Shown here: positions 1 to 64,000 of the stretch, piece after piece | How positions within the stretch are numbered: position 1 is the first letter of the stretch | How the letters are laid out: the number at the start of each line of letters is the position of its first letter | Origin: Thermotoga sp. Mc24 | Lineage (GTDB): Bacteria; Thermotogota; Thermotogae; Thermotogales; Thermotogaceae | Assembly (NCBI RefSeq): GCF_000784835.1 | Contig: NZ_JSFH01000011.1 | Span: 1 to 64,000 of the forward strand | Length of the DNA: 64,000 nucleotides | Direction: 5' to 3' | Notes under the pieces: model-generated | Database searches by the model: none | Told to the model about the DNA's origin: nothing | Seen by the model: the letters and a program-made list of their open reading frames with translations, nothing else | Translations under genes and position numbers: made by a program

Positions 1-846
1 AAGGGTCGCTTTCCTTCCTTCTGCAAGAAGTTCATCCAGGTCCCCCGTCGAGAAGATGTAGAAGTCGTATCCGGGCACTTTCTCCCACACGGTGTATTTC
101 TTCTCTCCGTTGTATTCGTACTCTACGTATTTCTCTCCACCTTTCTTTGCCTCTTCAAACGCTTTCTCAAACCCTCCAAACTCTTTCACGTCTCTCATGA
201 AATTCCCCATGTCTTTGTGAATCAATACCTTCCCGTCATCCGTGACGAGTACTCCGTAGCCATTTTCACCCAATTTGCCACCTTCTGCCACCGTACGCCA
301 AAAATCCTTGTTCTGAGAGAGATCTATCACATAACCCACCGCACCGAGTGTGCCTGCACCGAACGCACCAAGGGGAGCTAAAACAACGAAGGATGGTTTA
401 CCTTCAAAGACATCAGAGGTAACTAAATATGGATTTTGCGAATTCTTAACAAGGTTCATGTATTTTTGATAAATGGTTGATGAAGAATCAATCTGCTTCA
501 ATCCATCAGCTTTAGCAATGTAGCCAGAACCCGTCATTTCTTCTATCGCAATTCCAGCAATAAGTGTATTGGAAGCTTCTTTGAGGAGCTTGACCATATT
601 GGAAGCCATGGAATAGGTATCGAGAAGCTGTGCTTCCATGGACTGAGTCAGAACAACTGCCCTTTCTACATACTTGTTCAATTTTTCGGCGAAATAATTT
701 GAAAGAACATGAATCTGAACTGTTGCATTCTTTTTGACAGTTTCAACAACCGCGCCAGAAACGCTCTGATAAATGAGATAAAAACTAACAAGAAGCCCTG
801 CCAGAACAACCAGTATAACAAGGAAAACTTTCGCACGAAGTGTCAT
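1..846 (-). CDS. Methyl-accepting chemotaxis protein, N-terminal part (cut by window edge)
   Basis: The frame stays open from an ATG at 846 to the left edge, giving 282 residues with no stop. A short basic N-terminus is followed by one strong hydrophobic segment (about residues 7-28), then a long polar region with a Cache-like extracytoplasmic pattern. That region includes a glycine-rich stretch, LSQNKDFWRTVAEGG and a TDDGKVLIHKD segment typical of Cache sensors. The second membrane segment, HAMP and signalling hairpin would lie outside the window, so the receptor call rests on the Cache region and on my memory of T. maritima TM0918 here. A GGGAGGGTGAA ribosome site precedes the ATG. It lies 34 nt downstream of the phosphate permease gene on the same strand. 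The ligand cannot be told from the sequence. Confidence 0.8.
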   Translation of the reverse strand, partial: MTLRAKVFLVILVVLAGLLVSFYLIYQSVSGAVVETVKKNATVQIHVLSNYFAEKLNKYVERAVVLTQSMEAQLLDTYSMASNMVKLLKEASNTLIAGIAIEEMTGSGYIAKADGLKQIDSSSTIYQKYMNLVKNSQNPYLVTSDVFEGKPSFVVLAPLGAFGAGTLGAVGYVIDLSQNKDFWRTVAEGGKLGENGYGVLVTDDGKVLIHKDMGNFMRDVKEFGGFEKAFEEAKKGGEKYVEYEYNGEKKYTVWEKVPGYDFYIFSTGDLDELLAEGRKATL

Positions 847-880
847 GGCTTCACCCTCCCGGTTTCGGTGTTATCAACTT

Positions 881-1810
881 TTATTTTATCAAAGATGTCA
901 ACAAAAAAGAAAGGGTACCGGAAACAGCGGGAGTTAAAAACCACCCACTCAAAATCCTTATTAAAACTTTCTTATTTCCCAGATTCATACCCTTCGAGTA
1001 ACCGGCTCCCAGAACGGCTCCCACAATAGCTTGAGAGGAAGAGACAGGAATCCCAATCAAGCTGAAAGCCCACACAACCATTGCTTGTGATAAAACCGCT
1101 ATAAGAGAAGTAAAATGATCTAATTCTATTAGATTTTTCCCCACTGTCAACATCACGTTCTTACTGTAGGTGAGAATTCCAAGAGCTATGCTGATTCCAC
1201 CAAGAAGAGCAGCTTGCTCGATCGTCAGGATCTTTCCGGCGAACACTCCCGTTACGTTCGCGACGTTGTTCGCTCCCAAGGAAAACGCACCGTAAGTACC
1301 TATGATCCACGCGGAAGTTTTTATCACACTGTCTTGAATTTGAATGCTGGAAATTCTCCTGAAGAGAAACGAAAGAGCTGGATAGAAGATGAGACTCAAA
1401 AGGAAGGCTCCAACTGGTGTTAAAAACCACACAGCAAGTATTTTTGTGATCGCAGAAAGATTGATCCCACCAACGCCCAGTACCGTGACATTGGCTCCTA
1501 TTATTCCTCCAACCACAGCTTGAGATGTGGACACAGGTATCCCGAGTTTCGTCATGATCGTGACTGTAAGGGCACCTGAAAGAACTGCTATACTGGAGAC
1601 AAACAGATCAGAAGCACTAAGGGAACTGATATTCTGAAGCCCCTTCGCTCCTCCGAGAACAGAACCCAGAATTACAAAAATGCTCGCCACCATGGTGGCT
1701 TTTCTGTAAGGAATGAGTCCCGATCCCACGAAAGGGCCAAAGACGTTTGCCGCATCGTTGGCACCCAGCGCCCATCCCAGAAAGAGAGAAGGTAAAAGGA
1801 GTATGAACAT
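881..1810 (-). CDS. pit: Inorganic phosphate transporter, PiT family
   Basis: A 309-residue polytopic inner-membrane protein that would import phosphate with a cation. It has the duplicated PiT signature: an N-terminal GANDAANVFGPFVGS motif (about residues 16-30) and a second half with GANNVANVTGVFAGK (about residues 178-192). Each is followed by further hydrophobic helices and a VSTSQAVVGGIIGA or VSSSQAIVGAVLGAG segment. Internal duplication with GANDxAN motifs is diagnostic of PF01384. The ATG at 1810 has an AGGAGGGG site in front. A PhoU-like DUF47 protein, the usual partner of such permeases, is encoded about 1.85 kb away on the opposite strand rather than in the same operon. Length is at the short end for bacterial PiT proteins. 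Confidence 0.93.
   Translation of the reverse strand: MFILLLPSLFLGWALGANDAANVFGPFVGSGLIPYRKATMVASIFVILGSVLGGAKGLQNISSLSASDLFVSSIAVLSGALTVTIMTKLGIPVSTSQAVVGGIIGANVTVLGVGGINLSAITKILAVWFLTPVGAFLLSLIFYPALSFLFRRISSIQIQDSVIKTSAWIIGTYGAFSLGANNVANVTGVFAGKILTIEQAALLGGISIALGILTYSKNVMLTVGKNLIELDHFTSLIAVLSQAMVVWAFSLIGIPVSSSQAIVGAVLGAGYSKGMNLGNKKVLIRILSGWFLTPAVSGTLSFLLTSLIK
883..891 (-). promoter_or_regulatory. Candidate extended -10 for the chemotaxis receptor gene
   Basis: Read on the minus strand this is TGATAAAAT, an extended -10 hexamer about 37 nt before the receptor ATG. It overlaps the last codons of the upstream permease gene, so it may simply be coding sequence. No convincing -35 lies at normal spacing. 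Confidence 0.3.
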
Positions 1811-1837
1811 TACAACCCCTCCTGTAGTGTGTTTTCT

Positions 1838-1846
1838 ATTGTATCA
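1838..1846 (-). promoter_or_regulatory. Candidate extended -10 promoter for pit
   Basis: Minus-strand TGATACAAT, an extended -10 element about 28 nt before the pit ATG. No good -35 is visible at 16-18 nt. It shares the octamer GTGATACA with a second site at 1985-1992. Confidence 0.45.
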
Positions 1847-1973
1847 CTTTGAACCCTTTTCATGATACATCTGTCTCAAGTAACGAAGAACTAGAAAACC
1901 CAACAGAACTTCACATAATTTTAAAAATAAGGTACCCATTTAGGAAAGAAATTAGAATCTTCTCTTAACCTGT

Positions 1974-1988
1974 TACATTTAAAATGTA
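1974..1988. repeat. 15-bp palindrome, TACATTT-A-AAATGTA
   Basis: A perfect inverted repeat with 7-bp arms around a central A, in the long gap between divergent genes. Its right end overlaps a copy of the octamer TGTATCAC that also occurs at 1840-1847 inside the pit promoter. This could be a transcription-factor operator. I see no second full copy in the window. Confidence 0.45.
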
Positions 1989-2008
1989 TCACGGAGAATG
2001 AAAGTTGA

Positions 2009-2038
2009 CCCCCCTATCCCCCTTGAGATACACCCCCC
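2009..2038. other. Three C-runs (G-runs on the minus strand)
   Basis: C6 at 2009-2014, C5 at 2018-2022 and C6 at 2033-2038. On the minus strand these are G6, G5 and G6 within 30 nt, a pattern that could support a G-quadruplex if one long run supplies two strands. Such runs stand out against the GA-rich composition around them. Confidence 0.5.
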
Positions 2039-2047
2039 ACGGCCTTG

Positions 2048-2075
2048 GCGGGCTCGAAAGAGCCCGCATTTTTTT
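2048..2075 (+). terminator. Intrinsic terminator without an upstream gene
   Basis: An 8-bp perfect stem (GCGGGCTC at 2048-2055, GAGCCCGC at 2060-2067) closed by a GAAA tetraloop, followed by A and seven T at 2069-2075. The T-run is only on the plus strand, so it stops rightward transcription. No plus-strand gene lies to its left, so it ends either an unannotated short RNA or a leader of the gene starting at 2151. Confidence 0.85.
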
Positions 2076-2106
2076 GTACAAGAACCCCACCAAATGTGGC
2101 CTGATG

Positions 2107-2115
2107 TGATAGAAT
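2107..2115 (+). promoter_or_regulatory. Extended -10 promoter candidate for the protease-like gene
   Basis: TGATAGAAT on the plus strand, about 35 nt before the GTG start at 2151 and just after the terminator. No -35 match is visible at 17 nt, as expected for extended -10 promoters. It would drive the first genes of the long plus-strand run. Confidence 0.45.
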
Positions 2116-2150
2116 TTACACAGCAAATCTCATATTCAGGAGGGATAGTC

Positions 2151-3005
2151 GTGGTAGATATTGGCACCTTAATCTTTCAAATTTTCTGGATGATCTTTAT
2201 TTTTTCACTCATTACGCCTTTTCTCAGGAATTCTGCTCTCAAATCAGCCAGAGAAACCCTGATAAGAGAAATTGAAAAAAAGAGAAACAGCCGTGTGATC
2301 ACACTGATTCACAGAACGGAATCTATCAGTTTTCTCGGTTTTCCAGTACGCAGGTACATAGATATCGAAGACTCTGAAGAGATACTGAGAGCGATTAAGT
2401 TAACACCTCCTGATATGCCGATAGATCTCATACTACACACACCTAGCGGACTCGTATTGGCAGCGGAACAGATTGCCAGAGCTTTGAAAATGCACAGGGG
2501 AAAGGTAACGGTTTTTGTTCCACATTATGCCATGTCCGGTGGAACGTTGATAGCCCTCGCCGCCGACGAGATTATCATGGATGAGAACGCTGTTCTGGGG
2601 CCGCTAGATCCCCAGATAGGAAATATGCCCGCTCCCTCCATTCTCGCCGCTGTAAGAAAAAAGGATGTGAACCAAGTTGATGACCAGACACTGATACTTG
2701 CAGACATAGCGGAAAAAGCGATCAGACAGGTTAAAGAATTTGTGGTGGAAATTCTTTCAGACAAAGTGCCAAAGGAGAAAGCTGAAGAAATCGCCGATAA
2801 ACTCTGCAGTGGACACTGGACACACGATTATCCGCTGAACTACGAAAAACTCAGAGAGATGGGTATACAGGTGAAAACGGACATGCCTCAGGAAATATAC
2901 GATCTCATGGATCTTTACAAACAGGCCGAACCCAAGAGACCTTCTGTGAACTACATTCCTGCTCCCTACTACAACAGAAAGGAGACGGGTAATGGGAATA
3001 GATGA
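2151..3005 (+). CDS. Membrane-anchored serine dehydrogenase proteinase-like protein (SDH_sah / ClpP-SppA fold)
   Basis: A 284-residue protein with one N-terminal hydrophobic segment (FQIFWMIFIFSLITPF) followed by a cytosolic ClpP/SppA-like crotonase-fold domain. The family pattern is clear: a DLILHTPSG segment, then HYAMSGGTLIALAADEIIMD holding the probable catalytic Ser (AMSGG), then LGPLDPQIG and a late GHWTHDYPLNYEKLREMG segment typical of PF01972. The GTG at 2151 was chosen because an AGGAGGG site lies 5 nt before it. The longer frame from 1998 crosses a terminator. The 3' end overlaps rnhB by 14 nt. Substrate is unknown; envelope or membrane protein turnover is an inference. Confidence 0.85.
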   Translation: MVDIGTLIFQIFWMIFIFSLITPFLRNSALKSARETLIREIEKKRNSRVITLIHRTESISFLGFPVRRYIDIEDSEEILRAIKLTPPDMPIDLILHTPSGLVLAAEQIARALKMHRGKVTVFVPHYAMSGGTLIALAADEIIMDENAVLGPLDPQIGNMPAPSILAAVRKKDVNQVDDQTLILADIAEKAIRQVKEFVVEILSDKVPKEKAEEIADKLCSGHWTHDYPLNYEKLREMGIQVKTDMPQEIYDLMDLYKQAEPKRPSVNYIPAPYYNRKETGNGNR

Positions 3006-3708
3006 GCTCTACAAAAAGGAATTTGGAATCGTAGCAGGCGTGGATGAAGCAGGAAGAGGATGTCTCGCAGGTCCCGTTGTGGCGGCCGCTGTCGTTCTGG
3101 AAAAGGAAATAGAAGGAATAAACGACTCAAAACAGCTTTCTCCCTCGAAAAGGGAGAAGCTCTTCGATGAAATAATGAAGAAGGCAGCTGTTGGTATAGG
3201 AATCGCATCTCCAGAGGAAATAGACCTCTACAACATATTCAACGCCACAAAAATTGCTATGAATCGAGCACTGGAGAACCTACCCGTGAAACCCTCGTTC
3301 GTGCTCGTTGACGGAAAGGGAATCGAGCTGAATGTTCCCGGTACATGCTTGGTGAAAGGAGATCAGAAAAGTAAACTGATAGGAGCAGCCTCCATTGTTG
3401 CAAAAGTATTCAGGGATAGATTGATGAACGAGTTCCACAGGATGTATCCCCAGTTTTCCTTCCACAAACACAAAGGTTACGCCACAAAAGAACATCTGAA
3501 CGAAATCGGAGAGAACGGAGTTTTACCCATCCACAGGATGAGTTTTGATCCCGTTTTAGAACTTCTGACCGATGATTTGTTGAGGGAGTTCTTCGAAAAA
3601 GGACTCATCTCCGAAAATCGATTCGAACATATAAAGAACCTTCTGGGGGCGAGAAAAAGTGTGGTTTTCCGGAAAGAAAGAACAGGTCATAATCTCTCTC
3701 TTTTTTAA
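2992..3708 (+). CDS. rnhB: Ribonuclease HII
   Basis: A 238-residue endonuclease that cuts RNA in RNA-DNA hybrids and excises single ribonucleotides from DNA. The catalytic DEDD set is visible: Asp18 and Glu19 in GVDEAGRG, Asp107 in LVDGKG and Asp124 in KGDQKS. The HKGYATKEH segment carries the Tyr conserved in type 2 enzymes. Length matches the T. maritima enzyme I remember (238). The ATG at 2992 overlaps the end of the upstream gene by 14 nt with GAGACGGGTA before it. The 3' end overlaps the next gene by 50 nt, so it is co-transcribed with the DUF47 gene. Confidence 0.97.
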   Translation: MGIDELYKKEFGIVAGVDEAGRGCLAGPVVAAAVVLEKEIEGINDSKQLSPSKREKLFDEIMKKAAVGIGIASPEEIDLYNIFNATKIAMNRALENLPVKPSFVLVDGKGIELNVPGTCLVKGDQKSKLIGAASIVAKVFRDRLMNEFHRMYPQFSFHKHKGYATKEHLNEIGENGVLPIHRMSFDPVLELLTDDLLREFFEKGLISENRFEHIKNLLGARKSVVFRKERTGHNLSLF

Positions 3709-4300
3709 ACACATCGACAAAGTTGAAGAAACTCTGGAATGCGTCTTCGATCTCATAAAAAAGTATTTTGAAGATACTGACGACATCGAGTCTCTTTATC
3801 TCCGGACACAAAGGCTTGAAAGCGAAGCCGATCGATTACGTCGAAAAACAGAGATGGAAATGTACAGTGGAGCGTTCCTGCCGAATTTCAGAGGAGATCT
3901 TCTGGGACTGATTGAAGCCGTAGATAAGGTGGCGAACAAAGCCGAGTATGTGGCGGACTTGATTGTTCTTCAAAAACCAGAAGTTCCCCACGAACTGAAA
4001 GATCTTATTTTGTCGCAGATGGAATATTCTCTGAAGGCTTACGAATCACTGAAAAGTGCACTCAGGTTTTTGTTCGAGGATCTCGAGAGAGTTGAAGAGT
4101 TCGTTCTCGCCGTGGAGAAATACGAACACGACGAAGATACCGTGGAGCGAACGGCCCTCAGAAAGCTCTTTGAGATGGACATCGAAAGGTGTGTAAAACT
4201 TGAAGTGAAAGAACTGATAAGAAGTATAGGGGACATAGCCGATAGAACGGAGGATGCGTCTGATAGAGCAGAAATCATCCTTCTGAAAAGGAGGTTCTGA
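3659..4300 (+). CDS. DUF47 / PhoU-like putative phosphate transport regulator
   Basis: A 213-residue, almost entirely helical and strongly charged protein, with heptad-like repeats such as RTQRLESEADRLRRKTEMEM and a C-terminal KELIRSIGDIADRTEDASDRAEIILL segment. The E/DxxxD/E clusters resemble the metal-binding motifs of PhoU-like proteins, and the DxADxxED ending is typical of PF01865. Such proteins usually sit beside PiT permeases. Here pit lies about 1.85 kb to the left on the other strand. Translation likely starts at GTG 3659, inside the rnhB 3' end. A later start would remove the first helix. Function in phosphate uptake control is inferred from family and proximity. Confidence 0.85.
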   Translation: MWFSGKKEQVIISLFFKHIDKVEETLECVFDLIKKYFEDTDDIESLYLRTQRLESEADRLRRKTEMEMYSGAFLPNFRGDLLGLIEAVDKVANKAEYVADLIVLQKPEVPHELKDLILSQMEYSLKAYESLKSALRFLFEDLERVEEFVLAVEKYEHDEDTVERTALRKLFEMDIERCVKLEVKELIRSIGDIADRTEDASDRAEIILLKRRF

Positions 4301-4301
4301 A

Positions 4302-5069
4302 GTGAAAGAGGCAGGGATTCTCTTCGAAGAACTCGTATCCATAATGGAAAAACTGCGATCTCCTGAAGGATGTGAATGGGACAGAAAGCAAACTCACGAG
4401 AGCTTGAAGCCGTATCTTATCGAGGAATGCTACGAACTGATCGAAGCGATAGACGAAAAAAACGACGAGATGATGAAAGAGGAACTCGGTGATGTGCTGC
4501 TTCAGGTGGTGTTCCACGCACAGATAGCCCGCGAAAGAGGCGCTTTCACCATTGAGGATGTGATACGAACCCTCAACGAAAAATTGATCAGACGACATCC
4601 ACACGTTTTCGGAGACAGCCCAGGGTATTCTTACAAACAATGGGAAGATATAAAAGCTCAGGAAAAAGGAAAGAAGAAATCTTCGAGGATCGGTGAAATA
4701 AACCCGCTCGTTCCCGCTCTCTCGATGGCAAGAAGAATCCAGGAAAACGCGTCGCAGGTGGGATTTGACTGGAAAGATCCAGAAGGAGTCTACGAGAAGA
4801 TAGAGGAAGAATTGAAAGAACTGAAAGAGGCAAGTAATCCCAGTGAGTTGGAAGAGGAATTCGGTGACCTGTTGTTTTCGATGGTCAATCTCTCAAGATT
4901 TCTGAACGTTGATCCTGAATCGGCTCTGAGAAAGGCCACGAGAAAGTTTGTCGAAAGATTCAAAAGGATGGAGGAGTTAATAGAGAAGGATGGTTTGATT
5001 CTTGAAGAACTTCCCATTGAAAAGTTGGACGAATACTGGGAAAGGACGAAAGGAGGAGATGAAGCATGA
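4302..5069 (+). CDS. mazG: Nucleoside triphosphate pyrophosphohydrolase MazG, two-domain form
   Basis: A 255-residue enzyme that hydrolyses NTPs to NMP and pyrophosphate, cleaning the nucleotide pool. It has tandem MazG domains. The first (about residues 10-110) has CEWDRKQTHESLKPYLIEE then EECYELIEAI and EELGDVLLQVVFHA. The second (about 140-230) has GFDWKDPEGVYEKIEEEL and EEFGDLLFSMVNL. The EExxE plus ExxD metal-binding pattern is present in both. GTG start at 4302 with AGGAGG 6 nt before. It begins 1 nt after the DUF47 stop and overlaps the next gene by 4 nt. Confidence 0.95.
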   Translation: MKEAGILFEELVSIMEKLRSPEGCEWDRKQTHESLKPYLIEECYELIEAIDEKNDEMMKEELGDVLLQVVFHAQIARERGAFTIEDVIRTLNEKLIRRHPHVFGDSPGYSYKQWEDIKAQEKGKKKSSRIGEINPLVPALSMARRIQENASQVGFDWKDPEGVYEKIEEELKELKEASNPSELEEEFGDLLFSMVNLSRFLNVDPESALRKATRKFVERFKRMEELIEKDGLILEELPIEKLDEYWERTKGGDEA

Positions 5070-6055
5070 GAAAGTTGATCTTCGCGATTCTGGCGGTACT
5101 GGGAATCAGTCTCTTTGGACAGGCAACAATCACATCCAGCACTGTCGTTGCCATAGTCAATGGAGAGTCTATCACCTCTGATTTACTCGAACTCGAAGCA
5201 GATATAGATGGAATTTTGAGAAACATTTCTCAGATCGATTTGAGATTTTTCAACGTTCTTACAGGCACCGAAGAAGGCCTGAAATTGCTGTTGAAATACA
5301 AACAAGAAGTTCTCAACTCTTTAATAGACGATCTTCTCATTCAGCAGCTTGCGAAAAAAGAGGGAGTCGGAGTAAGTGACGAAGAAGTAAAGGGAGAAGT
5401 TGAAACAAGGCTCAAAGAAACAGTTGAATCCATGGGTATAACCCTGGAAGACCTCGACAAGTTTCTTCAGAGCGCCGGATACGGTGATCTCGAAACTTTC
5501 AAAAAGAGATTGCAATGGCATATGAAAACACAGCTTTCACTCCAGAGGCTCCAGGAGAAAATCACTCAGAGCGCAACCGTCACACTCGAAGAAGCACAGA
5601 ACTACTACAATCAGAACAAAGAGACTTACAGAATACCCGCCGCCGTTCATCTCTACAAAATCACCACCGAGGATAAGAGTAAAATGGATGAAGCACTTTC
5701 AAAGATCAGAAAAGGGGAAGACTTTCTCGAGGTTGCGACGCAGGTGGCAACCGGTGGTGATCTCGGCTGGATTGAAGAAGGAAAATTGGAAAAAGACATA
5801 GAAAGTGTGATTTTCGACGCTCCAGAAGGGGCCATTCTTGGACCCTTCGAGTCCGGAGGTAAATTCGTGCTCTACAAAGTTGTCGAGAAACGATCTTCTT
5901 CCTACAAAAAATTCGAAGAGGTCAAACAGGAAATCATGAGTGAATTGCTCGCAGACAAGAAGAATCAGTTGTGGAACGATTGGTTCAACAAAGTGTTCGA
6001 AGAGTTCAAAAAGAATAGCCAAATAGAGATAAAACTTGGAGGGAGTCAGGGATGA
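5066..6055 (+). CDS. SurA-like periplasmic peptidyl-prolyl isomerase / foldase
   Basis: A 329-residue protein with an N-terminal signal peptide ([20 protein letters not shown], cleavage probably near residue 20). A SurA_N-type helical chaperone region follows ([16 protein letters not shown] to about residue 180). A parvulin-type PPIase domain comes next, with [15 protein letters not shown], a [10 protein letters not shown] loop and a [18 protein letters not shown] strand typical of rotamases. It would help fold exported proteins under the outer toga sheath. The start overlaps mazG by ATGA and the end overlaps mtnA by ATGA, so translation is coupled. Whether the PPIase site is active is not certain from sequence alone. 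Confidence 0.87.
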
Positions 6056-7083
6056 AATTGAGGACGAAAACGATGGAGTGGTCGGGAGACTCTCTGAGAC
6101 TCCTTGATCAGAGAAAACTACCATTCGTTGAAGAATACGTGGAGTGCAAAACACACGAAGAAGTTGCGTACGCCATAAAGGAAATGATCGTCAGAGGGGC
6201 TCCTGCCATAGGAGTCACCGCGGCGTTTGGATACGTCCTGGGACTCAAAGAATACAAAACGGGAAGCTTGATGGACTGGATGAGACAGGTAAAAGAGACT
6301 TTGGCCAGAACAAGGCCCACGGCTGTAAACCTGTTCTGGGCACTGAACAGGATGGAAAAGGTATTCTCCGAGAACTTTGACAGAGAAAATCTCTTCGAGA
6401 TCTTGGAAAACGAAGCGCTGAAGATGGCATATGAAGATATAGAGGTCAACAAAGCGATTGGAAGGAACGGTGCCCAGCTCATAAAAGATGGATCAACCAT
6501 CCTCACCCACTGCAACGCAGGAGCCCTCGCAACTGTAGATTACGGTACTGCCCTTGGGGTGATAAGGGCGGCTGTGGAAGCAGGAAAACGAATCAAAGTG
6601 TTTGCGGATGAAACAAGACCTTACCTTCAGGGAGCACGACTTACCGCCTGGGAACTCATGAAAGACGGTATAGAAGTCTATGTCATCACCGACAACATGG
6701 CCGGGTGGTTGATGAAGAAGGGGTTGATCGATGCCGTCGTGGTTGGAGCGGACAGAATCGCTCTGAACGGTGACACAGCAAACAAAATAGGAACTTATTC
6801 TTTAGCCGTTCTTGCGAAGAGAAACAACATACCGTTCTACGTTGCAGCTCCTGTCTCGACGATAGATCCAACTATAAAAAGTGGAGAAGAAATACCCATA
6901 GAGGAAAGAAGGCCAGAAGAGGTCACTCACTGTGGCGGGAACAGAATAACCCCGGAGGGAATAAAAGTTCTGAACCCCGCTTTCGACGTCACAGAAAATT
7001 CTCTCATAACGGCGATAATAACGGAAAAAGGTGTGATCAAACCTCCTTTCGAAGAGAACATAAAGAAGATCCTTGGGGTGTGA
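6052..7083 (+). CDS. mtnA: Methylthioribose-1-phosphate isomerase
   Basis: A 343-residue enzyme of the eIF2B-like family that converts 5-methylthioribose-1-phosphate to methylthioribulose-1-phosphate in methionine salvage. Family hallmarks are RGAPAIGV near residue 50, the catalytic Cys154 in HCNAGALAT, and the catalytic Asp234 in [17 protein letters not shown]. The late [10 protein letters not shown] segment is also typical. No other mtn salvage gene is in the window, and it lies between a foldase gene and fliR. Starts by ATGA overlap with the foldase gene. The 3' end overlaps fliR by 4 nt (GTGA). Confidence 0.95.
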
Positions 7084-7856
7084 TTTTGGAGACCATATTC
7101 AGTTTTCTCGAAGAGAGATTTCTTGCGTGGATGTGTATTTTCACAAGGTTCACAGGGTTCTTTTTGATCGCTCCCTTCTTTTCCGAGAGAGTGTTTCCTG
7201 TGGAAGTGAGGGTATTTCTGGGATTGTTTACGAGCTGGTTGATGCTCTTTACAGTCGATGCATCCATACCCCTGAATACTCCTGTTTTGAGTTTCACTTT
7301 GAATCTGTTTTTCAACTTTCTCGTTGGGTTTGGAATCGGTTTTATCGTCTATCTGTTTCTTCAGGCGTTCAACGGGGCGGGATACATCTTTGGCTTTCAA
7401 ATTGGATTCGGAATGGAAGAGGTACTGGCCTTCGGTGAAGAAGAAACAAACCCCACGGGAGAACTGGTTTACTTCATCGCTCTCACTGTTTTTGTGCTGA
7501 TAAAGGGACCTGTTCTCATGTTTGAGGGATTGAGGGACTCAATCGATGTCTTCCCCGTGAACCTCACAGGTATTGCGGACGGGTTCTTCTCTTACATCGT
7601 GGAAAGATCGAGCGACTTCTTCGTGTTGATCCTGAAAATAGGAGCACCAGTCATCGCCTTCATGCTCATCATAAGTATTGTTCTTGGTATCGTCTCGAGG
7701 CTCATTCCACAGATGAACGTCTTCATGGTCGGATTGCCCCTGAAAGCGATCGTTGGGGTTATATTGATTCTGGGGATGTTGCCGATATGGGCGGACATGG
7801 CTCAAAAGATTTCGGCGCTCAGCTGGAACGCTATTCAAGAATTTCTTGGGAAATAG
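7080..7856 (+). CDS. fliR: Flagellar export apparatus protein FliR
   Basis: A 258-residue polytopic membrane protein of the type III flagellar export gate. It shows the FliR pattern: [22 protein letters not shown] near the N-terminus, [25 protein letters not shown] in the middle (six or so membrane helices overall), and a C-terminal [19 protein letters not shown] segment highly typical of the family. The GTG start at 7080 overlaps the mtnA stop. The flhB frame starts inside its 3' end. fliP and fliQ, usually next to fliR, are not in this window. Confidence 0.94.
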
Positions 7857-8911
7857 AACTCCTGCTCTTTGCCGAAGCAGAGAGAACAGAACGCGCCACT
7901 CCCAGAAAGAGAAGGAGAGTAAGAGAAGAAGGTAGAGCTCCCGTATCCAGGGAGCTTAATATGGCTGTCACCTTCCTCGTGTTCGCCTTAGCGCTGAAGA
8001 TTCTTGGATATCAAGGTGTACAGAGGATCACAGAAGACGTTCAGGTCTTCCTATCGTTCGAAGAGACGGAAAATTTACTCGTGAATACTGTGAACGCTTT
8101 TAAAGACGTGTTTTTGATCATAGGAGCCTTTGTGGTGTTCTCCATGGTCGCAGGCGTTATGATAGGCGCCCTTCAGACAAGATTTTTATTCGCTCCGAAA
8201 GCGTTGAAACCTGACCTCAACAGAATCAACCCGATAGAAGGTTTTAAGAGATTGTTCTCACTCAGATCACTCGTGGAACTTTTGAAGTCTGTCCTCAAGG
8301 TCGCCATTGTGGGGATTGTGGTCTATCAGGTCTTGAAAAACAGATGGAGCGAAATGATTCTCCTGACAGAAATGAGCGTGAACGATGCCTTTGTGAAATT
8401 CTGGGGCATCGCCTCTGAGATCACGTTGAAAAGCGGAATGGTCCTTCTCGCTCTCGCTGTTTTCGATTACTTCTACCAGAGATGGGAATTCGAAAAGAGT
8501 ATTCGTATGACGAAGCAGGAAGTGAAGGACGAACTGAAAGAAGTGGAAGGAAATCCCGAGATAAAGCGAAGACAAAGACAAATGATGTATGATATCCTAC
8601 GAAGAAGAATGCTGGAAGAGGTTCCAAAGGCAGATGTTGTGATCACCAACCCCACTCACTTCGCTGTTGCTCTGAAATACGATCCGGACACAATGAACGC
8701 ACCAGTTGTGATAGCGAAAGGTGTGGATCATCTGGCACTGAAAATAATAGAAATCGCAAAAGAGAACGATGTACCCGTTTTGAGAAATCCGTCTCTTGCG
8801 AGGTCTCTATACTACAAAACGGAGATAGGTGAAGAAATTCCGGTAGAATTTTACAGGATAGTTGCGGAGGTACTCGTTTACGTTTACACGAAAAAGGGCG
8901 TGAGAATTTGA
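7787..8911 (+). CDS. flhB: Flagellar export switch protein FlhB
   Basis: About 350-374 residues. Four membrane helices are followed by a cytoplasmic switch domain with the self-cleavage site NPTH (Asn codon at 8648-8650) in VVITNPTHFAVALKYD. The N-terminal motif AERTERATPRKRRRVREEG is the usual FlhB beginning. The true start is unclear. The ATG at 7787 adds about 25 residues before that motif and overlaps fliR by 70 nt, while the family norm would put the start near 7841-7862, where only ATT, ATA or CTG are in frame. FlhB sets the change from rod/hook to filament export substrates. Confidence 0.93.
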   Translation: MGGHGSKDFGAQLERYSRISWEIELLLFAEAERTERATPRKRRRVREEGRAPVSRELNMAVTFLVFALALKILGYQGVQRITEDVQVFLSFEETENLLVNTVNAFKDVFLIIGAFVVFSMVAGVMIGALQTRFLFAPKALKPDLNRINPIEGFKRLFSLRSLVELLKSVLKVAIVGIVVYQVLKNRWSEMILLTEMSVNDAFVKFWGIASEITLKSGMVLLALAVFDYFYQRWEFEKSIRMTKQEVKDELKEVEGNPEIKRRQRQMMYDILRRRMLEEVPKADVVITNPTHFAVALKYDPDTMNAPVVIAKGVDHLALKIIEIAKENDVPVLRNPSLARSLYYKTEIGEEIPVEFYRIVAEVLVYVYTKKGVRI

Positions 8912-10944
8912 AGAATGTAGATATAATCGTTTCTCTGATGATAGTTGCTATCGTCCTTTTAATGGTGCTGCCCGTACCGGACAGGATGCTGGATTTTTTC
9001 CAGATCCTGAACATAACCCTTTCCATGATCATACTGTTTTCTACCATGTACATAAGAAACGCCCTTGAACTCTCTTCATTTCCAACTCTGCTTCTTGTGG
9101 TGACCCTGTTCAGGCTCGGTCTCAACGTAGCTTCAACAAGGCTCATTCTCCTCGAGGGTCCAAAATTCCAGGGACGGGTTATAAGAACCTTCGGAGATTT
9201 CGTTGTAAAAGGAGATTATGTCGTTGGTCTCATCGTCTTTTTCATCCTCGTCATCATCCAGTTCATCGTCATCACCAGGGGTGCGGAGAGAATAGCAGAG
9301 GTGGCCGCAAGATTCACCCTCGACGCTATGCCCGGAAAACAGATGAGTGTGGATGCTGACCTGAACAGCGGATTGATAACCGAGGAAGAAGCGAGGAAAA
9401 GGAGAGAAGACATCAGGAGAGAAGCGGATTTCTATGGAGCCATGGACGGTGCAAGCAAATTCGTGAGAGGAGATGCCATAGCGAGTATTATCATCGTTTT
9501 TATAAACATAATCGGCGGACTTCTGATAGGTATGCTCAGACACGGGATGAGTCTTGTAGAGGCCGCTCAGGAATACGTGATCCTCACCGTGGGAGATGGC
9601 CTTGCGGCACAGATCCCGGCCCTTCTCGTTTCAACCGCCACCGGTATAATTGTCTCCAGGGCCGCATCCAAGGAAAATCTCGGAAAAGATCTCGTCACAG
9701 AACTTTCGAGAGAAACGAAAGTACTCCTCCTCACCGGTGGAGTGTTGATTTTCTTGGGCATTTTCACTCCCATACCGTTCTTCAGCGCCATACTTGGTGG
9801 AGCGTTGATACTTCTTGCGGTGTACACCTCCCGAGCCGTTCCTCAGGAGGAACTGGCGGGTCCTACTCCTACGGAAAGACCCAGTGGGCCAGTTCTCTCT
9901 ACACCTGAAGAGGTTTCCGAGATCATACAGAGCGATACCGTTGAGGTGGAGATCGGCTACGGATTGATACCGCTCGCCGATCCATCACAGGGAGGAGACC
10001 TCCTCGATAGAATCACCTCCATCAGAAAACAGCTCGCATTCGAGCTGGGACTTGTCGTCTCTCCCATCAGAGTAAGGGACAGTGTGCTTTTGAAACCAAA
10101 CGAATATTCCATAAAGATCCGCGGAAGCGAAGTTGCAAGGTACGAACTCGTACCAAACAGGCTCCTCGCCATAAATCCAGGAACTGCTAAGGAAAAGATT
10201 CCTGGTATTCCAACCAGAGAACCAGCGTTCAATTTGGAAGCATACTGGATAGAAGAGTGGAGAAAGGAAGAAGCCCAGCAAAAAGGTTACACGGTCGTGG
10301 ATCCACCAACCGTGTTCGCCACACACCTTTCTGAAGTCCTGAGAAGACACGCCGATGAACTCCTCGGCTTCAAAGAGCTCGAACTTCTTATAGAAGGACT
10401 GAAGGAGAAGTTCCCGAAGCTGGTGGAAGACCTCATACCGGATGTTTTGAAGCCCGCTGAAATCAAAAAGATACTTCAAAGACTTCTAAAAGAGGGAGTA
10501 TCCATTCGAAACCTTCCAACGATCTTTGAAACTCTACTTGAGAGTGCTGAGAAAAGTAAGGATATAGACTACCTCGTGGAAAGCGTAAGGAAAGCGCTGA
10601 GACGTCAAATAGCTTCGATGATCCGTTCCGAAGATGGGAAGATACACGCGATCGTTCTGGAGAGAGACCTCGAGCAGAAGCTCCTGGAATCGCTGAAAGA
10701 ATTAGGAGAAGAAAGGGAGCTTCTTCTCAACCCTGAAGTTTCCAGAGAGTTGATGAACAAAATTTCAAACGAACTGGGAAATCTCATGAAAAAAGGTTAT
10801 CAACCTGTTATCGTGTGTTCGGCAAGGATCAGACCTTACTTTTCCAGATACATAATGCGAACGATCCCGGGTGTTTATGTGATTTCCTACGATGAAATAC
10901 CAGATGACTACATCCTTCAAATTGAAGGTGTGGTGAAATTATGA
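8908..10944 (+). CDS. flhA: Flagellar export gate protein FlhA
   Basis: A 678-residue protein, full length for the family. The N-terminal half has about eight membrane helices, with the conserved FHIPEP-type stretch MPGKQMSVDADLNSGLITEE and a DGASKFVRGDAIA segment. The C-terminal half is the cytosolic ring domain that docks substrates, with YSIKIRGSEVA, DPPTVFATHLSEVLRRHADELLG and RNLPTIFETLLE. It starts at TTG 8908, overlapping the flhB stop as TTGA, and ends by ATGA overlap with flhF. It is the proton-driven core of the export machine. Confidence 0.97.
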   Translation: MKNVDIIVSLMIVAIVLLMVLPVPDRMLDFFQILNITLSMIILFSTMYIRNALELSSFPTLLLVVTLFRLGLNVASTRLILLEGPKFQGRVIRTFGDFVVKGDYVVGLIVFFILVIIQFIVITRGAERIAEVAARFTLDAMPGKQMSVDADLNSGLITEEEARKRREDIRREADFYGAMDGASKFVRGDAIASIIIVFINIIGGLLIGMLRHGMSLVEAAQEYVILTVGDGLAAQIPALLVSTATGIIVSRAASKENLGKDLVTELSRETKVLLLTGGVLIFLGIFTPIPFFSAILGGALILLAVYTSRAVPQEELAGPTPTERPSGPVLSTPEEVSEIIQSDTVEVEIGYGLIPLADPSQGGDLLDRITSIRKQLAFELGLVVSPIRVRDSVLLKPNEYSIKIRGSEVARYELVPNRLLAINPGTAKEKIPGIPTREPAFNLEAYWIEEWRKEEAQQKGYTVVDPPTVFATHLSEVLRRHADELLGFKELELLIEGLKEKFPKLVEDLIPDVLKPAEIKKILQRLLKEGVSIRNLPTIFETLLESAEKSKDIDYLVESVRKALRRQIASMIRSEDGKIHAIVLERDLEQKLLESLKELGEERELLLNPEVSRELMNKISNELGNLMKKGYQPVIVCSARIRPYFSRYIMRTIPGVYVISYDEIPDDYILQIEGVVKL

Positions 10945-12077
10945 AAATAAAAAAATACGTTGCTGAGAGCATCAGAGAAGCGATGATAATGATAAGGAGG
11001 GAACTGGGAGAAAACGCCGTTATTTTGAGTTCTCGAAGAATAAAAAAAGGGGGGTTCTTTGGAATAGGTGGAAGAACGTACTTTGAAGTGACAGCTGCGG
11101 TTGAGGAAGAAAGAGAAAAAGAGGAAAACACGAGCTACAGACTACAGGAAATACTCGTAAAGAATCGACAGATTTCGAACGATAATATCAAAGGGGAGTT
11201 CGATGAGATAAAACGGACGATAAACGAGATAAAGCAGATGCTTGTAACTGAAAAGAGGCAAACTCTACCAGAAGGGCTTTCAAAAATTCTTTACGGTATG
11301 GAGAAACAGGAAATTCTCCCGGAAATCAGATACAAACTGATAGATTTTCTGAGAATGAAGTTTGGAGATCTGGATCCGAATTCGAATGAGACTTTCAAGA
11401 TTTTGTCGGAGCAATTCGCAAACCTTGTGAAGACAAATGCACCAGATTTCAAAAACGCAAAAGTACTCTTTGTGGGAACAACAGGTGTAGGGAAAACTAC
11501 TTCACTCGCCAAACTTGCGGCTCGTTTCAAGATAGACGAAAAGAAAAGAGTCGCTATACTGACACTCGACACGTACCGGATAGCGGCAGCGGAACAGTTG
11601 AAAATATACGCAGATATCATGGACATTCCCATGAAGATCGCTTATACTCCAAAAGAAGCCGAGTACGAAATGATGGCTCTGAAGGATTACGACATCGTTC
11701 TTGTGGACACAGCCGGGAGAAGTCATCAAAACGATCTTCAAATGAGCGAACTCAGAGCACTTTCAGAAGCTGTAAAGCCAGATATCACTTTTCTGGTAAT
11801 TTCTATGAACTACAAGCTCGATGACGTGAAAAGAATCGCTGAAAGGTTCTCCGCCGTGAAACCAACTCACATCATTCTCACCAAAATGGATGAAACATCG
11901 ATGTACGGAACGTTCATAAACATATCAGAAATCACGGGACTTCCCATCGCATTCGTGACAAATGGGCAGAGAGTCCCCGATGATATATTCGAAGCGAATT
12001 CCGTGGAACTTGCCAGGATTGTCGCCGGTGAGGTGTTGAATCATGCCAGATCAGGCGGAACATCTGAGAAAGACTGA
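10941..12077 (+). CDS. flhF: Flagellar biosynthesis GTPase FlhF (SRP-type)
   Basis: A 378-residue SRP-family GTPase that places the flagellum at the cell pole. An N-terminal basic region ([20 protein letters not shown]) and a linker precede the NG domain. P-loop [16 protein letters not shown]2-like [13 protein letters not shown]3 DTAGRSHQ and G4 TKMDE are all present. The ATG at 10941 overlaps flhA (ATGA). It overlaps the start of flhG by 35 nt. FlhG activates FlhF GTPase in known systems, so the pair is expected to be co-regulated. Confidence 0.95.
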
Positions 12078-12870
12078 ACCGAATATAATAAGTGTTCTCA
12101 GCGGTAAGGGTGGTGTAGGAAAATCCGTGATAGCTGTCAACCTTTCCCTTGCTCTTAAAGAGAAAGGGTTGAAGGTTCTTCTGTTCGATGCCGACGTGGG
12201 GTTTGGAAGTGTCGAGATTCTCCTCGGTTTCATGGCACCCAAGACCCTGAAAGACTTCTTCAAGTCAAACGTGAGGATAGAAGACATCGTTTTTGAAACA
12301 AAGTACGGCGTGGACGTGCTCAGTTCAGGAATAGACATAGAGGATCTCATTCTCTTCAATTTGAGCGATCGTCGGCGCTTCTTCGACGAGTTTGCCAGAC
12401 TTCTCAAGAAATACGATTATCTCGTTATAGATTTTCCACCGGGGTACAACGAAAACCTGGATGAGTTCTATATCCAATCAGACTTCCTCATTCTCGTTAC
12501 CACTCCGGAACCAACCTCGATCATAAACACCTACACTCTGATAAAGCTTCTCTCGGTGAAAGGGATCACACCTGAGGAGATATTTCTGGTGATGAACATG
12601 GCAAGAAACATGAAAGAAGGAAGACTAGCAGCCGACAGGCTGAAAAGGGTAGTCGAAAAATTCGTTGGTTTTACGATAAAGAACTACTTTGTGATAAAAG
12701 AGGATCAGGTTGTACAGAAGAGTGTGTCCTCACAGGAGCCATTCGTGCAATCCCACAGTCATTCACAACCATCCCTTGCCATCTACGGTCTGAGAGAAAA
12801 GATCTTGAAGGAACCTGTTCAAAAGAAAGGTTTTTTGAGCAAGATAAGACAGATGCTGGGAATAGGGTGA
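12043..12870 (+). CDS. flhG: Flagellar number regulator FlhG (MinD/ParA-like ATPase)
   Basis: A 275-residue MinD-family ATPase. The deviant Walker A motif is KGGVGKS (about residues 21-27), switch [15 protein letters not shown] follows, and [13 protein letters not shown] gives Walker B. A C-terminal amphipathic tail ([12 protein letters not shown]) could bind membrane, as in MinD. Its place directly after flhF identifies it as FlhG (YlxH), which limits flagellar number, rather than the division-site MinD. An N-terminal [13 protein letters not shown] stretch resembles the short DQAxxLR motif of FlhG that stimulates FlhF. Confidence 0.93.
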
Positions 12871-12876
12871 GAAAGA

Positions 12877-13566
12877 ATGGAGTACTACACGGAGCTTGTC
12901 AACGCAAAAGAAGTGATAAAACCAGGCCAAAATGTGATCGTGGAGGTCTCTGCACCGGAGGATCTGGAAGGTCAGTACAAAAGCAGTGTACATGATGTGG
13001 ATTTTGAAAAGGGAATTCTCATCCTTTCAATGCCGAGCTTCCAAGGAAGATTGGTCCCACTTCCTCGTGGAACCAGGTGTACTGTGATGATACTGGACAG
13101 TTCTGCGATATATGTTTTCAGAACAGGCGTGCTCGAGAGTGGTAGGGATGAAGATGGTTTTCCGGTGACAAAAGTACCTTTCCCTGGAAGATTGAGGAAG
13201 ATTCAAAGGAGAAGATTCAAGAGAATAAAGATATTTCTCGAAGGAACGTACAGGGTCGCTTCGAGGGATGAACCACCGAAAAGATTTGTGACGAAAGATT
13301 TCAGTGCCGGTGGCATGCTCATGGTGGCGAGAGATATTCTGACACCGGAACAGATCATATACGTTACGCTCGATCTGGACGAAGACCTAAAACTCCAGGA
13401 TCACCCGGCGAGAGTTGTGAGGGAAGCAGGTGTTCTCGAAACGGGAGAGAGAATGTACGGTGTGGAGTTTTTGAACGTTCCTCCTGCTCTGGAAAAGAAA
13501 CTGGTGAGTTTTGTTTTCAAGAAAGAGATAGAAATGAGAAACAAGGAAAGGAGTGAAAGCGAATGA
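12877..13566 (+). CDS. PilZ-domain flagellar brake-like protein (YcgR type)
   Basis: A 229-residue protein with an N-terminal YcgR-like beta domain (about residues 10-105) and a C-terminal PilZ domain that should bind cyclic di-GMP. The signature is complete: the arginine cluster RRRFKR near residue 110, followed by DFSAGGM (D/NxSxxG) near residue 143. In other bacteria such proteins slow the flagellar motor when c-di-GMP rises. Its place among flh and che genes supports motility control. SD-like GGGTGAGAAAG precedes ATG 12877, 6 nt after flhG. The end overlaps cheC by 4 nt. Confidence 0.9.
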   Translation: MEYYTELVNAKEVIKPGQNVIVEVSAPEDLEGQYKSSVHDVDFEKGILILSMPSFQGRLVPLPRGTRCTVMILDSSAIYVFRTGVLESGRDEDGFPVTKVPFPGRLRKIQRRRFKRIKIFLEGTYRVASRDEPPKRFVTKDFSAGGMLMVARDILTPEQIIYVTLDLDEDLKLQDHPARVVREAGVLETGERMYGVEFLNVPPALEKKLVSFVFKKEIEMRNKERSESE

Positions 13567-14177
13567 AGATCTCGGAAAGACAGAAAGACCTTTTGAAAGA
13601 GATAGGAAACATAGGGGCCGGAAACGCCGCCACCGCGATTTCTTACATGATAAATAAGAAGGTCGAAATCTCCGTTCCAAACGTGGAAATCGTACCGATC
13701 AGTAAAGTCATATTCGTAGCAAAGGAGCCTGAAGAGATAGTCGTCGGTGTGAAAATGCCTGTAACAGGAGAAATAGAAGGAAGTATTCTTCTCATAATGG
13801 GAACAACAGTTGTGAGGAAAATACTCGAAATTCTGACGGCTCAGTCTCCTGACAATCTGTTGAACCTCGATGAATTTTCCGCTTCGGCGCTTCAGGAGAT
13901 AGGGAACATAATGTGCGGTACTTACGTTTCTGCCCTTGCGGATTTTCTTGGTTTCAAGATCGACACACTTCCTCCACAGCTTGTCATCGACATGATATCT
14001 GCCATATTCGCAGAAGCTTCCATAGAAGAGCTGGAAGATAACTCGGAAGATCAGATAGTGTTCGTAGAAACGCTCTTGAAAATAGAAGAGGAAGAGCCTC
14101 TGACGTCCTACATGATGATGATACCAAAGCCGGGATATCTGGCAAAGATCTTCGAAAGGATGGGGATTCAAGAATGA
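13563..14177 (+). CDS. cheC: CheY-P phosphatase CheC
   Basis: A 204-residue cytosolic phosphatase that removes phosphate from CheY and binds CheD. Both active-site repeats are intact: LKEIGNIGAGNA (Glu13, Asn16) and LQEIGNIMCGTY (about Glu115, Asn118). The pseudo-twofold layout fits the CheC structure known from T. maritima. It starts by ATGA overlap with the PilZ gene and overlaps cheD by 4 nt. CheC and CheD act together in receptor adaptation. Confidence 0.97.
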   Translation: MKISERQKDLLKEIGNIGAGNAATAISYMINKKVEISVPNVEIVPISKVIFVAKEPEEIVVGVKMPVTGEIEGSILLIMGTTVVRKILEILTAQSPDNLLNLDEFSASALQEIGNIMCGTYVSALADFLGFKIDTLPPQLVIDMISAIFAEASIEELEDNSEDQIVFVETLLKIEEEEPLTSYMMMIPKPGYLAKIFERMGIQE

Positions 14178-14647
14178 AAAAAGTCATCGGAATAGGGGAA
14201 TACGCGGTTATGAAAAATCCCGGAGTGATCGTGACTCTTGGGTTGGGATCCTGCGTTGCTGTGTGTATGAGAGATCCTGTGGCGAAAGTCGGAGCCATGG
14301 CACACGTCATGCTCCCAGACAGTGGAGGAAAAACGGACAAACCCGGCAAATACGCAGACACGGCTGTAAAAACACTGGTGGAAGAGCTAAAGAAAATGGG
14401 AGCGAAAGTGGAAAGACTGGAAGCAAAAATAGCGGGTGGGGCCAGTATGTTCGAATCCAAGGGAATGAACATAGGAGCGAGGAACGTGGAAGCAGTGAAA
14501 AAGCACTTGGAAGAATTTGGTATCAAACTGGCGGCGGAAGACACGGGGGGTAACAGAGCAAGGAGCGTTGAATACAATATTGAAACTGGAAAGCTTCTCG
14601 TGAGAAAAGTGGGTGGTGGTGAACAATTAGAAATAAAAGAAATTTAG
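14174..14647 (+). CDS. cheD: Chemoreceptor glutamine deamidase CheD
   Basis: A 157-residue enzyme that deamidates specific glutamines on chemoreceptors to create methylation sites, and is a partner of CheC. The catalytic Cys27 lies in LGLGSCVAVCM and His44 in GAMAHVMLP. A GGASMF motif follows near residue 95. Length equals that of the T. maritima protein crystallised with CheC. It starts by ATGA overlap with cheC, and the sigma gene begins 17 nt later. The receptor fragment at the left edge of the window may be one of its substrates, but that is inference. Confidence 0.97.
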   Translation: MKKVIGIGEYAVMKNPGVIVTLGLGSCVAVCMRDPVAKVGAMAHVMLPDSGGKTDKPGKYADTAVKTLVEELKKMGAKVERLEAKIAGGASMFESKGMNIGARNVEAVKKHLEEFGIKLAAEDTGGNRARSVEYNIETGKLLVRKVGGGEQLEIKEI

Positions 14648-14664
14648 TATGGGACAAGGAAAGT

Positions 14665-15309
14665 ATGATAAGAAGCTTGCTTCCCTTTATAAAGAGAATA
14701 GCGGAAGATCTGGTACAGACCTTACCCCCGAACGTGGAGGTAGACGATCTGATTCAGGAAGGAATCGTCGCGGCCCTGTCTTCTCTGGAAAGGTACGATC
14801 CATCGAAAGCGAGTTTCACGACGTTTATAATGAAGAGAGTGAAAGGTGCAATGTACGATTATCTGAGAAAAATAGACTGGATGCCAAGGAACCTGAGAAA
14901 AAACGTGAAGATGATCGAAAAAGCGATATACGAAAGCGAGGAGTTCCCGTCCGATGAAGAGATAGCCAAAAGAACCGGTCTTGAATTGAAAGAAGTCGTT
15001 CGCACAAGAAACGAAATGATGAGGAAGCAGCTTCTCATGATAGATGCGATGGAAGACGAAATCGTTCTGAAAACAGAAGGACCAGACGAAAACGCGTACC
15101 GCGAGCTCCTGGTGGAAGAGATGAGGAAGGCAATTGAAAAACTCTCGGACAAAGAAAAACTGGTTCTGTCTCTCAGATTCGAAAAGGATCTATCTTTAAA
15201 AGAAATAGCGAAAGTACTCGATGTTTCTGAATCCCGTGTTTCTCAAATTATAAGTAAGTCGCTTCTGAAAATAAAGAAAGAAGTGATGGGCGATGATCAG
15301 GCCGGTTGA
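14665..15309 (+). CDS. fliA: Flagellar sigma factor (sigma-28, FliA)
   Basis: A 214-residue sigma-70-family factor. Region 2 includes VDDLIQEGIVAALSSLERYD and FTTFIMKRVKGAMYDYLRK. The helical region 3 has SDEEIAKRTGLELKEV. Region 4 ends with a helix-turn-helix, SLKEIAKVLDVSESRVSQI. It should direct RNA polymerase to late flagellar and chemotaxis promoters. The ATG at 14665 follows an AAGGA site. The frame stays open a few codons further left but without a start codon. It is somewhat shorter than typical FliA (about 235-250), with little before region 2. Confidence 0.92.
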   Translation: MIRSLLPFIKRIAEDLVQTLPPNVEVDDLIQEGIVAALSSLERYDPSKASFTTFIMKRVKGAMYDYLRKIDWMPRNLRKNVKMIEKAIYESEEFPSDEEIAKRTGLELKEVVRTRNEMMRKQLLMIDAMEDEIVLKTEGPDENAYRELLVEEMRKAIEKLSDKEKLVLSLRFEKDLSLKEIAKVLDVSESRVSQIISKSLLKIKKEVMGDDQAG

Positions 15310-15598
15310 TTTCCAGGGATTTGTCGTGAAGGGTGTGGAGTCCGTTCAAAACATCTCTCAAACGCTGAACCAGCAGACACTGGTTCAGCAGGCCCTTTCT
15401 CAACATCTATTACATCAGATTCAGAGAGAACAAAGTTCAGTTAAAGAGAGTAACACCGCTGAAAGAGCAGAAGTGAGAACTTCCACAGAAAGAAGACAAC
15501 GAGGTTTTTTGAAGACTGGAACTCACCCTTTGCTGAAAAAGAAAAAAACGTCAATAAAAGAAGAGAACAAGGGATTGTTCATGGACGTGAGAACATGA
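15293..15598 (+). CDS. Unknown small protein downstream of fliA
   Basis: 101 residues, not recognised. The first half is rich in Gln and Ser (VQNISQTLNQQTLVQQALSQH) and probably forms one amphipathic helix. The second half is basic and polar with a KKKK cluster near residue 83. No membrane segment or signal peptide. It overlaps fliA by 17 nt and the next gene by 4 nt (ATGA), so it is firmly part of the flagellar run. A structural or regulatory flagellar role is only inferred from position. It looks lineage-restricted. Confidence 0.7.
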   Translation: MIRPVDFQGFVVKGVESVQNISQTLNQQTLVQQALSQHLLHQIQREQSSVKESNTAERAEVRTSTERRQRGFLKTGTHPLLKKKKTSIKEENKGLFMDVRT

Positions 15599-16077
15599 CA
15601 ATAGCATATCTCGATTCAAGAAAGATGGAAGGAAAGTTCATAGGTGGGCTTCTTCTAGTCGACGAAAGAGGAATCCCTGTGGAGTTCAAGTACACAGATC
15701 CGGTGGTTCCAAACGAACTCCAGAAGATCCTCTACGGCAGCTCAATCGACGCCTATTTGAAGGGAGAACTGATTGCAAAAACACTGCTGAAGAAAATGGA
15801 GAAAAGACCGGATTTCGTTTTTGTACGAGATCCGGAGCTTCTGGAAGTGGACGACAGGCTTCTTCTGATCGTGGAAAGAACTGAAAAAGTGGAAACCCCA
15901 ACGCGTGGATCTGAGGAGGAGATTCTTCTGCCGTTCAAAGGATCCTCGGTGAAAATTGTGGGAAAAATATCCGATGAGGACATGAAAAAACTCGCTGATC
16001 TTCTGGAGACCTTCGATGTTATGGAACCATTTCAAAGACTGGAAAAGGCGCTGGAGTATCTATGTTCGGAAAAATAG
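15595..16077 (+). CDS. Unknown conserved Thermotogales protein in the flagellar run
   Basis: 160 residues, no family recognised. The start is strand-rich (IAYLDSRKMEGKFIGGLLLVDERG), followed by a helical region around KILYGSSIDAYLKGELIAKTLL, a second strand block (RLLLIVERTEKVE) and a C-terminal helix (LADLLETFDVMEPFQRLEKAL). It is probably cytosolic, as there is no hydrophobic segment long enough to span a membrane. ATGA overlap with the preceding gene and 16-nt overlap with the next suggest translational coupling. Function unknown. Confidence 0.75.
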   Translation: MTIAYLDSRKMEGKFIGGLLLVDERGIPVEFKYTDPVVPNELQKILYGSSIDAYLKGELIAKTLLKKMEKRPDFVFVRDPELLEVDDRLLLIVERTEKVETPTRGSEEEILLPFKGSSVKIVGKISDEDMKKLADLLETFDVMEPFQRLEKALEYLCSEK

Positions 16078-16727
16078 CTGCCCTGATAAAGAAATGGATA
16101 GAGGGTTTTCTTCTCGAATTGAAAGGTCCTTCTGTTGAAAAAATAGATCCTTCTTTTCAACTTCCAGCTGTAAGGGAACAGCCTTTCCAGAGTAAGGTGA
16201 ACGTTTTCTCTCTAAAAGAAGAAACAACGGTTCACGATGGTACAACAGGCGAACAACAGCTCTCTATAAAAGAATGTTCCCTTGAGAATGAAATACGATG
16301 CAAGACAGGAACTCCAGAAATTCTAATCTCCAAGACCCACCTTTTTAACCCCGATCTTTCGGATTTATCACTCTACAGTGAAAGCGTTCATTTCACAGTC
16401 AAGGTGAAAACGATTCTCTCTGCGAAAGTGGATGTTTTCGCAAACATCAGCATTCCAATTTTGTGGAGAATGAGAATAAAGAGGGAGGTGTTCGTCGACA
16501 GAAAAAAAATAGAAGGAGCACTGAAGGTGCTCCTGGATAATTTGAAAGATAGAAAGATCGACAGGATCAAGTTTGTCGGCTACTATAAGAATGTTCCCGC
16601 TGGTAAAATCAGCTTGTTCTCTTCTGATCTTCTCGTTGAGATCGACAAAGGTCCTTCTAAGAATCTCGTCGTTTTTGAATTAGAAATCAACGGAAAAAGA
16701 AAACACGTTTTCATTTCTGTTCAATGA
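16062..16727 (+). CDS. Unknown protein, last gene of the flagellar run
   Basis: 221 residues, not recognised. A short amphipathic N-terminus (MFGKIAALIKKWIEGFLLEL) could associate with membrane. A polar, low-complexity middle follows, then a C-terminal beta-rich domain (from about residue 105) with alternating hydrophobic strands ending KHVFISVQ. The cysteines do not form a clear metal motif. It overlaps the preceding gene by 16 nt, and its last 17 nt overlap the minus-strand gene 16711-16944 tail to tail. Function unknown. A role with the two preceding genes is inferred. Confidence 0.7.
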   Translation: MFGKIAALIKKWIEGFLLELKGPSVEKIDPSFQLPAVREQPFQSKVNVFSLKEETTVHDGTTGEQQLSIKECSLENEIRCKTGTPEILISKTHLFNPDLSDLSLYSESVHFTVKVKTILSAKVDVFANISIPILWRMRIKREVFVDRKKIEGALKVLLDNLKDRKIDRIKFVGYYKNVPAGKISLFSSDLLVEIDKGPSKNLVVFELEINGKRKHVFISVQ

Positions 16728-16944
16728 GTTTTGATAGTTCTTCGACGTTTTCAATCACTATTTTGAAAAACTTAAAGGCTTCCGTGTCCACTTCGGAATT
16801 CCGGTCCATGAAGTAGTACATCACCTTCTTCTTGAATTGCTCCCTCTCCTCGACAGACATCCTGAGAATTTGAGTAACTATTACCCTGATTCTCGAATCT
16901 TCCTCCATTGCTTTAAGTATTTCTCGTATTTCCGGTTTCATCAC
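16711..16944 (-). CDS. Small helical protein of unknown function, coupled to spoVS
   Basis: 76-77 residues, charged and predicted largely helical (KPEIREILKAMEEDSRIRVIVTQ and ENVEELSKLIEQK), with no membrane segment and no recognised family. GTG at 16944 and ATG at 16941 are alternative starts. Both overlap the spoVS stop (TGATG), so translation is probably coupled to SpoVS. The 3' end overlaps the plus-strand gene by 17 nt. It may work with SpoVS, but only the shared operon supports this. Confidence 0.65.
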   Translation of the reverse strand: MMKPEIREILKAMEEDSRIRVIVTQILRMSVEEREQFKKKVMYYFMDRNSEVDTEAFKFFKIVIENVEELSKLIEQK

Positions 16945-17216
16945 TCATTTTTGTTATTTTCCAGAAAAACTTTGAAAGAAATTCCAGTCCTCACATCATC
17001 CCCTATTTTGATTTCAATGAAACCCGGTACAACGAAGAGGTCTTTTCCAGATTCTTCCAGAAATCTCCTTGCAACTGCCAAAGCCTTTACCGCTTGGTTC
17101 ACTGCACCGGCACCGATAGCCTGGATCTCCACCTTTTCGCTCTTGGTAAGAGAACCCGCTATCGCACCGGCTACCTTGTTGGGGTTCGAGTTCGAACTGA
17201 CCTTCAGGATTTCCAT
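16941..17216 (-). CDS. spoVS: Stage V sporulation protein S-like (SpoVS, Alba fold)
   Basis: 91 residues matching the SpoVS family closely: EILKVSSNSNPNKVAGAIAG, then EIQAIGAGAVNQAVKALAVARRFL, and a final strand ending GISFKVFLEN. The fold is related to the Alba nucleic-acid-binding fold. In Bacillus it affects septation and spore coat formation. Thermotoga does not form spores, so the ancestral role is presumably different. ATG 17216 has a GGAGGA site. It is followed by a coupled small gene. Confidence 0.9.
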   Translation of the reverse strand: MEILKVSSNSNPNKVAGAIAGSLTKSEKVEIQAIGAGAVNQAVKALAVARRFLEESGKDLFVVPGFIEIKIGDDVRTGISFKVFLENNKNE

Positions 17217-17253
17217 TCTACCATTCCTCCTTACTCACGGGTTTCTAACTTGC

Positions 17254-17283
17254 ATTTTATCATAAAAGAATTGGAGATTTCAA
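17254..17283 (-). promoter_or_regulatory. Promoter for spoVS
   Basis: Minus strand: -35 TTGAAA (17283-17278), 18-nt spacer, -10 TAAAAT (17259-17254) with an extended TGA just before. It overlaps the 3' end of galT by 4 nt, so spoVS has its own promoter within a minus-strand series. Confidence 0.6.
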
Positions 17284-18290
17284 ACTTGTTCCAAAGTAAC
17301 TTCTCTCAGGTATTTAGCGGCATCTTCCGGAGGCACCGTGTTTATATAGAACCCTGTCCCCCACTCGAAGCCCGCTACTTTTGTCAATCTCGGGAATATC
17401 TCTATGTGCCAGTGGTAATAATCCTTGCCTTCGAGACTCGTGGGAGCAGTGTGGATCAAAAGATTGTAAGGTGGATTGTCTAAGGCAGCGTATATCCTGT
17501 AGAGAACGTTCTTTAGAATCTTTGCAAGAGATCCCACTTCATCCTCGGATATCAGATGAAAGCTGTTCATGTGCCTTTTTGGAAGAATCCACGTTTCGAA
17601 TGGAAATCTGGCAGCGAAGGGTTCCAGAGCGATGAAGTGATCGTTTTCTTCAACTATTCTTTCCCTCTCTTTCTTCTCCTCATCTATGATATCGCAGAAA
17701 GGACATCTTTCTTTGTATTCGTAGTATTCTTTCGAACCGTCGAGTTCTTCCTGAACCCTCTTTGGCATGATGGGAACAGCAATTATCTGACTGTGAGGAT
17801 GACTGAGAGAGGCTCCGGCATCCTTTCCGTGATTTTTGAAAATCAGTATGTATTTTACTCTCTCATCCTTCATGATCTGTTCGTATCTGATCTTGTAAGC
17901 CCAAATGACTTCTTCTACGTTCCTGTAATCCATAACGGCGAGGTGGGAGTTGTGATCTGGGGTTTCAATGACCACATCGTGGTAACCAAACCCTATCGCC
18001 GCATCGTACATACCTCTTCCGTATTTCCTCAAAGGTACATTGGGATCAACCGCTGGGAATTTGTTTGGAACAACGCGCACCCACCAACCCGGTGTGTTGG
18101 GTTCTGTGTCTGCAGGCCTGAAGGCGAATATCTCCGGTGGAGTGGTGTGTTCGTTTCCATAATCGAAGGGACAGAAACCATCACGCACTTCTTCTACTTT
18201 CGTTCTTGCAAAGTCATGGGGTCTTTTCGCTCTCTCCGTGGCTATGATAACCCACCTTTTTATAATGGGATCTTTTCTGAATTCAGGCAT
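17280..18290 (-). CDS. galT: Galactose-1-phosphate uridylyltransferase
   Basis: A 336-residue HIT-superfamily enzyme of the Leloir pathway, exchanging UMP between UDP-glucose and galactose-1-phosphate. The active site HPHSQI contains the nucleophile His166. A CPFC pair near residue 198 is a likely metal site, and a late HWHIEIFPR motif is also present. The ATG at 18290 has a GGAAGGTGAA site and lies 4 nt after the glgA stop. The longer frame to 18335 would intrude into glgA. It is the last gene of the minus run that begins with thiN. Pairing with glycogen synthase suggests sugar-nucleotide handling. Confidence 0.96.
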   Translation of the reverse strand: MPEFRKDPIIKRWVIIATERAKRPHDFARTKVEEVRDGFCPFDYGNEHTTPPEIFAFRPADTEPNTPGWWVRVVPNKFPAVDPNVPLRKYGRGMYDAAIGFGYHDVVIETPDHNSHLAVMDYRNVEEVIWAYKIRYEQIMKDERVKYILIFKNHGKDAGASLSHPHSQIIAVPIMPKRVQEELDGSKEYYEYKERCPFCDIIDEEKKERERIVEENDHFIALEPFAARFPFETWILPKRHMNSFHLISEDEVGSLAKILKNVLYRIYAALDNPPYNLLIHTAPTSLEGKDYYHWHIEIFPRLTKVAGFEWGTGFYINTVPPEDAAKYLREVTLEQV

Positions 18291-18294
18291 ATTT

Positions 18295-19755
18295 TCACCT
18301 TCCAACCTTTGCAAGGGCTTTCTTGTAAAGTTCAACGTATTCTTTAGCGGACCTGTCCCAGGACAGATCCGTGTTCATGGCATTTGTCATAATCCTTTTC
18401 CAGTGTTCCCTTTCCCTGTAGTAAAAGTGAAGAGCCTTTGAAACTGCCTTCAACAGATGAGCGGAATCGTACTTCTTGAATCCAAAACCCGTACCTTCCA
18501 TCGATTGTGGATCGTATTCTCTCACTGTATCTGCCAGACCCCCCGTGTATCTCACAACGGGGATTGTTCCATATCTCATACTGAACATCTGCCCCAAACC
18601 ACACGGTTCGTATCTGCTCGGCATGAGGAATATATCTGCACCGGCGTATATCTTCTGCGCCAGTTCGACATCGAACTTTATGTTCGCTGATACTTTGTCT
18701 GGATACCTTTCTTGTAACTTTCTGAAGGCGTTTTCGTACTGTTCATCTCCCGTTCCAAGAACGACGATCTGAAGATCAAAGAGCGTCAGATAATCCATCA
18801 CATCAACCAGAAGGTCCAGACCTTTCTGGGGAACGAGTCTGCTGATCAACCCGGCCACAGCTGTTTCTTTGTTAACGGGAAGCCCCAGTTCTTCCTGAAG
18901 CTTCACCTTGTTTTCCCACTTGAGTTCAAGACGATTCACGTCGTAGTTGATGTAAATGTATTTGTCCGTGGCTGGATTATAAAGCTCGTAATCTATTCCG
19001 TTCAATATACCGTAGAGATCTTTCGATCGCATTCTCAGTACACCATCGAGTTTCTCACCGTACTCCTCCGTCTGAATTTCCTCGGCGTAAGTGGGACTAA
19101 CCGTGTTTATCACATCGCTGAACACTATTCCACCCTTGAGGAAATTCAGCTGTCCGTAGAACTCTAAGCCGTCGATGGTGAAAACATAGCCTGGAAGACC
19201 CGCAAAAGAGAGATACTTCGGATCGAACACACCTTGATATCCAAGGTTGTGAATTGTCAGGGATGTGGCCGTTCTGGAAAAGTAAGGATCGTCTCTGTAA
19301 ACGGTTTTCAAGTAGACGGGAATCAGAGCGGTTTGCCAGTCGTTCACGTGGACGATATCGGGTTTCAAATCAAGATGTTTTATCAGATCCAGAGTGGCCG
19401 CACAGAAGAAAATCGCCTGTTCTCCAAGATCTGGCCCCGCGTAGACACTTTCCGCAGAGAAGTAATAATCGTTAGCAACAAAATACGTTTTCACATCGCT
19501 TCCGGGAAGAACGGATTCGTATATATCGAACCTCTGGTCGGTTTTGACATAAGAAACAGGAAGGCCTTCGGCTACTTTCTTGATCTCGTATCCGAACTTC
19601 TCCGCATTTTTTTCGACGATTCTGTGTTTTGGCATAACTATCGTGACATCTACTCCGTGTTTCTTTAAGTACTTTGGAAGAGTTCCTGCAACGTCCGCCA
19701 ACCCTCCTACCTTCGCGAATGGAAAAACCTCGTAAGAAACGAACACCACTTTCAT
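18295..19755 (-). CDS. glgA: Glycogen synthase (ADP-glucose type, GT5)
   Basis: A 486-residue GT-B glycosyltransferase that extends alpha-1,4-glucan from ADP-glucose. The KVGGLADVAG motif near residue 15 is the ADP-glucose-binding KxGG site. The C-terminal Rossmann domain carries LIPQKGLDLLVDVM, a lysine-rich donor site region, and MPSRYEPCGLGQMFSMRYG with the conserved Glu. Length is normal for bacterial GlgA (about 480). It begins by ATGA overlap with the metallo-hydrolase gene. No glgC or glgB is in the window. Confidence 0.97.
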   Translation of the reverse strand: MKVVFVSYEVFPFAKVGGLADVAGTLPKYLKKHGVDVTIVMPKHRIVEKNAEKFGYEIKKVAEGLPVSYVKTDQRFDIYESVLPGSDVKTYFVANDYYFSAESVYAGPDLGEQAIFFCAATLDLIKHLDLKPDIVHVNDWQTALIPVYLKTVYRDDPYFSRTATSLTIHNLGYQGVFDPKYLSFAGLPGYVFTIDGLEFYGQLNFLKGGIVFSDVINTVSPTYAEEIQTEEYGEKLDGVLRMRSKDLYGILNGIDYELYNPATDKYIYINYDVNRLELKWENKVKLQEELGLPVNKETAVAGLISRLVPQKGLDLLVDVMDYLTLFDLQIVVLGTGDEQYENAFRKLQERYPDKVSANIKFDVELAQKIYAGADIFLMPSRYEPCGLGQMFSMRYGTIPVVRYTGGLADTVREYDPQSMEGTGFGFKKYDSAHLLKAVSKALHFYYREREHWKRIMTNAMNTDLSWDRSAKEYVELYKKALAKVGR

Positions 19756-20381
19756 CCTTTCACCTCCAGTTTCAGCGGTGCGTCGTGTGGAAAAACTAAG
19801 AGATCGATCTTTCCAACTCTGTCAAAGAAGTTCTTAACTTGAACGCTTCCGTACCCTTTGATTATATCATAGTAGCTAAGCCTGTTAGGTGTAATATCCC
19901 CTGTGATCAGCACTCTTCCTGCATTCTCTGTATCAAGAAGAAAAGAAAGGTGTTCTCTGGCGTGCCATGGAGTGTGAAACACCTTTATTTTTCCGTCGAA
20001 CAGCGTTTCCTCGCCCTTCAGAAGCACCACGTTTTTCCACGAAGAGATCACCTTCGAATAGATTCTCCCCACGATCGTACCAAAAGAAGTATAGTTCTTC
20101 GTTTTGTAAGATTCGTGAACATAGAAAGTAGCGTTCTCGAAGAGGACGGAGTTGAAGATATGATCTAGATGTACGTGTGTGAACAGAACGTCTGTTATAT
20201 CATCCGGAGGAATTCCAAGCTCAGAGAACTCCTTTTCCAGTTCGTCCATAGAAGAGAGGTTACCGGGGTCGATGATGATTCTTCTGTCACCGTGTTCCAG
20301 ATAAACAACCGTGGAAAAGTGAGCGTTCAACCTTCCTGGAACAAAAACGCTTCCACCCGTTACGAGGATTTTCAACTCCAC
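19752..20381 (-). CDS. Metallo-beta-lactamase-fold hydrolase
   Basis: 209 residues with the complete zinc-binding set: THVHLDH near residue 70, the WHAREH His near 140, TGDITP and a C-terminal FPHDAP His. The compact form resembles glyoxalase II-like and other small MBL hydrolases. Start GTG 20381, 6 nt after uppP. The end overlaps glgA by ATGA. Substrate unknown. Its place between UppP and GlgA gives no clear clue. Confidence 0.88.
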   Translation of the reverse strand: MELKILVTGGSVFVPGRLNAHFSTVVYLEHGDRRIIIDPGNLSSMDELEKEFSELGIPPDDITDVLFTHVHLDHIFNSVLFENATFYVHESYKTKNYTSFGTIVGRIYSKVISSWKNVVLLKGEETLFDGKIKVFHTPWHAREHLSFLLDTENAGRVLITGDITPNRLSYYDIIKGYGSVQVKNFFDRVGKIDLLVFPHDAPLKLEVKG

Positions 20382-20387
20382 TCGGCA

Positions 20388-21101
20388 TCACCCCGCAAGA
20401 TAGCTCAGAATCGCTATGAACAAGCAGTAGTAGGAAAACTGCCACATCCTTCCGGATCTCACAGATCTTGAAAGCACGTAAAGAGCAAAAAGACCAGAAA
20501 GAAACGCAAAAATCGGTGCAAGAACAGTTATGTTTCCTCTTTCTAAGCCAAGGATTCCTGCACCCAGAACAACTGGTATGGACATCAGAAAGGAATATTG
20601 AAGAGCATCTTCATTTTTGTACTTCATAAACAAAAGAGAAGCCACAGTGATTCCACTTCTTGAAATACCCGGGAAGAGAGCAAAGAGTTGGGCAACCCCA
20701 ACAAGAAAAGCATCGAGAAAACTCATGTTTTCCATTCTCTTTTCACCAGACGAATAATACCTGGTGAACAGCAGGATCAAAGCGGTTACAGAGAAAAACA
20801 GAGGGAGAAAGTGTGGCGAAGAAAACAGCCGATCGATTTGTTTTTCAAAGAGAACTCCAAAAACAGCGGCTGGAATGGTTGAAATGATCAGATTCAGGAT
20901 GATTCTCCAGTTTCTCAGACTCCTTCTTATGCCATCGAGCGTAAAAAGAACAACGGACACCAGCGTTCCAAGATGCAAAATGGCCGTCTGGTAAGCGTTC
21001 AGATCCGTTTTTAACAGATGCGACAGAAGAGTCAGGTGTCCAGAACTGGAAACAGGAAGAAATTCTGTTAGTCCCTGTACTATTCCGAGCAGCAGATCCA
21101 C
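20388..21101 (-). CDS. uppP: Undecaprenyl-diphosphate phosphatase (UppP/BacA)
   Basis: A 237-residue integral membrane enzyme that recycles undecaprenyl diphosphate to the monophosphate carrier for cell-wall synthesis. The two catalytic motifs are QGLTEFLPVSSSGH near the N-terminus and PGISRSG near residue 145. Eight or so membrane helices are visible. It is shorter than the roughly 270 residues typical of E. coli, mainly at the N-terminus and in loops. GTG start at 21101 with GAGGGG upstream, 1 nt after the CBS-ACT stop. Its operon also carries dxr and ispG, which make the isoprenoid precursors of the carrier. Confidence 0.95.
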   Translation of the reverse strand: MDLLLGIVQGLTEFLPVSSSGHLTLLSHLLKTDLNAYQTAILHLGTLVSVVLFTLDGIRRSLRNWRIILNLIISTIPAAVFGVLFEKQIDRLFSSPHFLPLFFSVTALILLFTRYYSSGEKRMENMSFLDAFLVGVAQLFALFPGISRSGITVASLLFMKYKNEDALQYSFLMSIPVVLGAGILGLERGNITVLAPIFAFLSGLFALYVLSRSVRSGRMWQFSYYCLFIAILSYLAG

Positions 21102-21102
21102 G

Positions 21103-21708
21103 TCAGAACCCCTCTTCCTTTTCGATGGATTCTATTTTTATTCCAAGACTTTCAAAAAGCTTGACGAGTGTTCTTTCATCTACCGCGTCCACTTTGATGA
21201 GAACTTCTCTCTTGTTGTCTTCCGATCTTGTTGTGATAATAGACAAAATGTTTATGTTACTGAGCGATAAAGCGTCCACAACTTTCCTCAACTCTCCGGG
21301 TTCGTCCTCAAGAAGGACAGAAAAACGGATACCAGGAACGTCCATTGCCAGAGCTTCTATGAGTGCTTCAAGAAAATCATGAAGACTCACAGCACCCTTG
21401 AGACGCATCTCTTCGTCAATCACTGGGAGATAAGGTTCCTGGTGCTCCAGAAACAGAAGAAGAGCGTGAGTGATGTTGTCTTCTTCGTGGACGAAAAAGT
21501 CCGGAAGAGAAACTTTATTGAATATAGGAGTATCGAGGTCCACGTTCAGCAAATCCTCTTTGTTCACCACTCCTCTGAAATGACCCTCCCGATCTTTGAC
21601 AACGCATTCGTTCGTTTGGTACTGTCTCATCCTGTGAAGGCATTCTCTCACCGTAGCCGATTCTTCAACCACCGGGAAATCCTGGGTGACCCATTTTTTG
21701 ACTTTCAT
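21103..21708 (-). CDS. CBS-ACT regulatory protein
   Basis: 201 residues: tandem CBS motifs (about 1-58, VKDREGHFRGVVNKEDLL; about 65-120, PYLPVIDEEMRLKGAVSLHDFL) followed by an ACT domain (about 127-198, RFSVLLEDEPGELRKVVDALSLSNINILSI). Such proteins sense adenine nucleotides through CBS and amino acids or other small ligands through ACT. No enzyme domain is present, so it is likely a small regulator. It starts at ATG 21708 (AGGAGGTGGAACG), overlapping ispG by ATGA. Its target is not known. The isoprenoid and envelope genes around it are candidates. Confidence 0.88.
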   Translation of the reverse strand: MKVKKWVTQDFPVVEESATVRECLHRMRQYQTNECVVKDREGHFRGVVNKEDLLNVDLDTPIFNKVSLPDFFVHEEDNITHALLLFLEHQEPYLPVIDEEMRLKGAVSLHDFLEALIEALAMDVPGIRFSVLLEDEPGELRKVVDALSLSNINILSIITTRSEDNKREVLIKVDAVDERTLVKLFESLGIKIESIEKEEGF

Positions 21709-22739
21709 CGTTCCACCTCCTTGAGTAGTTCATTCAGATAGTGTTTGAAACGTTCCAGAACGAACTCTTTTGAAACACGTTCTCTTATCTCTCCCTTCAC
21801 GAATATAACAGCTCCATCCCTGAGGCCGGCCACTCCCAGATCGGCGTCTTTCCCTTCTCCTATACCGTTCACAACGCACCCCATAACAGCTATTTTCAAC
21901 TTCTTTTGAACGTGAAAGAAATTCTCTTCGATCATCTTTGCCATACTTTCGACATCAATTTCTGCTCTGCCGCAGGTAGGACAGGCTATCACTTCCACAC
22001 CTTCTCTGAGACCAATAGCTATGAGGATCTTCCTTCCAACGATGACCTCTCTCACCGGATCTCCAGATATGGATACCCTTATGGTGTCACCAATGTTTTT
22101 AAGAAGAAGATGACCTATAGCGATGGAAGATTTAACGATGGCCGTCTCTGAAACGCCCGCTTCAGTCACTCCAAGATGGATGGGATATTCGACCTTTTCG
22201 GCAATGTACTCGTTTGCCTTTATCGTTTCAAGTACATCTGAGCTCTTCACCGAGACGACGATATCGTAGAACCCCTCCTTTTCAAGTAGTCTGACTTCTT
22301 CAAGGGCGGATTCTGCCAGATCTTTCCACCTTTCTGAGGTTCTTCTCTTTATGGATCCCACGTTCGCTCCAACACGAATGGGGATACCTTTTTCCTTTGC
22401 AGCCGCAATGACATCTTTCAGCCGATCCTTACTCATATTACCCGGATTGATCCTTATCTTGTCCGCTCCGTTCTCAATCGAAAGAATAGCAAGCCTGTAA
22501 TCGAACTGGATGTCCGCGACAAGGGGAATCTCTATCTGCTCCTTTATTCGTCTGATTGCTTTCGCGTCTTCTTCATCCTGAACAGCAACCCGGACGATTT
22601 CACAACCTGCCCTTTCGAGACGTTTTATTTGGGAGACGGTTCTTTCCACATCGGCCGTCTTCGTTGTGGTCATGGACTGAACACTCACGGAAGCTCCTCC
22701 ACCGATCACCACGTTTCCCACTTTCACACTCTTTCTCAT
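21705..22739 (-). CDS. ispG: 4-hydroxy-3-methylbut-2-en-1-yl diphosphate synthase
   Basis: A 344-residue [4Fe-4S] enzyme of the non-mevalonate isoprenoid pathway (GcpE), forming HMBPP from methylerythritol cyclodiphosphate. N-terminal TIM barrel: SVKVGNVVIGGGASVSVQSM, then LVADIQFDYRLA. The C-terminal cluster domain has CPTCGR and GCVVNGIGEG, giving three Cys plus Glu. The ATG at 22739 overlaps the rseP stop as ATGA. The same frame stays open about 119 codons further right but that stretch is the rseP coding region in another frame. Length matches the one-domain bacterial enzyme. Confidence 0.97.
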   Translation of the reverse strand: MRKSVKVGNVVIGGGASVSVQSMTTTKTADVERTVSQIKRLERAGCEIVRVAVQDEEDAKAIRRIKEQIEIPLVADIQFDYRLAILSIENGADKIRINPGNMSKDRLKDVIAAAKEKGIPIRVGANVGSIKRRTSERWKDLAESALEEVRLLEKEGFYDIVVSVKSSDVLETIKANEYIAEKVEYPIHLGVTEAGVSETAIVKSSIAIGHLLLKNIGDTIRVSISGDPVREVIVGRKILIAIGLREGVEVIACPTCGRAEIDVESMAKMIEENFFHVQKKLKIAVMGCVVNGIGEGKDADLGVAGLRDGAVIFVKGEIRERVSKEFVLERFKHYLNELLKEVER

Positions 22740-24238
22740 ATTCCCATCATCCTTCCTATGTCGAGGAACGTGATGTAAAGAAAGAGCATCATGAGAAAGA
22801 TGAACCCGAGGAAATGGATGATGTTTTCGACCTGAGGGTTGAGTCTCTTTCGAGTGATCATCTCCACAAGCGAGAAGATGATGCGACCACCATCGAGCGC
22901 CGGAAGTGGTAAAAGATTCAGAACACCCAAGCTGATCGTTATCACAGCCACAACTGTGAGGACTGACTCTAGACCTGTTTTGGATGCCGCACTGATCACA
23001 CCAGCCAGTCCCACTACTCCCACTATCTGACCCGTCTGAACATTCCTGAAGAAATTCTTCAGAGAAGAGGCAGTCGTCAGTAACACATAGTTGCACGCCT
23101 TCACAGAAAGACTCACCGCTTCCAGAGGATTCTTCGGTTTATAGCGGGGAACCCCCATCTCCAGGAGATCGGAAGTTTCGAGGACGTCCTTTAAAAATGA
23201 AGCCTCCACGCTTTTCTCTATCGTGTCGTCACCCCTTTTTATCACCACCCTGACGCTGTCTGAAAGTCCTCTCCACCATTCGAGATCTTCTCCTTGCAAA
23301 CTTACCATCATGGTGTCTCTTCCCAGTGTCAACCTCTGATAAAGCACCACCAGGTCTTGCCATCCTTCTATCTCCTGATCTTCTACCCGTACTATACGAT
23401 CTCCCTTTTTGATGAAAAGTCCTTCTTTGAAATAAACGTCCTTTTTGAACACAGGAGTGAGCCCAGAGAAGGATATTCCGATCATATAGCGGGCCGGAAT
23501 TTCGTTGAACTGCTTCAGGATACCTTTTACCGTTCCTCCTTCGAACTCAAGAACCACGTATTCGCTCACAAATTCTTTGAGAACAGATATGTCCCTGTTT
23601 CCGTTAACTGAGATGAGTCTTCCCGAAGGAGTTCCCTCTGCACTTTCTAGAACGAAATCGTACGTTTCGGGATACATTCTGGGAGTCAATCTGAGAGATT
23701 TCTTCTCACCGTCCCTGAAGATAACCAGATCAACAGACAGTCCTTTCTGGATCTCGTTTGAAATGATCGACGTGTCGAAAGCGATCTTGCCGTTTATGGA
23801 ATAGATGATATCTCCTCGTCTCAGTCCAGCTTCTTCTGCGGGACTTCCCGGTACAACTTCATCTATCCCGGGAAGCGCAATTCCCCAGTTGAGAGTGATA
23901 GGGAGAAAGAGAAGGTAACCTGCGAGTATTGAGAAGAGGGGCCCCGCAAGGGTGATCAGAAACCTCTGCCAGGCTGGTTTTGTGTAGAAACTTTTTTCTT
24001 TCTCTTCCTCGTCTGCTATCTCTTCTCCTTCTTCACCGAGCATCCTTACGTATCCACCTATGGGAAAGACGTTGACTCTGAAGGTAGTTTCCCTTCCTTT
24101 CACAGAAAAAATCTTTGGTCCAAATCCAATCGCAAATTCCAAAATTTTCACTTTGAAGAGCCTTGCAAAAAGATAGTGCCCAAATTCGTGGACCATTATG
24201 ACACCAGTCAGTATCAGTATGAAGTAGACGATAACCAT
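22736..24238 (-). CDS. rseP: Site-2 protease RseP-like zinc metalloprotease with PDZ domains
   Basis: A 500-residue inner-membrane intramembrane protease. The HExxH motif is VHEFGH (about residues 16-21), the second metal ligand lies in [13 protein letters not shown] near residue 450, and [11 protein letters not shown] follows the first transmembrane pair. The periplasmic region contains a PDZ domain ([23 protein letters not shown]) and a second PDZ-like part ([18 protein letters not shown]). Family members cleave anti-sigma factors or signal-peptide remnants. Being flanked by dxr and ispG is a common bacterial arrangement. The ATG at 24238 overlaps dxr by 25 nt. Confidence 0.95.
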
Positions 24239-25344
24239 TCTGTCACCCTCTCCGCTCTTTTTCTCGCTTCAAAATGAATTCGCTCCACATCATCCAGTGT
24301 CCGCGGCTGTGGATATCCTTGAAACTCTTCGAGAGTCTTTTCTATCACTCTGTGGATACCGCCGAACCTTATTTTCCTCATCAGGAAAGCTTCGACCGCC
24401 ACCTCGTCCGCCGCGTTGAAAACTGTTCTCAGGGTGTAAGAATCCTTTATGTCTTTCAAGAGAAAGAACGCAGGGTATCTTTCAGGGTCGGGATCTTCAA
24501 AAGAAAGACTGATAGTCCTCAGGAAAAACGGTTCAAGAGTAACGCGCCTCGGATAGAGAAGGGCATAACTTATGGGTATCCTCATATCCGGTGGTGATAC
24601 CACCATTTTGACGTTTCCATCCGGTAGAACCACCGCTCCGTGAACCAACCCCTCTCTGTGTATCTTCACTTCTATCTTCTCGAAGGATAGTCCAAAGAGT
24701 TCCATAGCTTCCAGGACTTCGAACGCCTTGTTTACCATTGTAGCAGAATCTACCGTTATACGAGCTCCCATGTTCCACACGGGATGCCTGAGCACGTCTT
24801 CAGGTCTTGCTCTATCGATCTTGGAAATCTCCCAGTCTCTCAAAGCGCCTCCAGAAGCTGTCAAAACGATCTTCTCCACCTCTGGTTCTATCACCTGAAA
24901 GATGGCGCTGTGTTCACTGTCGACCGGAATGAGTTCTGTTCCTTTCTCTCTGAGTTTTTTCTTCACCAGAAATCCTCCACACACGAGAGATTCTTTGTTT
25001 GCAAGACACACCCTTCTTGAGTGTTCTATGGACGAAAGCACCGCCCTCAATCCACTAAATCCGGAAACCGCTACCATTGTGATGTCGGGTTTCAGCACTT
25101 CCAGCATCTCTTCTATGGAATGAGGACCTTTCCAGATGTTGATCGAACTGTCTTCAAATTCCACATCACCTGTGATCGCCACGTTCTTCACGTTGAATTC
25201 CTTCACGATCTTGAGAGCCAGCTCCAGGTTTCTGTGGAACGAGATACCTATCAACCGAATCCCTTTTATTTTCTTCAACACGTCGAGTGTCTGTGTTCCG
25301 ATGGATCCGGTGGCACCCAGTATCACAAGGGTTCTTTCTTCCAT
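24214..25344 (-). CDS. dxr: 1-deoxy-D-xylulose-5-phosphate reductoisomerase
   Basis: A 376-residue NADPH-dependent enzyme making methylerythritol phosphate (MEP pathway step 2). The nucleotide fold [16 protein letters not shown] is at the N-terminus. [12 protein letters not shown]-type (here [11 protein letters not shown]) and [11 protein letters not shown] are catalytic signatures, and TASGGALRD plus [17 protein letters not shown] hold metal and substrate. It is full length. The start at ATG 25344 overlaps thiN by 22 nt and has only a weak ribosome site, consistent with coupled translation. ThiN makes the thiamine diphosphate cofactor used by DXS, the preceding pathway enzyme, which is not in the window. 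Confidence 0.97.
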
Positions 25345-25928
25345 CTGAAGTAAATCAAACCTCCTTTCTTCACTTCTATCGTGACTCTATCACTCACAGC
25401 TTCGTTGCTCACGCCGTAAGGTTTTGTGAGGGGCATAACGGCGTTCTCAAGGGTGTATTTGAAGCCTTTGAGAGTCACCCCTTCTGCGTCTCCACCGAGC
25501 GGCAGTATAGACCACTTTTCTCCAGGGACAGCGAAGAGAGTTTTCGCTCCTTCCACGTAACCAACCGTGAGAGAAGACGATTCGAGGGTCGTGTTTTTGA
25601 AACGTTTCAACAGATAGAAAAGAGCGAGTACCATGTCGAGACGATCACCTTTCCATCCGAAGACAATCTTTTCTTCTTCGAACTCCCGAAGTGCAAGTTC
25701 CAGATCTATTTCATCCTTCTCCTTTGGAAATATCTTCAGCGTTACCCCGTGTTTTTTCAACCACTCCATAGTTTCTTCCTTCACCGAATCGGCGTCACCT
25801 ATGAAAAGATCGGGTACAATGTTTCTTGTTCTCAGGTAATTCGCTCCTCCGTCCACCGCCACGATCTTCTCACAGCGGGAGACATCCACGAACTCTTCGT
25901 AAGAACCGTTTGCAAAAATACACACCAT
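25323..25928 (-). CDS. thiN: Thiamine pyrophosphokinase
   Basis: A 201-residue enzyme transferring pyrophosphate from ATP to thiamine. Motifs: [11 protein letters not shown] near residue 25, LFIGDADS near 41, [11 protein letters not shown] near 70 and [10 protein letters not shown] near 92. The last two are slightly diverged from the usual KD-TD-E and GGRxDH, but in the right order and spacing. A C-terminal substrate domain follows with [14 protein letters not shown] 25928 has AGGAGG. It is first in the minus run, transcribed from a palindromic divergent promoter shared with ogt. Confidence 0.9.
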
Positions 25929-25959
25929 GGATCTATACTCCTCCTTCTCGTTCGAGGCC

Positions 25960-25977
25960 CTGATATAATTCTATCAG
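25960..25977. promoter_or_regulatory. Palindromic overlapping divergent promoters for thiN and ogt
   Basis: The 18-bp stretch CTGATATAATTCTATCAG has 6-bp inverted arms (CTGATA, TATCAG). Rightward it reads TGATATAAT (extended -10, TATAAT at 25964-25969). Leftward it reads TGATAGAAT (TAGAAT as 25973-25968). The two -10 elements share 2 bp. No -35 is visible on either side. Rightward transcription would begin about 8 nt before ogt. Confidence 0.6.
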
Positions 25978-25983
25978 GAGGCG

Positions 25984-26403
25984 ATGCTTTCTATGAGAGT
26001 ATTAGGAAACATTTCTGTTCAGACGAAGAATGGAAGGGTAGTGAAAATAATTCTGGGATCGGATAAATCAGAAGGACCAAATGAGGTTCTCCGTGAAATA
26101 GAAGAATACCTTTCGGGTCAGAGGAAAAACTTTTCATTTCAGGTAGAGATCAGGGGCACATCCTTTCAGAAAAGAGTCTGGGAAGAAGTTCGAAAAATCC
26201 CGTACGGTGAGGCAAAAACTTACAGCGAAATAGCGAAAAAACTCGGGACGTCCCCCAGGGCAGTGGGTCAGGCTCTTTCGAAAAACCCTCTTCCTCTCTA
26301 CATACCATGCCACAGGGTGGTTTCTAAGAAAGGACTCGGTGGTTTCAGTGCCGGTTTGGAATGGAAGAAATACCTGATCGATCTGGAGAGAGCCAGAAAA
26401 TGA
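25984..26403 (+). CDS. ogt: Methylated-DNA--protein-cysteine methyltransferase
   Basis: 139 residues. It repairs O6-methylguanine by moving the methyl group to its own cysteine. The active site is IPCHRVV (Cys109 from this start). The DNA-binding helix region SEIAKKLGTSPRAVGQALSKNP is intact. The N-terminal domain is short, like other small thermophile versions. The start could be ATG 25984, 2 nt after AGGAGG, or ATG 25993, 11 nt after it. The end overlaps the PBP gene by 4 nt. Confidence 0.95.
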   Translation: MLSMRVLGNISVQTKNGRVVKIILGSDKSEGPNEVLREIEEYLSGQRKNFSFQVEIRGTSFQKRVWEEVRKIPYGEAKTYSEIAKKLGTSPRAVGQALSKNPLPLYIPCHRVVSKKGLGGFSAGLEWKKYLIDLERARK

Positions 26404-28331
26404 AGAAATTCCTTTTATCTTTCTTCATAACTTCGCTTTTGACTTTCTTTTCACTATGGGGTCTTTATTTCTTCTTCACAAAAGACCTTCCTCCTCCCGA
26501 GGAAAAACTGGTACCGACCATCAGATTGTTCTACAGCGACGGAACTCCACTGCTTGTTTCTAGAAATATCTGGATAGAACTCTCCGACATTCCAGAGGAA
26601 TTCGTTGAGATACTCCTCACCTCTGAAGACGAAGAATTCTACAAACATCCGGGGTTTGATCTCATGGGATTCCTGAGAGCAATTATCATGGACATAAAAA
26701 CTCTGAGTTTCTCACAGGGAGGAAGCACCATCACACAACAACTCGCCAGGACGCTTTATCTTTCAATGGATAAATCCATAATCAGAAAGCTGAAAGAAAT
26801 CTTCATATCCTTCTGGCTTGAACGTACAAGGACTAAAGATGAAATCCTTGAGATGTACATAAACTCCGTCTATATGGGGAACGGAATATACGGATTCCAA
26901 ACGGCCTCTCAATTTTACTTTGGAAAGGATCTTTCAGATCTTTCGGTTCCGGAAATGTGTGTTCTCGTGGCTCTGATCAAGTCCCCCGAAAATTTCAATC
27001 CTTTGAAAGATCCCGAGGTTTCCCGAAAGAGGGCGAAGATCGTCCTGGACAGGTTGCTGACGGAGAAAAAAATCAGCATTCAGGAATACGAAAGCTACTC
27101 TGCTGATCTTTCAAAACTCGAATTTCGCACACAGCAGATGGCTGTGGACGAAGAACTCTTCTGGAGAGTTGTGAGAGAAGCCCAGGACCTTGGATTTTCG
27201 CTGAACGAACTCAGGTACGGCTACAGGGTTTATCTCACACTGGACAAAGAACTTCAGGAAAAGGTGTACGCCACGGTTGAAGATGATAAGACAGCTTTCG
27301 TTGGCGTAAAGGTGAAAACAGGAGAAATAGTGGCTTATCGAGGAGTCGGCCTTCAATACGGAACCGGATGGAGACAGATAGGATCGGCGATAAAGCCGTT
27401 GTATTATTACTATGCCATTCTCAAAGGAAGAAACCCTTCCGACCTTCTTTTGGATCTTCCTCTGAAGATCGGAGAGTGGGAACCAGAAAACTTCGATAAA
27501 ACCTTCAAAGGAACAGTCAGTTTGAAGGAAGCACTCGTTGACTCGAGGAACATTCCTTCTGTGCTACTTTACTCGTATTTACAACCAGAGAGCGTAAAAA
27601 GTTTTATAACAGAAGTTTTGAAGTTGAGGGCCAGGTATCCAGACGATCTCACCGCTTCCCTCGGTACTGTGGAAACTGCTCCAGAAGAGGTCTTGAAGGT
27701 TTACTCCGCCATCTTCAACGGAGGAGTAGTTTTGGAGCCGTACATCATCGATAGAATAGAAGACAGAAACAGAAAGATCATCTACAGAGGATATCCAAAA
27801 GTACTATCTGTTGTCCCATCTTTTGTAAGATCTCCTCAGGAAGCGAGCGAAATATTGAAGGGTATTTTAAAGGAAGTGGTTGAGAGAGGCACTGGTGTTC
27901 GGGCGAGGATTCCGGGAAAAGAAATCGCAGGAAAGACAGGAACGGCAGAAAAGAACGCCTGGTTCATTGGAGGAGACGATGAGTACATTTTTGCGATGGT
28001 GAAGGACGGTGAAAACCTTCTTGGCGGAAGAGATTGTGCTCCGGTGTGGAGAGAAATAGTGAGTAGCTGGGAGAAGTTCGAGGGAGATCTGCGATACAAA
28101 AAATTAGACAAACCAGGAACTTTTCTCATTGACGAAAGAACAATGGAATATCTTGACTATGCGAAACTGGTTGAACTGGTCAATGAATTGAAACTCCCTG
28201 TGAGCGTTCTTGTCGGAGTTCTACAGCTCATGAACTACACTCACCAGATTGAGTTCCTCTCAAAGCTGAACAGCGTGGATCCGATACTGTCCCTTGAAAT
28301 CTGGAAAAAGTTTTTGATGGAAGGGGGTTAA
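26400..28331 (+). CDS. Bifunctional (class A) penicillin-binding protein
   Basis: 643 residues: an N-terminal membrane anchor (about 5-25), a GT51 glycosyltransferase domain (EDEEFYKHPGFDLMGFLRA, then GGSTITQQLARTLYL), and a penicillin-binding transpeptidase domain. In the latter the nucleophile is Ser of GSAIKPL, SRN serves as the SxN motif, and KTGTAEKNAWF is the KTG box. It polymerises and cross-links peptidoglycan outside the membrane. The start at ATG 26400 overlaps ogt as ATGA. The frame from 26361 would intrude further into ogt and lacks the expected anchor at its N-terminus. A C-terminal tail of about 80 residues is not recognised. Confidence 0.94.
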   Translation: MKKFLLSFFITSLLTFFSLWGLYFFFTKDLPPPEEKLVPTIRLFYSDGTPLLVSRNIWIELSDIPEEFVEILLTSEDEEFYKHPGFDLMGFLRAIIMDIKTLSFSQGGSTITQQLARTLYLSMDKSIIRKLKEIFISFWLERTRTKDEILEMYINSVYMGNGIYGFQTASQFYFGKDLSDLSVPEMCVLVALIKSPENFNPLKDPEVSRKRAKIVLDRLLTEKKISIQEYESYSADLSKLEFRTQQMAVDEELFWRVVREAQDLGFSLNELRYGYRVYLTLDKELQEKVYATVEDDKTAFVGVKVKTGEIVAYRGVGLQYGTGWRQIGSAIKPLYYYYAILKGRNPSDLLLDLPLKIGEWEPENFDKTFKGTVSLKEALVDSRNIPSVLLYSYLQPESVKSFITEVLKLRARYPDDLTASLGTVETAPEEVLKVYSAIFNGGVVLEPYIIDRIEDRNRKIIYRGYPKVLSVVPSFVRSPQEASEILKGILKEVVERGTGVRARIPGKEIAGKTGTAEKNAWFIGGDDEYIFAMVKDGENLLGGRDCAPVWREIVSSWEKFEGDLRYKKLDKPGTFLIDERTMEYLDYAKLVELVNELKLPVSVLVGVLQLMNYTHQIEFLSKLNSVDPILSLEIWKKFLMEGG

Positions 28332-28857
28332 ACTATGGTTCTGTTCGAAAAACCAGGAAAGGAGAACACAAGAAAAACCCTTGAAATAGCTATTCAAAAA
28401 GCTTCTGAGCTTCCTTCAAAAAAGCTATTGATCGCTTCTGCTACGGGTTACAGTGCCAGAATGGCCCTCGAAATGATTCCGGAAGGTATGAAACTCATTG
28501 TGGTAACCCATCACGCAGGTTTTGAAGAGCCAGACACCCAGGAGTTCGACGAAGAACTGAGAAAAATATTGAAAGAAAAAGGTCACGATGTTCTCACGGC
28601 AACACACGCTCTCTCCGCAGGTGAAAGGTCTCTGAGGAGAAAATTTGGTGGAATCTATCCTCTTGAGATAATAGCGAACACGCTGAGGATGTTCAGCGAA
28701 GGTGTGAAGGTGGGTGTGGAAATAACGCTCATGGCGGCTGACGCGGGACTTGTCAAAACGTCCGAACTGGTTGTTGCCTGCGGTGGAACGGAGAGCGGTC
28801 TCGACTCAGCAATCGTCGTCAAACCTGCAAATTCCCCAAATCTTTTCGATTTGAAGA

Positions 28858-30962
<2,105 letters not shown>

Positions 30963-30993
30963 TTAAAATATATTTTACACACTCGTGGAGCAA

Positions 30994-31021
30994 TTGACAC
31001 AAAAAATCAGTAAGGTAATAC
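30994..31021 (+). promoter_or_regulatory. Sigma-70-type promoter for metY-metA
   Basis: TTGACA (30994-30999), 16-nt spacer, TAATAC (31016-31021). The transcript would start about 43 nt before the metY GTG. The leader is too short for a SAM riboswitch. This is one of the few near-consensus -35/-10 promoters in the window. Confidence 0.75.
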
Positions 31022-31071
31022 TAAATCTAAGAAGAGGACATCAGAAAATTTTATCATGGGAGGTGGAGAGA

Positions 31072-32364
31072 GTGGACTGGAAGAAGTACGGCTACAACAC
31101 GAAGGCCCTTCACGCAGGTTATGAACCACCTGAACAGACTACAGGCTCGAGAGCGGTTCCCATATATCAAACGACTTCTTATGTCTTCAGAGATTCTGAC
31201 CACGCAGCGAGGCTCTTCGCACTGGAAGAATCCGGGTTCATCTACACAAGGATTGGGAATCCTACAGTGAACGTCCTCGAGGAGAGAATAGCGGCAATGG
31301 AGAACGGAGTGGGAGCCTTAGCGGTCGCCAGTGGGCAGGCTGCTATAACTTACGCCATTTTGAACATTGCGGGTCCAGGAGATGAGATCGTCAGTGGGAG
31401 TGCGCTGTACGGGGGAACGTACAATCTGTTCAAGCACACTCTCTATAGAAAATCTGGCATCATCGTGAAGTTCGTGGATGAGACGGATCCAAAAAACATA
31501 GAAGAAGCCATCACCGAAAAAACAAAAGCGGTGTATCTCGAAACTATCGGGAATCCCGGTCTCACAGTGCCAGACTTCGAAGCGATAGCAGAGATCGCTC
31601 ACAGACACGGTGTTCCTCTGATAGTGGACAACACGGTGGCACCGTACATCTTCAGGCCGTTCGAACACGGTGCCGACATCGTTGTTTATTCGGCCACGAA
31701 GTTCATAGGAGGGCACGGAACATCGATAGGCGGTCTCATCGTAGACAGCGGAAAATTCGACTGGACGAACGGAAAATTTCCAGAACTCGTGGAACCAGAT
31801 CCCAGCTACCACGGTGTGAGTTATGTGGAGACGTTCAAAGAAGCTGCTTACATAGCGAAGTGCAGAACACAGCTTCTGAGGGACCTAGGAAGCTGTATGA
31901 GTCCGTTCAACGCGTTCCTGTTCATCCTCGGGCTTGAAACTCTCAGCCTGAGGATGAAAAAACACTGTGAAAACGCGCTGAAGGTCGTTGAATTTCTGAA
32001 ATCACATCCCGCTGTGAGCTGGGTCAACTATCCGATAGTTGAAAGCAACAAAACCAGAGAAAATGCGCTGAAATACCTCAAAGAGGGCTACGGTGCGATT
32101 GTAACGTTCGGTGTGAAGGGTGGAAAAGAGGCAGGAAAGAAGTTCATTGACAGTCTCACCCTCATTTCCCACCTCGCCAACATTGGTGATGCAAGAACTC
32201 TGGCCATTCATCCCGCTTCGACAACCCATCAGCAACTCACGGAAGAAGAACAGTTGAAAACGGGTGTCACCCCAGATATGATAAGATTGTCTGTTGGAAT
32301 AGAAGATGTGGAAGATATCATAGCTGATCTGGATCAGGCTCTCAGAAGATCTCAGGAGGGATGA
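31072..32364 (+). CDS. metY: O-acetylhomoserine sulfhydrylase
   Basis: A 430-residue PLP enzyme that forms homocysteine from O-acetylhomoserine and sulfide. Cys/Met metabolism family features: [13 protein letters not shown] near residue 85, [31 protein letters not shown] with PLP Lys210, and a C-terminal [16 protein letters not shown]. The GTG at 31072 has GGGAGGTGG 6 nt before and gives the usual N-terminus ([16 protein letters not shown]). The longer frame from 30985 would begin in the promoter. metA follows after 4 nt, making a two-gene direct-sulfhydrylation operon. Confidence 0.95.
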
Positions 32365-32368
32365 AAAG

Positions 32369-33283
32369 TTGCCAATAAACGTTCCAAGCGGTCTTCCCGC
32401 GGTGAAAGTTTTAGCAAAAGAAGGCATCTTCGTCATGACGGAAAAGAGGGCGATCCACCAGGACATCCGCCCTCTTGAAATTCTCATCCTGAACCTGATG
32501 CCGGACAAAATAAAAACAGAAATCCAACTTCTCAGACTCCTTGGAAACACTCCTCTTCAGGTGAATGTGACCTTGCTCTACACCGAAACTCACAAACCGA
32601 AACACACTCCCATTGAACACATTCTGAAGTTCTACACAACTTTTTCTGCTGTGAAAGATAGAAAATTCGATGGATTCGTTATTACGGGCGCTCCCGTGGA
32701 ACTCCTTCCGTTCGAAGAAGTAGATTACTGGAAAGAACTCACAGAAATCATGGAATGGAGCCGCCACAACGTGTACTCGACCATGTTCATCTGCTGGGCG
32801 GCTCAGGCGGGATTGTACTATTTTTACGGAATACCGAAGTACGAACTTCCGCAGAAGCTCTCAGGTGTTTACAAGCACAGAGTCGCAAAAGATTCAGTCC
32901 TCTTCAGGGGGCACGACGACTTTTTCTGGGCGCCGCACTCGCGGTACACTGAAGTGAGAAAGGAAGACATAGACAAAGTACCAGAACTTGAGATCCTCGC
33001 AGAATCGGACGAAGCGGGGGTTTACGTGGTTGCAAACAAAAGCGAAAGACAGATATTCATCACAGGACATCCCGAGTACGACAGATATACGCTGAGAGAC
33101 GAATACTATCGAGATATAGGTCGAAATCTGAAAGTGCCGATTCCTGCCAATTACTTTCCAAACGACGATCCTACAAAAACTCCCATTCTCACTTGGTGGA
33201 GTCATGCTCACCTCTTCTTCAGCAACTGGTTGAATTACTGTATCTACCAGAAAACACCTTACAGACTGGAAGACATACACTGA
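32369..33283 (+). CDS. metA: Homoserine O-acyltransferase MetA (probably acetyl-CoA-using)
   Basis: 304 residues, MetA family with a class I glutamine amidotransferase-like fold. The nucleophile Cys142 lies in FICWAAQAG and the His234/Glu236 pair in GHPEYDR. Residue 111 is Glu in GAPVE, where E. coli succinyltransferase has Gly. Glu here is associated with acetyl-CoA use, and I recall the T. maritima enzyme being shown to be a transacetylase. The preceding O-acetylhomoserine sulfhydrylase supports this. TTG start at 32369 with GGAGGGATG before it. A terminator overlaps its last base. Confidence 0.94.
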
Positions 33284-33310
33284 AGAACCCCTTTCGGGGT
33301 TCTTCTTTTT
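33283..33310 (+). terminator. Terminator of metY-metA
   Basis: 9-bp stem AAGAACCCC (33283-33291) and GGGGTTCTT (33296-33304) with a TTTC loop, followed by C and five T. It starts at the last base of the metA stop codon. Confidence 0.9.
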
Positions 33311-33313
33311 CCA

Positions 33314-33322
33314 TGTTAGAAT
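33314..33322 (+). promoter_or_regulatory. Extended -10 promoter candidate for the oadB-like gene
   Basis: TGTTAGAAT, an extended -10 with TAGAAT at 33317-33322, directly after the metA terminator and about 37 nt before ATG 33359. The terminator occupies the -35 position. Confidence 0.5.
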
Positions 33323-33358
33323 AATAGTTGTGATTCTGAACGCAAAAGGAGTGGGAAA

Positions 33359-34483
33359 ATGTCGATTCTATCAGCCCTGGCAAATTTCTTCGCTCAAACC
33401 GCGTTCCCATATCTCACATTTGGGAACATAGCCATGTTCACAGTGGCCATTGCTCTTCTGTATGTAGCTATCGTGAAACACTCAGAACCACTTCTTTTGA
33501 TTCCCATAGCCTTCGGAATCATTCTTGCGAACATACCCGTTGAAACCACTGGAATATTGAACGAAGGTGGTTTTCTCTTCTATATAAAGAAAGGCCTTGA
33601 CCTGGGAATCTATCCTCCCCTCATCTTCCTCGGAATAGGCGCCCTCACAGATTTTTCCTTCATGCTCTCGTATCCGATCACCATCTTTCTCGGTGCGGCT
33701 GCACAGATGGGAATATTTTTCACCTTCTTTGTGGCAAAGATCCTTGGATTTTCTCTGAAACAGGCGGCTTCCATCGCCATCATAGGCGGAGCAGATGGGC
33801 CAACCGCCATTTACATAACGAACACTCTCTCTCCAGAACTGATCGCTCCCATAGCCATATCCGCCTATTCTTACATCGCCCTCATTCCTATCCTTCAACC
33901 TGTCGTTTCCAGAATGTTGGTCAGCAAAGAAGAACGAAAAATAAGAATGAAACCACCAAGAAAGGTAAGCAGATTTGAGAGACTTTCATTCCCAATAGTG
34001 ATAACAGTAGCAACCGCTCTTCTGATTCCAAAATCGCTCCCTCTGGTTGGTTCCCTCATGTTTGGAAACCTCCTCAGAGAAGCGGGGATTGTGAAAAGAC
34101 TCGTTGAAGCCGCCAGCAGATACATACTCGACACGGTGACGATCCTTCTCATGCTGTCAGTTGGTGCCTCGGCAAGGGCTGATGTCTTCTTGACTCCACA
34201 GAGTTTGATGATATTCTTTCTCGGGGCAGTCGCTTTCCTCGTGTCAATGAGTTCTGGGATTCTGTTCGCGAAACTCATGAACCTGTTTTTGAAAGACAAA
34301 ATAAACCCGCTCATAGGAGCGGCTGGTGTTTCTGCCGTACCGGATTCTGCCAGAGTTGCACAGAAACTTGCTCAGGAAGAGGACCCAAGTAACTATATAC
34401 TAATGCACGCAATGGGACCCAACGTGGCGGGAGTCATAGGCTCAGCCACTGTAGCAGGAGTATTTTTGATGTTTCTCAGCTGA
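33359..34483 (+). CDS. Sodium-pumping decarboxylase beta subunit (OadB/GcdB family)
   Basis: A 374-residue polytopic membrane protein that, in this family, couples decarboxylation of a biotin-bound carboxyl group to Na+ export. Typical stretches are PPLIFLGIGALTDFSFML, SIAIIGGADGPTAIYITN with the essential Asp, SVGASARADVFLTPQS, and GAAGVSAVPDSARVAQ near the C-terminus. No alpha (carboxyltransferase), biotin carrier or gamma subunit gene is nearby, so the partner must be encoded elsewhere. SD AGGAGTGGGAAA precedes ATG 33359. A ferredoxin gene follows after 11 nt. The substrate (oxaloacetate, methylmalonyl-CoA or other) cannot be told. Confidence 0.9.
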   Translation: MSILSALANFFAQTAFPYLTFGNIAMFTVAIALLYVAIVKHSEPLLLIPIAFGIILANIPVETTGILNEGGFLFYIKKGLDLGIYPPLIFLGIGALTDFSFMLSYPITIFLGAAAQMGIFFTFFVAKILGFSLKQAASIAIIGGADGPTAIYITNTLSPELIAPIAISAYSYIALIPILQPVVSRMLVSKEERKIRMKPPRKVSRFERLSFPIVITVATALLIPKSLPLVGSLMFGNLLREAGIVKRLVEAASRYILDTVTILLMLSVGASARADVFLTPQSLMIFFLGAVAFLVSMSSGILFAKLMNLFLKDKINPLIGAAGVSAVPDSARVAQKLAQEEDPSNYILMHAMGPNVAGVIGSATVAGVFLMFLS

Positions 34484-34494
34484 GAGGGAAGAAT

Positions 34495-34692
34495 ATGAGT
34501 TACAAAATCGTGGTGAATTATGACTGGTGTAAGGCATGTAAACTGTGCGCGTGGATCTGTCCGACTGGAGCCATCACGAGTGATGAAATAGGAAAACCCG
34601 TGACGAACGAGGACAAATGTACCGGATGTTTAAAATGTGAGAAAATATGTCCGGATATGGCTATAGAAATTGTGAGTGATGAGAATGTCTGA
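34495..34692 (+). CDS. 2[4Fe-4S] ferredoxin-like delta subunit of 2-oxoacid oxidoreductase
   Basis: 65 residues with two complete four-cysteine cluster motifs: CKACKLCAWICP (about residues 12-23) and CTGCLKCEKICP (about 42-53). A short N-terminal strand (YKIVVNYDWC) is typical of KorD/VorD delta subunits. SD GAGGGAAGAAT precedes ATG 34495. The coding end overlaps the alpha subunit gene by 8-17 nt depending on start choice. It would pass electrons from the oxidoreductase to free ferredoxin. Confidence 0.88.
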   Translation: MSYKIVVNYDWCKACKLCAWICPTGAITSDEIGKPVTNEDKCTGCLKCEKICPDMAIEIVSDENV

Positions 34693-35839
34693 GATGATGT
34701 TTCTTCAGGGAAACGAAGCGTGTGCTCTGGGCGCGATAAAAGCGGGATGTAGGTTTTTCGCGGGCTATCCAATCACTCCCTCCACAGAGATAGCGGAGGT
34801 GATGGCAAGAGAACTACCAAAAGTGGGTGGAGTTTTCGTTCAAATGGAAGACGAAATAGCTAGTGCAGCGGCTGTTGTTGGGGCATCCCTCGCCGGTGTG
34901 AAGTCTATGACGGCTACAAGCGGACCTGGGTTCAGCCTCATGCAGGAAGTTATAGGCTACGCGATCATGACGGAAACACCGTGTGTCTTTGTCAACGTTA
35001 TGAGACTTGGCCCTTCCACCGGACTTCCGACGAAACCTGCGCAGGGAGACATCATGCAGACAAGATGGGGAACGCACGGAGATCACGCTATAATTGTCCT
35101 TTATCCTTCATCAGTTGCAGAGGTCTATCGTTACATAATCACTGCATTCAACTTAGCGGAAGAATACAGGACCCCCGTCGTGTTTCTCATGGATGCGACG
35201 CTCGGTCACATGAGGGAAAGCTTCTATCCACCGAAAGATGAAGAATTGTTCATCATAGAAAGATTGAAGGACACTTCTTTTGGAGAAGAAGATCTTTTCG
35301 TACCTTTCTCTGAAAGTGAGTACGCAGAACCCACACCACTTCCCATGGCCGAGATGGGAAAGACGAGATTTCATGTCTCTGGCCTTGTTCATGACGAATC
35401 AGGTTTTCCTCTCACTTCTCCTGATGTGGCAGAAAAATTGATAAGAAGGCTGACGAACAAAATCAGACTCCATGCAGATGAAATAGCTTTCTACGAGGAG
35501 TACGAGACGGAGGACGCAGAAATTCTGGTGGTGGCCTATGGGATAGTCGCAAGAAGCGCTATGAAAGCGGTAAAAATCGCAAGACGCGACAGAATCAAGG
35601 TGGGATTGTTCAAGCCCATCACAATCTGGCCGGCTCCCGTATCACGTTTCAGAAAACTGGCAGAAAAAGTGAACACCATAGTGATAGCCGAGATGAATCT
35701 GGGACAGTACGCAAAAGAACTCATCAGTTCCATAGACAGAAAATCGAAAGTCATAAGAACCATAAACAAAGTGAACGGAGAACTCATAAAACCCGAAGAG
35801 ATTCTGGATGTTATAACCGAAACTCAAATAGAGATTTAA
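34676..35839 (+). CDS. 2-oxoacid:ferredoxin oxidoreductase alpha subunit (KorA/VorA-like), unpaired
   Basis: About 384-387 residues. The N-terminal pyrimidine-binding domain is clear: FLQGNEACALGAIKAGCRFFAGYPITPSTEI, then MEDEIASAAAVVGASLAG, SGPGFSLMQEVIGYA and PSTGLPTKPAQGD. The middle domain and a C-terminal domain II (ILVVAYGIVARSAMKAV) follow. The TPP- and cluster-binding beta subunit and the gamma subunit, normally adjacent, are absent: enolase starts after 55 nt. Four start codons lie within 12 codons (GTG 34676, ATG 34679, 34685, 34694). The gene may need a beta subunit from elsewhere or form a different complex. Confidence 0.88.
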   Translation: MMRMSEMMFLQGNEACALGAIKAGCRFFAGYPITPSTEIAEVMARELPKVGGVFVQMEDEIASAAAVVGASLAGVKSMTATSGPGFSLMQEVIGYAIMTETPCVFVNVMRLGPSTGLPTKPAQGDIMQTRWGTHGDHAIIVLYPSSVAEVYRYIITAFNLAEEYRTPVVFLMDATLGHMRESFYPPKDEELFIIERLKDTSFGEEDLFVPFSESEYAEPTPLPMAEMGKTRFHVSGLVHDESGFPLTSPDVAEKLIRRLTNKIRLHADEIAFYEEYETEDAEILVVAYGIVARSAMKAVKIARRDRIKVGLFKPITIWPAPVSRFRKLAEKVNTIVIAEMNLGQYAKELISSIDRKSKVIRTINKVNGELIKPEEILDVITETQIEI

Positions 35840-35858
35840 CATAAAAGGGTACAATTGA

Positions 35859-37184
<1,326 letters not shown>

Positions 37185-37188
37185 CACC

Positions 37189-37212
37189 GAAGGCCCACTT
37201 CGGTGGGCCTTC
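37189..37212 (+). terminator. Hairpin terminator after eno
   Basis: 10-bp stem GAAGGCCCAC (37189-37198) and GTGGGCCTTC (37203-37212) with a TTCG tetraloop. The T-tract is weak (ATTTAGTT), so partial read-through to the CDF gene 22 nt later is possible. An alternative pairing ACCGAAG with CTTCGGT overlaps it. Confidence 0.7.
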
Positions 37213-37234
37213 ATTTAGTTGAGGTGGTTTCAGA

Positions 37235-38155
37235 TTGGAAAGGCATGAAGAGATAAAAAAAGGAGCATGGATTGGAATATTTGGAAATGCCGTGCTTGCC
37301 GCCTTGAAGATTTTGGTGGGACTGCTCACGGGAAGCTATGCGATACTCGCAGACGGAATAGACACGTCCACCGACATATTCACATCTTTTGTCATACTCC
37401 TCTCATCCAGAATCTCAGGAAAACCACCTGATGAGACGCATCCCTACGGCCATGAAAGGGCAGAAACGATCGCTTCAAAGATCATTTCCTTCGTTATGTT
37501 TTACGCAGGAGCCTCTCTTCTTGTTGAATCAGTAAAAAGGCTTGTGGAACAGGAGTTTTCTTTGGAACTCACTCTGACAGCCTTTATTGTTGTTGGAATT
37601 TCCGTTGCAGGCAAAACTTTTCTTTTTTTATACAAACTGTCCCTTGGGAGACGTCTGAACAGCCTAGCTACAATCAGTGATGCTTTGAACATGAGAAACG
37701 ACATAATGATCTCAGGAACTGTTCTGGCCGGTATGTTTGCGATGAAAACCTTCGGATGGTGGTGGTTGGACAGTCTGCTCGCGATTTTCGTTTCCATTCT
37801 GATTCTGAGAACTTCCTTTTCTGTATTCTACGAAGCAGCTTACGAACTCATGGATGGTATGAAAAGAACCGAGTTAGACATGTACGATGATATCTTTGTC
37901 GTCCTCGAGCGTTTTCCAAACGTGCACAACCCCCACAGGATGAGAATAAGAAGGGTGGGAACAAAGTACTTCATAGAAATGGATATCGAAGTAGACGGAA
38001 AGATGTCGGTGAAAGACGCGCACGAATTGACCGTGAAAATAAGGAAAGAAATGATGAGAAGGAGAGATGATATAGAAGATGTAACAATACACGTTGAACC
38101 GCTGGGAAATGTGGAAGAAGAAGGATTCGGGTTAAAGAAAGGAGAGGAAAAATGA
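37235..38155 (+). CDS. Cation diffusion facilitator metal exporter
   Basis: 306 residues: six membrane helices in the first about 205 residues, then a cytosolic ferredoxin-like regulatory domain (VHNPHRMRIRRVGTKYFIEMDIEVDG). In helix 2 the metal site reads DTSTD, and in helix 5 NMRND. Both His of the Zn-type HxxxD motifs are replaced (by Asp and Asn), a pattern reported for Mn-type CDFs. HPYGHERAE follows helix 2 as usual. TTG start at 37235 with GAGGTGG. Overlaps the next gene by 4 nt. T. maritima TM0876 is the counterpart I recall. Confidence 0.93.
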   Translation: MERHEEIKKGAWIGIFGNAVLAALKILVGLLTGSYAILADGIDTSTDIFTSFVILLSSRISGKPPDETHPYGHERAETIASKIISFVMFYAGASLLVESVKRLVEQEFSLELTLTAFIVVGISVAGKTFLFLYKLSLGRRLNSLATISDALNMRNDIMISGTVLAGMFAMKTFGWWWLDSLLAIFVSILILRTSFSVFYEAAYELMDGMKRTELDMYDDIFVVLERFPNVHNPHRMRIRRVGTKYFIEMDIEVDGKMSVKDAHELTVKIRKEMMRRRDDIEDVTIHVEPLGNVEEEGFGLKKGEEK

Positions 38156-38628
38156 GATTGATGGACAGTCTCGAAATACTCTACTACAAAAAAGGAAAAG
38201 AATTCGGCATTCTCGAGAAGAAAATGAAAGAAATTTTCAACGAAACGGGTGTGAATCTCGAGCCGGTGAATTCTGAACTGATTGGAAGAATTTTTCTCAA
38301 GATCAACGTTCTGGAAGAAGGAGAAGAAGTGCCAAGTTTTGCCATAAAAGCTCTCACACCGGAAGAAAACGCCGTCGATCTCCCGCTCGGAGAATGGGCA
38401 GACCTGAAAAACGTCTTTGTTGAGGAAGTCGACTACCTCGATTCTTATGGTGATATGAGAATACTATCGGAGAAAAACTGGTACACAATTTACGTTTCAT
38501 TTTCTTCGGTGAAGGAGAAAAATAGGAACGAATTAGTGGAAAAGTTCATGAAGTACTTTTTTGAATCGAAAGGATGGAATCCTGAAGAGTACACGTTTTC
38601 TGTCCAAGAAATAGACAATCTGTTCTGA
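38152..38628 (+). CDS. TM0875-type orphan protein of unknown function
   Basis: 158 residues. I recognise it as the counterpart of T. maritima TM0875, whose crystal structure was reported as a new fold without function. It is acidic and predicted alpha/beta, with no membrane segment: VNLEPVNSELIGRIFLKINV, then FAIKALTPEENAVDLPLGEWADL, and a long C-terminal helix (RNELVEKFMKYFFESKG). It starts by ATGA overlap with the CDF gene and ends 9 nt before tsaB. The operon suggests no firm role. Confidence 0.8.
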   Translation: MRLMDSLEILYYKKGKEFGILEKKMKEIFNETGVNLEPVNSELIGRIFLKINVLEEGEEVPSFAIKALTPEENAVDLPLGEWADLKNVFVEEVDYLDSYGDMRILSEKNWYTIYVSFSSVKEKNRNELVEKFMKYFFESKGWNPEEYTFSVQEIDNLF

Positions 38629-38637
38629 GGTGAGAGA

Positions 38638-39258
38638 ATGAACGTTCTGGCACTCGACTCTTCCCAGAAGATAAGAGTTGGGTTGAAAAAAGGAGAAGAC
38701 CTCTTTGAAATTTCGTACACCGGCGAGAAAAAACACGCAGAGATTCTTCCTGTTATTTTGGAGAAGCTGTTAGACGAAATGGGGCTCAAAGTGAAGGATC
38801 TCGATGTTGTGGGAGTGGGAATTGGTCCTGGAGGATTGACGGGCCTCAGGGTGGGAATCGCCACCGTAGTAGGGCTCGTGTCTCCATACGATATACCTGT
38901 GGCTCCTCTGAACTCTTTCGAAATGGCTGCAAAGAGCTGTCCAATCGATGGTGTTGTACTCGTTGCCAGAAGAGCGAGAAAAGGTTACCACTATTGTGCA
39001 GTTTATCTGAAAGGCGAAGGACTTAATCTGCTGAAAAAGCCGAGCGTGGTCTCTGACGATGAACTGGAAGAGATCACAAAAGAGTTTTCTCCAAAAATAA
39101 TCCTGAAGGACTACATTTTTATCTCACCTGCCGTGCTGGTTGAAGAGAGCGAGAGTCTTTTCAGGGAGAAAAAGACCATTCATTACTACGAAATCGAACC
39201 TTTGTATCTCCAGAAATCCATAGCGGAATTGAACTGGGAAAAAAAGAAAAGGGGCTGA
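38638..39258 (+). CDS. tsaB: tRNA threonylcarbamoyladenosine biosynthesis protein TsaB
   Basis: A 206-residue ASKHA-fold protein (YeaZ) that dimerises and bridges TsaD and TsaE during t6A37 tRNA modification. MNVLALDSSQKIRVG at the N-terminus, GVGIGPGGLTGLRVGIATV near residue 60 and an APLNSFEMAA stretch are family hallmarks. ATG 38638 follows GAGGTGAGAG. Sua5, which makes the threonylcarbamoyl-AMP, is encoded at 58427-59434 in the same window. tsaD and tsaE are not. The stop codon lies in the loop of the clpC terminator hairpin. Confidence 0.93.
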   Translation: MNVLALDSSQKIRVGLKKGEDLFEISYTGEKKHAEILPVILEKLLDEMGLKVKDLDVVGVGIGPGGLTGLRVGIATVVGLVSPYDIPVAPLNSFEMAAKSCPIDGVVLVARRARKGYHYCAVYLKGEGLNLLKKPSVVSDDELEEITKEFSPKIILKDYIFISPAVLVEESESLFREKKTIHYYEIEPLYLQKSIAELNWEKKKRG

Positions 39259-39266
39259 CGCCCCTT
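39239..39266 (-). terminator. Terminator of clpC, shared by the end of tsaB
   Basis: 7-bp stem AAGGGGC (39249-39255) and GCCCCTT (39260-39266) with a TGAC loop. On the minus strand it is followed by TTC and seven T. The tsaB stop codon is in the loop and the clpC stop codon overlaps the right arm. Confidence 0.8.
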
Positions 39267-41643
39267 ACTGAACCTTCTCGAGTTCTCTGGCAACTTCGAG
39301 GATCAGTTTTTCACCCTCGTAATCCACTCTCACCGTCTGACCTTCCTGCACTTCACCTGATATGATCATTCTTGCGAGTGGTGTTTCGATTTCTCTTTCT
39401 ATCAACCGCCTTAGCGGTCTTGCACCGAACGTTGGATCGTATCCCCTTTCCGCGAGGTATTCTTTCGCCGTTTCGGTGATCGTGAGTTTTATGTTCTTGT
39501 CTTTCAACCGCTCTTCAAGTCTTTTGATCATTATTTCCACGATCTGCTTCATGTGTTCTTTTGTGAGTGGTTTGAAGACAACCACGTGGTCTATCCTGTT
39601 TATGAACTCGGGCCTGAAGTAGTGTTTCAGCTCTTCTCTAACTCTTTCTTCAATTTCATCAAAACTCTTTCCTTCTTTAACGTAGTTCAGTATCAGATCG
39701 CTCGCTATGTTACTCGTCATTATAATGATCGTGTTCTTGAAATCAACAACGTTTCCTTTGCTGTCTGTGAGTCTTCCATCGTCCATTATCTGAAGCAGTA
39801 TGTTGAACACATCCGGATGTGCTTTTTCAATCTCATCGAGCAGTATGACACTGTACGGTCTCCTCCTTACGGCTTCGGTCAGCTGACCACCTTCCTCATA
39901 ACCAACGTATCCCGGAGGTGCTCCTATCAGTTTGGAGACAGCATGCTTTTCCATGTATTCGGTCATATCGATTCGTATCAGTGCGTTTTCGCTTCCAAAG
40001 AGCACTTCAGCGAGTGTCTTTGCGAGCTCAGTCTTACCAACACCCGTTGGTCCAAGGAAGAGGAAAGTACCGACCGGCCTGTTAGGATCTTTTATCCCAG
40101 CCCTTGCCTTTCTGATGGCATCGGCCACTACCTCAACCGCCTCCTCCTGGTCCACAAGCCTCTGATGGATTATCTCTTCGAGCTTCAGAAGCTTTTCTTT
40201 TTCAGATTCAACGATTCTGGAAACTGGAACACCCGACCAGGATTCAACCACTTCTGCTATCTTCTCCGCTGTGACAACCGGTTTTCCACTCTTCAAAGCT
40301 TCGTACTCGCTCTTGAGTCTGAAGAATTCTTTTTTGAGATCGGCCGCTTCTCTGTACTGAGATCTTATAGTGAGCTCATCGATTTTCGCCTCAATCTCTT
40401 TTATTTTTTTCTCGAGTTCGCGAAGCTTCGTTTCATCCTTTTCCTGTTTTGTAGCACTGAGTCTTACTCTCGCTGCCGCTTCATCCAGCAGGTCAATCGC
40501 TTTGTCCGGCAAGAATCTGTCCGTTATGTACCTTGCTGAGAGCTTGGCAGCTGCCTCTATCGCTTCGTCTTCTATCTTCACCTTGTGGTGTTCCTCGTAG
40601 ACTTTTTTCAGCCCTTTCAAGATCTCTATGGTTTCCTCCACACTCGGTTCTTTCACCATTACCGGCTGAAATCTTCTCGCGAGCGCTTTGTCTTTTTCTA
40701 TGTGTTTCCTGTACTCATCCAGCGTGGTCGCACCTATGACGCGTATTTCTCCGCGAGCGAGGGCTGGTTTCAACATGTTGGCAGCGTCCATCGCTCCTTC
40801 GGCTGCGCCAGCACCAACCAGGGTGTGTATCTCATCGATGAAGAGAATTGTTTTTTCTTTCTGTTTCATCACTTCATCGAGGAATGATTTCAACCTTTCT
40901 TCAAACTCTCCCCTGTATTTGGTTCCCGCTATCATCCTTCCAAGATCCACCATCAGTATACGCACATCTTTCAGAGAATCAGGGACTTTCCTTTCGACGA
41001 TTCTCTGCGCGAGACCTTCCACAATAGCGGTTTTTCCAACACCCGGATCACCGATGAGAATTGGGTTGTTCTTGGTTTTTCTCATGAGAATCTCGATCAC
41101 ACGCTCGATTTCTTTGTCCCTTCCTATGATAGGACCTATTTTTCCTTCTCTCGCCAATTTTGTGAGATCGGTTGCAAAAGCCATGAGCGGCGACTGCTCA
41201 GCCGCGTATTCTTCTTCGTGCTCCTTAATCGTTTGAAGCACCTTTTCGTAGTCAATACCGTACTTTTTCAGAACACGAGCGGCATACGTGGAACCGTCCC
41301 TCAGCAGTCCCAGAAGGAAGTGAAGAGGACCTATATCCTTCTGCTTGAAGAGCCTGGCTTCTTTTCTCGCCAGCTCCAGGATGTAAGAAAGCTCTTTCGA
41401 TACATAGACCTGATCGGAGAATCCGTAGTATATACCGTACTGGGAATCGATGTAGTCTTCAAGCTCATTAATCACTTCCTCCACGTTCACATTGAGATCT
41501 TTCAGTATCTTCGTGACCTCGTTTTCATCGTAAAAAATCTGAAGAAGAATGTGTTCTGGTCTGATCAGATTCTGATTTCTTTCTTTGATATCCTCAACAC
41601 TCCTCTCGAAAATATCCTTCATCTTGTCGTTCAGGTTTCTCAT
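39265..41643 (-). CDS. clpC: ATP-dependent Clp protease ATPase subunit ClpC
   Basis: A 792-residue Hsp100 unfoldase. Order: Clp_N repeats (about 1-140), first AAA+ module with GDPGVGKT and FIDEIHTLVGAG, a short coiled-coil middle domain with a UVR-like segment (YREAADLKKEFFRLKSEYEAL) as in ClpC, second AAA+ module with GPTGVGKTELAK and LLDEIEKAHPDV, and a C-terminal domain with DPTFGARPLRRLIE. The short middle domain argues against ClpB. I do not see an obvious IGF-type ClpP loop by eye. ATG 41643 has CCGGAGGTGAGAATC. A degenerate CIRCE overlaps its promoter. Confidence 0.93.
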   Translation of the reverse strand: MRNLNDKMKDIFERSVEDIKERNQNLIRPEHILLQIFYDENEVTKILKDLNVNVEEVINELEDYIDSQYGIYYGFSDQVYVSKELSYILELARKEARLFKQKDIGPLHFLLGLLRDGSTYAARVLKKYGIDYEKVLQTIKEHEEEYAAEQSPLMAFATDLTKLAREGKIGPIIGRDKEIERVIEILMRKTKNNPILIGDPGVGKTAIVEGLAQRIVERKVPDSLKDVRILMVDLGRMIAGTKYRGEFEERLKSFLDEVMKQKEKTILFIDEIHTLVGAGAAEGAMDAANMLKPALARGEIRVIGATTLDEYRKHIEKDKALARRFQPVMVKEPSVEETIEILKGLKKVYEEHHKVKIEDEAIEAAAKLSARYITDRFLPDKAIDLLDEAAARVRLSATKQEKDETKLRELEKKIKEIEAKIDELTIRSQYREAADLKKEFFRLKSEYEALKSGKPVVTAEKIAEVVESWSGVPVSRIVESEKEKLLKLEEIIHQRLVDQEEAVEVVADAIRKARAGIKDPNRPVGTFLFLGPTGVGKTELAKTLAEVLFGSENALIRIDMTEYMEKHAVSKLIGAPPGYVGYEEGGQLTEAVRRRPYSVILLDEIEKAHPDVFNILLQIMDDGRLTDSKGNVVDFKNTIIIMTSNIASDLILNYVKEGKSFDEIEERVREELKHYFRPEFINRIDHVVVFKPLTKEHMKQIVEIMIKRLEERLKDKNIKLTITETAKEYLAERGYDPTFGARPLRRLIEREIETPLARMIISGEVQEGQTVRVDYEGEKLILEVARELEKVQ

Positions 41644-41661
41644 GATTCTCACCTCCGGTTC

Positions 41662-41694
41662 ATTATATTAGCACTCAAAAATTACGTTTGATAA
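41662..41694 (-). promoter_or_regulatory. clpC -10 element with overlapping degenerate CIRCE operator
   Basis: On the minus strand the right CIRCE half GAGTGCTAA (41676-41668) is perfect and runs directly into TATAAT (41667-41662). The left half, after the standard 9-nt spacer, is TTATCAAAC (41694-41686), matching 6 of 9 positions of TTAGCACTC. Transcription would begin within about 12 nt of the ATG, at the ribosome site. HrcA is encoded at 59704. Confidence 0.65.
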
Positions 41695-41706
41695 AACAAA
41701 AAGTGA

Positions 41707-41730
41707 ATATCTCTTGAAACGACGAGATAT
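41707..41730. repeat. Inverted repeat between clpC and rsmH
   Basis: ATATCTC (41707-41713) and GAGATAT (41724-41730) with a 10-nt loop. It is followed rightward by CTTCTTTTCC, so it could be a weak terminator or an operator in the divergent region. No gene ends here. Confidence 0.4.
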
Positions 41731-41836
41731 CTTCTTTTCCCACTCAATTAGTACACACTTGTATATAAAAAATGAATCGACCAAAAATCCCTTCAATTCG
41801 GTAGTTCGGGATGATGTTCGTTTATTTACCGTTTTT

Positions 41837-42797
<961 letters not shown>

Positions 42798-42828
42798 TCT
42801 GCCAGCGAAGGTAAACCAGAGGACGAGA

Positions 42829-43053
42829 GTGCTTGTCCTTTCGCATCAACTTATTTTTACCATTGTGCTCGTTGCTGTGTTATTGTTCGTGGGGGTAACT
42901 GCCTTAAGAGTGGGAGTTCTGACCTTCTACCTCATGCAAAACAACAAGAAGCTCGAAATCGAGATCAAAGAACTGGAGAGAACTCATCAGGCACTCAAAG
43001 AAGAGTTCTACCACATCTCATCCTATTTCGATCTCCTGAATCCCTCGGAGTGA
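42829..43053 (+). CDS. ftsL: FtsL-like cell division protein
   Basis: About 74-86 residues: one membrane helix (LIFTIVLVAVLLFVGVTALRVGVL), then a coiled-coil-like helix (NNKKLEIEIKELERTHQALKEEF), the bitopic FtsL/DivIC layout. Position between rsmH and a division PBP is the conserved dcw place of ftsL. The start is uncertain. GTG 42829 has a GAGG site 6 nt before, but the frame is open back to non-ATG candidates CTG 42799 and ATT 42793, the latter 3 nt after GGAGG. The longer form would give a basic cytosolic tail (PAKVNQRTRV). Confidence 0.8.
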   Translation: MLVLSHQLIFTIVLVAVLLFVGVTALRVGVLTFYLMQNNKKLEIEIKELERTHQALKEEFYHISSYFDLLNPSE

Positions 43054-43062
43054 GAGTGATAG

Positions 43063-44811
43063 ATGGAAAAAAGGTTGTGGCTACTTCTTGCAATCTTTGC
43101 GATATTTTTGATGGTCTCCTTCGTGAATTTGTTCTTCTTTCCTTTAACAGAAAGAACAAACTGGTTCATTTCTATCCCTCCCCAGCGAGGAAGTATTATG
43201 GATATCCGGGGTAGGAAAATGGCCTATGATTCGCCAGAATACGTTGCTTATCTCGACGTCGACTTTTTTAAAAGACAAAATGGAAATATAAAAGCACTCG
43301 AGAAGACCCTGCAAAACTGTGGTATTACAGAACCGGTAGAGAAAGTGATGGAGTATAAGTTTTTCAAACTCACAGAGGGAGAAGATAGAGTTGACGTGTT
43401 GAAGAAGATAGAATCAGAGTTGCTTCCCTTTGTCAACATAGAGCTGGTATACACCAGAAAAAAAATTCAGGATTACGCTACAGGAGTTTTGCTTGGAACG
43501 GTGATAGATGGAAGGGGAAAGGGAGGAATAGAAGGTTTTTTTGACGATCAGTTACGAGGAAAAAGAAAGGGTTTTTTAGAACTTCGTTACAGAGGAACCC
43601 GCCTCTCCCCATCCCTTGTGAATTACTCCCCACCCGAAAACGGAAAAGACGTCTGGTTGTCTCTGGATCTTGACCTTCAAAGGCGCGTCTACGATATCAT
43701 CTCGAAGGCCGTGGAAGAATACTCCGCGGAAGCGGGTCATGTGATTGTGATGGAATCGAAAACTGGCAGGATACTATCAATGGTGACCACCAGAAACTGG
43801 AACGATTTGATCGGCGGATACATAGAGCCAGGTTCGACGATAAAACCTCTGGTGTACGCGATCGCTCTCGAGACACATTCTGCTTCACCAGATTTCACCG
43901 TTGAATGCGAAGGTTCAATAAAACCAGTAGAGCAACTTCCTGTAGTCATAAGAGACATAGAAAAGCATGGCCTGGTGGATTTCTCCATGGGAATCGTAAA
44001 ATCGTGCAACGTGATGAGTGTTAAGGTAGGAGAGCTTATCATGGAAAAAATCGGTGTTGATGGATTCTATGAGTGGCTTCAGAAGGTAGGCTTTGGGGAA
44101 AAAACCGGTATCGAAATGGAGGGGGAAATCGCTGGTGTTCTGAGAGAAGCGAAAAAATGGTCTCTCATAGATCCGGCTGAAATTTCGATTGGGCAAGGTA
44201 TCGGTGTCACTCCTGTACAGTTGATTTCATCTCTCAATATCTTTGCGAACGATGGATACTGGGTGAAACCTACCATTTTGAAAGATTCCCAGGTGGAAAA
44301 AAGAAGAGTTTTTTCAAAAGAAACAACAGACGTGATAAGACAGGCAATGGCTCAGGTTGTAAAAGAAGGAACAGGAAAACTCGCTCAGGTGAAAGAAGTA
44401 TCGATCGCTGGTAAAACGGGAACCGCCCAGAAGGCGATCGGTGGAGAATACAGGAATATTTATCACTCACTTTTCGTGGGTTTTTTCCCCGCTGAAGATC
44501 CGAAGTACACGATACTGGTTCATCTGGACAGCCCCTCAGGGGCTTTCTACGGAGGAGAGGTCGCTGCTCCAGTGTTCAGAGAGATCGTAGAGATTTTCAC
44601 AAAGAAAGAAGATGGAAGGATAGAGGCTGTAGAAGGCTTGATGCCAGATCTAACTGGACTCCCAGTTAGAGACGCTTTGCTTGTTCTGGAATCCCTCGGA
44701 GTGAAGGACGTGGAGATAAAAGGAAAAGGGTGGAAGGTGTCTGAACAAACACCCCCACCCAATCATCCTTTTGAAGGACCTGTGATTCTGTTTTTGAGCG
44801 ATCAGAAGTAA
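43063..44811 (+). CDS. Division-type (class B) penicillin-binding protein with PASTA domain
   Basis: 582 residues: N-terminal anchor (LWLLLAIFAIFLMVSFVNLFF), a dimerisation domain starting PPQRGSIMDIRGRKMAYDSP, and a transpeptidase domain with nucleophile Ser in GSTIKPLVYA, SCN (VKSCNVMSV) and KTGTAQKA. A C-terminal PASTA repeat (from about residue 525, MPDLTGLPVRDALLVLESLGV) probably binds peptidoglycan. This is the FtsI/SpoVD layout for septal cross-linking. ATG 43063, 9 nt after ftsL. The last 10 nt overlap trxB tail to tail. Confidence 0.94.
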   Translation: MEKRLWLLLAIFAIFLMVSFVNLFFFPLTERTNWFISIPPQRGSIMDIRGRKMAYDSPEYVAYLDVDFFKRQNGNIKALEKTLQNCGITEPVEKVMEYKFFKLTEGEDRVDVLKKIESELLPFVNIELVYTRKKIQDYATGVLLGTVIDGRGKGGIEGFFDDQLRGKRKGFLELRYRGTRLSPSLVNYSPPENGKDVWLSLDLDLQRRVYDIISKAVEEYSAEAGHVIVMESKTGRILSMVTTRNWNDLIGGYIEPGSTIKPLVYAIALETHSASPDFTVECEGSIKPVEQLPVVIRDIEKHGLVDFSMGIVKSCNVMSVKVGELIMEKIGVDGFYEWLQKVGFGEKTGIEMEGEIAGVLREAKKWSLIDPAEISIGQGIGVTPVQLISSLNIFANDGYWVKPTILKDSQVEKRRVFSKETTDVIRQAMAQVVKEGTGKLAQVKEVSIAGKTGTAQKAIGGEYRNIYHSLFVGFFPAEDPKYTILVHLDSPSGAFYGGEVAAPVFREIVEIFTKKEDGRIEAVEGLMPDLTGLPVRDALLVLESLGVKDVEIKGKGWKVSEQTPPPNHPFEGPVILFLSDQK

Positions 44812-45755
44812 TGTTTTGCGGCGTGTTCAACAGCAATGGCACCGTCTGCAACAGCTGTGACTATCTGTCTGAGGTTTTTCTTTCTCACATCACCGACCGC
44901 GTATATCCCCTTCACGGAAGTTTCCATGTTCTCATCCGTTACGATGTAACCGTAGGGATCCAGTTCTGCCAGACCTTTAAGCAGTTTCGAGTTTGGATCG
45001 AGCCCTATGAAGATGAACACTCCATCTGCTTTCAATACCTTCTTTTCTCCCGTTTTCACGTTCTCTATAACGACTTCTTCAACCTTGTCTTTTCCTCTGA
45101 TTTCCTTCACGGTGGAGTTATAAATGACTTCTATCTTTGGATTGCTCAAGACCCTTTCCTGAAGAACCTTCGCAGCCGTGAGCGTTTCAAGAAGCTGGAT
45201 CATGGTGATCTTGTTCACTATGTTGGCAAGGAAAATCGATTCGTCGCACGCGCTGTCTCCTCCACCCACTACGATTATGTCCTTTCCCGCAAACAGATAT
45301 CCATCACAGGTTGCGCAGTACGACACGCCTTTCCCAAAGAACTCCTTTTCACCGGGTACATTCAATCTCTTCGGATTCGCACCGGTTGCAACGATCACTA
45401 CGGGAGCTTCTATTCTTTTACCATTATCCAGTTCGACCACTTTTTTGTCTCCCTGGATTTCCAGTTTAACGACTTCGGCGTTGTATATGTCTGCGCCGAA
45501 TTTCTCGGCGTGTTCTTTGAACTTCGAAGCGAGTTCTTCTCCGGAGATGGCAGGGAATCCCGGGTAGTTCTCAACCAGATGAGTGAGGTTCACGTATCCT
45601 CCTTCGATCGCTTTTTCAACGACCAGAACAGAAAGTCCTGCCCTTCTGGCGTAGATGGCAGACGTGAGACCCGCGGGTCCTCCACCCACAACGACTATGT
45701 CGTATTTGTCTTTTATCTCTTTCTTTCTTATGGATCCAGTATCAAAGAAAACCAC
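44802..45755 (-). CDS. trxB: Thioredoxin reductase
   Basis: A 317-residue FAD flavoprotein. FAD-binding VVVGGGPAGLTSAIYARRAG, redox-active pair CATCDG (about residue 146), NAD(P)H-binding VVGGGDSACDESIFLA and the closing GIYAVGDVRKKNLRQIVTAVADG. The NAD(P)H motif GGGDSA is intact. Start GTG 45755 (GGGGTGAGAAGAA upstream), 6 nt after the protein disulfide oxidoreductase gene, its likely electron acceptor. The 3' end overlaps the PBP gene by 10 nt. Confidence 0.96.
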   Translation of the reverse strand: MVFFDTGSIRKKEIKDKYDIVVVGGGPAGLTSAIYARRAGLSVLVVEKAIEGGYVNLTHLVENYPGFPAISGEELASKFKEHAEKFGADIYNAEVVKLEIQGDKKVVELDNGKRIEAPVVIVATGANPKRLNVPGEKEFFGKGVSYCATCDGYLFAGKDIIVVGGGDSACDESIFLANIVNKITMIQLLETLTAAKVLQERVLSNPKIEVIYNSTVKEIRGKDKVEEVVIENVKTGEKKVLKADGVFIFIGLDPNSKLLKGLAELDPYGYIVTDENMETSVKGIYAVGDVRKKNLRQIVTAVADGAIAVEHAAKHYF

Positions 45756-45761
45756 TTCTTC

Positions 45762-46427
45762 TCACCCCTTTGCGAGCCTCAACACCTCGTTTATGAATTC
45801 TTTCTCGGGATAAGCCCCTACGAAGAATTTCGACGGATCCCTGTTCACAACAATGTGGGGAACAGAAGAGACTCCGAATTCCTCACTCAGCTCCCAGTAT
45901 TCGTTCGCTTCTATCATCTCTCCGATTATCTTGTCGCTGGCCATAGCCATGTTGTGAGCCATGAGAACCGCCCTGGGGCAGTAAGGGCACGTTGGCGTAA
46001 CAAACACACTGATTCTTATCGGTTTCTCAAGATTCTGGAGTTTCTGAATGCTCTCTTCAGAAAGCTGCGGTTTTCCTTCAGAGACGGCGATGATATCCTG
46101 AATGAGCGTTCCAAATTCGTGTCCTGAGGGAACTCCGTAAAATCTGATACCGTAATCCTTACCGTCCTCGGGCAAAAGAATTGTGGCGGGAACCATTTCC
46201 ACCTGGTACTTTTCCACCGCTTCCTTGTCGCTGTCGAAATCACGGATTTCAAGTTCAAGTCTTGGATCGACAGAGACGAGTTCCTCCAGGACCTGTTCTG
46301 TGATTTCGCAGTACTGACAGCGCGCTTTGTCTTCCGTCTTGAAGAAGACGATCTTCACCTTTCTTTTGAGCTCTTTCCCAAAAAGATCCTTGAGATAAGC
46401 GATGTCCTTGTCCGACAAAATACCCAT
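45762..46427 (-). CDS. Protein disulfide oxidoreductase (glutaredoxin-like, two thioredoxin folds)
   Basis: 221 residues with tandem thioredoxin folds, each with a CxxC: CQYC (about residue 41) and CPYC (about residue 138, in VTPTCPYCPRAV). Both cis-Pro positions are visible (MVPATILL and SVPHIVVN). Such PDO proteins are typical of hyperthermophiles and make or shuffle disulfides in intracellular proteins. In an operon with trxB, the pair forms a complete electron path from NAD(P)H. ATG 46427 has CGGAGGTG upstream and its own promoter. Confidence 0.94.
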   Translation of the reverse strand: MGILSDKDIAYLKDLFGKELKRKVKIVFFKTEDKARCQYCEITEQVLEELVSVDPRLELEIRDFDSDKEAVEKYQVEMVPATILLPEDGKDYGIRFYGVPSGHEFGTLIQDIIAVSEGKPQLSEESIQKLQNLEKPIRISVFVTPTCPYCPRAVLMAHNMAMASDKIIGEMIEANEYWELSEEFGVSSVPHIVVNRDPSKFFVGAYPEKEFINEVLRLAKG

Positions 46428-46445
46428 TTTTTCACCTCCGATATA

Positions 46446-46473
46446 ATTCTACCAAATTAGTCGAGTTTGTCTA
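46446..46473 (-). promoter_or_regulatory. Promoter for the PDO-trxB operon
   Basis: Minus strand: TAGACA (46473-46468), 16-nt spacer, TGG-extended TAGAAT (46451-46446). Transcript start about 12 nt before the ATG, a very short leader. The -35 overlaps the 3' end of the upstream membrane protein gene. Confidence 0.6.
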
Positions 46474-46939
46474 CTCCGTTCAGTAAACCTATTGTTACAC
46501 CAAGAACAAGCAAGATTGAAATCACGAAAGGATTCTTTAAATCTGCACTTGAAAAGACGATGTACAGACCAAAAAACTTCAAAGCCGGTCTTCCAAAGGA
46601 CTTGAACAGTTTCTTTCTGATCTGATAGAGGCTGAATTCTCTGTCGTTGTATCCAAAGGAGAGGAACATGATGCGGTACTGTTCATTTATACTCATCAGA
46701 AAATGAACAGACTCTCCAAGAAAAAAGAGCACCGCAAGAACGACCACTATCAGATAGAAAAAGAGAGAATTCAAAATCCAGGAAAACAGGTAAATGAGAC
46801 CGAGGGTGGTGAACTCGTTGAATATTTTGAGGGCGCTCAGATCAATTTTTTCTCTTCTCTTCAGATAGAGGTAGGAAAAGAAGACAGATACAAAGAATCC
46901 AACAACAGAAAAGGACAACCCTTCAAGGAACCAGATCAT
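46457..46939 (-). CDS. Small membrane protein of unknown function in the SPFH-NfeD operon
   Basis: 160 residues, no family recognised. Four hydrophobic segments: [55 protein letters not shown] and [15 protein letters not shown]. The loop between holds charged residues ([19 protein letters not shown]). The start at ATG 46939 overlaps the SPFH gene stop (ATGA). It may be a partner of the SPFH protein, a guess from coupling only. Confidence 0.7.
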
Positions 46940-47853
46940 TTCTCATCCCTCTTGTTTTCTTCCTTTTTGAAAATTTCAGATATAGCTCCCAGGCTTGCGA
47001 GTATGGAACTCGCTTCAAATGGGAGGAATATCTTTGTCGCCTGACCGTTAGCCATTTCCTTCAGCGTCTCAAGGTACCTGACGGTGAGAAGATCCTTGGT
47101 CGGATTTCCTTCGTGTATTGCATTGAAAACGAGCTTTATTGCCTCGGCCTGTCCACGTGCTTCGAGAATGAGTTTTTGCATGTTCGCTTCTGCGACTCTC
47201 TTTATGGCTTCCGCTTCACCCTCTGCTCTCAAAATAGCCGCGTTTTTCTCACCTTCTGCTTTCAATATTTCCGCCTGTTTGTAACCCTCCGCTTCCAGTA
47301 TAGCCGCTCTTTTTGTTCTCTCTGCTTTCATTTGCTTGCTCATAGCATCGGTGATATCCTGAGGTGGATCTATCTTTTTAATTTCAACTCGGGTGATCCT
47401 CACACCCCACTTGTCCGTTGCTTCGTCGAGAACGGTTCGAAGCTTCATGTTTATTCTTTCCCTGGATGTGAGTGTTTGATCGAGTTCCAGCTCACCTATG
47501 ACGTTTCTCAGGTTCGTCTGAGCGAGTTTTATGGTGGCCATCTCGAAGTTGCTCACGTTGTAAACCACCCTGTACGCGTCGGTGATCTCGTAGTAGATCA
47601 CGGCGTCCACCGTTACGACCACGTTATCTCTTGTTATGACCTCCTGTGGAGGAACATCAATGACTTTTTCTCTCATGTCTACCTTTATCATTCGCTCGAA
47701 GAAAGGAATTATGAAATGTACTCCAGACCCGACTTCTCTTTTGAACTTCCCGAGCCTTTCCACAAGCCCCCGTTCGTACGGACGAACGATCCTTACAGAA
47801 CTCGCAGCCAGTACGATCAGAAAGAAAACCAAAACAACAAGAGCTATCAACAT
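46936..47853 (-). CDS. SPFH/band 7 (stomatin-like) membrane protein
   Basis: 305 residues: an N-terminal membrane helix ([17 protein letters not shown]), then an SPFH domain ([53 protein letters not shown]), and a long coiled coil rich in EAEG/KAEGE repeats (about residues 170-250) typical of QmcA/stomatin. It probably forms a large ring in the membrane. The nfeD gene 13 nt upstream encodes the usual partner. ATG 47853 follows GGGAGGTGTTTCT. The exact function of SPFH-NfeD pairs is not settled. Confidence 0.92.
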
Positions 47854-47866
47854 AGAAACACCTCCC

Positions 47867-48289
47867 TCATACTCTTTTTACAACCACATGGGCACCTTCC
47901 ACCTTCATTATCTTCACGTGTTCTCCTTTCTCAATGATCTCATCGTCGTCTTCTACGTACGCCCTCCACACATCTCCGTTGATTTTCACAAGGCCAGTTC
48001 CCTTTCTGTTGTCTATTGTTTCAATAACGATCGCTACTTTTCCGGCGATCTCTTCGACATGGATTTTTCTTGGCGATTCCCAGTTCTGAACCAGCCTTCT
48101 CGTGAAAAAGACGAGTACTATAGATACAGCTGCAAAGACTATGATTTGAACGTACACCCCAAGATAAAGTGACACCAGAGAAGCGGCAAGCGCTCCCACT
48201 CCAAACCAGAATATGAAGAATGTAGGTGTGAGAATTTCCGCAACCATAAGGATCACACCGAGAACAAGCCAAAACACCCAGGCTTCCAT
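47867..48289 (-). CDS. NfeD-like membrane protein (short form)
   Basis: 140 residues: three to four membrane helices ([56 protein letters not shown]), then a small beta-barrel OB-like domain ([33 protein letters not shown], ending [16 protein letters not shown]). This is the truncated NfeD without the protease domain, which usually pairs with a stomatin-like protein, as here. ATG 48289 has GGAGGCGAAACT. It follows the tRNase Z gene by 12 nt. Confidence 0.92.
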
Positions 48290-48301
48290 AGTTTCGCCTC
48301 C

Positions 48302-49144
48302 TCACATTTCAAACACCTTTCTTGGATCCATGTAAAGGATCTCTACATCAGGCATTTCCTCTCTGTATCTTTTTATGACAGACTTGAGCTGTCTTATGTA
48401 GCGGGTGGAAATGTGGTAGAGAATGATTCTTTTGACACCTGCTGATTTCACAGACTCCATCACTTCATCTATGGCGGCGTGGTTCTTGTACCTTCGATCA
48501 CGTGCATCCAGGAACGTACACTCGTGGATGAGCAGTTCCGTTCCACGGATCTCCTCAGGATCGAGTGCCAGCGAGTCTCCACTGATGGTGAGGATCTTTT
48601 TGTGATATTCTTCAGTGACAAAGTCTCTACCTTTCTCTTTTACAAGACGTGAAATTTCTTTGCTGTCCAGTTCCTGAAACTCTTTCTTCAGCTTTCTTCT
48701 AACCTCGAATACGTGATAACCAAAACTCACTTCAGAAGAAACGTGTTTCGTTTTGAACGGCTGAACGTACCTCTTGAATCCCCCTGCGTCTCTCAGAAAA
48801 ACTGTCTCACCTTCCCTCAGAGGGTGAACATTGAAGGAGAATCTGAGATCGGGGTTTGCTCTCTTTATGAATTCGGTGTACTCCTCCACTGCCCTATTCC
48901 CCTCTGGATAGAAAACATCGAGGGGCTTCTCTCTGTCTCCCATACCGTTGTTCCTTATGTTTACAACGCCCCACAATCCCGCTATGTGATCCACGTGACC
49001 ATGAGTGAGAAAGATGTATTTGAAGGCGTACACCTTACTTCCAAGAGTCGTGGAGACACCCTCTCCCGCATCGAAGAGTATGCGCTCCGGTGAATAATAG
49101 ATCCAAGTGGAAAACAGCGCCTTTGAAAACCCTATGATGTTCAT
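48302..49144 (-). CDS. rnz: tRNase Z (3' tRNA-processing endonuclease)
   Basis: 280 residues of metallo-beta-lactamase fold. HGHVDH (about residues 48-53) binds zinc, with further ligands near TKHVSSE, SGDSLA and a late YHISTRY His. The N-terminus is very short before the metal site, and a basic middle stretch ([16 protein letters not shown]) may be the flexible tRNA-binding arm. From memory, the T. maritima enzyme cleaves after the encoded CCA rather than after the discriminator base. The tRNA-Leu in this window does encode CCA. ATG 49144 overlaps the L9 gene by ATGA. Confidence 0.93.
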
Positions 49145-49590
49145 TCTTCTCTCTCCACCCTGATCTTTATCGTGTCCTTAACACCTCCTGGCAGACTGAC
49201 TTCCAGAGAGTATTCACCCAGTTCTTTTATGGGTTTGTCCAGTTTGAACCACTTTTTATCGAGCTCCAAACCGGTGGTTTTTGAAATCTCTTCTGCGAGT
49301 GTCGCAGCTGTAACAGCTCCGAATATCTTTCCACCTTCACCCGCTTTGACCTTCACGACGTGAGTTCTTTTTTTCAATTCCTTGAGGATCTTTTCGCTCT
49401 CTTCTCGTTCTCGTTCCTTTTTTCTTTTCTCTATTTCCTTTTCGTGTTTTATTGCCCTTTCAAGCCCTTCCGTGTATTCTTTTGCAAAACCGCGGGGTAT
49501 GAGGTAGTTCCTCGCGTACCCATCCGAAACTTCTTTGATTTCACCCTTTTTTCCGATCTTTGGAATGTCCCTGAGAAGTATCACCTTCAA
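49141..49590 (-). CDS. rplI: 50S ribosomal protein L9
   Basis: 149 residues, full length. The N-terminal globular domain ([35 protein letters not shown]) carries the L9 signature. A long charged connecting helix follows ([21 protein letters not shown]), then a C-terminal domain ([15 protein letters not shown]). Start TTG 49590 with AGGAGGTGATCTGTT upstream. It is the first gene of the minus run that continues with tRNase Z, NfeD and SPFH. rpsF, ssb and rpsR, its common neighbours, are not here. Confidence 0.97.
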
Positions 49591-49623
49591 AACAGATCAC
49601 CTCCTGAAAATTTTTCCTTATCT

Positions 49624-49649
49624 ATTCTATCATGCTTGATTGATATAAT
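49624..49649. promoter_or_regulatory. Back-to-back extended -10 promoters for rplI and the nucleotidyltransferase gene
   Basis: Minus-strand TGATAGAAT at 49632-49624 points to rplI. Plus-strand TGATATAAT at 49641-49649 points to the gene starting at 49673. They are 8 bp apart and lack clear -35 elements. This is the same type of pair as between thiN and ogt. Confidence 0.6.
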
Positions 49650-49672
49650 CTTGAAGAGAGGAGGTGTGAAGT

Positions 49673-50740
49673 GTGCAGAAAGCGATAGTTCTGTGTGCTG
49701 GAAAAGGGACAAGACTCAGACCACTCACGTTCACAACCGCCAAACACCTTATTCCTATTGCTAACAAGCCTATTCTCTTCTACAGTCTGGAAAATATCGC
49801 ACAAGCTGGTATCGAAGAAGTGGGGATCGTGGTGAGCCCTCACAATGCCGAAGAGTTCAAGAGCATAGTTGGTGCGGGTGAGAACTTCGGTCTCAAGATC
49901 TCTTACATCATCCAGGAGGAACCCAAAGGTCTTGCACATGCCGTCTGGGTTTCACGAGAATTTATTGGAGACGAAGATTTCATGATGTACCTGGGAGACA
50001 ACCTCATTCTCGAAGATCTGGGAAAATTCGTGAAAGATTTTGAAAATTCGGACTATGCCGCTTCAATTCTGCTATCACCAGTCAAGGATCCAACCCGTTT
50101 CGGTGTAGCCGTGATGGAAGGTGACAGAGTGATAAAGGTTGTGGAAAAACCCAAAACACCTCCCAGCAACCTCGCCATAGTGGGTCTCTATCTTTTCAAA
50201 AGTAAGATCTTCGAAGGGATAAAGAACATAAGACCTTCTTGGAGAGGAGAACTCGAGATAACGGACGCCATCGAATACCTTATTGAAAAGGGTGAAAAGG
50301 TTCGAGGTTACATCGTTTACGGTTGGTGGAAAGACACTGGAAAGCCTGAAGATCTGCTAGAAGCCAACAGGAAGATCCTGATGGAGACAACCGAAGAACT
50401 TCTCGGGGAAATGGATGACAAGTCCTCCATACAAGGGCCTGTTAGAATAGGAAAAGCGTCGAAAATCGTCAATTCTGTGATTAGAGGTCCCGCAGTCATA
50501 GGAGATAATTGCTTCATAAAGAACTCTTACATAGGTCCCTACTCTTCAATAGGCAACGGCGTGATTCTCGAAGACTGTGAAGTGGAAAACAGCATCGTGA
50601 TGGATGAATGCTCCATAACGGGTGTGGAAAAAAGGATAGATTCTTCTATACTGGGAAAGGGAGTTTCTGTGAGGGGATCACAGAAGAGACCCGCGAGTTT
50701 GAATCTCATCCTGGGAGACATGAGTCGGGTGGAACTTTAA
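49673..50740 (+). CDS. Glucose-1-phosphate thymidylyltransferase, long form
   Basis: 355 residues. N-terminal nucleotidyltransferase domain: VLCAGKGTRLRPLTFTTAKHLIPIANKPI, then MYLGDNL with a catalytic Asp near residue 110, VEKPKTPPSNLAIVGLYLF and ELEITDAIEYLI. The C-terminal part (about residues 250-345) is a left-handed beta helix of hexapeptide repeats (VIGDNCFIKNSYIGPYSSIGNGV). This matches the RmlA-long type, making an NDP-glucose for surface sugars. No other rml gene is nearby, so the product sugar is open. GTG 49673 with GAGGAGGTGTG upstream. Confidence 0.9.
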   Translation: MQKAIVLCAGKGTRLRPLTFTTAKHLIPIANKPILFYSLENIAQAGIEEVGIVVSPHNAEEFKSIVGAGENFGLKISYIIQEEPKGLAHAVWVSREFIGDEDFMMYLGDNLILEDLGKFVKDFENSDYAASILLSPVKDPTRFGVAVMEGDRVIKVVEKPKTPPSNLAIVGLYLFKSKIFEGIKNIRPSWRGELEITDAIEYLIEKGEKVRGYIVYGWWKDTGKPEDLLEANRKILMETTEELLGEMDDKSSIQGPVRIGKASKIVNSVIRGPAVIGDNCFIKNSYIGPYSSIGNGVILEDCEVENSIVMDECSITGVEKRIDSSILGKGVSVRGSQKRPASLNLILGDMSRVEL

Positions 50741-50742
50741 AA

Positions 50743-50765
50743 AAGAGGGGCTTTGAGCCCCTCTT
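50743..50765. terminator. Bidirectional terminator between the nucleotidyltransferase gene and secF
   Basis: Stem AAGAGGGGCT (50743-50752) and AGCCCCTCTT (50756-50765) with a 3-nt loop. On the minus strand it is followed by TTTT, then AAAG, giving a T-run for secF. On the plus strand it is followed by ATTG, so it is weaker that way. Confidence 0.75.
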
Positions 50766-51645
50766 ATTGTTTCGTCCACTTCACGATGATAGGCGAGACA
50801 ATGTAAAGCGAGGAGTACGTTCCTACAACCGTTCCCACTGTCATTCCAAAAGCGAAAGGTTTGACGGCGTTTCCGGCGAACAGAAGAAGGACAAAAACGA
50901 CGAAGAACGTGGTGAGAGAGGTATTTATCGTTCTGGCGAGTACCTGATTTATACTCATGTTCACAATGTTCACCATGTTCCTTCCGCGATATCTTTTCAT
51001 GTTCTCTCTGATCCTGTCTGAAAGAACGATCGTGTCGTTGAGAGAGTAACCAAGCAACGTGAGAAATGCTGCCACCGCCGCGACGTTTATCTCGTAGCCG
51101 AACAGCGAGAAGAATCCCATGGTGATGAGCACATCGTGTATCAGAGCCACAACGGCAGCGACTCCAAAGATGAACCTGAACCTGATAGTGATGTAGATGA
51201 GGAGAACAACAAGAGCCACCAGAATCGCTGTCCACGTTCCCCTTCTGATTTCCTCGGCCGCCGTTCCACTGATCTCATTGAAGGACACCACCTTACCAGA
51301 AAGGAGTTTTTCCATCTCTTCCTGAATTTTCTGCTTTTCATCTGGTTCGTAAGTTTTCGGAACGATGATGGAGTACTTCTGAACGTTTGAAGGATCACCC
51401 GCAGAACGAACTGCCACTATCCTTGCCTTTGCAAATTCCTCAGAGATTTGAGAGATGGCCGTTCTTATGTCGCTTTCCGTAATCTCTATATTTTCAAATC
51501 TCACTATGATTTCAGAACCACCGGTGAATTCCACCCCGAAGTTGAATCCTCTTGTTAATATGGAAACGATGGATATCGCTATTAGTATCAGCGAGATCGC
51601 GATGAAGATCTTCGACTTTCCCATGAAATCAATTTCTTTTCTCAT
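50764..51645 (-). CDS. secF: Protein translocase subunit SecF
   Basis: 293 residues with six membrane helices. Conserved FNFGVEFTGGSEIIVRF near residue 32, then ALVVLLIYITIRFRFIFGVAAVVALIHDVLITMGFF, and LTLLGYSLNDTIVLSDRIREN (family D4-type motif). A final helix bundle contains NTSLTTFFVVFVLLLF. With SecD it pulls exported proteins through SecYEG using the ion gradient. ATG 51645 overlaps the secD stop (ATGA). Confidence 0.97.
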   Translation of the reverse strand: MRKEIDFMGKSKIFIAISLILIAISIVSILTRGFNFGVEFTGGSEIIVRFENIEITESDIRTAISQISEEFAKARIVAVRSAGDPSNVQKYSIIVPKTYEPDEKQKIQEEMEKLLSGKVVSFNEISGTAAEEIRRGTWTAILVALVVLLIYITIRFRFIFGVAAVVALIHDVLITMGFFSLFGYEINVAAVAAFLTLLGYSLNDTIVLSDRIRENMKRYRGRNMVNIVNMSINQVLARTINTSLTTFFVVFVLLLFAGNAVKPFAFGMTVGTVVGTYSSLYIVSPIIVKWTKQ

Positions 51646-53039
51646 TGCCCGGTCCCTCCCTGTGCCTCACCGGCTCTGAAGGGTTTTATGAAGCGCGCAA
51701 GTGCATCGAGAAGCAGACGGCTGAACACCAGATTCACAAAGATACTGCCAAGTACACCGATGGTCAGAGTGATGGCAAAGCCTTTGATGGTTCCAGTACC
51801 AAAATAGTAGAGGATGAGACCTGTGAGTATCGTTGTGATGTTCGCATCGAGTATCGTCGAAAGCGATCTGTCGAAACCAGCCGCTATGGAAGTTTTAACA
51901 GGTTTACCCAGTCTCATCTCTTCTTTTATTCTTTCGTATATGATCACGTTTCCATCGACGGTCGTTCCTATAGTGAGGATGATACCCGCTATTCCAGGGA
52001 GGGTAAGGATGAATTTGCCGGCCGCCATCACACCAAGAAGTAATACGGTGTTGTAAATGAGAGCAAGATCGGCGACAATTCCCATCGTTCTGTAGTAGAT
52101 GATCATGTAAGCGAGAACGAGTATGAGTCCGATTATTCCCGCTTTCAGGGAGGCATCGATCACATCACGTCCAAGGAGTGGTGCAACCCATCCCGAAGAG
52201 GTTTTTGCGAGCCTTGCGGGAAGCGCACCACTTCTCAGAATGGCAGCGAGCTGTTTCGCTTCTTCCAGTGAGAAGTTACCTGTTATTTCTGCCTTCCCAT
52301 CAGTTATGATCGCGACTACCTGACCCGCGAACTGAACAACATTGTCGAGTACTATGGCGAGTCTCTTCTTTGGATCGTAGGTTCCTTCAGGAACATACAA
52401 TGCCTGTGTGATCCTCTTGAACACATCGACGTATTCCTTCGCGAGTTCAAAGGAGACCTTGTAACCGTACCTTCCCGTTCTTGTCTCCACTTCAGGTCTT
52501 GCATACACGATTCTTGGGGCTTCAAGAACCAGATCTCTCCTTCCCATTATCTCTTTTTTCACGAGGTACCACTTTCCGTCTCTCCCTTTGAGCCATACCG
52601 CATTTTCCCTTCTGGCTTCAAGGGAAAGTTCAGGTACCTTGTACGGATCTTCACCAAGGTACTCATCGAGAACCTGAGCAAAATAAAGGACACCCGTCGA
52701 TCCGATCAACTTTTCTGCCTGGACCGTGTCGGTTGCCCCGGGTATCTCCACCACTATGTAGTACTTGTTATCCCGGAGCACTTTATTGACAGCTGCTTCT
52801 GTGTAACCAGCCGCATCGAGCCTGTTTCTCAACACAGTCCACACGTCATCCACAACATCGGAAGGATTTTCTGTTCCTTGCTGAACTTCAAGCATGTATT
52901 CGATCCTTGCACCACCTTTTATATCCAGTCCAAGGCGAATATTGGACGTCCATCCTCCTTTACTGGGCCAGAAGATGGCAAGCAAAGCACCAGCCAGTAC
53001 CAGTAGAACTACTACGAGCCTTACTCTGTCTCCCCTCAT
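51642..53039 (-). CDS. secD: Protein translocase subunit SecD
   Basis: 465 residues. An N-terminal membrane helix (VRLVVVLLVLAGALLAIFW), then LGLDIKGGARIEYMLEV, a periplasmic region (about 50-270) shorter than in E. coli, and the six-helix RND-like part with GIAGIILTIGTTVDGNVIIYERIKEE and GFDRSLSTILDANITTILTGLIL. Size fits the one-domain thermophile SecD. The start ATG 53039 is 3 nt after yajC. The operon order yajC-secD-secF is standard. Confidence 0.97.
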   Translation of the reverse strand: MRGDRVRLVVVLLVLAGALLAIFWPSKGGWTSNIRLGLDIKGGARIEYMLEVQQGTENPSDVVDDVWTVLRNRLDAAGYTEAAVNKVLRDNKYYIVVEIPGATDTVQAEKLIGSTGVLYFAQVLDEYLGEDPYKVPELSLEARRENAVWLKGRDGKWYLVKKEIMGRRDLVLEAPRIVYARPEVETRTGRYGYKVSFELAKEYVDVFKRITQALYVPEGTYDPKKRLAIVLDNVVQFAGQVVAIITDGKAEITGNFSLEEAKQLAAILRSGALPARLAKTSSGWVAPLLGRDVIDASLKAGIIGLILVLAYMIIYYRTMGIVADLALIYNTVLLLGVMAAGKFILTLPGIAGIILTIGTTVDGNVIIYERIKEEMRLGKPVKTSIAAGFDRSLSTILDANITTILTGLILYYFGTGTIKGFAITLTIGVLGSIFVNLVFSRLLLDALARFIKPFRAGEAQGGTGQ

Positions 53040-53042
53040 TCA

Positions 53043-53390
53043 TCATCCCTCCTGATCTTCCTGTGACCTCTCCTTTATAACCGTGGAAATAGCCCTTTTT
53101 GTTATCTCAAGTTCCGTGGAATTCGCTGTTTTGATCTTGACGGTGTCTTTTTTGATATCGATGACTTTCCCAACGATTCCTCCAATTGTGACGACTGTGT
53201 CTCCTCGTTTTATCTGACTTATCATCTGCTGAAACTGTTTTTCCCTTCTCCTCTGGGGAAGGATGATCATGAAGTAAAAAATAGCTATGAAGAATATCAG
53301 CATGAAGAGGAGACTTCCCCAGCCACCTGTTGCGGTTGTGGTGCTACCGTTCGAAGCACCTGGAGCTGCTGCGTAAATGATCTCAGGCAT
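53043..53390 (-). CDS. yajC: YajC, SecDF-associated preprotein translocase subunit
   Basis: 115 residues: a short periplasmic start (PEIIYAAAPGASNGS), one membrane helix (LLFMLIFFIAIFYFMIILP), then the typical cytosolic QRRREKQFQQMISQIKRGDTVVTIGGIVGKVIDIK. The ATG at 53390 has GGAAAGGAGA before it. The open frame to 53411 would add RREERR-type residues and is less likely. It overlaps the preceding membrane protein gene by 8 nt and leads into secD after 3 nt. Confidence 0.95.
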   Translation of the reverse strand: MPEIIYAAAPGASNGSTTTATGGWGSLLFMLIFFIAIFYFMIILPQRRREKQFQQMISQIKRGDTVVTIGGIVGKVIDIKKDTVKIKTANSTELEITKRAISTVIKERSQEDQEG

Positions 53391-53883
53391 TCTCCTTTCC
53401 TCCCTTCTCAAATATCAATTGAAGCCGTCTGTAAACCAGTGGAACCAGAATGAATTGAAGAACGATACCGGGAATACCTGTGGTGAAACTCAACAAAATG
53501 GAGGTTAACGGCTGAAGCTTAATGCCAACAAGAGCCCCAAGAATGTAGTAAGAAACCGAGTAAACAAGCCTTCCGAGAACTACGGCGATGAGAATTCGAA
53601 CGAAAATGTTCTTCTTCATAACCCCTATAACGAGCCCGTACGTGAACACCTCAGGTATCATGAAGAGAAACATTGGAAATGGGGGCATTCCCATCGTTAA
53701 AAACGAGAGAAAAGGAAGTACCGCACCCGTTACTCCTCCCACGAAAGCCCCAGAGGTCGCTCCAGCGAGCATAGCTGCCAAGTGGAGAGGCAGGAACATT
53801 CTCCCAAGGTTCACCAGATGAAAGAGATAGGCAAGAGCTACACCAATAGCAAGCCACATCGCAGTGTAAGTCAGCTTTCGCAT
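53383..53883 (-). CDS. ECF transporter S-component-like membrane protein
   Basis: 166 residues with five to six membrane helices. The layout, small size and a first helix of type TYTAMWLAIGVALAYLFHLV followed by LPLHLAAMLAGATSGAFVGGVTGAVLPFLSFLTMG are typical of ECF (energy-coupling factor) S components of the COG4684-like group, which bind a vitamin or other small substrate. ATG 53883 was chosen over 53907 because GAGGGGTGAT lies before it. It follows ribF by 7 nt, which hints at a flavin or other vitamin, but this is inference. No EcfA or EcfT gene is nearby. Confidence 0.75.
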   Translation of the reverse strand: MRKLTYTAMWLAIGVALAYLFHLVNLGRMFLPLHLAAMLAGATSGAFVGGVTGAVLPFLSFLTMGMPPFPMFLFMIPEVFTYGLVIGVMKKNIFVRILIAVVLGRLVYSVSYYILGALVGIKLQPLTSILLSFTTGIPGIVLQFILVPLVYRRLQLIFEKGGKENA

Positions 53884-53890
53884 CCGAATA

Positions 53891-54772
53891 TCACCCCTCT
53901 TTTTCAAACTTCGAATTGATTATATCATCTATCATGTTTCTGGCGTTCTTTACATCCTGGTCAATAGCAGACTTCAGCTCCTTGATTGAACCAAATTTTT
54001 TCTCGTCCCTCATGAATTTCAACACTTCCAGTTTCAGCTTCTGTCCGTAAAGATCTCCTCCAAAATCCAGGATGTACACTTCGTACTTCACGTTTTTCGC
54101 ATCACCCACGGTGGGTCTGAAACCCACGTTCATGACACCAAACTTTTTCTTTCCATCTGGCAAATGAACTCTCACCAGATAAACTCCCCTTTTCAGATCT
54201 ACGAGTTTTTCATTTCCTCTGTCGATGTTGGCAGTTGGAAATCCCAACTTTCTTCCAAACTCCCTGTCTCTGTGGACGATTCCTTCGATTTCGAAATATC
54301 TACCAAGGTACAGAGGAATTTCCTCTGCTTTTCCTTCCTGAACGAGATTTCTAATCAGAGAACTGCTCACTCTTCTTCCCTGAACAACCACATCTTCGAT
54401 TTCGTAGACTTCTATACCCTTCTTTCTAAGAAAAGACGCGTCTCCGTTTGCGTTCTTGCCAAATTTGAAATCCTTTCCAACAACAACAGCTGACACTCCA
54501 GATAGATACCTCTCGACAAACTTTTCTGGAGTGAGATCTTTTATTCTGAAAAAATCCAGAACAACGGTTCTGGAGTAACGAGAAAGCATCTCCACCCTGC
54601 TTTCTACCGTCATGAGAAGACCGGGAAAATTCGGTGAGAAGTACTCGGGGGGATAGGATATGGTGTAGATCAGGCTATCGTCTTTCCTGAGGAAAGCTAT
54701 TTCCTTCATGGTTCTCAGAACCTTCTGGTGTCCGATGTGAACCCCATCGAAAACTCCAATGCTAACAACCAT
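53891..54772 (-). CDS. ribF: Bifunctional riboflavin kinase / FAD synthetase
   Basis: A 293-residue enzyme making FMN and then FAD. N-terminal adenylyltransferase domain: SIGVFDGVHIGHQKVL, VVVGKDFKFGKNANGD, and a RRVSSSLIRNLVQEG stretch. C-terminal kinase domain: GRKLGFPTANI, RGVYLVRVHL and FGVMNVGFRPT. ATG 54772 follows CGAGGTGAAAAGA. The longer frame (GTG 54781) overlaps truB. The start lies just after the truB stop, a common neighbour. The counterpart TM0857 has known structures. Confidence 0.97.
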   Translation of the reverse strand: MVVSIGVFDGVHIGHQKVLRTMKEIAFLRKDDSLIYTISYPPEYFSPNFPGLLMTVESRVEMLSRYSRTVVLDFFRIKDLTPEKFVERYLSGVSAVVVGKDFKFGKNANGDASFLRKKGIEVYEIEDVVVQGRRVSSSLIRNLVQEGKAEEIPLYLGRYFEIEGIVHRDREFGRKLGFPTANIDRGNEKLVDLKRGVYLVRVHLPDGKKKFGVMNVGFRPTVGDAKNVKYEVYILDFGGDLYGQKLKLEVLKFMRDEKKFGSIKELKSAIDQDVKNARNMIDDIINSKFEKEG

Positions 54773-54777
54773 TCTTT

Positions 54778-55707
54778 TCACCTCGTGTTGAAGACCTTTC
54801 TGAGAGTCAAAACTCGCTCGTTTCTCCCGTGTTTTCCCAAGGTTTTTAGAAACGAAGAATTTCTCTCCGCTTCAGCCAGAGCAAGCAACTGCCCCTCTTC
54901 GTTGAACACTCTGACAACCTCACCCTTTTTGAAACTGTCCCATTCCTTGAGCATCTCAAGGTATATTTGAGAGCCGTTTAGAATCATTTTCGTTGATTCT
55001 TGATGAACGACGACACACGGTAACCACTCGAGGCATTTTTCGAGCGGCACAATCTTGTTTTCTATCTCCTCAGGTGTAGCTTCGAATACGTTCAAACTTT
55101 CCTCGATTGTATGGGGGCCCACGCTCTCTCTTACGAGTTCAACAGCAGTGGCACCACAACCGAGTTTGTAACCTATATCCATACAGAGAGATCTTATGTA
55201 GGTGCCGGGAGACGCTTCTACTCTGAAAGAAACATCTTTTCCATCAATGTTCACATCCCATATCCTGAAAATCCTCACTCGTCTTGGAGGAAGGTTTATG
55301 ATCTTTCCTTCTCTCGCCAGCTTGTAGAGACGTTCGCCTTTGTATTTTTTGGCAGAATAGACAGGTGGAACCTGATTGTATTCCCCCACAAAAGAAAAGA
55401 TTGCTTCTCTTATTTCCTCTTCGGTAGCATTGCATTCCCGTTCTTCAACAACCTCGCCTGTTATATCGAAAGTTTCGGTTATCAAACCGAGTCTCATCTT
55501 CACCCAGTACACCTTTTTCAAATCTTTGTAGAACTCGAGAATTCTCGTCCCTTGGTTAACACCGAGTATGAGAACTCCACAGGCGAACGGATCGAGGGTA
55601 CCTCCGTGTCCGACTTTTCTCGTCTTCAATTTTTTTCTCACTTCGTCCACAACATCGTGCGATGTGGGTCCTTTAGGTTTGTAGGTTACAAGGATTCCGT
55701 GCTTCAC
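54778..55707 (-). CDS. truB: tRNA pseudouridine-55 synthase TruB
   Basis: A 309-residue enzyme converting U55 in the T-loop of tRNAs to pseudouridine. LVTYKPKGPTSHDVVDEVR at the start, the catalytic Asp in KVGHGGTLDPFACGVLILG near residue 39, then YWVKMRLGLITETFDITGEV and a C-terminal PUA domain (GEVVRVFNEEGQLLALAEAE). The GTG at 55707 overlaps the rbfA stop (GTGA). rbfA-truB-ribF is a widespread order. Confidence 0.97.
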   Translation of the reverse strand: MKHGILVTYKPKGPTSHDVVDEVRKKLKTRKVGHGGTLDPFACGVLILGVNQGTRILEFYKDLKKVYWVKMRLGLITETFDITGEVVEERECNATEEEIREAIFSFVGEYNQVPPVYSAKKYKGERLYKLAREGKIINLPPRRVRIFRIWDVNIDGKDVSFRVEASPGTYIRSLCMDIGYKLGCGATAVELVRESVGPHTIEESLNVFEATPEEIENKIVPLEKCLEWLPCVVVHQESTKMILNGSQIYLEMLKEWDSFKKGEVVRVFNEEGQLLALAEAERNSSFLKTLGKHGRNERVLTLRKVFNTR

Positions 55708-56099
55708 TCTTCTTCCTTATCCTCCTCTTTCTTTTCTTTGTCTTTCAGGGGATCGTATCCGAGTTGAACCAGCAATTGGTGAACTTTTACACTCGCTTCT
55801 ATGCCTTTATCCTCGTAAAAACGGATTTCAGGAGCAACATAGAGTCTCAAGTTTTTGGCAATAAAGGTTCTGAAAAAACCCTTTGCTCTGTTCAATATTT
55901 CAACCGTCTCTTTTCGCTCTTCTGGTGTGCCGAGAAAGCTGACATAGACGTCTGCGTACCTTTTGTCCTTTGATAGTTCCACTCTGGAAAACGTGACGAA
56001 ATCTTTCTTCAAACGAGGGTCTCTCAGTTGCTGGAGTGCTTCTGTCAGAAGCTTCTGAATCTCCGATTCGAGCATGGCTTTTCTATAAGCTGGATTCAT
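55704..56099 (-). CDS. rbfA: Ribosome-binding factor A
   Basis: A 131-residue KH-type protein that helps mature the 30S subunit. AYRKAMLESEIQKLLTEALQQLRDPRL at the start, FSRVELSKDKRYADVYVSFLGTPEER in the middle and LRLYVAPEIRFYEDKG later form the family pattern. A charged low-complexity tail (KDKEKKEEDKEEE) ends it. ATG 56099 has AGGAGGTGAAAAGA. The GTG or ATG-like frame to 56108 is not needed. Confidence 0.96.
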   Translation of the reverse strand: MNPAYRKAMLESEIQKLLTEALQQLRDPRLKKDFVTFSRVELSKDKRYADVYVSFLGTPEERKETVEILNRAKGFFRTFIAKNLRLYVAPEIRFYEDKGIEASVKVHQLLVQLGYDPLKDKEKKEEDKEEE

Positions 56100-56111
56100 T
56101 CTTTTCACCTC

Positions 56112-56969
56112 CTAATCTATCTGCAAGAATTCCTGAGCCTTGCTGTACTTCTCCTTAGATTTATCCAGTATTCGCAAAAAAGTTTTCGGTTTCATCTTCA
56201 ATACATTCAAGGCGAAAGGTGAAAGTTCCGGATCTCCCCACGAAAGAGATGCTCCTTTCATCATGATATTCGCTATCACATCTCCAATGTGGACCATAGA
56301 AACTTGATTGACGAAGAGTTCGTTTGGGTTGCCCTCAACGTTGTGATGGTACTCCGCAGACAAAATCAAAAGATCTGGGAAATTCCACTTTCTGAGTAGC
56401 TTTGCTCCTACTTCAGGGTGTGGTGGGATCCCAAGCTCCTCTTCTATGTCTATGAGGTTCTTCTTAGTCTTTTGAGCGATTCTGACTTCCGCTTCGAGTA
56501 TATCGGAGAACAGAAGATCATAAACCACCTTGCCCAGATCGTGAAGAAGTCCCGCTATGAAAATCTCCTCCTTGAGGGGATAGCCCATTGCTTCTGCAAC
56601 GGTTTCTGAAGCGATAGCACTCACTACGAAATGCTCCCAGAGCTTTTCGCGGTCGATGCCAGAAGAGCCGTTTTTGAAAACCATATCGTAAGTGAAAACG
56701 CTGAGGGCGAGATTCCTCACCGTTTTAAAACCAAGGATCATCACTGCTTCGCTCAACGTGGTTATCTTTCTTGGAACACCATAATAAGCTGAGTTGGCTA
56801 GTTTCAACACTCTGGCACTCAAGCTTGCGTCCATCATGAGAGTGTTCGCTACTTCAGTCGAAGACGCATCCGGCTTCGAACAAACGGCGATTATCCTTTG
56901 AACAACAACATTCGGTGAGGGTAACTTGTCTATCTCTTCAATTATCTTGTCTATTATCTTCGCCGGCAC
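56112..56969 (-). CDS. HDOD-domain signalling protein
   Basis: About 285 residues forming an HDOD domain: LPSPNVVVQRIIAVCSKPDASSTEVANTLMMDASLSARVLKLANSAYYG (family signature), EAVMILGFKTVRNLALS, then an HD-like core AGLLHDLGKVVYDLL with the HD pair present, and YHHNVEGNP near the end. HDOD proteins act in signalling and motility without known enzyme activity. The likely start is GTG 56969, inside the 3' end of the kinase gene (32-nt overlap), with no good ribosome site, suggesting coupled translation. The longer frame to 57038 is less likely. Confidence 0.85.
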   Translation of the reverse strand: MPAKIIDKIIEEIDKLPSPNVVVQRIIAVCSKPDASSTEVANTLMMDASLSARVLKLANSAYYGVPRKITTLSEAVMILGFKTVRNLALSVFTYDMVFKNGSSGIDREKLWEHFVVSAIASETVAEAMGYPLKEEIFIAGLLHDLGKVVYDLLFSDILEAEVRIAQKTKKNLIDIEEELGIPPHPEVGAKLLRKWNFPDLLILSAEYHHNVEGNPNELFVNQVSMVHIGDVIANIMMKGASLSWGDPELSPFALNVLKMKPKTFLRILDKSKEKYSKAQEFLQID

Positions 56970-58419
56970 GGTCTTTTGGGATCCACACAAAGAATCTGGA
57001 TCCCTTCCCCACCTCACTTTCCACCCATATCCTGCCACTGTGAAGCTCCACGATCTCTTTTGTTATGGCAAGGCCGAGTCCCGTTCCAGGCACTTCGTAG
57101 GTCAACGAAGAATCCACCCTGTAAAACCGTTCAAATATCCTATTCTTTGCGTGATCCGGTATTCCTATACCGTTGTCCTCTACGATTATGAGAACACCGC
57201 CATCTTTCTCATTCAAGATCACCTTCACATACCTATCAGGTGCATCTTTCTTTGAGTACTTCACCCCGTTGTTGAGAAGATTCAAAAGCACCTGCTTGAT
57301 CCTTGTCGGATCGACGTAAGCTTCCGCAGGACAAGGAACATTACTCTCAAAGGAAACCTTCACTTTGTGAGATGAAGCGAATTCTTTAATCGCGTTCACC
57401 GCACTTTCTACGAGACAACAGAGATCAACTTTTTCCCTGTTTATTTGAAGGGATTTTCTTTCAAGCCTGGAGAAGTCCAGTAACTCGTTCAGGAGATTTT
57501 CAAGGTGGTTGCTTTGATCCATTATCACTTCGAGGAATTCCTTGAGGGTGCTGAAATCCAGTTCCTCCAGACTGTTGTAAATTGTCTCTGCATAGGCTTT
57601 TATGGCCGTTAAAGGTGTTCTGAGCTCGTGCGAGATGTTCGCTATGAATTCTGTTTTCATCCTGTCTATACGCTTCAGTCTCTCGAGTTCTTTTGACTCT
57701 GTCACGTTCTCAACAATCGTCAGCGCCTGGACTTCGCTGCCGAGGGCAAGAGGTATCGAGGTGATGGAAAAGAACTCTTCCTCCAATATTACTTCACCAT
57801 TTCTTTGTGTTCGCAAAGATATTGCCTCTTCTGACAGAGAAACGGCCTTCTTCAGAACTTCGTCTGGAAAATTCTCCTCTTTGAACTTTTCATTCTGAAA
57901 TTTTATTTCTCCATTCGAATAAACAAAGATACCTTCTGGAAGACCGTTAAGAATAACGTTCACGTAGTTGTACGTTTCTTCTAACTCTCTGTACAGCTTT
58001 ATGTTTTCCAGAACGATCGCCGAAAGAAACGAAAGAACTTTGAAAATCTCCGTTTCTTCCATCGATGGCTGATGATTCAGTAGTACAATTAAGCTTCCAA
58101 ACATCCTGTTTTGCTTCACAACAGGAACTATTCCAATATAACTGAGATCATCCTCTATAAAGACGGGATTGGATTGTCTGATGGACCAGTCAATGAACTC
58201 TTCGAATCTTTTTATATCGACATCTCTTCCCCAGATTTTTCTCTTGTTTTCATCGACGAGGATCACTTCTTTAATATCAACCACTTTCTTTACAAGGTCC
58301 AAAAGACCCTGAAGAATATCATTTTCTGTTTTCGCATTGGAAAACTCCATTATCATTATCGAAAGGAGTAAAAACAGACGATCGCTCTGTTTTTTTATCT
58401 TTTCTTGTGTTTCCTCCAA
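56938..58419 (-). CDS. Sensor histidine kinase (HK853 counterpart)
   Basis: 493 residues. N-terminal GAF-like sensor (about 20-150), a PAS-like segment (about 150-245), then a dimerisation helix with phospho-acceptor His264 in NISHELRTPLTAIKAY. The ATP-binding domain has N box NLLNNGVKYSKKD, G1 DNGIGIPD, F box FERFYR and G2 GTGLGLAI. I recognise it as the counterpart of T. maritima HK853, a model for two-component structure. I see only one short hydrophobic stretch (LFLLLSIMIM), not a clear membrane anchor. No response regulator gene is in the window. TTG start at 58419 with GAGGTGAT, formed by the sua5 stop. Confidence 0.95.
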   Translation of the reverse strand: MEETQEKIKKQSDRLFLLLSIMIMEFSNAKTENDILQGLLDLVKKVVDIKEVILVDENKRKIWGRDVDIKRFEEFIDWSIRQSNPVFIEDDLSYIGIVPVVKQNRMFGSLIVLLNHQPSMEETEIFKVLSFLSAIVLENIKLYRELEETYNYVNVILNGLPEGIFVYSNGEIKFQNEKFKEENFPDEVLKKAVSLSEEAISLRTQRNGEVILEEEFFSITSIPLALGSEVQALTIVENVTESKELERLKRIDRMKTEFIANISHELRTPLTAIKAYAETIYNSLEELDFSTLKEFLEVIMDQSNHLENLLNELLDFSRLERKSLQINREKVDLCCLVESAVNAIKEFASSHKVKVSFESNVPCPAEAYVDPTRIKQVLLNLLNNGVKYSKKDAPDRYVKVILNEKDGGVLIIVEDNGIGIPDHAKNRIFERFYRVDSSLTYEVPGTGLGLAITKEIVELHSGRIWVESEVGKGSRFFVWIPKDRAGEDNRQDN

Positions 58420-58426
58420 GGAAAAA

Positions 58427-59434
58427 TCACCTCACAATTTCCGTCGCCGCTTTTCTCAGACGATTCATCACAGCAAACAGAATTCCCCGTTCTTCAAATC
58501 CCTCAACAATTATATACTCTTTACCCCTTTTTTCTGCTTCTCGCAGAACAGAAAAGATGTTTTGGGCGATACTGTAGGGATTTTTCAAAGATCCCACAAC
58601 GATTATATCGTCATACAGCTCCTTTCTCTCATCAACACAGATGACCACATGGTTTGGATACTTTTTCAATACTTCTTCCATCTTCGTCAAATCTTCTACG
58701 AGTATCAAAGGCTTTGAAGGAGCGTAGTGTCGGTATTTCATTCCCGGTGCAAGCGGTCTGCCTTTAAAATTCCCTTTTCGTACAAAATCAGGTACTACGA
58801 GTTCCGGAAAGAGCTCCTTCAATCGCTCAACCTCCACTGGCCCTGGCCTCAGAAGAACGGGCTTTTCTTTTGTGAGGTCCACAATGGTGGACTCCAGGCC
58901 AAAGGGGGTATTCCCCGCGTCGATTATCAGCTTAACTTTACCCATGAAGTCTTCTATGACGTGTTGCACGTTGGTAGCGCTGGGTCTCCCCGATAGATTT
59001 GCGCTTGGAGCGGCTACAGGATGGCCAAAGAGTTTTATCAACTTCAGGGCCACCGGATGTGCCGGCATCCTCACAGCCACTGTCGAAAGACCAGCGGTCA
59101 CCACGGGAGGTATCTTTTCAGATTTTTTTCGAAGAATAACTGTCAGCGGTCCCGGCCAGAACTTTTTCAAAAAGTCCAGATGAGCTTCATAACCCTCTGC
59201 GATTTCTTCCAGCTGCTCGAAAGAATGTATATGAACAATGAGGGGATTGTCAGTGGGTCTTCCCTTCAACTCGAAGATCTTCCTGCAGGCTTCTTCGTTG
59301 TACGCGTCCGCTCCTATTCCGTAAACGGTTTCAGTGGGGAAAATGATAACTTCTCTGTTCCGGAGAAGCTCGACTGCTTCTTTCAAAACTTCTTCGTTGG
59401 GGAAGAGGGGGTCCACCTTTAACACTTTAGTCAC
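58427..59434 (-). CDS. Threonylcarbamoyl-AMP synthase Sua5
   Basis: A 335-residue enzyme that forms threonylcarbamoyl-AMP for tRNA t6A. A YrdC domain (about 15-205): VIIFPTETVYGIGADAYN, KGRPTDNPLIVHI, FWPGPLTVIL, HPVAAPSANLSGRPS and GLESTIVDL. The extra C-terminal Sua5 domain begins after APGMKYRHYAPSKPL. GTG 59434 has CAGGAGGG 8 nt before. The frame stays open to 59569, but that part is the tRNA-Leu gene read as protein. TsaB, which works in the same pathway, is at 38638. Confidence 0.95.
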   Translation of the reverse strand: MTKVLKVDPLFPNEEVLKEAVELLRNREVIIFPTETVYGIGADAYNEEACRKIFELKGRPTDNPLIVHIHSFEQLEEIAEGYEAHLDFLKKFWPGPLTVILRKKSEKIPPVVTAGLSTVAVRMPAHPVALKLIKLFGHPVAAPSANLSGRPSATNVQHVIEDFMGKVKLIIDAGNTPFGLESTIVDLTKEKPVLLRPGPVEVERLKELFPELVVPDFVRKGNFKGRPLAPGMKYRHYAPSKPLILVEDLTKMEEVLKKYPNHVVICVDERKELYDDIIVVGSLKNPYSIAQNIFSVLREAEKRGKEYIIVEGFEERGILFAVMNRLRKAATEIVR

Positions 59435-59460
59435 AGGTTTCTCCCTCCTGATATGATACA

Positions 59461-59487
59461 AAATAAAGGGGCTCTCTGGAGCCCCCT
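59461..59487 (-). terminator. Terminator after tRNA-Leu
   Basis: Minus-strand stem GGGGCT (from 59486) and AGCCCC (to 59469) with a 6-nt loop, followed by TTTATTTT. It begins 3 nt after the CCA end and lies before sua5, so sua5 and the genes below depend on read-through or another promoter. Confidence 0.75.
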
Positions 59488-59489
59488 GT

Positions 59490-59575
59490 GGTGCCGAGGG
59501 CGGGACTTGAACCCGCACGGGGTCATCCCCCAGCTGATTTTGAGTCAGCCGCGTCTGCCATTCCGCCACCTCGGC
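59490..59575 (-). tRNA. tRNA-Leu, anticodon CAA
   Basis: An 86-nt class II tRNA including CCA. Acceptor arms GCCGAGG (59575-59569) and CCTCGGC (59500-59494), discriminator A at 59493 and encoded CCA at 59492-59490. Anticodon stem GCTGA/TCAGC with loop CTCAAAA gives CAA, reading UUG. The long variable arm (GGGGATGACCCC type) and GCGGG-TTCAAGT-CCCGC T-arm are typical of leucine tRNAs. Confidence 0.97.
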
Positions 59576-59587
59576 CCTCTATAATAT

Positions 59588-59617
59588 ATAGTACCAGTTC
59601 CCTCTTTTTGAAGTCAA
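59588..59617 (-). promoter_or_regulatory. Promoter of tRNA-Leu
   Basis: Minus strand: -35 TTGACT (59617-59612), 18-nt spacer, TGG-extended -10 TACTAT (59593-59588). The predicted start is only about 6 nt before the tRNA 5' end. Confidence 0.65.
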
Positions 59618-59639
59618 GCTCAAGGAATTCTCTTTCTTC

Positions 59640-59668
59640 TTGAATTCTTTTAAAATGTGTGCTAAACT
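59640..59668 (+). promoter_or_regulatory. Promoter of hrcA-grpE-dnaJ
   Basis: TTGAAT (59640-59645), 17-nt spacer, TGC-extended TAAACT (59663-59668). The start point would fall inside the CIRCE operator that follows, as in repressed heat-shock promoters. Confidence 0.55.
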
Positions 59669-59673
59669 TATTA

Positions 59674-59700
59674 TTAGCACTCAAAAGAAGGGAGTGCTAA
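59674..59700 (+). promoter_or_regulatory. CIRCE operator (HrcA binding site), perfect
   Basis: TTAGCACTC (59674-59682), 9-nt spacer, GAGTGCTAA (59692-59700). Both 9-nt arms match the consensus fully. Its right arm ends 3 nt before the hrcA ATG and contains the GGGAG ribosome site, so HrcA controls its own operon. Confidence 0.97.
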
Positions 59701-59703
59701 ATC

Positions 59704-60720
59704 ATGAGAAGGTTCAACAGAAAAAACAGCGAATCTTCGAAAAAATTGAATGATCGCCAGAGAAAGGTGCTTTACTGCATCGTGAGAGAGTACATAGAAA
59801 ACAAAAAACCCGTGAGCTCGCAGAGAGTTCTGGAAGTGAGCAACATAGAGTTCAGCAGTGCCACTATAAGAAATGATATGAAAAAACTGGAGTACCTTGG
59901 ATACATATACCAGCCCCACACATCGGCTGGAAGGATTCCAACCGACAAGGGGCTGAGATTTTACTACGAAGAGATGCTGAAGATCTCAAAAGAGACATCA
60001 GAAGCGGATCTCGCCGTGGAGACTTTCAAATCGATACCTCTCGCCGATCCAGAAAAAGTTCTCTTCCTCGCAGGAAGTCTCTTAGCCCGATTGACGGAGG
60101 GTTACGTCCTCATAGAAAGACCAAACACCAGAGATTTGAAAATACTCAGGGTGATACTTATCCCTGTTTCGGAGGACTACCTCATCTTTTCTATACTGAC
60201 GGAGTTCGGTGTCTCCAGAGTTACCCCCATCAAAACTCAGGAACGACTGAACTGGGAAGAAATCGAAAGACAGATCAACTTCCTCCTCAGGGGCAGAACA
60301 ATAGGAGAAGTGTTGATGGGTAGGATAGAAAGTCTGAAAGGAAGTGGATTTCTCAGGTTGATAGAATCCTTTATAGGCGAGACCATAGAAAGATATCTGG
60401 ATGCGGGGCTTGAAAATCTTCTAAGGGATGAGACACTTACTCTGGAGGACATCAGAAACCTTCTCGAAGAAATCAAAGATCAGAAATTTCTTGAGAGCTT
60501 AGCTGAAGAAGGCATAACTGTCAGGATAGGAAGGGAAATCGGCAGAAAAAAGCTGGAAAAATTCGCTGTTTTTTCAGGAAAATACTTCAAAGGAGAATCT
60601 CCTATCGGCAGTGTGTACCTCTTCACGTCGAAGGTTACGAAATACGATAGAAATCACAGGATATTTGAATACATACTGAACCGTCTTTCGGAGTATTTCA
60701 CTTCGACCTCCAGGAGGTGA
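59704..60720 (+). CDS. hrcA: Heat-inducible transcription repressor HrcA
   Basis: A 338-residue dimeric repressor. N-terminal winged helix: LNDRQRKVLYCIVREYIENKKPVSSQ, FSSATIRNDMKKLEYLGYIYQPHTSAGRIPTDKGLRFY. GAF-like domain and inserted dimerisation domain follow, with PIGSVYLFTSKVTKYDRNHRIF near the end. T. maritima TM0851 has a known structure. The operon hrcA-grpE-dnaJ lacks dnaK. The stop overlaps the grpE ribosome site (AGGAGGTGA). Confidence 0.97.
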   Translation: MRRFNRKNSESSKKLNDRQRKVLYCIVREYIENKKPVSSQRVLEVSNIEFSSATIRNDMKKLEYLGYIYQPHTSAGRIPTDKGLRFYYEEMLKISKETSEADLAVETFKSIPLADPEKVLFLAGSLLARLTEGYVLIERPNTRDLKILRVILIPVSEDYLIFSILTEFGVSRVTPIKTQERLNWEEIERQINFLLRGRTIGEVLMGRIESLKGSGFLRLIESFIGETIERYLDAGLENLLRDETLTLEDIRNLLEEIKDQKFLESLAEEGITVRIGREIGRKKLEKFAVFSGKYFKGESPIGSVYLFTSKVTKYDRNHRIFEYILNRLSEYFTSTSRR

Positions 60721-60725
60721 AAAAG

Positions 60726-61244
60726 ATGAGTGAAAAGGACAAAAAGGAACTCACACAGGAATGTGAAGAACTGAAAGAAAAATATAAAGAACTTGAAGAG
60801 TACGCAAAAAGACTGAAGGCCGAATACGAAAACTATCGTGAGGAAGTCGCCCGTGAAAAAAGAGAACTGATAAAGAACGCAAACGAATACCTCATATTGA
60901 AACTCATTCCCGTTCTTGATGATTTCGAAAGAGCACTGAATCAGGGAGAAAAGGGGAACGCTTTCTACGAAGGCGTGAAAATGATATACAAAAAACTCCT
61001 GAACGTCTTGGAAAAAGAAGGGCTCACAAAGATCCACGTAGGAGAGAAATTCGATCCTTTTGAACACGAAGCAGTTGAAAGAGTAGAAACGGAAGACGTG
61101 GAAGAATACACCGTCCTCGAGGTAGTAGAGAACGGTTACAAATACCACGGGAAAGTCCTGAAACCCGCAAAAGTGAAGGTTGCAGTAAAACCACGAAAAA
61201 AGGAAGAAAGGATGGCTGAAGAACCTTCTAACAAGAAGGAGTGA
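60726..61244 (+). CDS. grpE: Nucleotide exchange factor GrpE
   Basis: 172 residues. A long N-terminal helix (KKELTQECEELKEKYKELEEYAKRLKAEYENYREE) leads into the four-helix and beta domain with LIPVLDDFERAL, FYEGVKMIYKKLLNVLEKEGL, EKFDPFEHEAVERVE and GYKYHGKVLKPAKVKVA, the GrpE signature. It releases ADP from DnaK. ATG 60726 has AGGAGGTGAAAAAG; the frame from 60717 would begin in hrcA. dnaJ follows after 6 nt. Confidence 0.97.
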   Translation: MSEKDKKELTQECEELKEKYKELEEYAKRLKAEYENYREEVAREKRELIKNANEYLILKLIPVLDDFERALNQGEKGNAFYEGVKMIYKKLLNVLEKEGLTKIHVGEKFDPFEHEAVERVETEDVEEYTVLEVVENGYKYHGKVLKPAKVKVAVKPRKKEERMAEEPSNKKE

Positions 61245-61250
61245 TGCATT

Positions 61251-62360
61251 ATGAAACGTGAAAAAAAGGACTACTACGAAATTCTCGGTGTTCCCAGAGA
61301 TGCCACACAGGAAGAAATAAAAAGGGCTTACAAAAGACTGGTGAAAGAGTGGCACCCGGATCGACATCCAGAAAACAGAAAAGAGGCTGAACAGCGTTTT
61401 AAGGAAATTCAGGAGGCCTACGAGGTTCTCAGCGATCCACAGAAGAGGGCCATGTATGATCGTTTCGGGTACGTGGGAGAACAGCCTGTGTATCAGGAAA
61501 CAGAATCCGGTGGCTTCTTCGACGATATATTTAGAGAGTTTGAAAACATCTTCAACAGGGACATATTCGACGTTTTCTTTGGCGAAAGACCTCACCAGGA
61601 AGAAAGAAGAGAATACACTCGAAGAGGCGAAGATATAAGGTACGAAATAGAAGTAACTCTCTCCGATTTGATCAACGGAGCGGAGATGCCCGTGGAATAC
61701 GAAAGGTACGAAACCTGTCCAAGGTGTGGCGGAACCGGCGTGGAACCCGATACTGGGTACGTAAACTGTCTAAGTTGCGGTGGAACGGGAAGGATCAGAG
61801 AAGAACGAAGATCGTTCTTTGGATACTTCGTTAGTGAGAGAACCTGTGAGAGATGCGGTGGCACAGGGAAGATTCCACGGGAGTACTGCCACGAGTGTGG
61901 TGGAAGTGGTAGAGTTCTCAGAAAGGTCAGGAGAACGGTGAAAATACCGCCAAATGTGGAAGATGGAACTCAGCTTAGAATCACTGGCGGTGGAAATGCG
62001 GGATACTACGGTGGACCTTACGGTGATTTGATAATCGTCGTTCGTGTGAGACCAGATTCCAGATTCAAAAAATCCGGTTCGGATCTCGTGTACGATGTTA
62101 CAATAGACTACCTCCAGGCCATTTTGGGAACAACCGTTGAAGTTCCTCTTCCAGAAGGTGGTACGACAATGCTGAAGATTCCTCCGGGAACTCAGCCGGA
62201 AACCGTCTTCAGATTGAAGGGAAAAGGCCTTCCAAACAGGTATGGAAGACGCGGAGATCTCATCGTAAATGTACACGTTGAGATACCAAAGACTCTTTCC
62301 AGAGAGGAAAGAAAAGTCCTTGAAGACCTGGCGAAAAAACGCGGGGTCACGATCGGTTAA
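61251..62360 (+). CDS. dnaJ: Chaperone DnaJ (type I)
   Basis: 369 residues: J domain with HPD in VKEWHPDRHPE, a G/F-rich linker, four zinc-binding repeats (CPRCGGTG, CLSCGGTG, CERCGGTG, CHECGGSG), and C-terminal substrate-binding barrels (VPLPEGGTTMLKIPPGTQPETVFRLKGKGLPN). It delivers unfolded proteins to DnaK, which is not encoded here. ATG 61251 has AAGGAGTGATGC. The last 4 nt overlap the minus-strand GTPase gene. Confidence 0.98.
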   Translation: MKREKKDYYEILGVPRDATQEEIKRAYKRLVKEWHPDRHPENRKEAEQRFKEIQEAYEVLSDPQKRAMYDRFGYVGEQPVYQETESGGFFDDIFREFENIFNRDIFDVFFGERPHQEERREYTRRGEDIRYEIEVTLSDLINGAEMPVEYERYETCPRCGGTGVEPDTGYVNCLSCGGTGRIREERRSFFGYFVSERTCERCGGTGKIPREYCHECGGSGRVLRKVRRTVKIPPNVEDGTQLRITGGGNAGYYGGPYGDLIIVVRVRPDSRFKKSGSDLVYDVTIDYLQAILGTTVEVPLPEGGTTMLKIPPGTQPETVFRLKGKGLPNRYGRRGDLIVNVHVEIPKTLSREERKVLEDLAKKRGVTIG

Positions 62361-63448
62361 CGCTTGGGATTGACGAGTGCTTCTCTTACAACAAGCTTAA
62401 CGTTATCTGGAACCGTGACTTCGACGGTGAAAGGGCCTCTTCGGACACTCATCCATCCCAGTCCTGCCACCGCCAGTTCTTCTCCTTCTTTTAATGTGAA
62501 AATTTCTCTCTTCCACTTGAAGTTTTCAAATTCTGTTTTGGAACACGGAGGAATCAACAGATCTCCCAGTCTTTTTTTCATGAGTTCGTCCGCCCTCTCT
62601 CTTTTCGTTTCATGGAAAGTTACCTCTTTGGAGGAGAAAAGCAGAAAGATCGGTTTCTTTTCCGTTTCATAGTGGATATCGAATCGGCACAGCCCTCCCA
62701 TAAAGACGGTTCTGCCATTATCCGGCTTGAAGGTTTTCCTGGAGAGTTCTTCTCTTGGTAAAACTCTTTTTTGACATTCAGAATCCAGAAGATCGAGAAT
62801 TCTATCGTTTGTCATGATACCTGGTGTATCGTAGAGATACAGATTCGCTTCTCTTACCTTTCTTCTGAGAATACCCAGAGTTGTCCCCGGGAAGGGACTT
62901 ATGGTGTTCTCATGGGTACAGATCTTGTTCATCAGAGAAGATTTTCCAACGTTCGTTACTCCCACCACCAACGCCTTGTCGGTCAACAGTGAAAGATACT
63001 TCACAAGCGAGCTCAGACCAAAATTTTTTTCAGCACTGACGATCCTTATGTCATCCGGATTGTGTACTCTTATCCTTTTCTTCACCCATTCTTTGATTTC
63101 CTTCACTGTAACCACCCTTGGCAGGAGATCGACCTTGTTTATGGCGTAGATAACCCTCTTCCCCTTCAAAATTTCTGCTATATCCTCTCTGTAAGTTCCC
63201 TCGAAATCGAAAATATCGATCACCCAGACCACAACATCGAATCCTCCAAGGTACGATTTCAACTGGTTTTTGAAATCCCAATTGAATTCGACTGGCTCCA
63301 GTTTGCCGTAATGTTTCATCCGAAAGCATCTTTGACAGAGTATTTCTCTTCCTTCTTCGAGTCTTCTTTCAAAGACCTGACGTGGGATGTACCCTGGTTT
63401 TTTTGGATCCTCAAACTGAATGGCTGCTCCGCATCCGGGACACTTCAT
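62357..63448 (-). CDS. Circularly permuted GTPase, YqeH-like
   Basis: 363 residues with G motifs in permuted order: NKVD (G4) near residue 104 and SAEK (G5) near 138 precede P-loop GVTNVGKSS (G1) and DTPG (G3). The N-terminal zinc finger CPGCG...CQRC (residues 3-6 and about 38-41) and a C-terminal domain make the YqeH layout, involved in 30S ribosome assembly. ATG 63448, 11 nt after era, fits a ribosome-linked pair. The convergent dnaJ end overlaps by 4 nt. Confidence 0.92.
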   Translation of the reverse strand: MKCPGCGAAIQFEDPKKPGYIPRQVFERRLEEGREILCQRCFRMKHYGKLEPVEFNWDFKNQLKSYLGGFDVVVWVIDIFDFEGTYREDIAEILKGKRVIYAINKVDLLPRVVTVKEIKEWVKKRIRVHNPDDIRIVSAEKNFGLSSLVKYLSLLTDKALVVGVTNVGKSSLMNKICTHENTISPFPGTTLGILRRKVREANLYLYDTPGIMTNDRILDLLDSECQKRVLPREELSRKTFKPDNGRTVFMGGLCRFDIHYETEKKPIFLLFSSKEVTFHETKRERADELMKKRLGDLLIPPCSKTEFENFKWKREIFTLKEGEELAVAGLGWMSVRRGPFTVEVTVPDNVKLVVREALVNPKR

Positions 63449-63459
63449 CGAGTCTCACC

Positions 63460-64000
63460 TCATTTTATGTCGTCTTTCAATCCTATTTCCTGTAGTATGA
63501 TGAAGTCCTTTTCTCTCCAATTTTCTTTTACCTTGACGTTCAGGTCGAGATACACTTTTCTTCCCACGAGAAACTCCAGTTCCTCACGGGCGAGCGTTCC
63601 AATCTTTTTTATCATGCTACCGTTCTTTCCTATGATAATCCCCTTCTGAGAATCACGTTCCACGTATATGTTCGCACGTATGTAGAGAACACCGTTTGGT
63701 CTATCCTTTATTTCCTCAATCACCACGGCCGTGGAGTGAGGTACCTCCTGCCTTGTGAGATGAAAGATCTTCTCCCTTATGATTTCAGCAGCCATGAAAG
63801 AGAGAGGACGATCCGTTACCATGTCCTCGGGGTAATACTGTGGTCCCTCGGGTAGCTCTTCCTTTATCTTTTCCAGAACCTCATAGACACCTTCGCCTCT
63901 CAAAGCGGATATGTAGTGAACAGCCACGGCGTTTTCCACCATGTTTTTTGCAAGTTCTCCCACCGCTTTTGCTCTTTCTTCACCCGCCACATCGATCTTG
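63460..64000 (-). CDS. era: GTPase Era, C-terminal part (cut by window edge)
   Basis: About 180 residues without start; the frame is open to the right edge. The visible part begins with KID (end of an NKID G4 motif), then [12 protein letters not shown] (G5 SA), [30 protein letters not shown], and a KH domain with [46 protein letters not shown]. These are clear Era features. Era binds the 3' end of 16S rRNA during 30S maturation. It pairs with the YqeH-like gene downstream. Confidence 0.94.

Follow-up and report, generated by a model that had tools for sequence, protein, structure and literature searches.

A Thermotoga locus that probably joins halves of two ordinary complexes, a 2-oxoacid:ferredoxin oxidoreductase and a biotin-dependent Na+ pump

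Why should the gene for a sodium-pump subunit stand directly before those for a ferredoxin and the alpha subunit of a 2-oxoacid oxidoreductase, with the genes for the other subunits of both enzymes missing from their side? The question is raised by a gene trio in the window, i.e. the whole 64,000-nucleotide stretch of Thermotoga sp. Mc24 DNA that was analysed. The features of the locus are as follows.

33282–33305, forward strand: intrinsic terminator 3′ of metA, a 10-bp GC-rich stem and then TTTTT
33359–34483, forward strand: oadB, 374 aa (PF03977, 484 bits; TIGR01109, 560 bits against a cut-off of 191)
34495–34692, forward strand: korD/fdx, delta subunit, a 2[4Fe-4S] ferredoxin of 65 aa with two CxxCxxCxxxC motifs (Fer4 families)
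34676–35839, forward strand: korA, 387 aa (PF01855 and PF17147; NF006412, 615 bits against a cut-off of 411)

A preliminary description had located this trio correctly, together with the 11-nt gap between oadB and the ferredoxin gene and the overlap of the latter with korA, which amounts to 17, 14 or 8 nt for a korA start at GTG 34676, ATG 34679 or ATG 34685, respectively. The strong terminator sets metY-metA apart from oadB-fdx-korA, beside which no beta, gamma, carboxyltransferase or biotin gene is found. Downstream of korA an enolase ORF opens at 35862, its likelier start being GTG 35895 after gaggaggtgg. That enolase follows directly holds for the genus Thermotoga and one sister genus but not elsewhere among the loci read, which places enolase outside the conserved unit; both enolase and metA were rejected as members of the unit, as flanking genes vary between loci. 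Elsewhere in the window, positions 28335–28892 encode a stand-alone 185-aa protein consisting solely of a pyruvate kinase C-terminal domain (PF02887), and 28858–30201 (minus strand) encodes a radical SAM protein with an N-terminal B12-binding-like region.

The locus very probably consists of halves of two ordinary complexes, the remaining halves being encoded at other sites of the genome. A search of the genome (12 contigs, here numbered with C, 1.82 Mb, 100% complete) established the composition and copy number of both sets. The missing Kor beta and gamma and the Oad-type carboxyltransferase and biotin carrier genes were located on other contigs:

C2:14471–15271, minus strand: korB, 266 aa (PF02775; WCPGCG, GDGD, GIGCS and NC motifs), with no alpha gene adjoining
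C2:13872–14474, minus strand: korC (gamma), 200 aa (PF01558, 118 bits), behind korB
C12:45020–46567: mmdA, a single-copy CoA-type carboxyltransferase (closest solved chain 1vrg, "propionyl-CoA carboxylase, beta subunit")
C12:44705–45010: an OadG-like small protein, 101 aa, recognised by its position and by 28–35% identity among the proteins that occupy it
C12:44331–44759: biotin carrier, 142 aa, with an EAMKM motif
C4:164921–166324: oadA, a single-copy OadA-type carboxyltransferase lacking a biotin domain

The earlier view of two incomplete complexes thus does not hold, and its proposal of shared subunits encoded elsewhere is borne out by KorB and KorC on C2 and by MmdA, the OadG-like protein and the biotin carrier on C12.

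Which beta subunit belongs to the KorA of the window? The genome contains four POR_N alpha genes, and those on C6, C7 and C9 each adjoin a beta. The six TPP_enzyme_C matches comprise these three betas, KorB on C2 and two long frames (600 and 608 aa), neither of which has a POR_N alpha beside it. This leaves a single KorB-type beta, followed by a gamma, without an alpha beside it. Pairing of the window alpha with one of the three other betas was considered and rejected; those share only 24–37% identity with the C2 beta and are each accompanied by an alpha of their own. Outside Thermotogota, korA stands next to korB in all 67 loci compared (Tissierellia and other Clostridia-side genomes, Desulfurella relatives, Desulfobacteria and other deltaproteobacteria), and at every one of them the best match among the paralogues of our genome is the window alpha for the alpha and the C2 beta for the beta. 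This combination of adjacency and best matches indicates that the window alpha belongs with the C2 beta and gamma, a predicted pairing for which the genomic evidence is strong. On the Clostridia and Desulfurella sides the genes form operons in the order fdx-korA-korB-korC, with no oadB nearby. The possibility, raised beforehand, of a conventional beta and gamma partnership for this alpha is correct in so far as such genes exist and pair with it by homology, but they are unlinked to it in every Thermotogota genome tested.

The closest solved chains of KorA are 1yd7 and the alpha subunit of 8ys5, and the QMEDE motif of the thiamine domain is kept; the closest solved relative of KorB is the beta subunit of 8ys5, a 2-oxoglutarate:ferredoxin oxidoreductase. 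For the ferredoxin the top NCBIfam match is TIGR02179 (PorD_KorD), at a score under that model's cut-off, and both [4Fe-4S] motifs are kept in 59 of 60 relatives. Since KorA and KorB score below the cut-offs of the strict 2-oxoglutarate (OorA/OorB) equivalogs (415 against 579 bits for NF007206 and 285 against 364 bits for NF007207), KorDABC was not filed as a strict member of that class. Its substrate would be a 2-oxoacid, probably 2-oxoglutarate.

Is the arrangement peculiar to this genome? The comparison set comprised 103 Thermotogota genomes, 98 of which carry both oadB and korA. Just upstream of korA, on the same strand and in the same order, oadB is found in 84 of these 98 genomes and in 9 of 11 families, an adjacency too frequent to be due to chance, and the ferredoxin gene lies between the two in 38 of 39 closely read loci. 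The three-gene order, the conservation of which the preliminary description had left as a question, is thus kept well beyond this genome. The separation from korB is conserved likewise. In none of the 98 genomes does korA lie within 20 kb of korB; the two are on the same contig in 31 genomes, at least 90 kb apart, and on different contigs in 67, in some of which the draft state could hide linkage. The setting of korB-korC is kept as deaminase-korB-korC-dgkA-cheB-like regulator in four families (f1, f2, f3 and f11). The flanks of the trio vary freely: enolase is found in Thermotoga and one sister genus, ppdK precedes oadB in f5, f8, f9 and some members of f10, and in some of f3 the downstream neighbour is secA. 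As these neighbours change while oadB-korA stays, the split between fdx-korA and korB-korC is old, and the trio has probably been retained by selection. The gene ppdK (pyruvate phosphate dikinase) is directly 5′ of oadB at loci L227, L229, L230, L251–L254 and L257, and also at L259–L261, L281, L285 and L286, hinting at a wider PEP/pyruvate/oxaloacetate operon.

Exceptions to the adjacency of oadB and korA are genera g2, g3 and g5 of Thermotoga's own family, families f6 and f7, and genus g20 of f8, in which the sole remaining OadB is only 39–41% identical. G018 is an exception in appearance only, its oadB-ferredoxin pair and its korA being located at contig ends. The genus of G008–G011 has only a distant OadB (39–41%), away from korA, with mmdA present. 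At two loci the oadB beside korA is broken by stops or a frame change (G063, C1:942508–943604, L282; G030, C2:309199–310169 of that genome, L281), which may reflect sequencing error or decay.

Turning to the pump, OadB is encoded by a single-copy gene and is the sole Na+-pumping carboxybiotin decarboxylase found in the genome. It aligns with the solved OadB 6iva. In the OadB of the Salmonella pump, Na+ is bound by D203, S382 and N412 (PMC7274780); the equivalent residues here are D146, S325 and N355, each invariant in 60 of 60 orthologues by an alignment-based count. Judged by its family matches and this alignment, OadB is the membrane beta subunit (carboxybiotin decarboxylase/Na+ channel) of a biotin-dependent pump, with its predicted Na+ site intact. 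MmdA, the only CoA-type carboxyltransferase in the genome, also matches the 12S chain 1on3 and scores below the cut-off of the curated methylmalonyl-CoA decarboxylase model TIGR01117 (896 against 999 bits). The OadG-like protein of Thermotoga has no Pfam or NCBIfam match; the protein at its place in G021 matches PF04277 (OAD_gamma) with 49.5 bits. The genome has one strong biotin carrier only, and the AMKM motif with the biotinylated lysine is present in 34 of 34 carriers. OadA scores above the sodium-extruding oxaloacetate decarboxylase model TIGR01108 (777.5 bits against a cut-off of 756.5), and NF010644 labels it pyruvate carboxylase subunit B, though the genome is without a biotin carboxylase. 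In a 2012 pathway survey, T. maritima, T. petrophila and T. neapolitana are listed without an oxaloacetate decarboxylase gene (PMC3561251).

How might the two halves work? We propose that the ferredoxin and KorA join KorB and KorC from C2 in a four-subunit KorDABC assembled in the cell from the split genes, which would oxidise a 2-oxoacid, most likely 2-oxoglutarate, to the acyl-CoA and reduce ferredoxin. OadB would complete a membrane complex with MmdA, the OadG-like protein and the biotin carrier, and probably serves OadA too. A carboxyl group would be moved from an acyl-CoA by MmdA, or from oxaloacetate by OadA, to biotin, from which OadB would free it as CO2 with export of Na+.

A reason for the linkage of the two halves may be seen in gene orders elsewhere. 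G021 has a cluster mutase-B12 subunit-MeaB-epimerase-mmdA-oadG-bccp in which oadB alone is missing; in G068, G075 and relatives, oadB-fdx-korA-secA adjoins epimerase-mmdA-oadG-bccp; and in most of G067–G077 the trio is about 6 kb from mmdA. Three of these last genomes, read closely, have the order glyoxalase-family gene, mmdA, oadG, with the carrier next in two; the glyoxalase-family gene was taken as methylmalonyl-CoA epimerase. The Firmicutes genome at L074 has an operon fdx-korABC-glutamate dehydrogenase-mutase-B12 subunit-MeaB. Together these orders suggest one route joining oxidoreductase and pump, from glutamate through 2-oxoglutarate, succinyl-CoA and methylmalonyl-CoA to propionyl-CoA with Na+ export, the substrates being predicted. 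It is plausible that KorDABC feeds a Na+-pumping methylmalonyl-CoA decarboxylase in most of the phylum, and the likeliest reason for the linkage would be that this route is ancestral and that the mutase was later lost in Thermotoga. Mutase (PF01642) is present in 90 of 103 Thermotogota genomes, in none of the seven of genus Thermotoga (G000 and G091–G096), and was also not found in the sister G090. The genus Thermotoga thus lost the mutase and kept the pump: in it and in G090, mmdA, oadB and the biotin carrier are retained although no mutase was found, so methylmalonyl-CoA has no evident source there. In g2, g3 and g5 the mutase is mostly present, yet oadB has parted from korA. The case for a shared pathway as the reason for linkage is weakened by these genera and by the mutase-less, trio-bearing Thermotoga. 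Literature searches found nothing on a methylmalonyl-CoA decarboxylase of Thermotogales, and nothing on function among publications naming TM0877–TM0880 or TM0716–0717.

Other readings of the locus have to be weighed. An unusual gene order, and a ferredoxin that evolves faster than KorA (68–75% identity between Thermotoga species), might make KorA and the ferredoxin look like decaying remnants. The chance of this is negligible: the frames are open, the TPP and cluster motifs are intact, korA is present throughout the phylum, and its dN/dS of 0.018–0.025 led us to reject a decaying KorA. Relaxed selection on this copy, an idea aired beforehand, is thereby excluded; MmdA, OadB, KorA and KorB are all under strong purifying selection (dN/dS about 0.02–0.06), which for the pump genes means that the pump is still useful in Thermotoga. 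Recent histories differ within one complex: relative to G093, the korB and korC DNA (C2:13872–15271, L006) is identical (dS 0), mmdA nearly so (dS 0.02) and korA has a dS of 0.37, and the genome looks like a recombination mosaic. A bolder reading, which had also been entertained, is that KorA and the ferredoxin bind OadB, coupling 2-oxoacid oxidation to Na+ export in one complex. Retention of the trio in 9 of 11 families despite changing flanks, and the close spacing and overlap of its genes, would suit such a machine. We nevertheless regard it as very improbable, since each half keeps the usual catalytic motifs and, counting the putative small subunit of the pump, has a complete set of normal partners elsewhere in the genome, neither KorA nor OadB carries an extra domain, fdx-korABC occurs outside the phylum with no oadB nearby, and the two parts are separate in several genera.

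Could the trio instead have formed once in the ancestor of the phylum and persist by co-expression or inertia, with no pathway in common? Its persistence in Thermotoga, where the connecting mutase is absent, speaks for this, and the neighbours ppdK (upstream, in the families named above) and enolase (downstream, in Thermotoga) point to an operon of general central-carbon function. Retention in 84 of 98 genomes amid the loss of surrounding order between families exceeds inertia, however, and an operon outside the phylum ties the oxidoreductase to glutamate dehydrogenase and mutase, so that we hold this explanation to be rather unlikely. Within the preferred reading of two halves of ordinary complexes, there is a sub-case with not quite an even chance of being true, namely that the chief partner of OadB in Thermotoga is OadA, the two forming a Na+-pumping oxaloacetate decarboxylase with carrier and small subunit borrowed from the mmdA cluster. 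OadA passes TIGR01108 despite lacking a biotin domain, which makes a carrier-sharing oxaloacetate pump likely in Thermotoga; one OadB and one strong carrier are available for sharing, and with the mutase lost the other substrate has no evident source. Against a predominance of OadA, MmdA is under equal constraint (dN/dS 0.014–0.042), oadA is distant from the other pump genes, and there is the pyruvate carboxylase label of NF010644, given in spite of the missing biotin carboxylase.

That missing enzyme raises a further question. Biotin carboxylase (PF02785) was found in 0 of 103 Thermotogota genomes and in 13 of the 14 controls, all but T. maritima; its absence from five Thermotogales had been noted by Lombard and Moreira in 2011 (PMC3199775). 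A search for work on how Thermotoga might substitute for acetyl-CoA carboxylase found this paper only, whose passages on the absence name no replacement. Without biotin carboxylase, ATP and bicarbonate cannot serve to form carboxybiotin, so a biotin-bound carboxyl can only leave via OadB or pass to another carboxyltransferase; nor can Thermotogota, lacking a detectable biotin carboxylase, have an ordinary acetyl-CoA carboxylase. FabD occurs in 102 of 103 genomes, so malonyl-CoA is presumably needed. One speculative answer, which we think improbable though worth stating, is that malonyl-CoA for fatty acids comes from the pump set. Either the Na+ gradient would drive acetyl-CoA carboxylation through reversed MmdA-carrier-OadB, or OadA-carrier-MmdA would transcarboxylate with oxaloacetate as carboxyl donor. 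Na+-gradient-driven acetyl-CoA carboxylation was reportedly observed with other pumps by Dimroth and Hilpert in 1984. In genus g5, OadA was not detected in three of three drafts, FabD was detected and MmdA was found in two of three, which favours the Na+-driven version. If true, malonyl-CoA formation by the pump set would explain why mutase-less Thermotoga retains MmdA and OadB.

The components of the locus are known; their conserved split and regrouping are a new variation on them. Two central-metabolism complexes of Thermotoga are completed that annotation by neighbouring genes would call incomplete, the gene split is phylum-wide with halves regrouped across complexes, and the source of malonyl-CoA in a whole phylum without biotin carboxylase becomes a testable question.

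Compared with known systems, the oxidoreductase has the same four subunits and motifs as KorDABC/OorDABC (8ys5; KorA relative 1yd7), KorA and KorB being closest to this class. Whereas that enzyme is usually encoded in one operon, its genes are divided in the Thermotogota tested between two widely separated loci, fdx-korA and korB-korC. The Na+-pumping methylmalonyl-CoA decarboxylase consists of MmdA, a small membrane subunit, a biotin carrier and MmdB; all four have counterparts here, the small subunit a putative one, and other Thermotogota have the mmdA cluster alongside mutase and epimerase genes. In contrast to that system, the Thermotogota MmdB/OadB gene stands apart from the cluster and accompanies fdx-korA, Thermotoga is without the mutase, and its MmdA is under the curated family cut-off. 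With the Na+-pumping oxaloacetate decarboxylase (OadA, OadB, OadG; 6iva/6iww) the locus shares identical Na+-site residues in OadB, and an OadA-type carboxyltransferase is present, but the Thermotoga OadA stands alone without a biotin domain, and its carrier would be common with MmdA. Finally, the 12S-like MmdA (1on3), the 5S-like OadA and the biotin carrier, with no biotin carboxylase, recall methylmalonyl-CoA carboxytransferase (transcarboxylase; 12S, 5S and 1.3S), from which the present set differs in its dispersed genes and in the additional presence of the membrane protein OadB.
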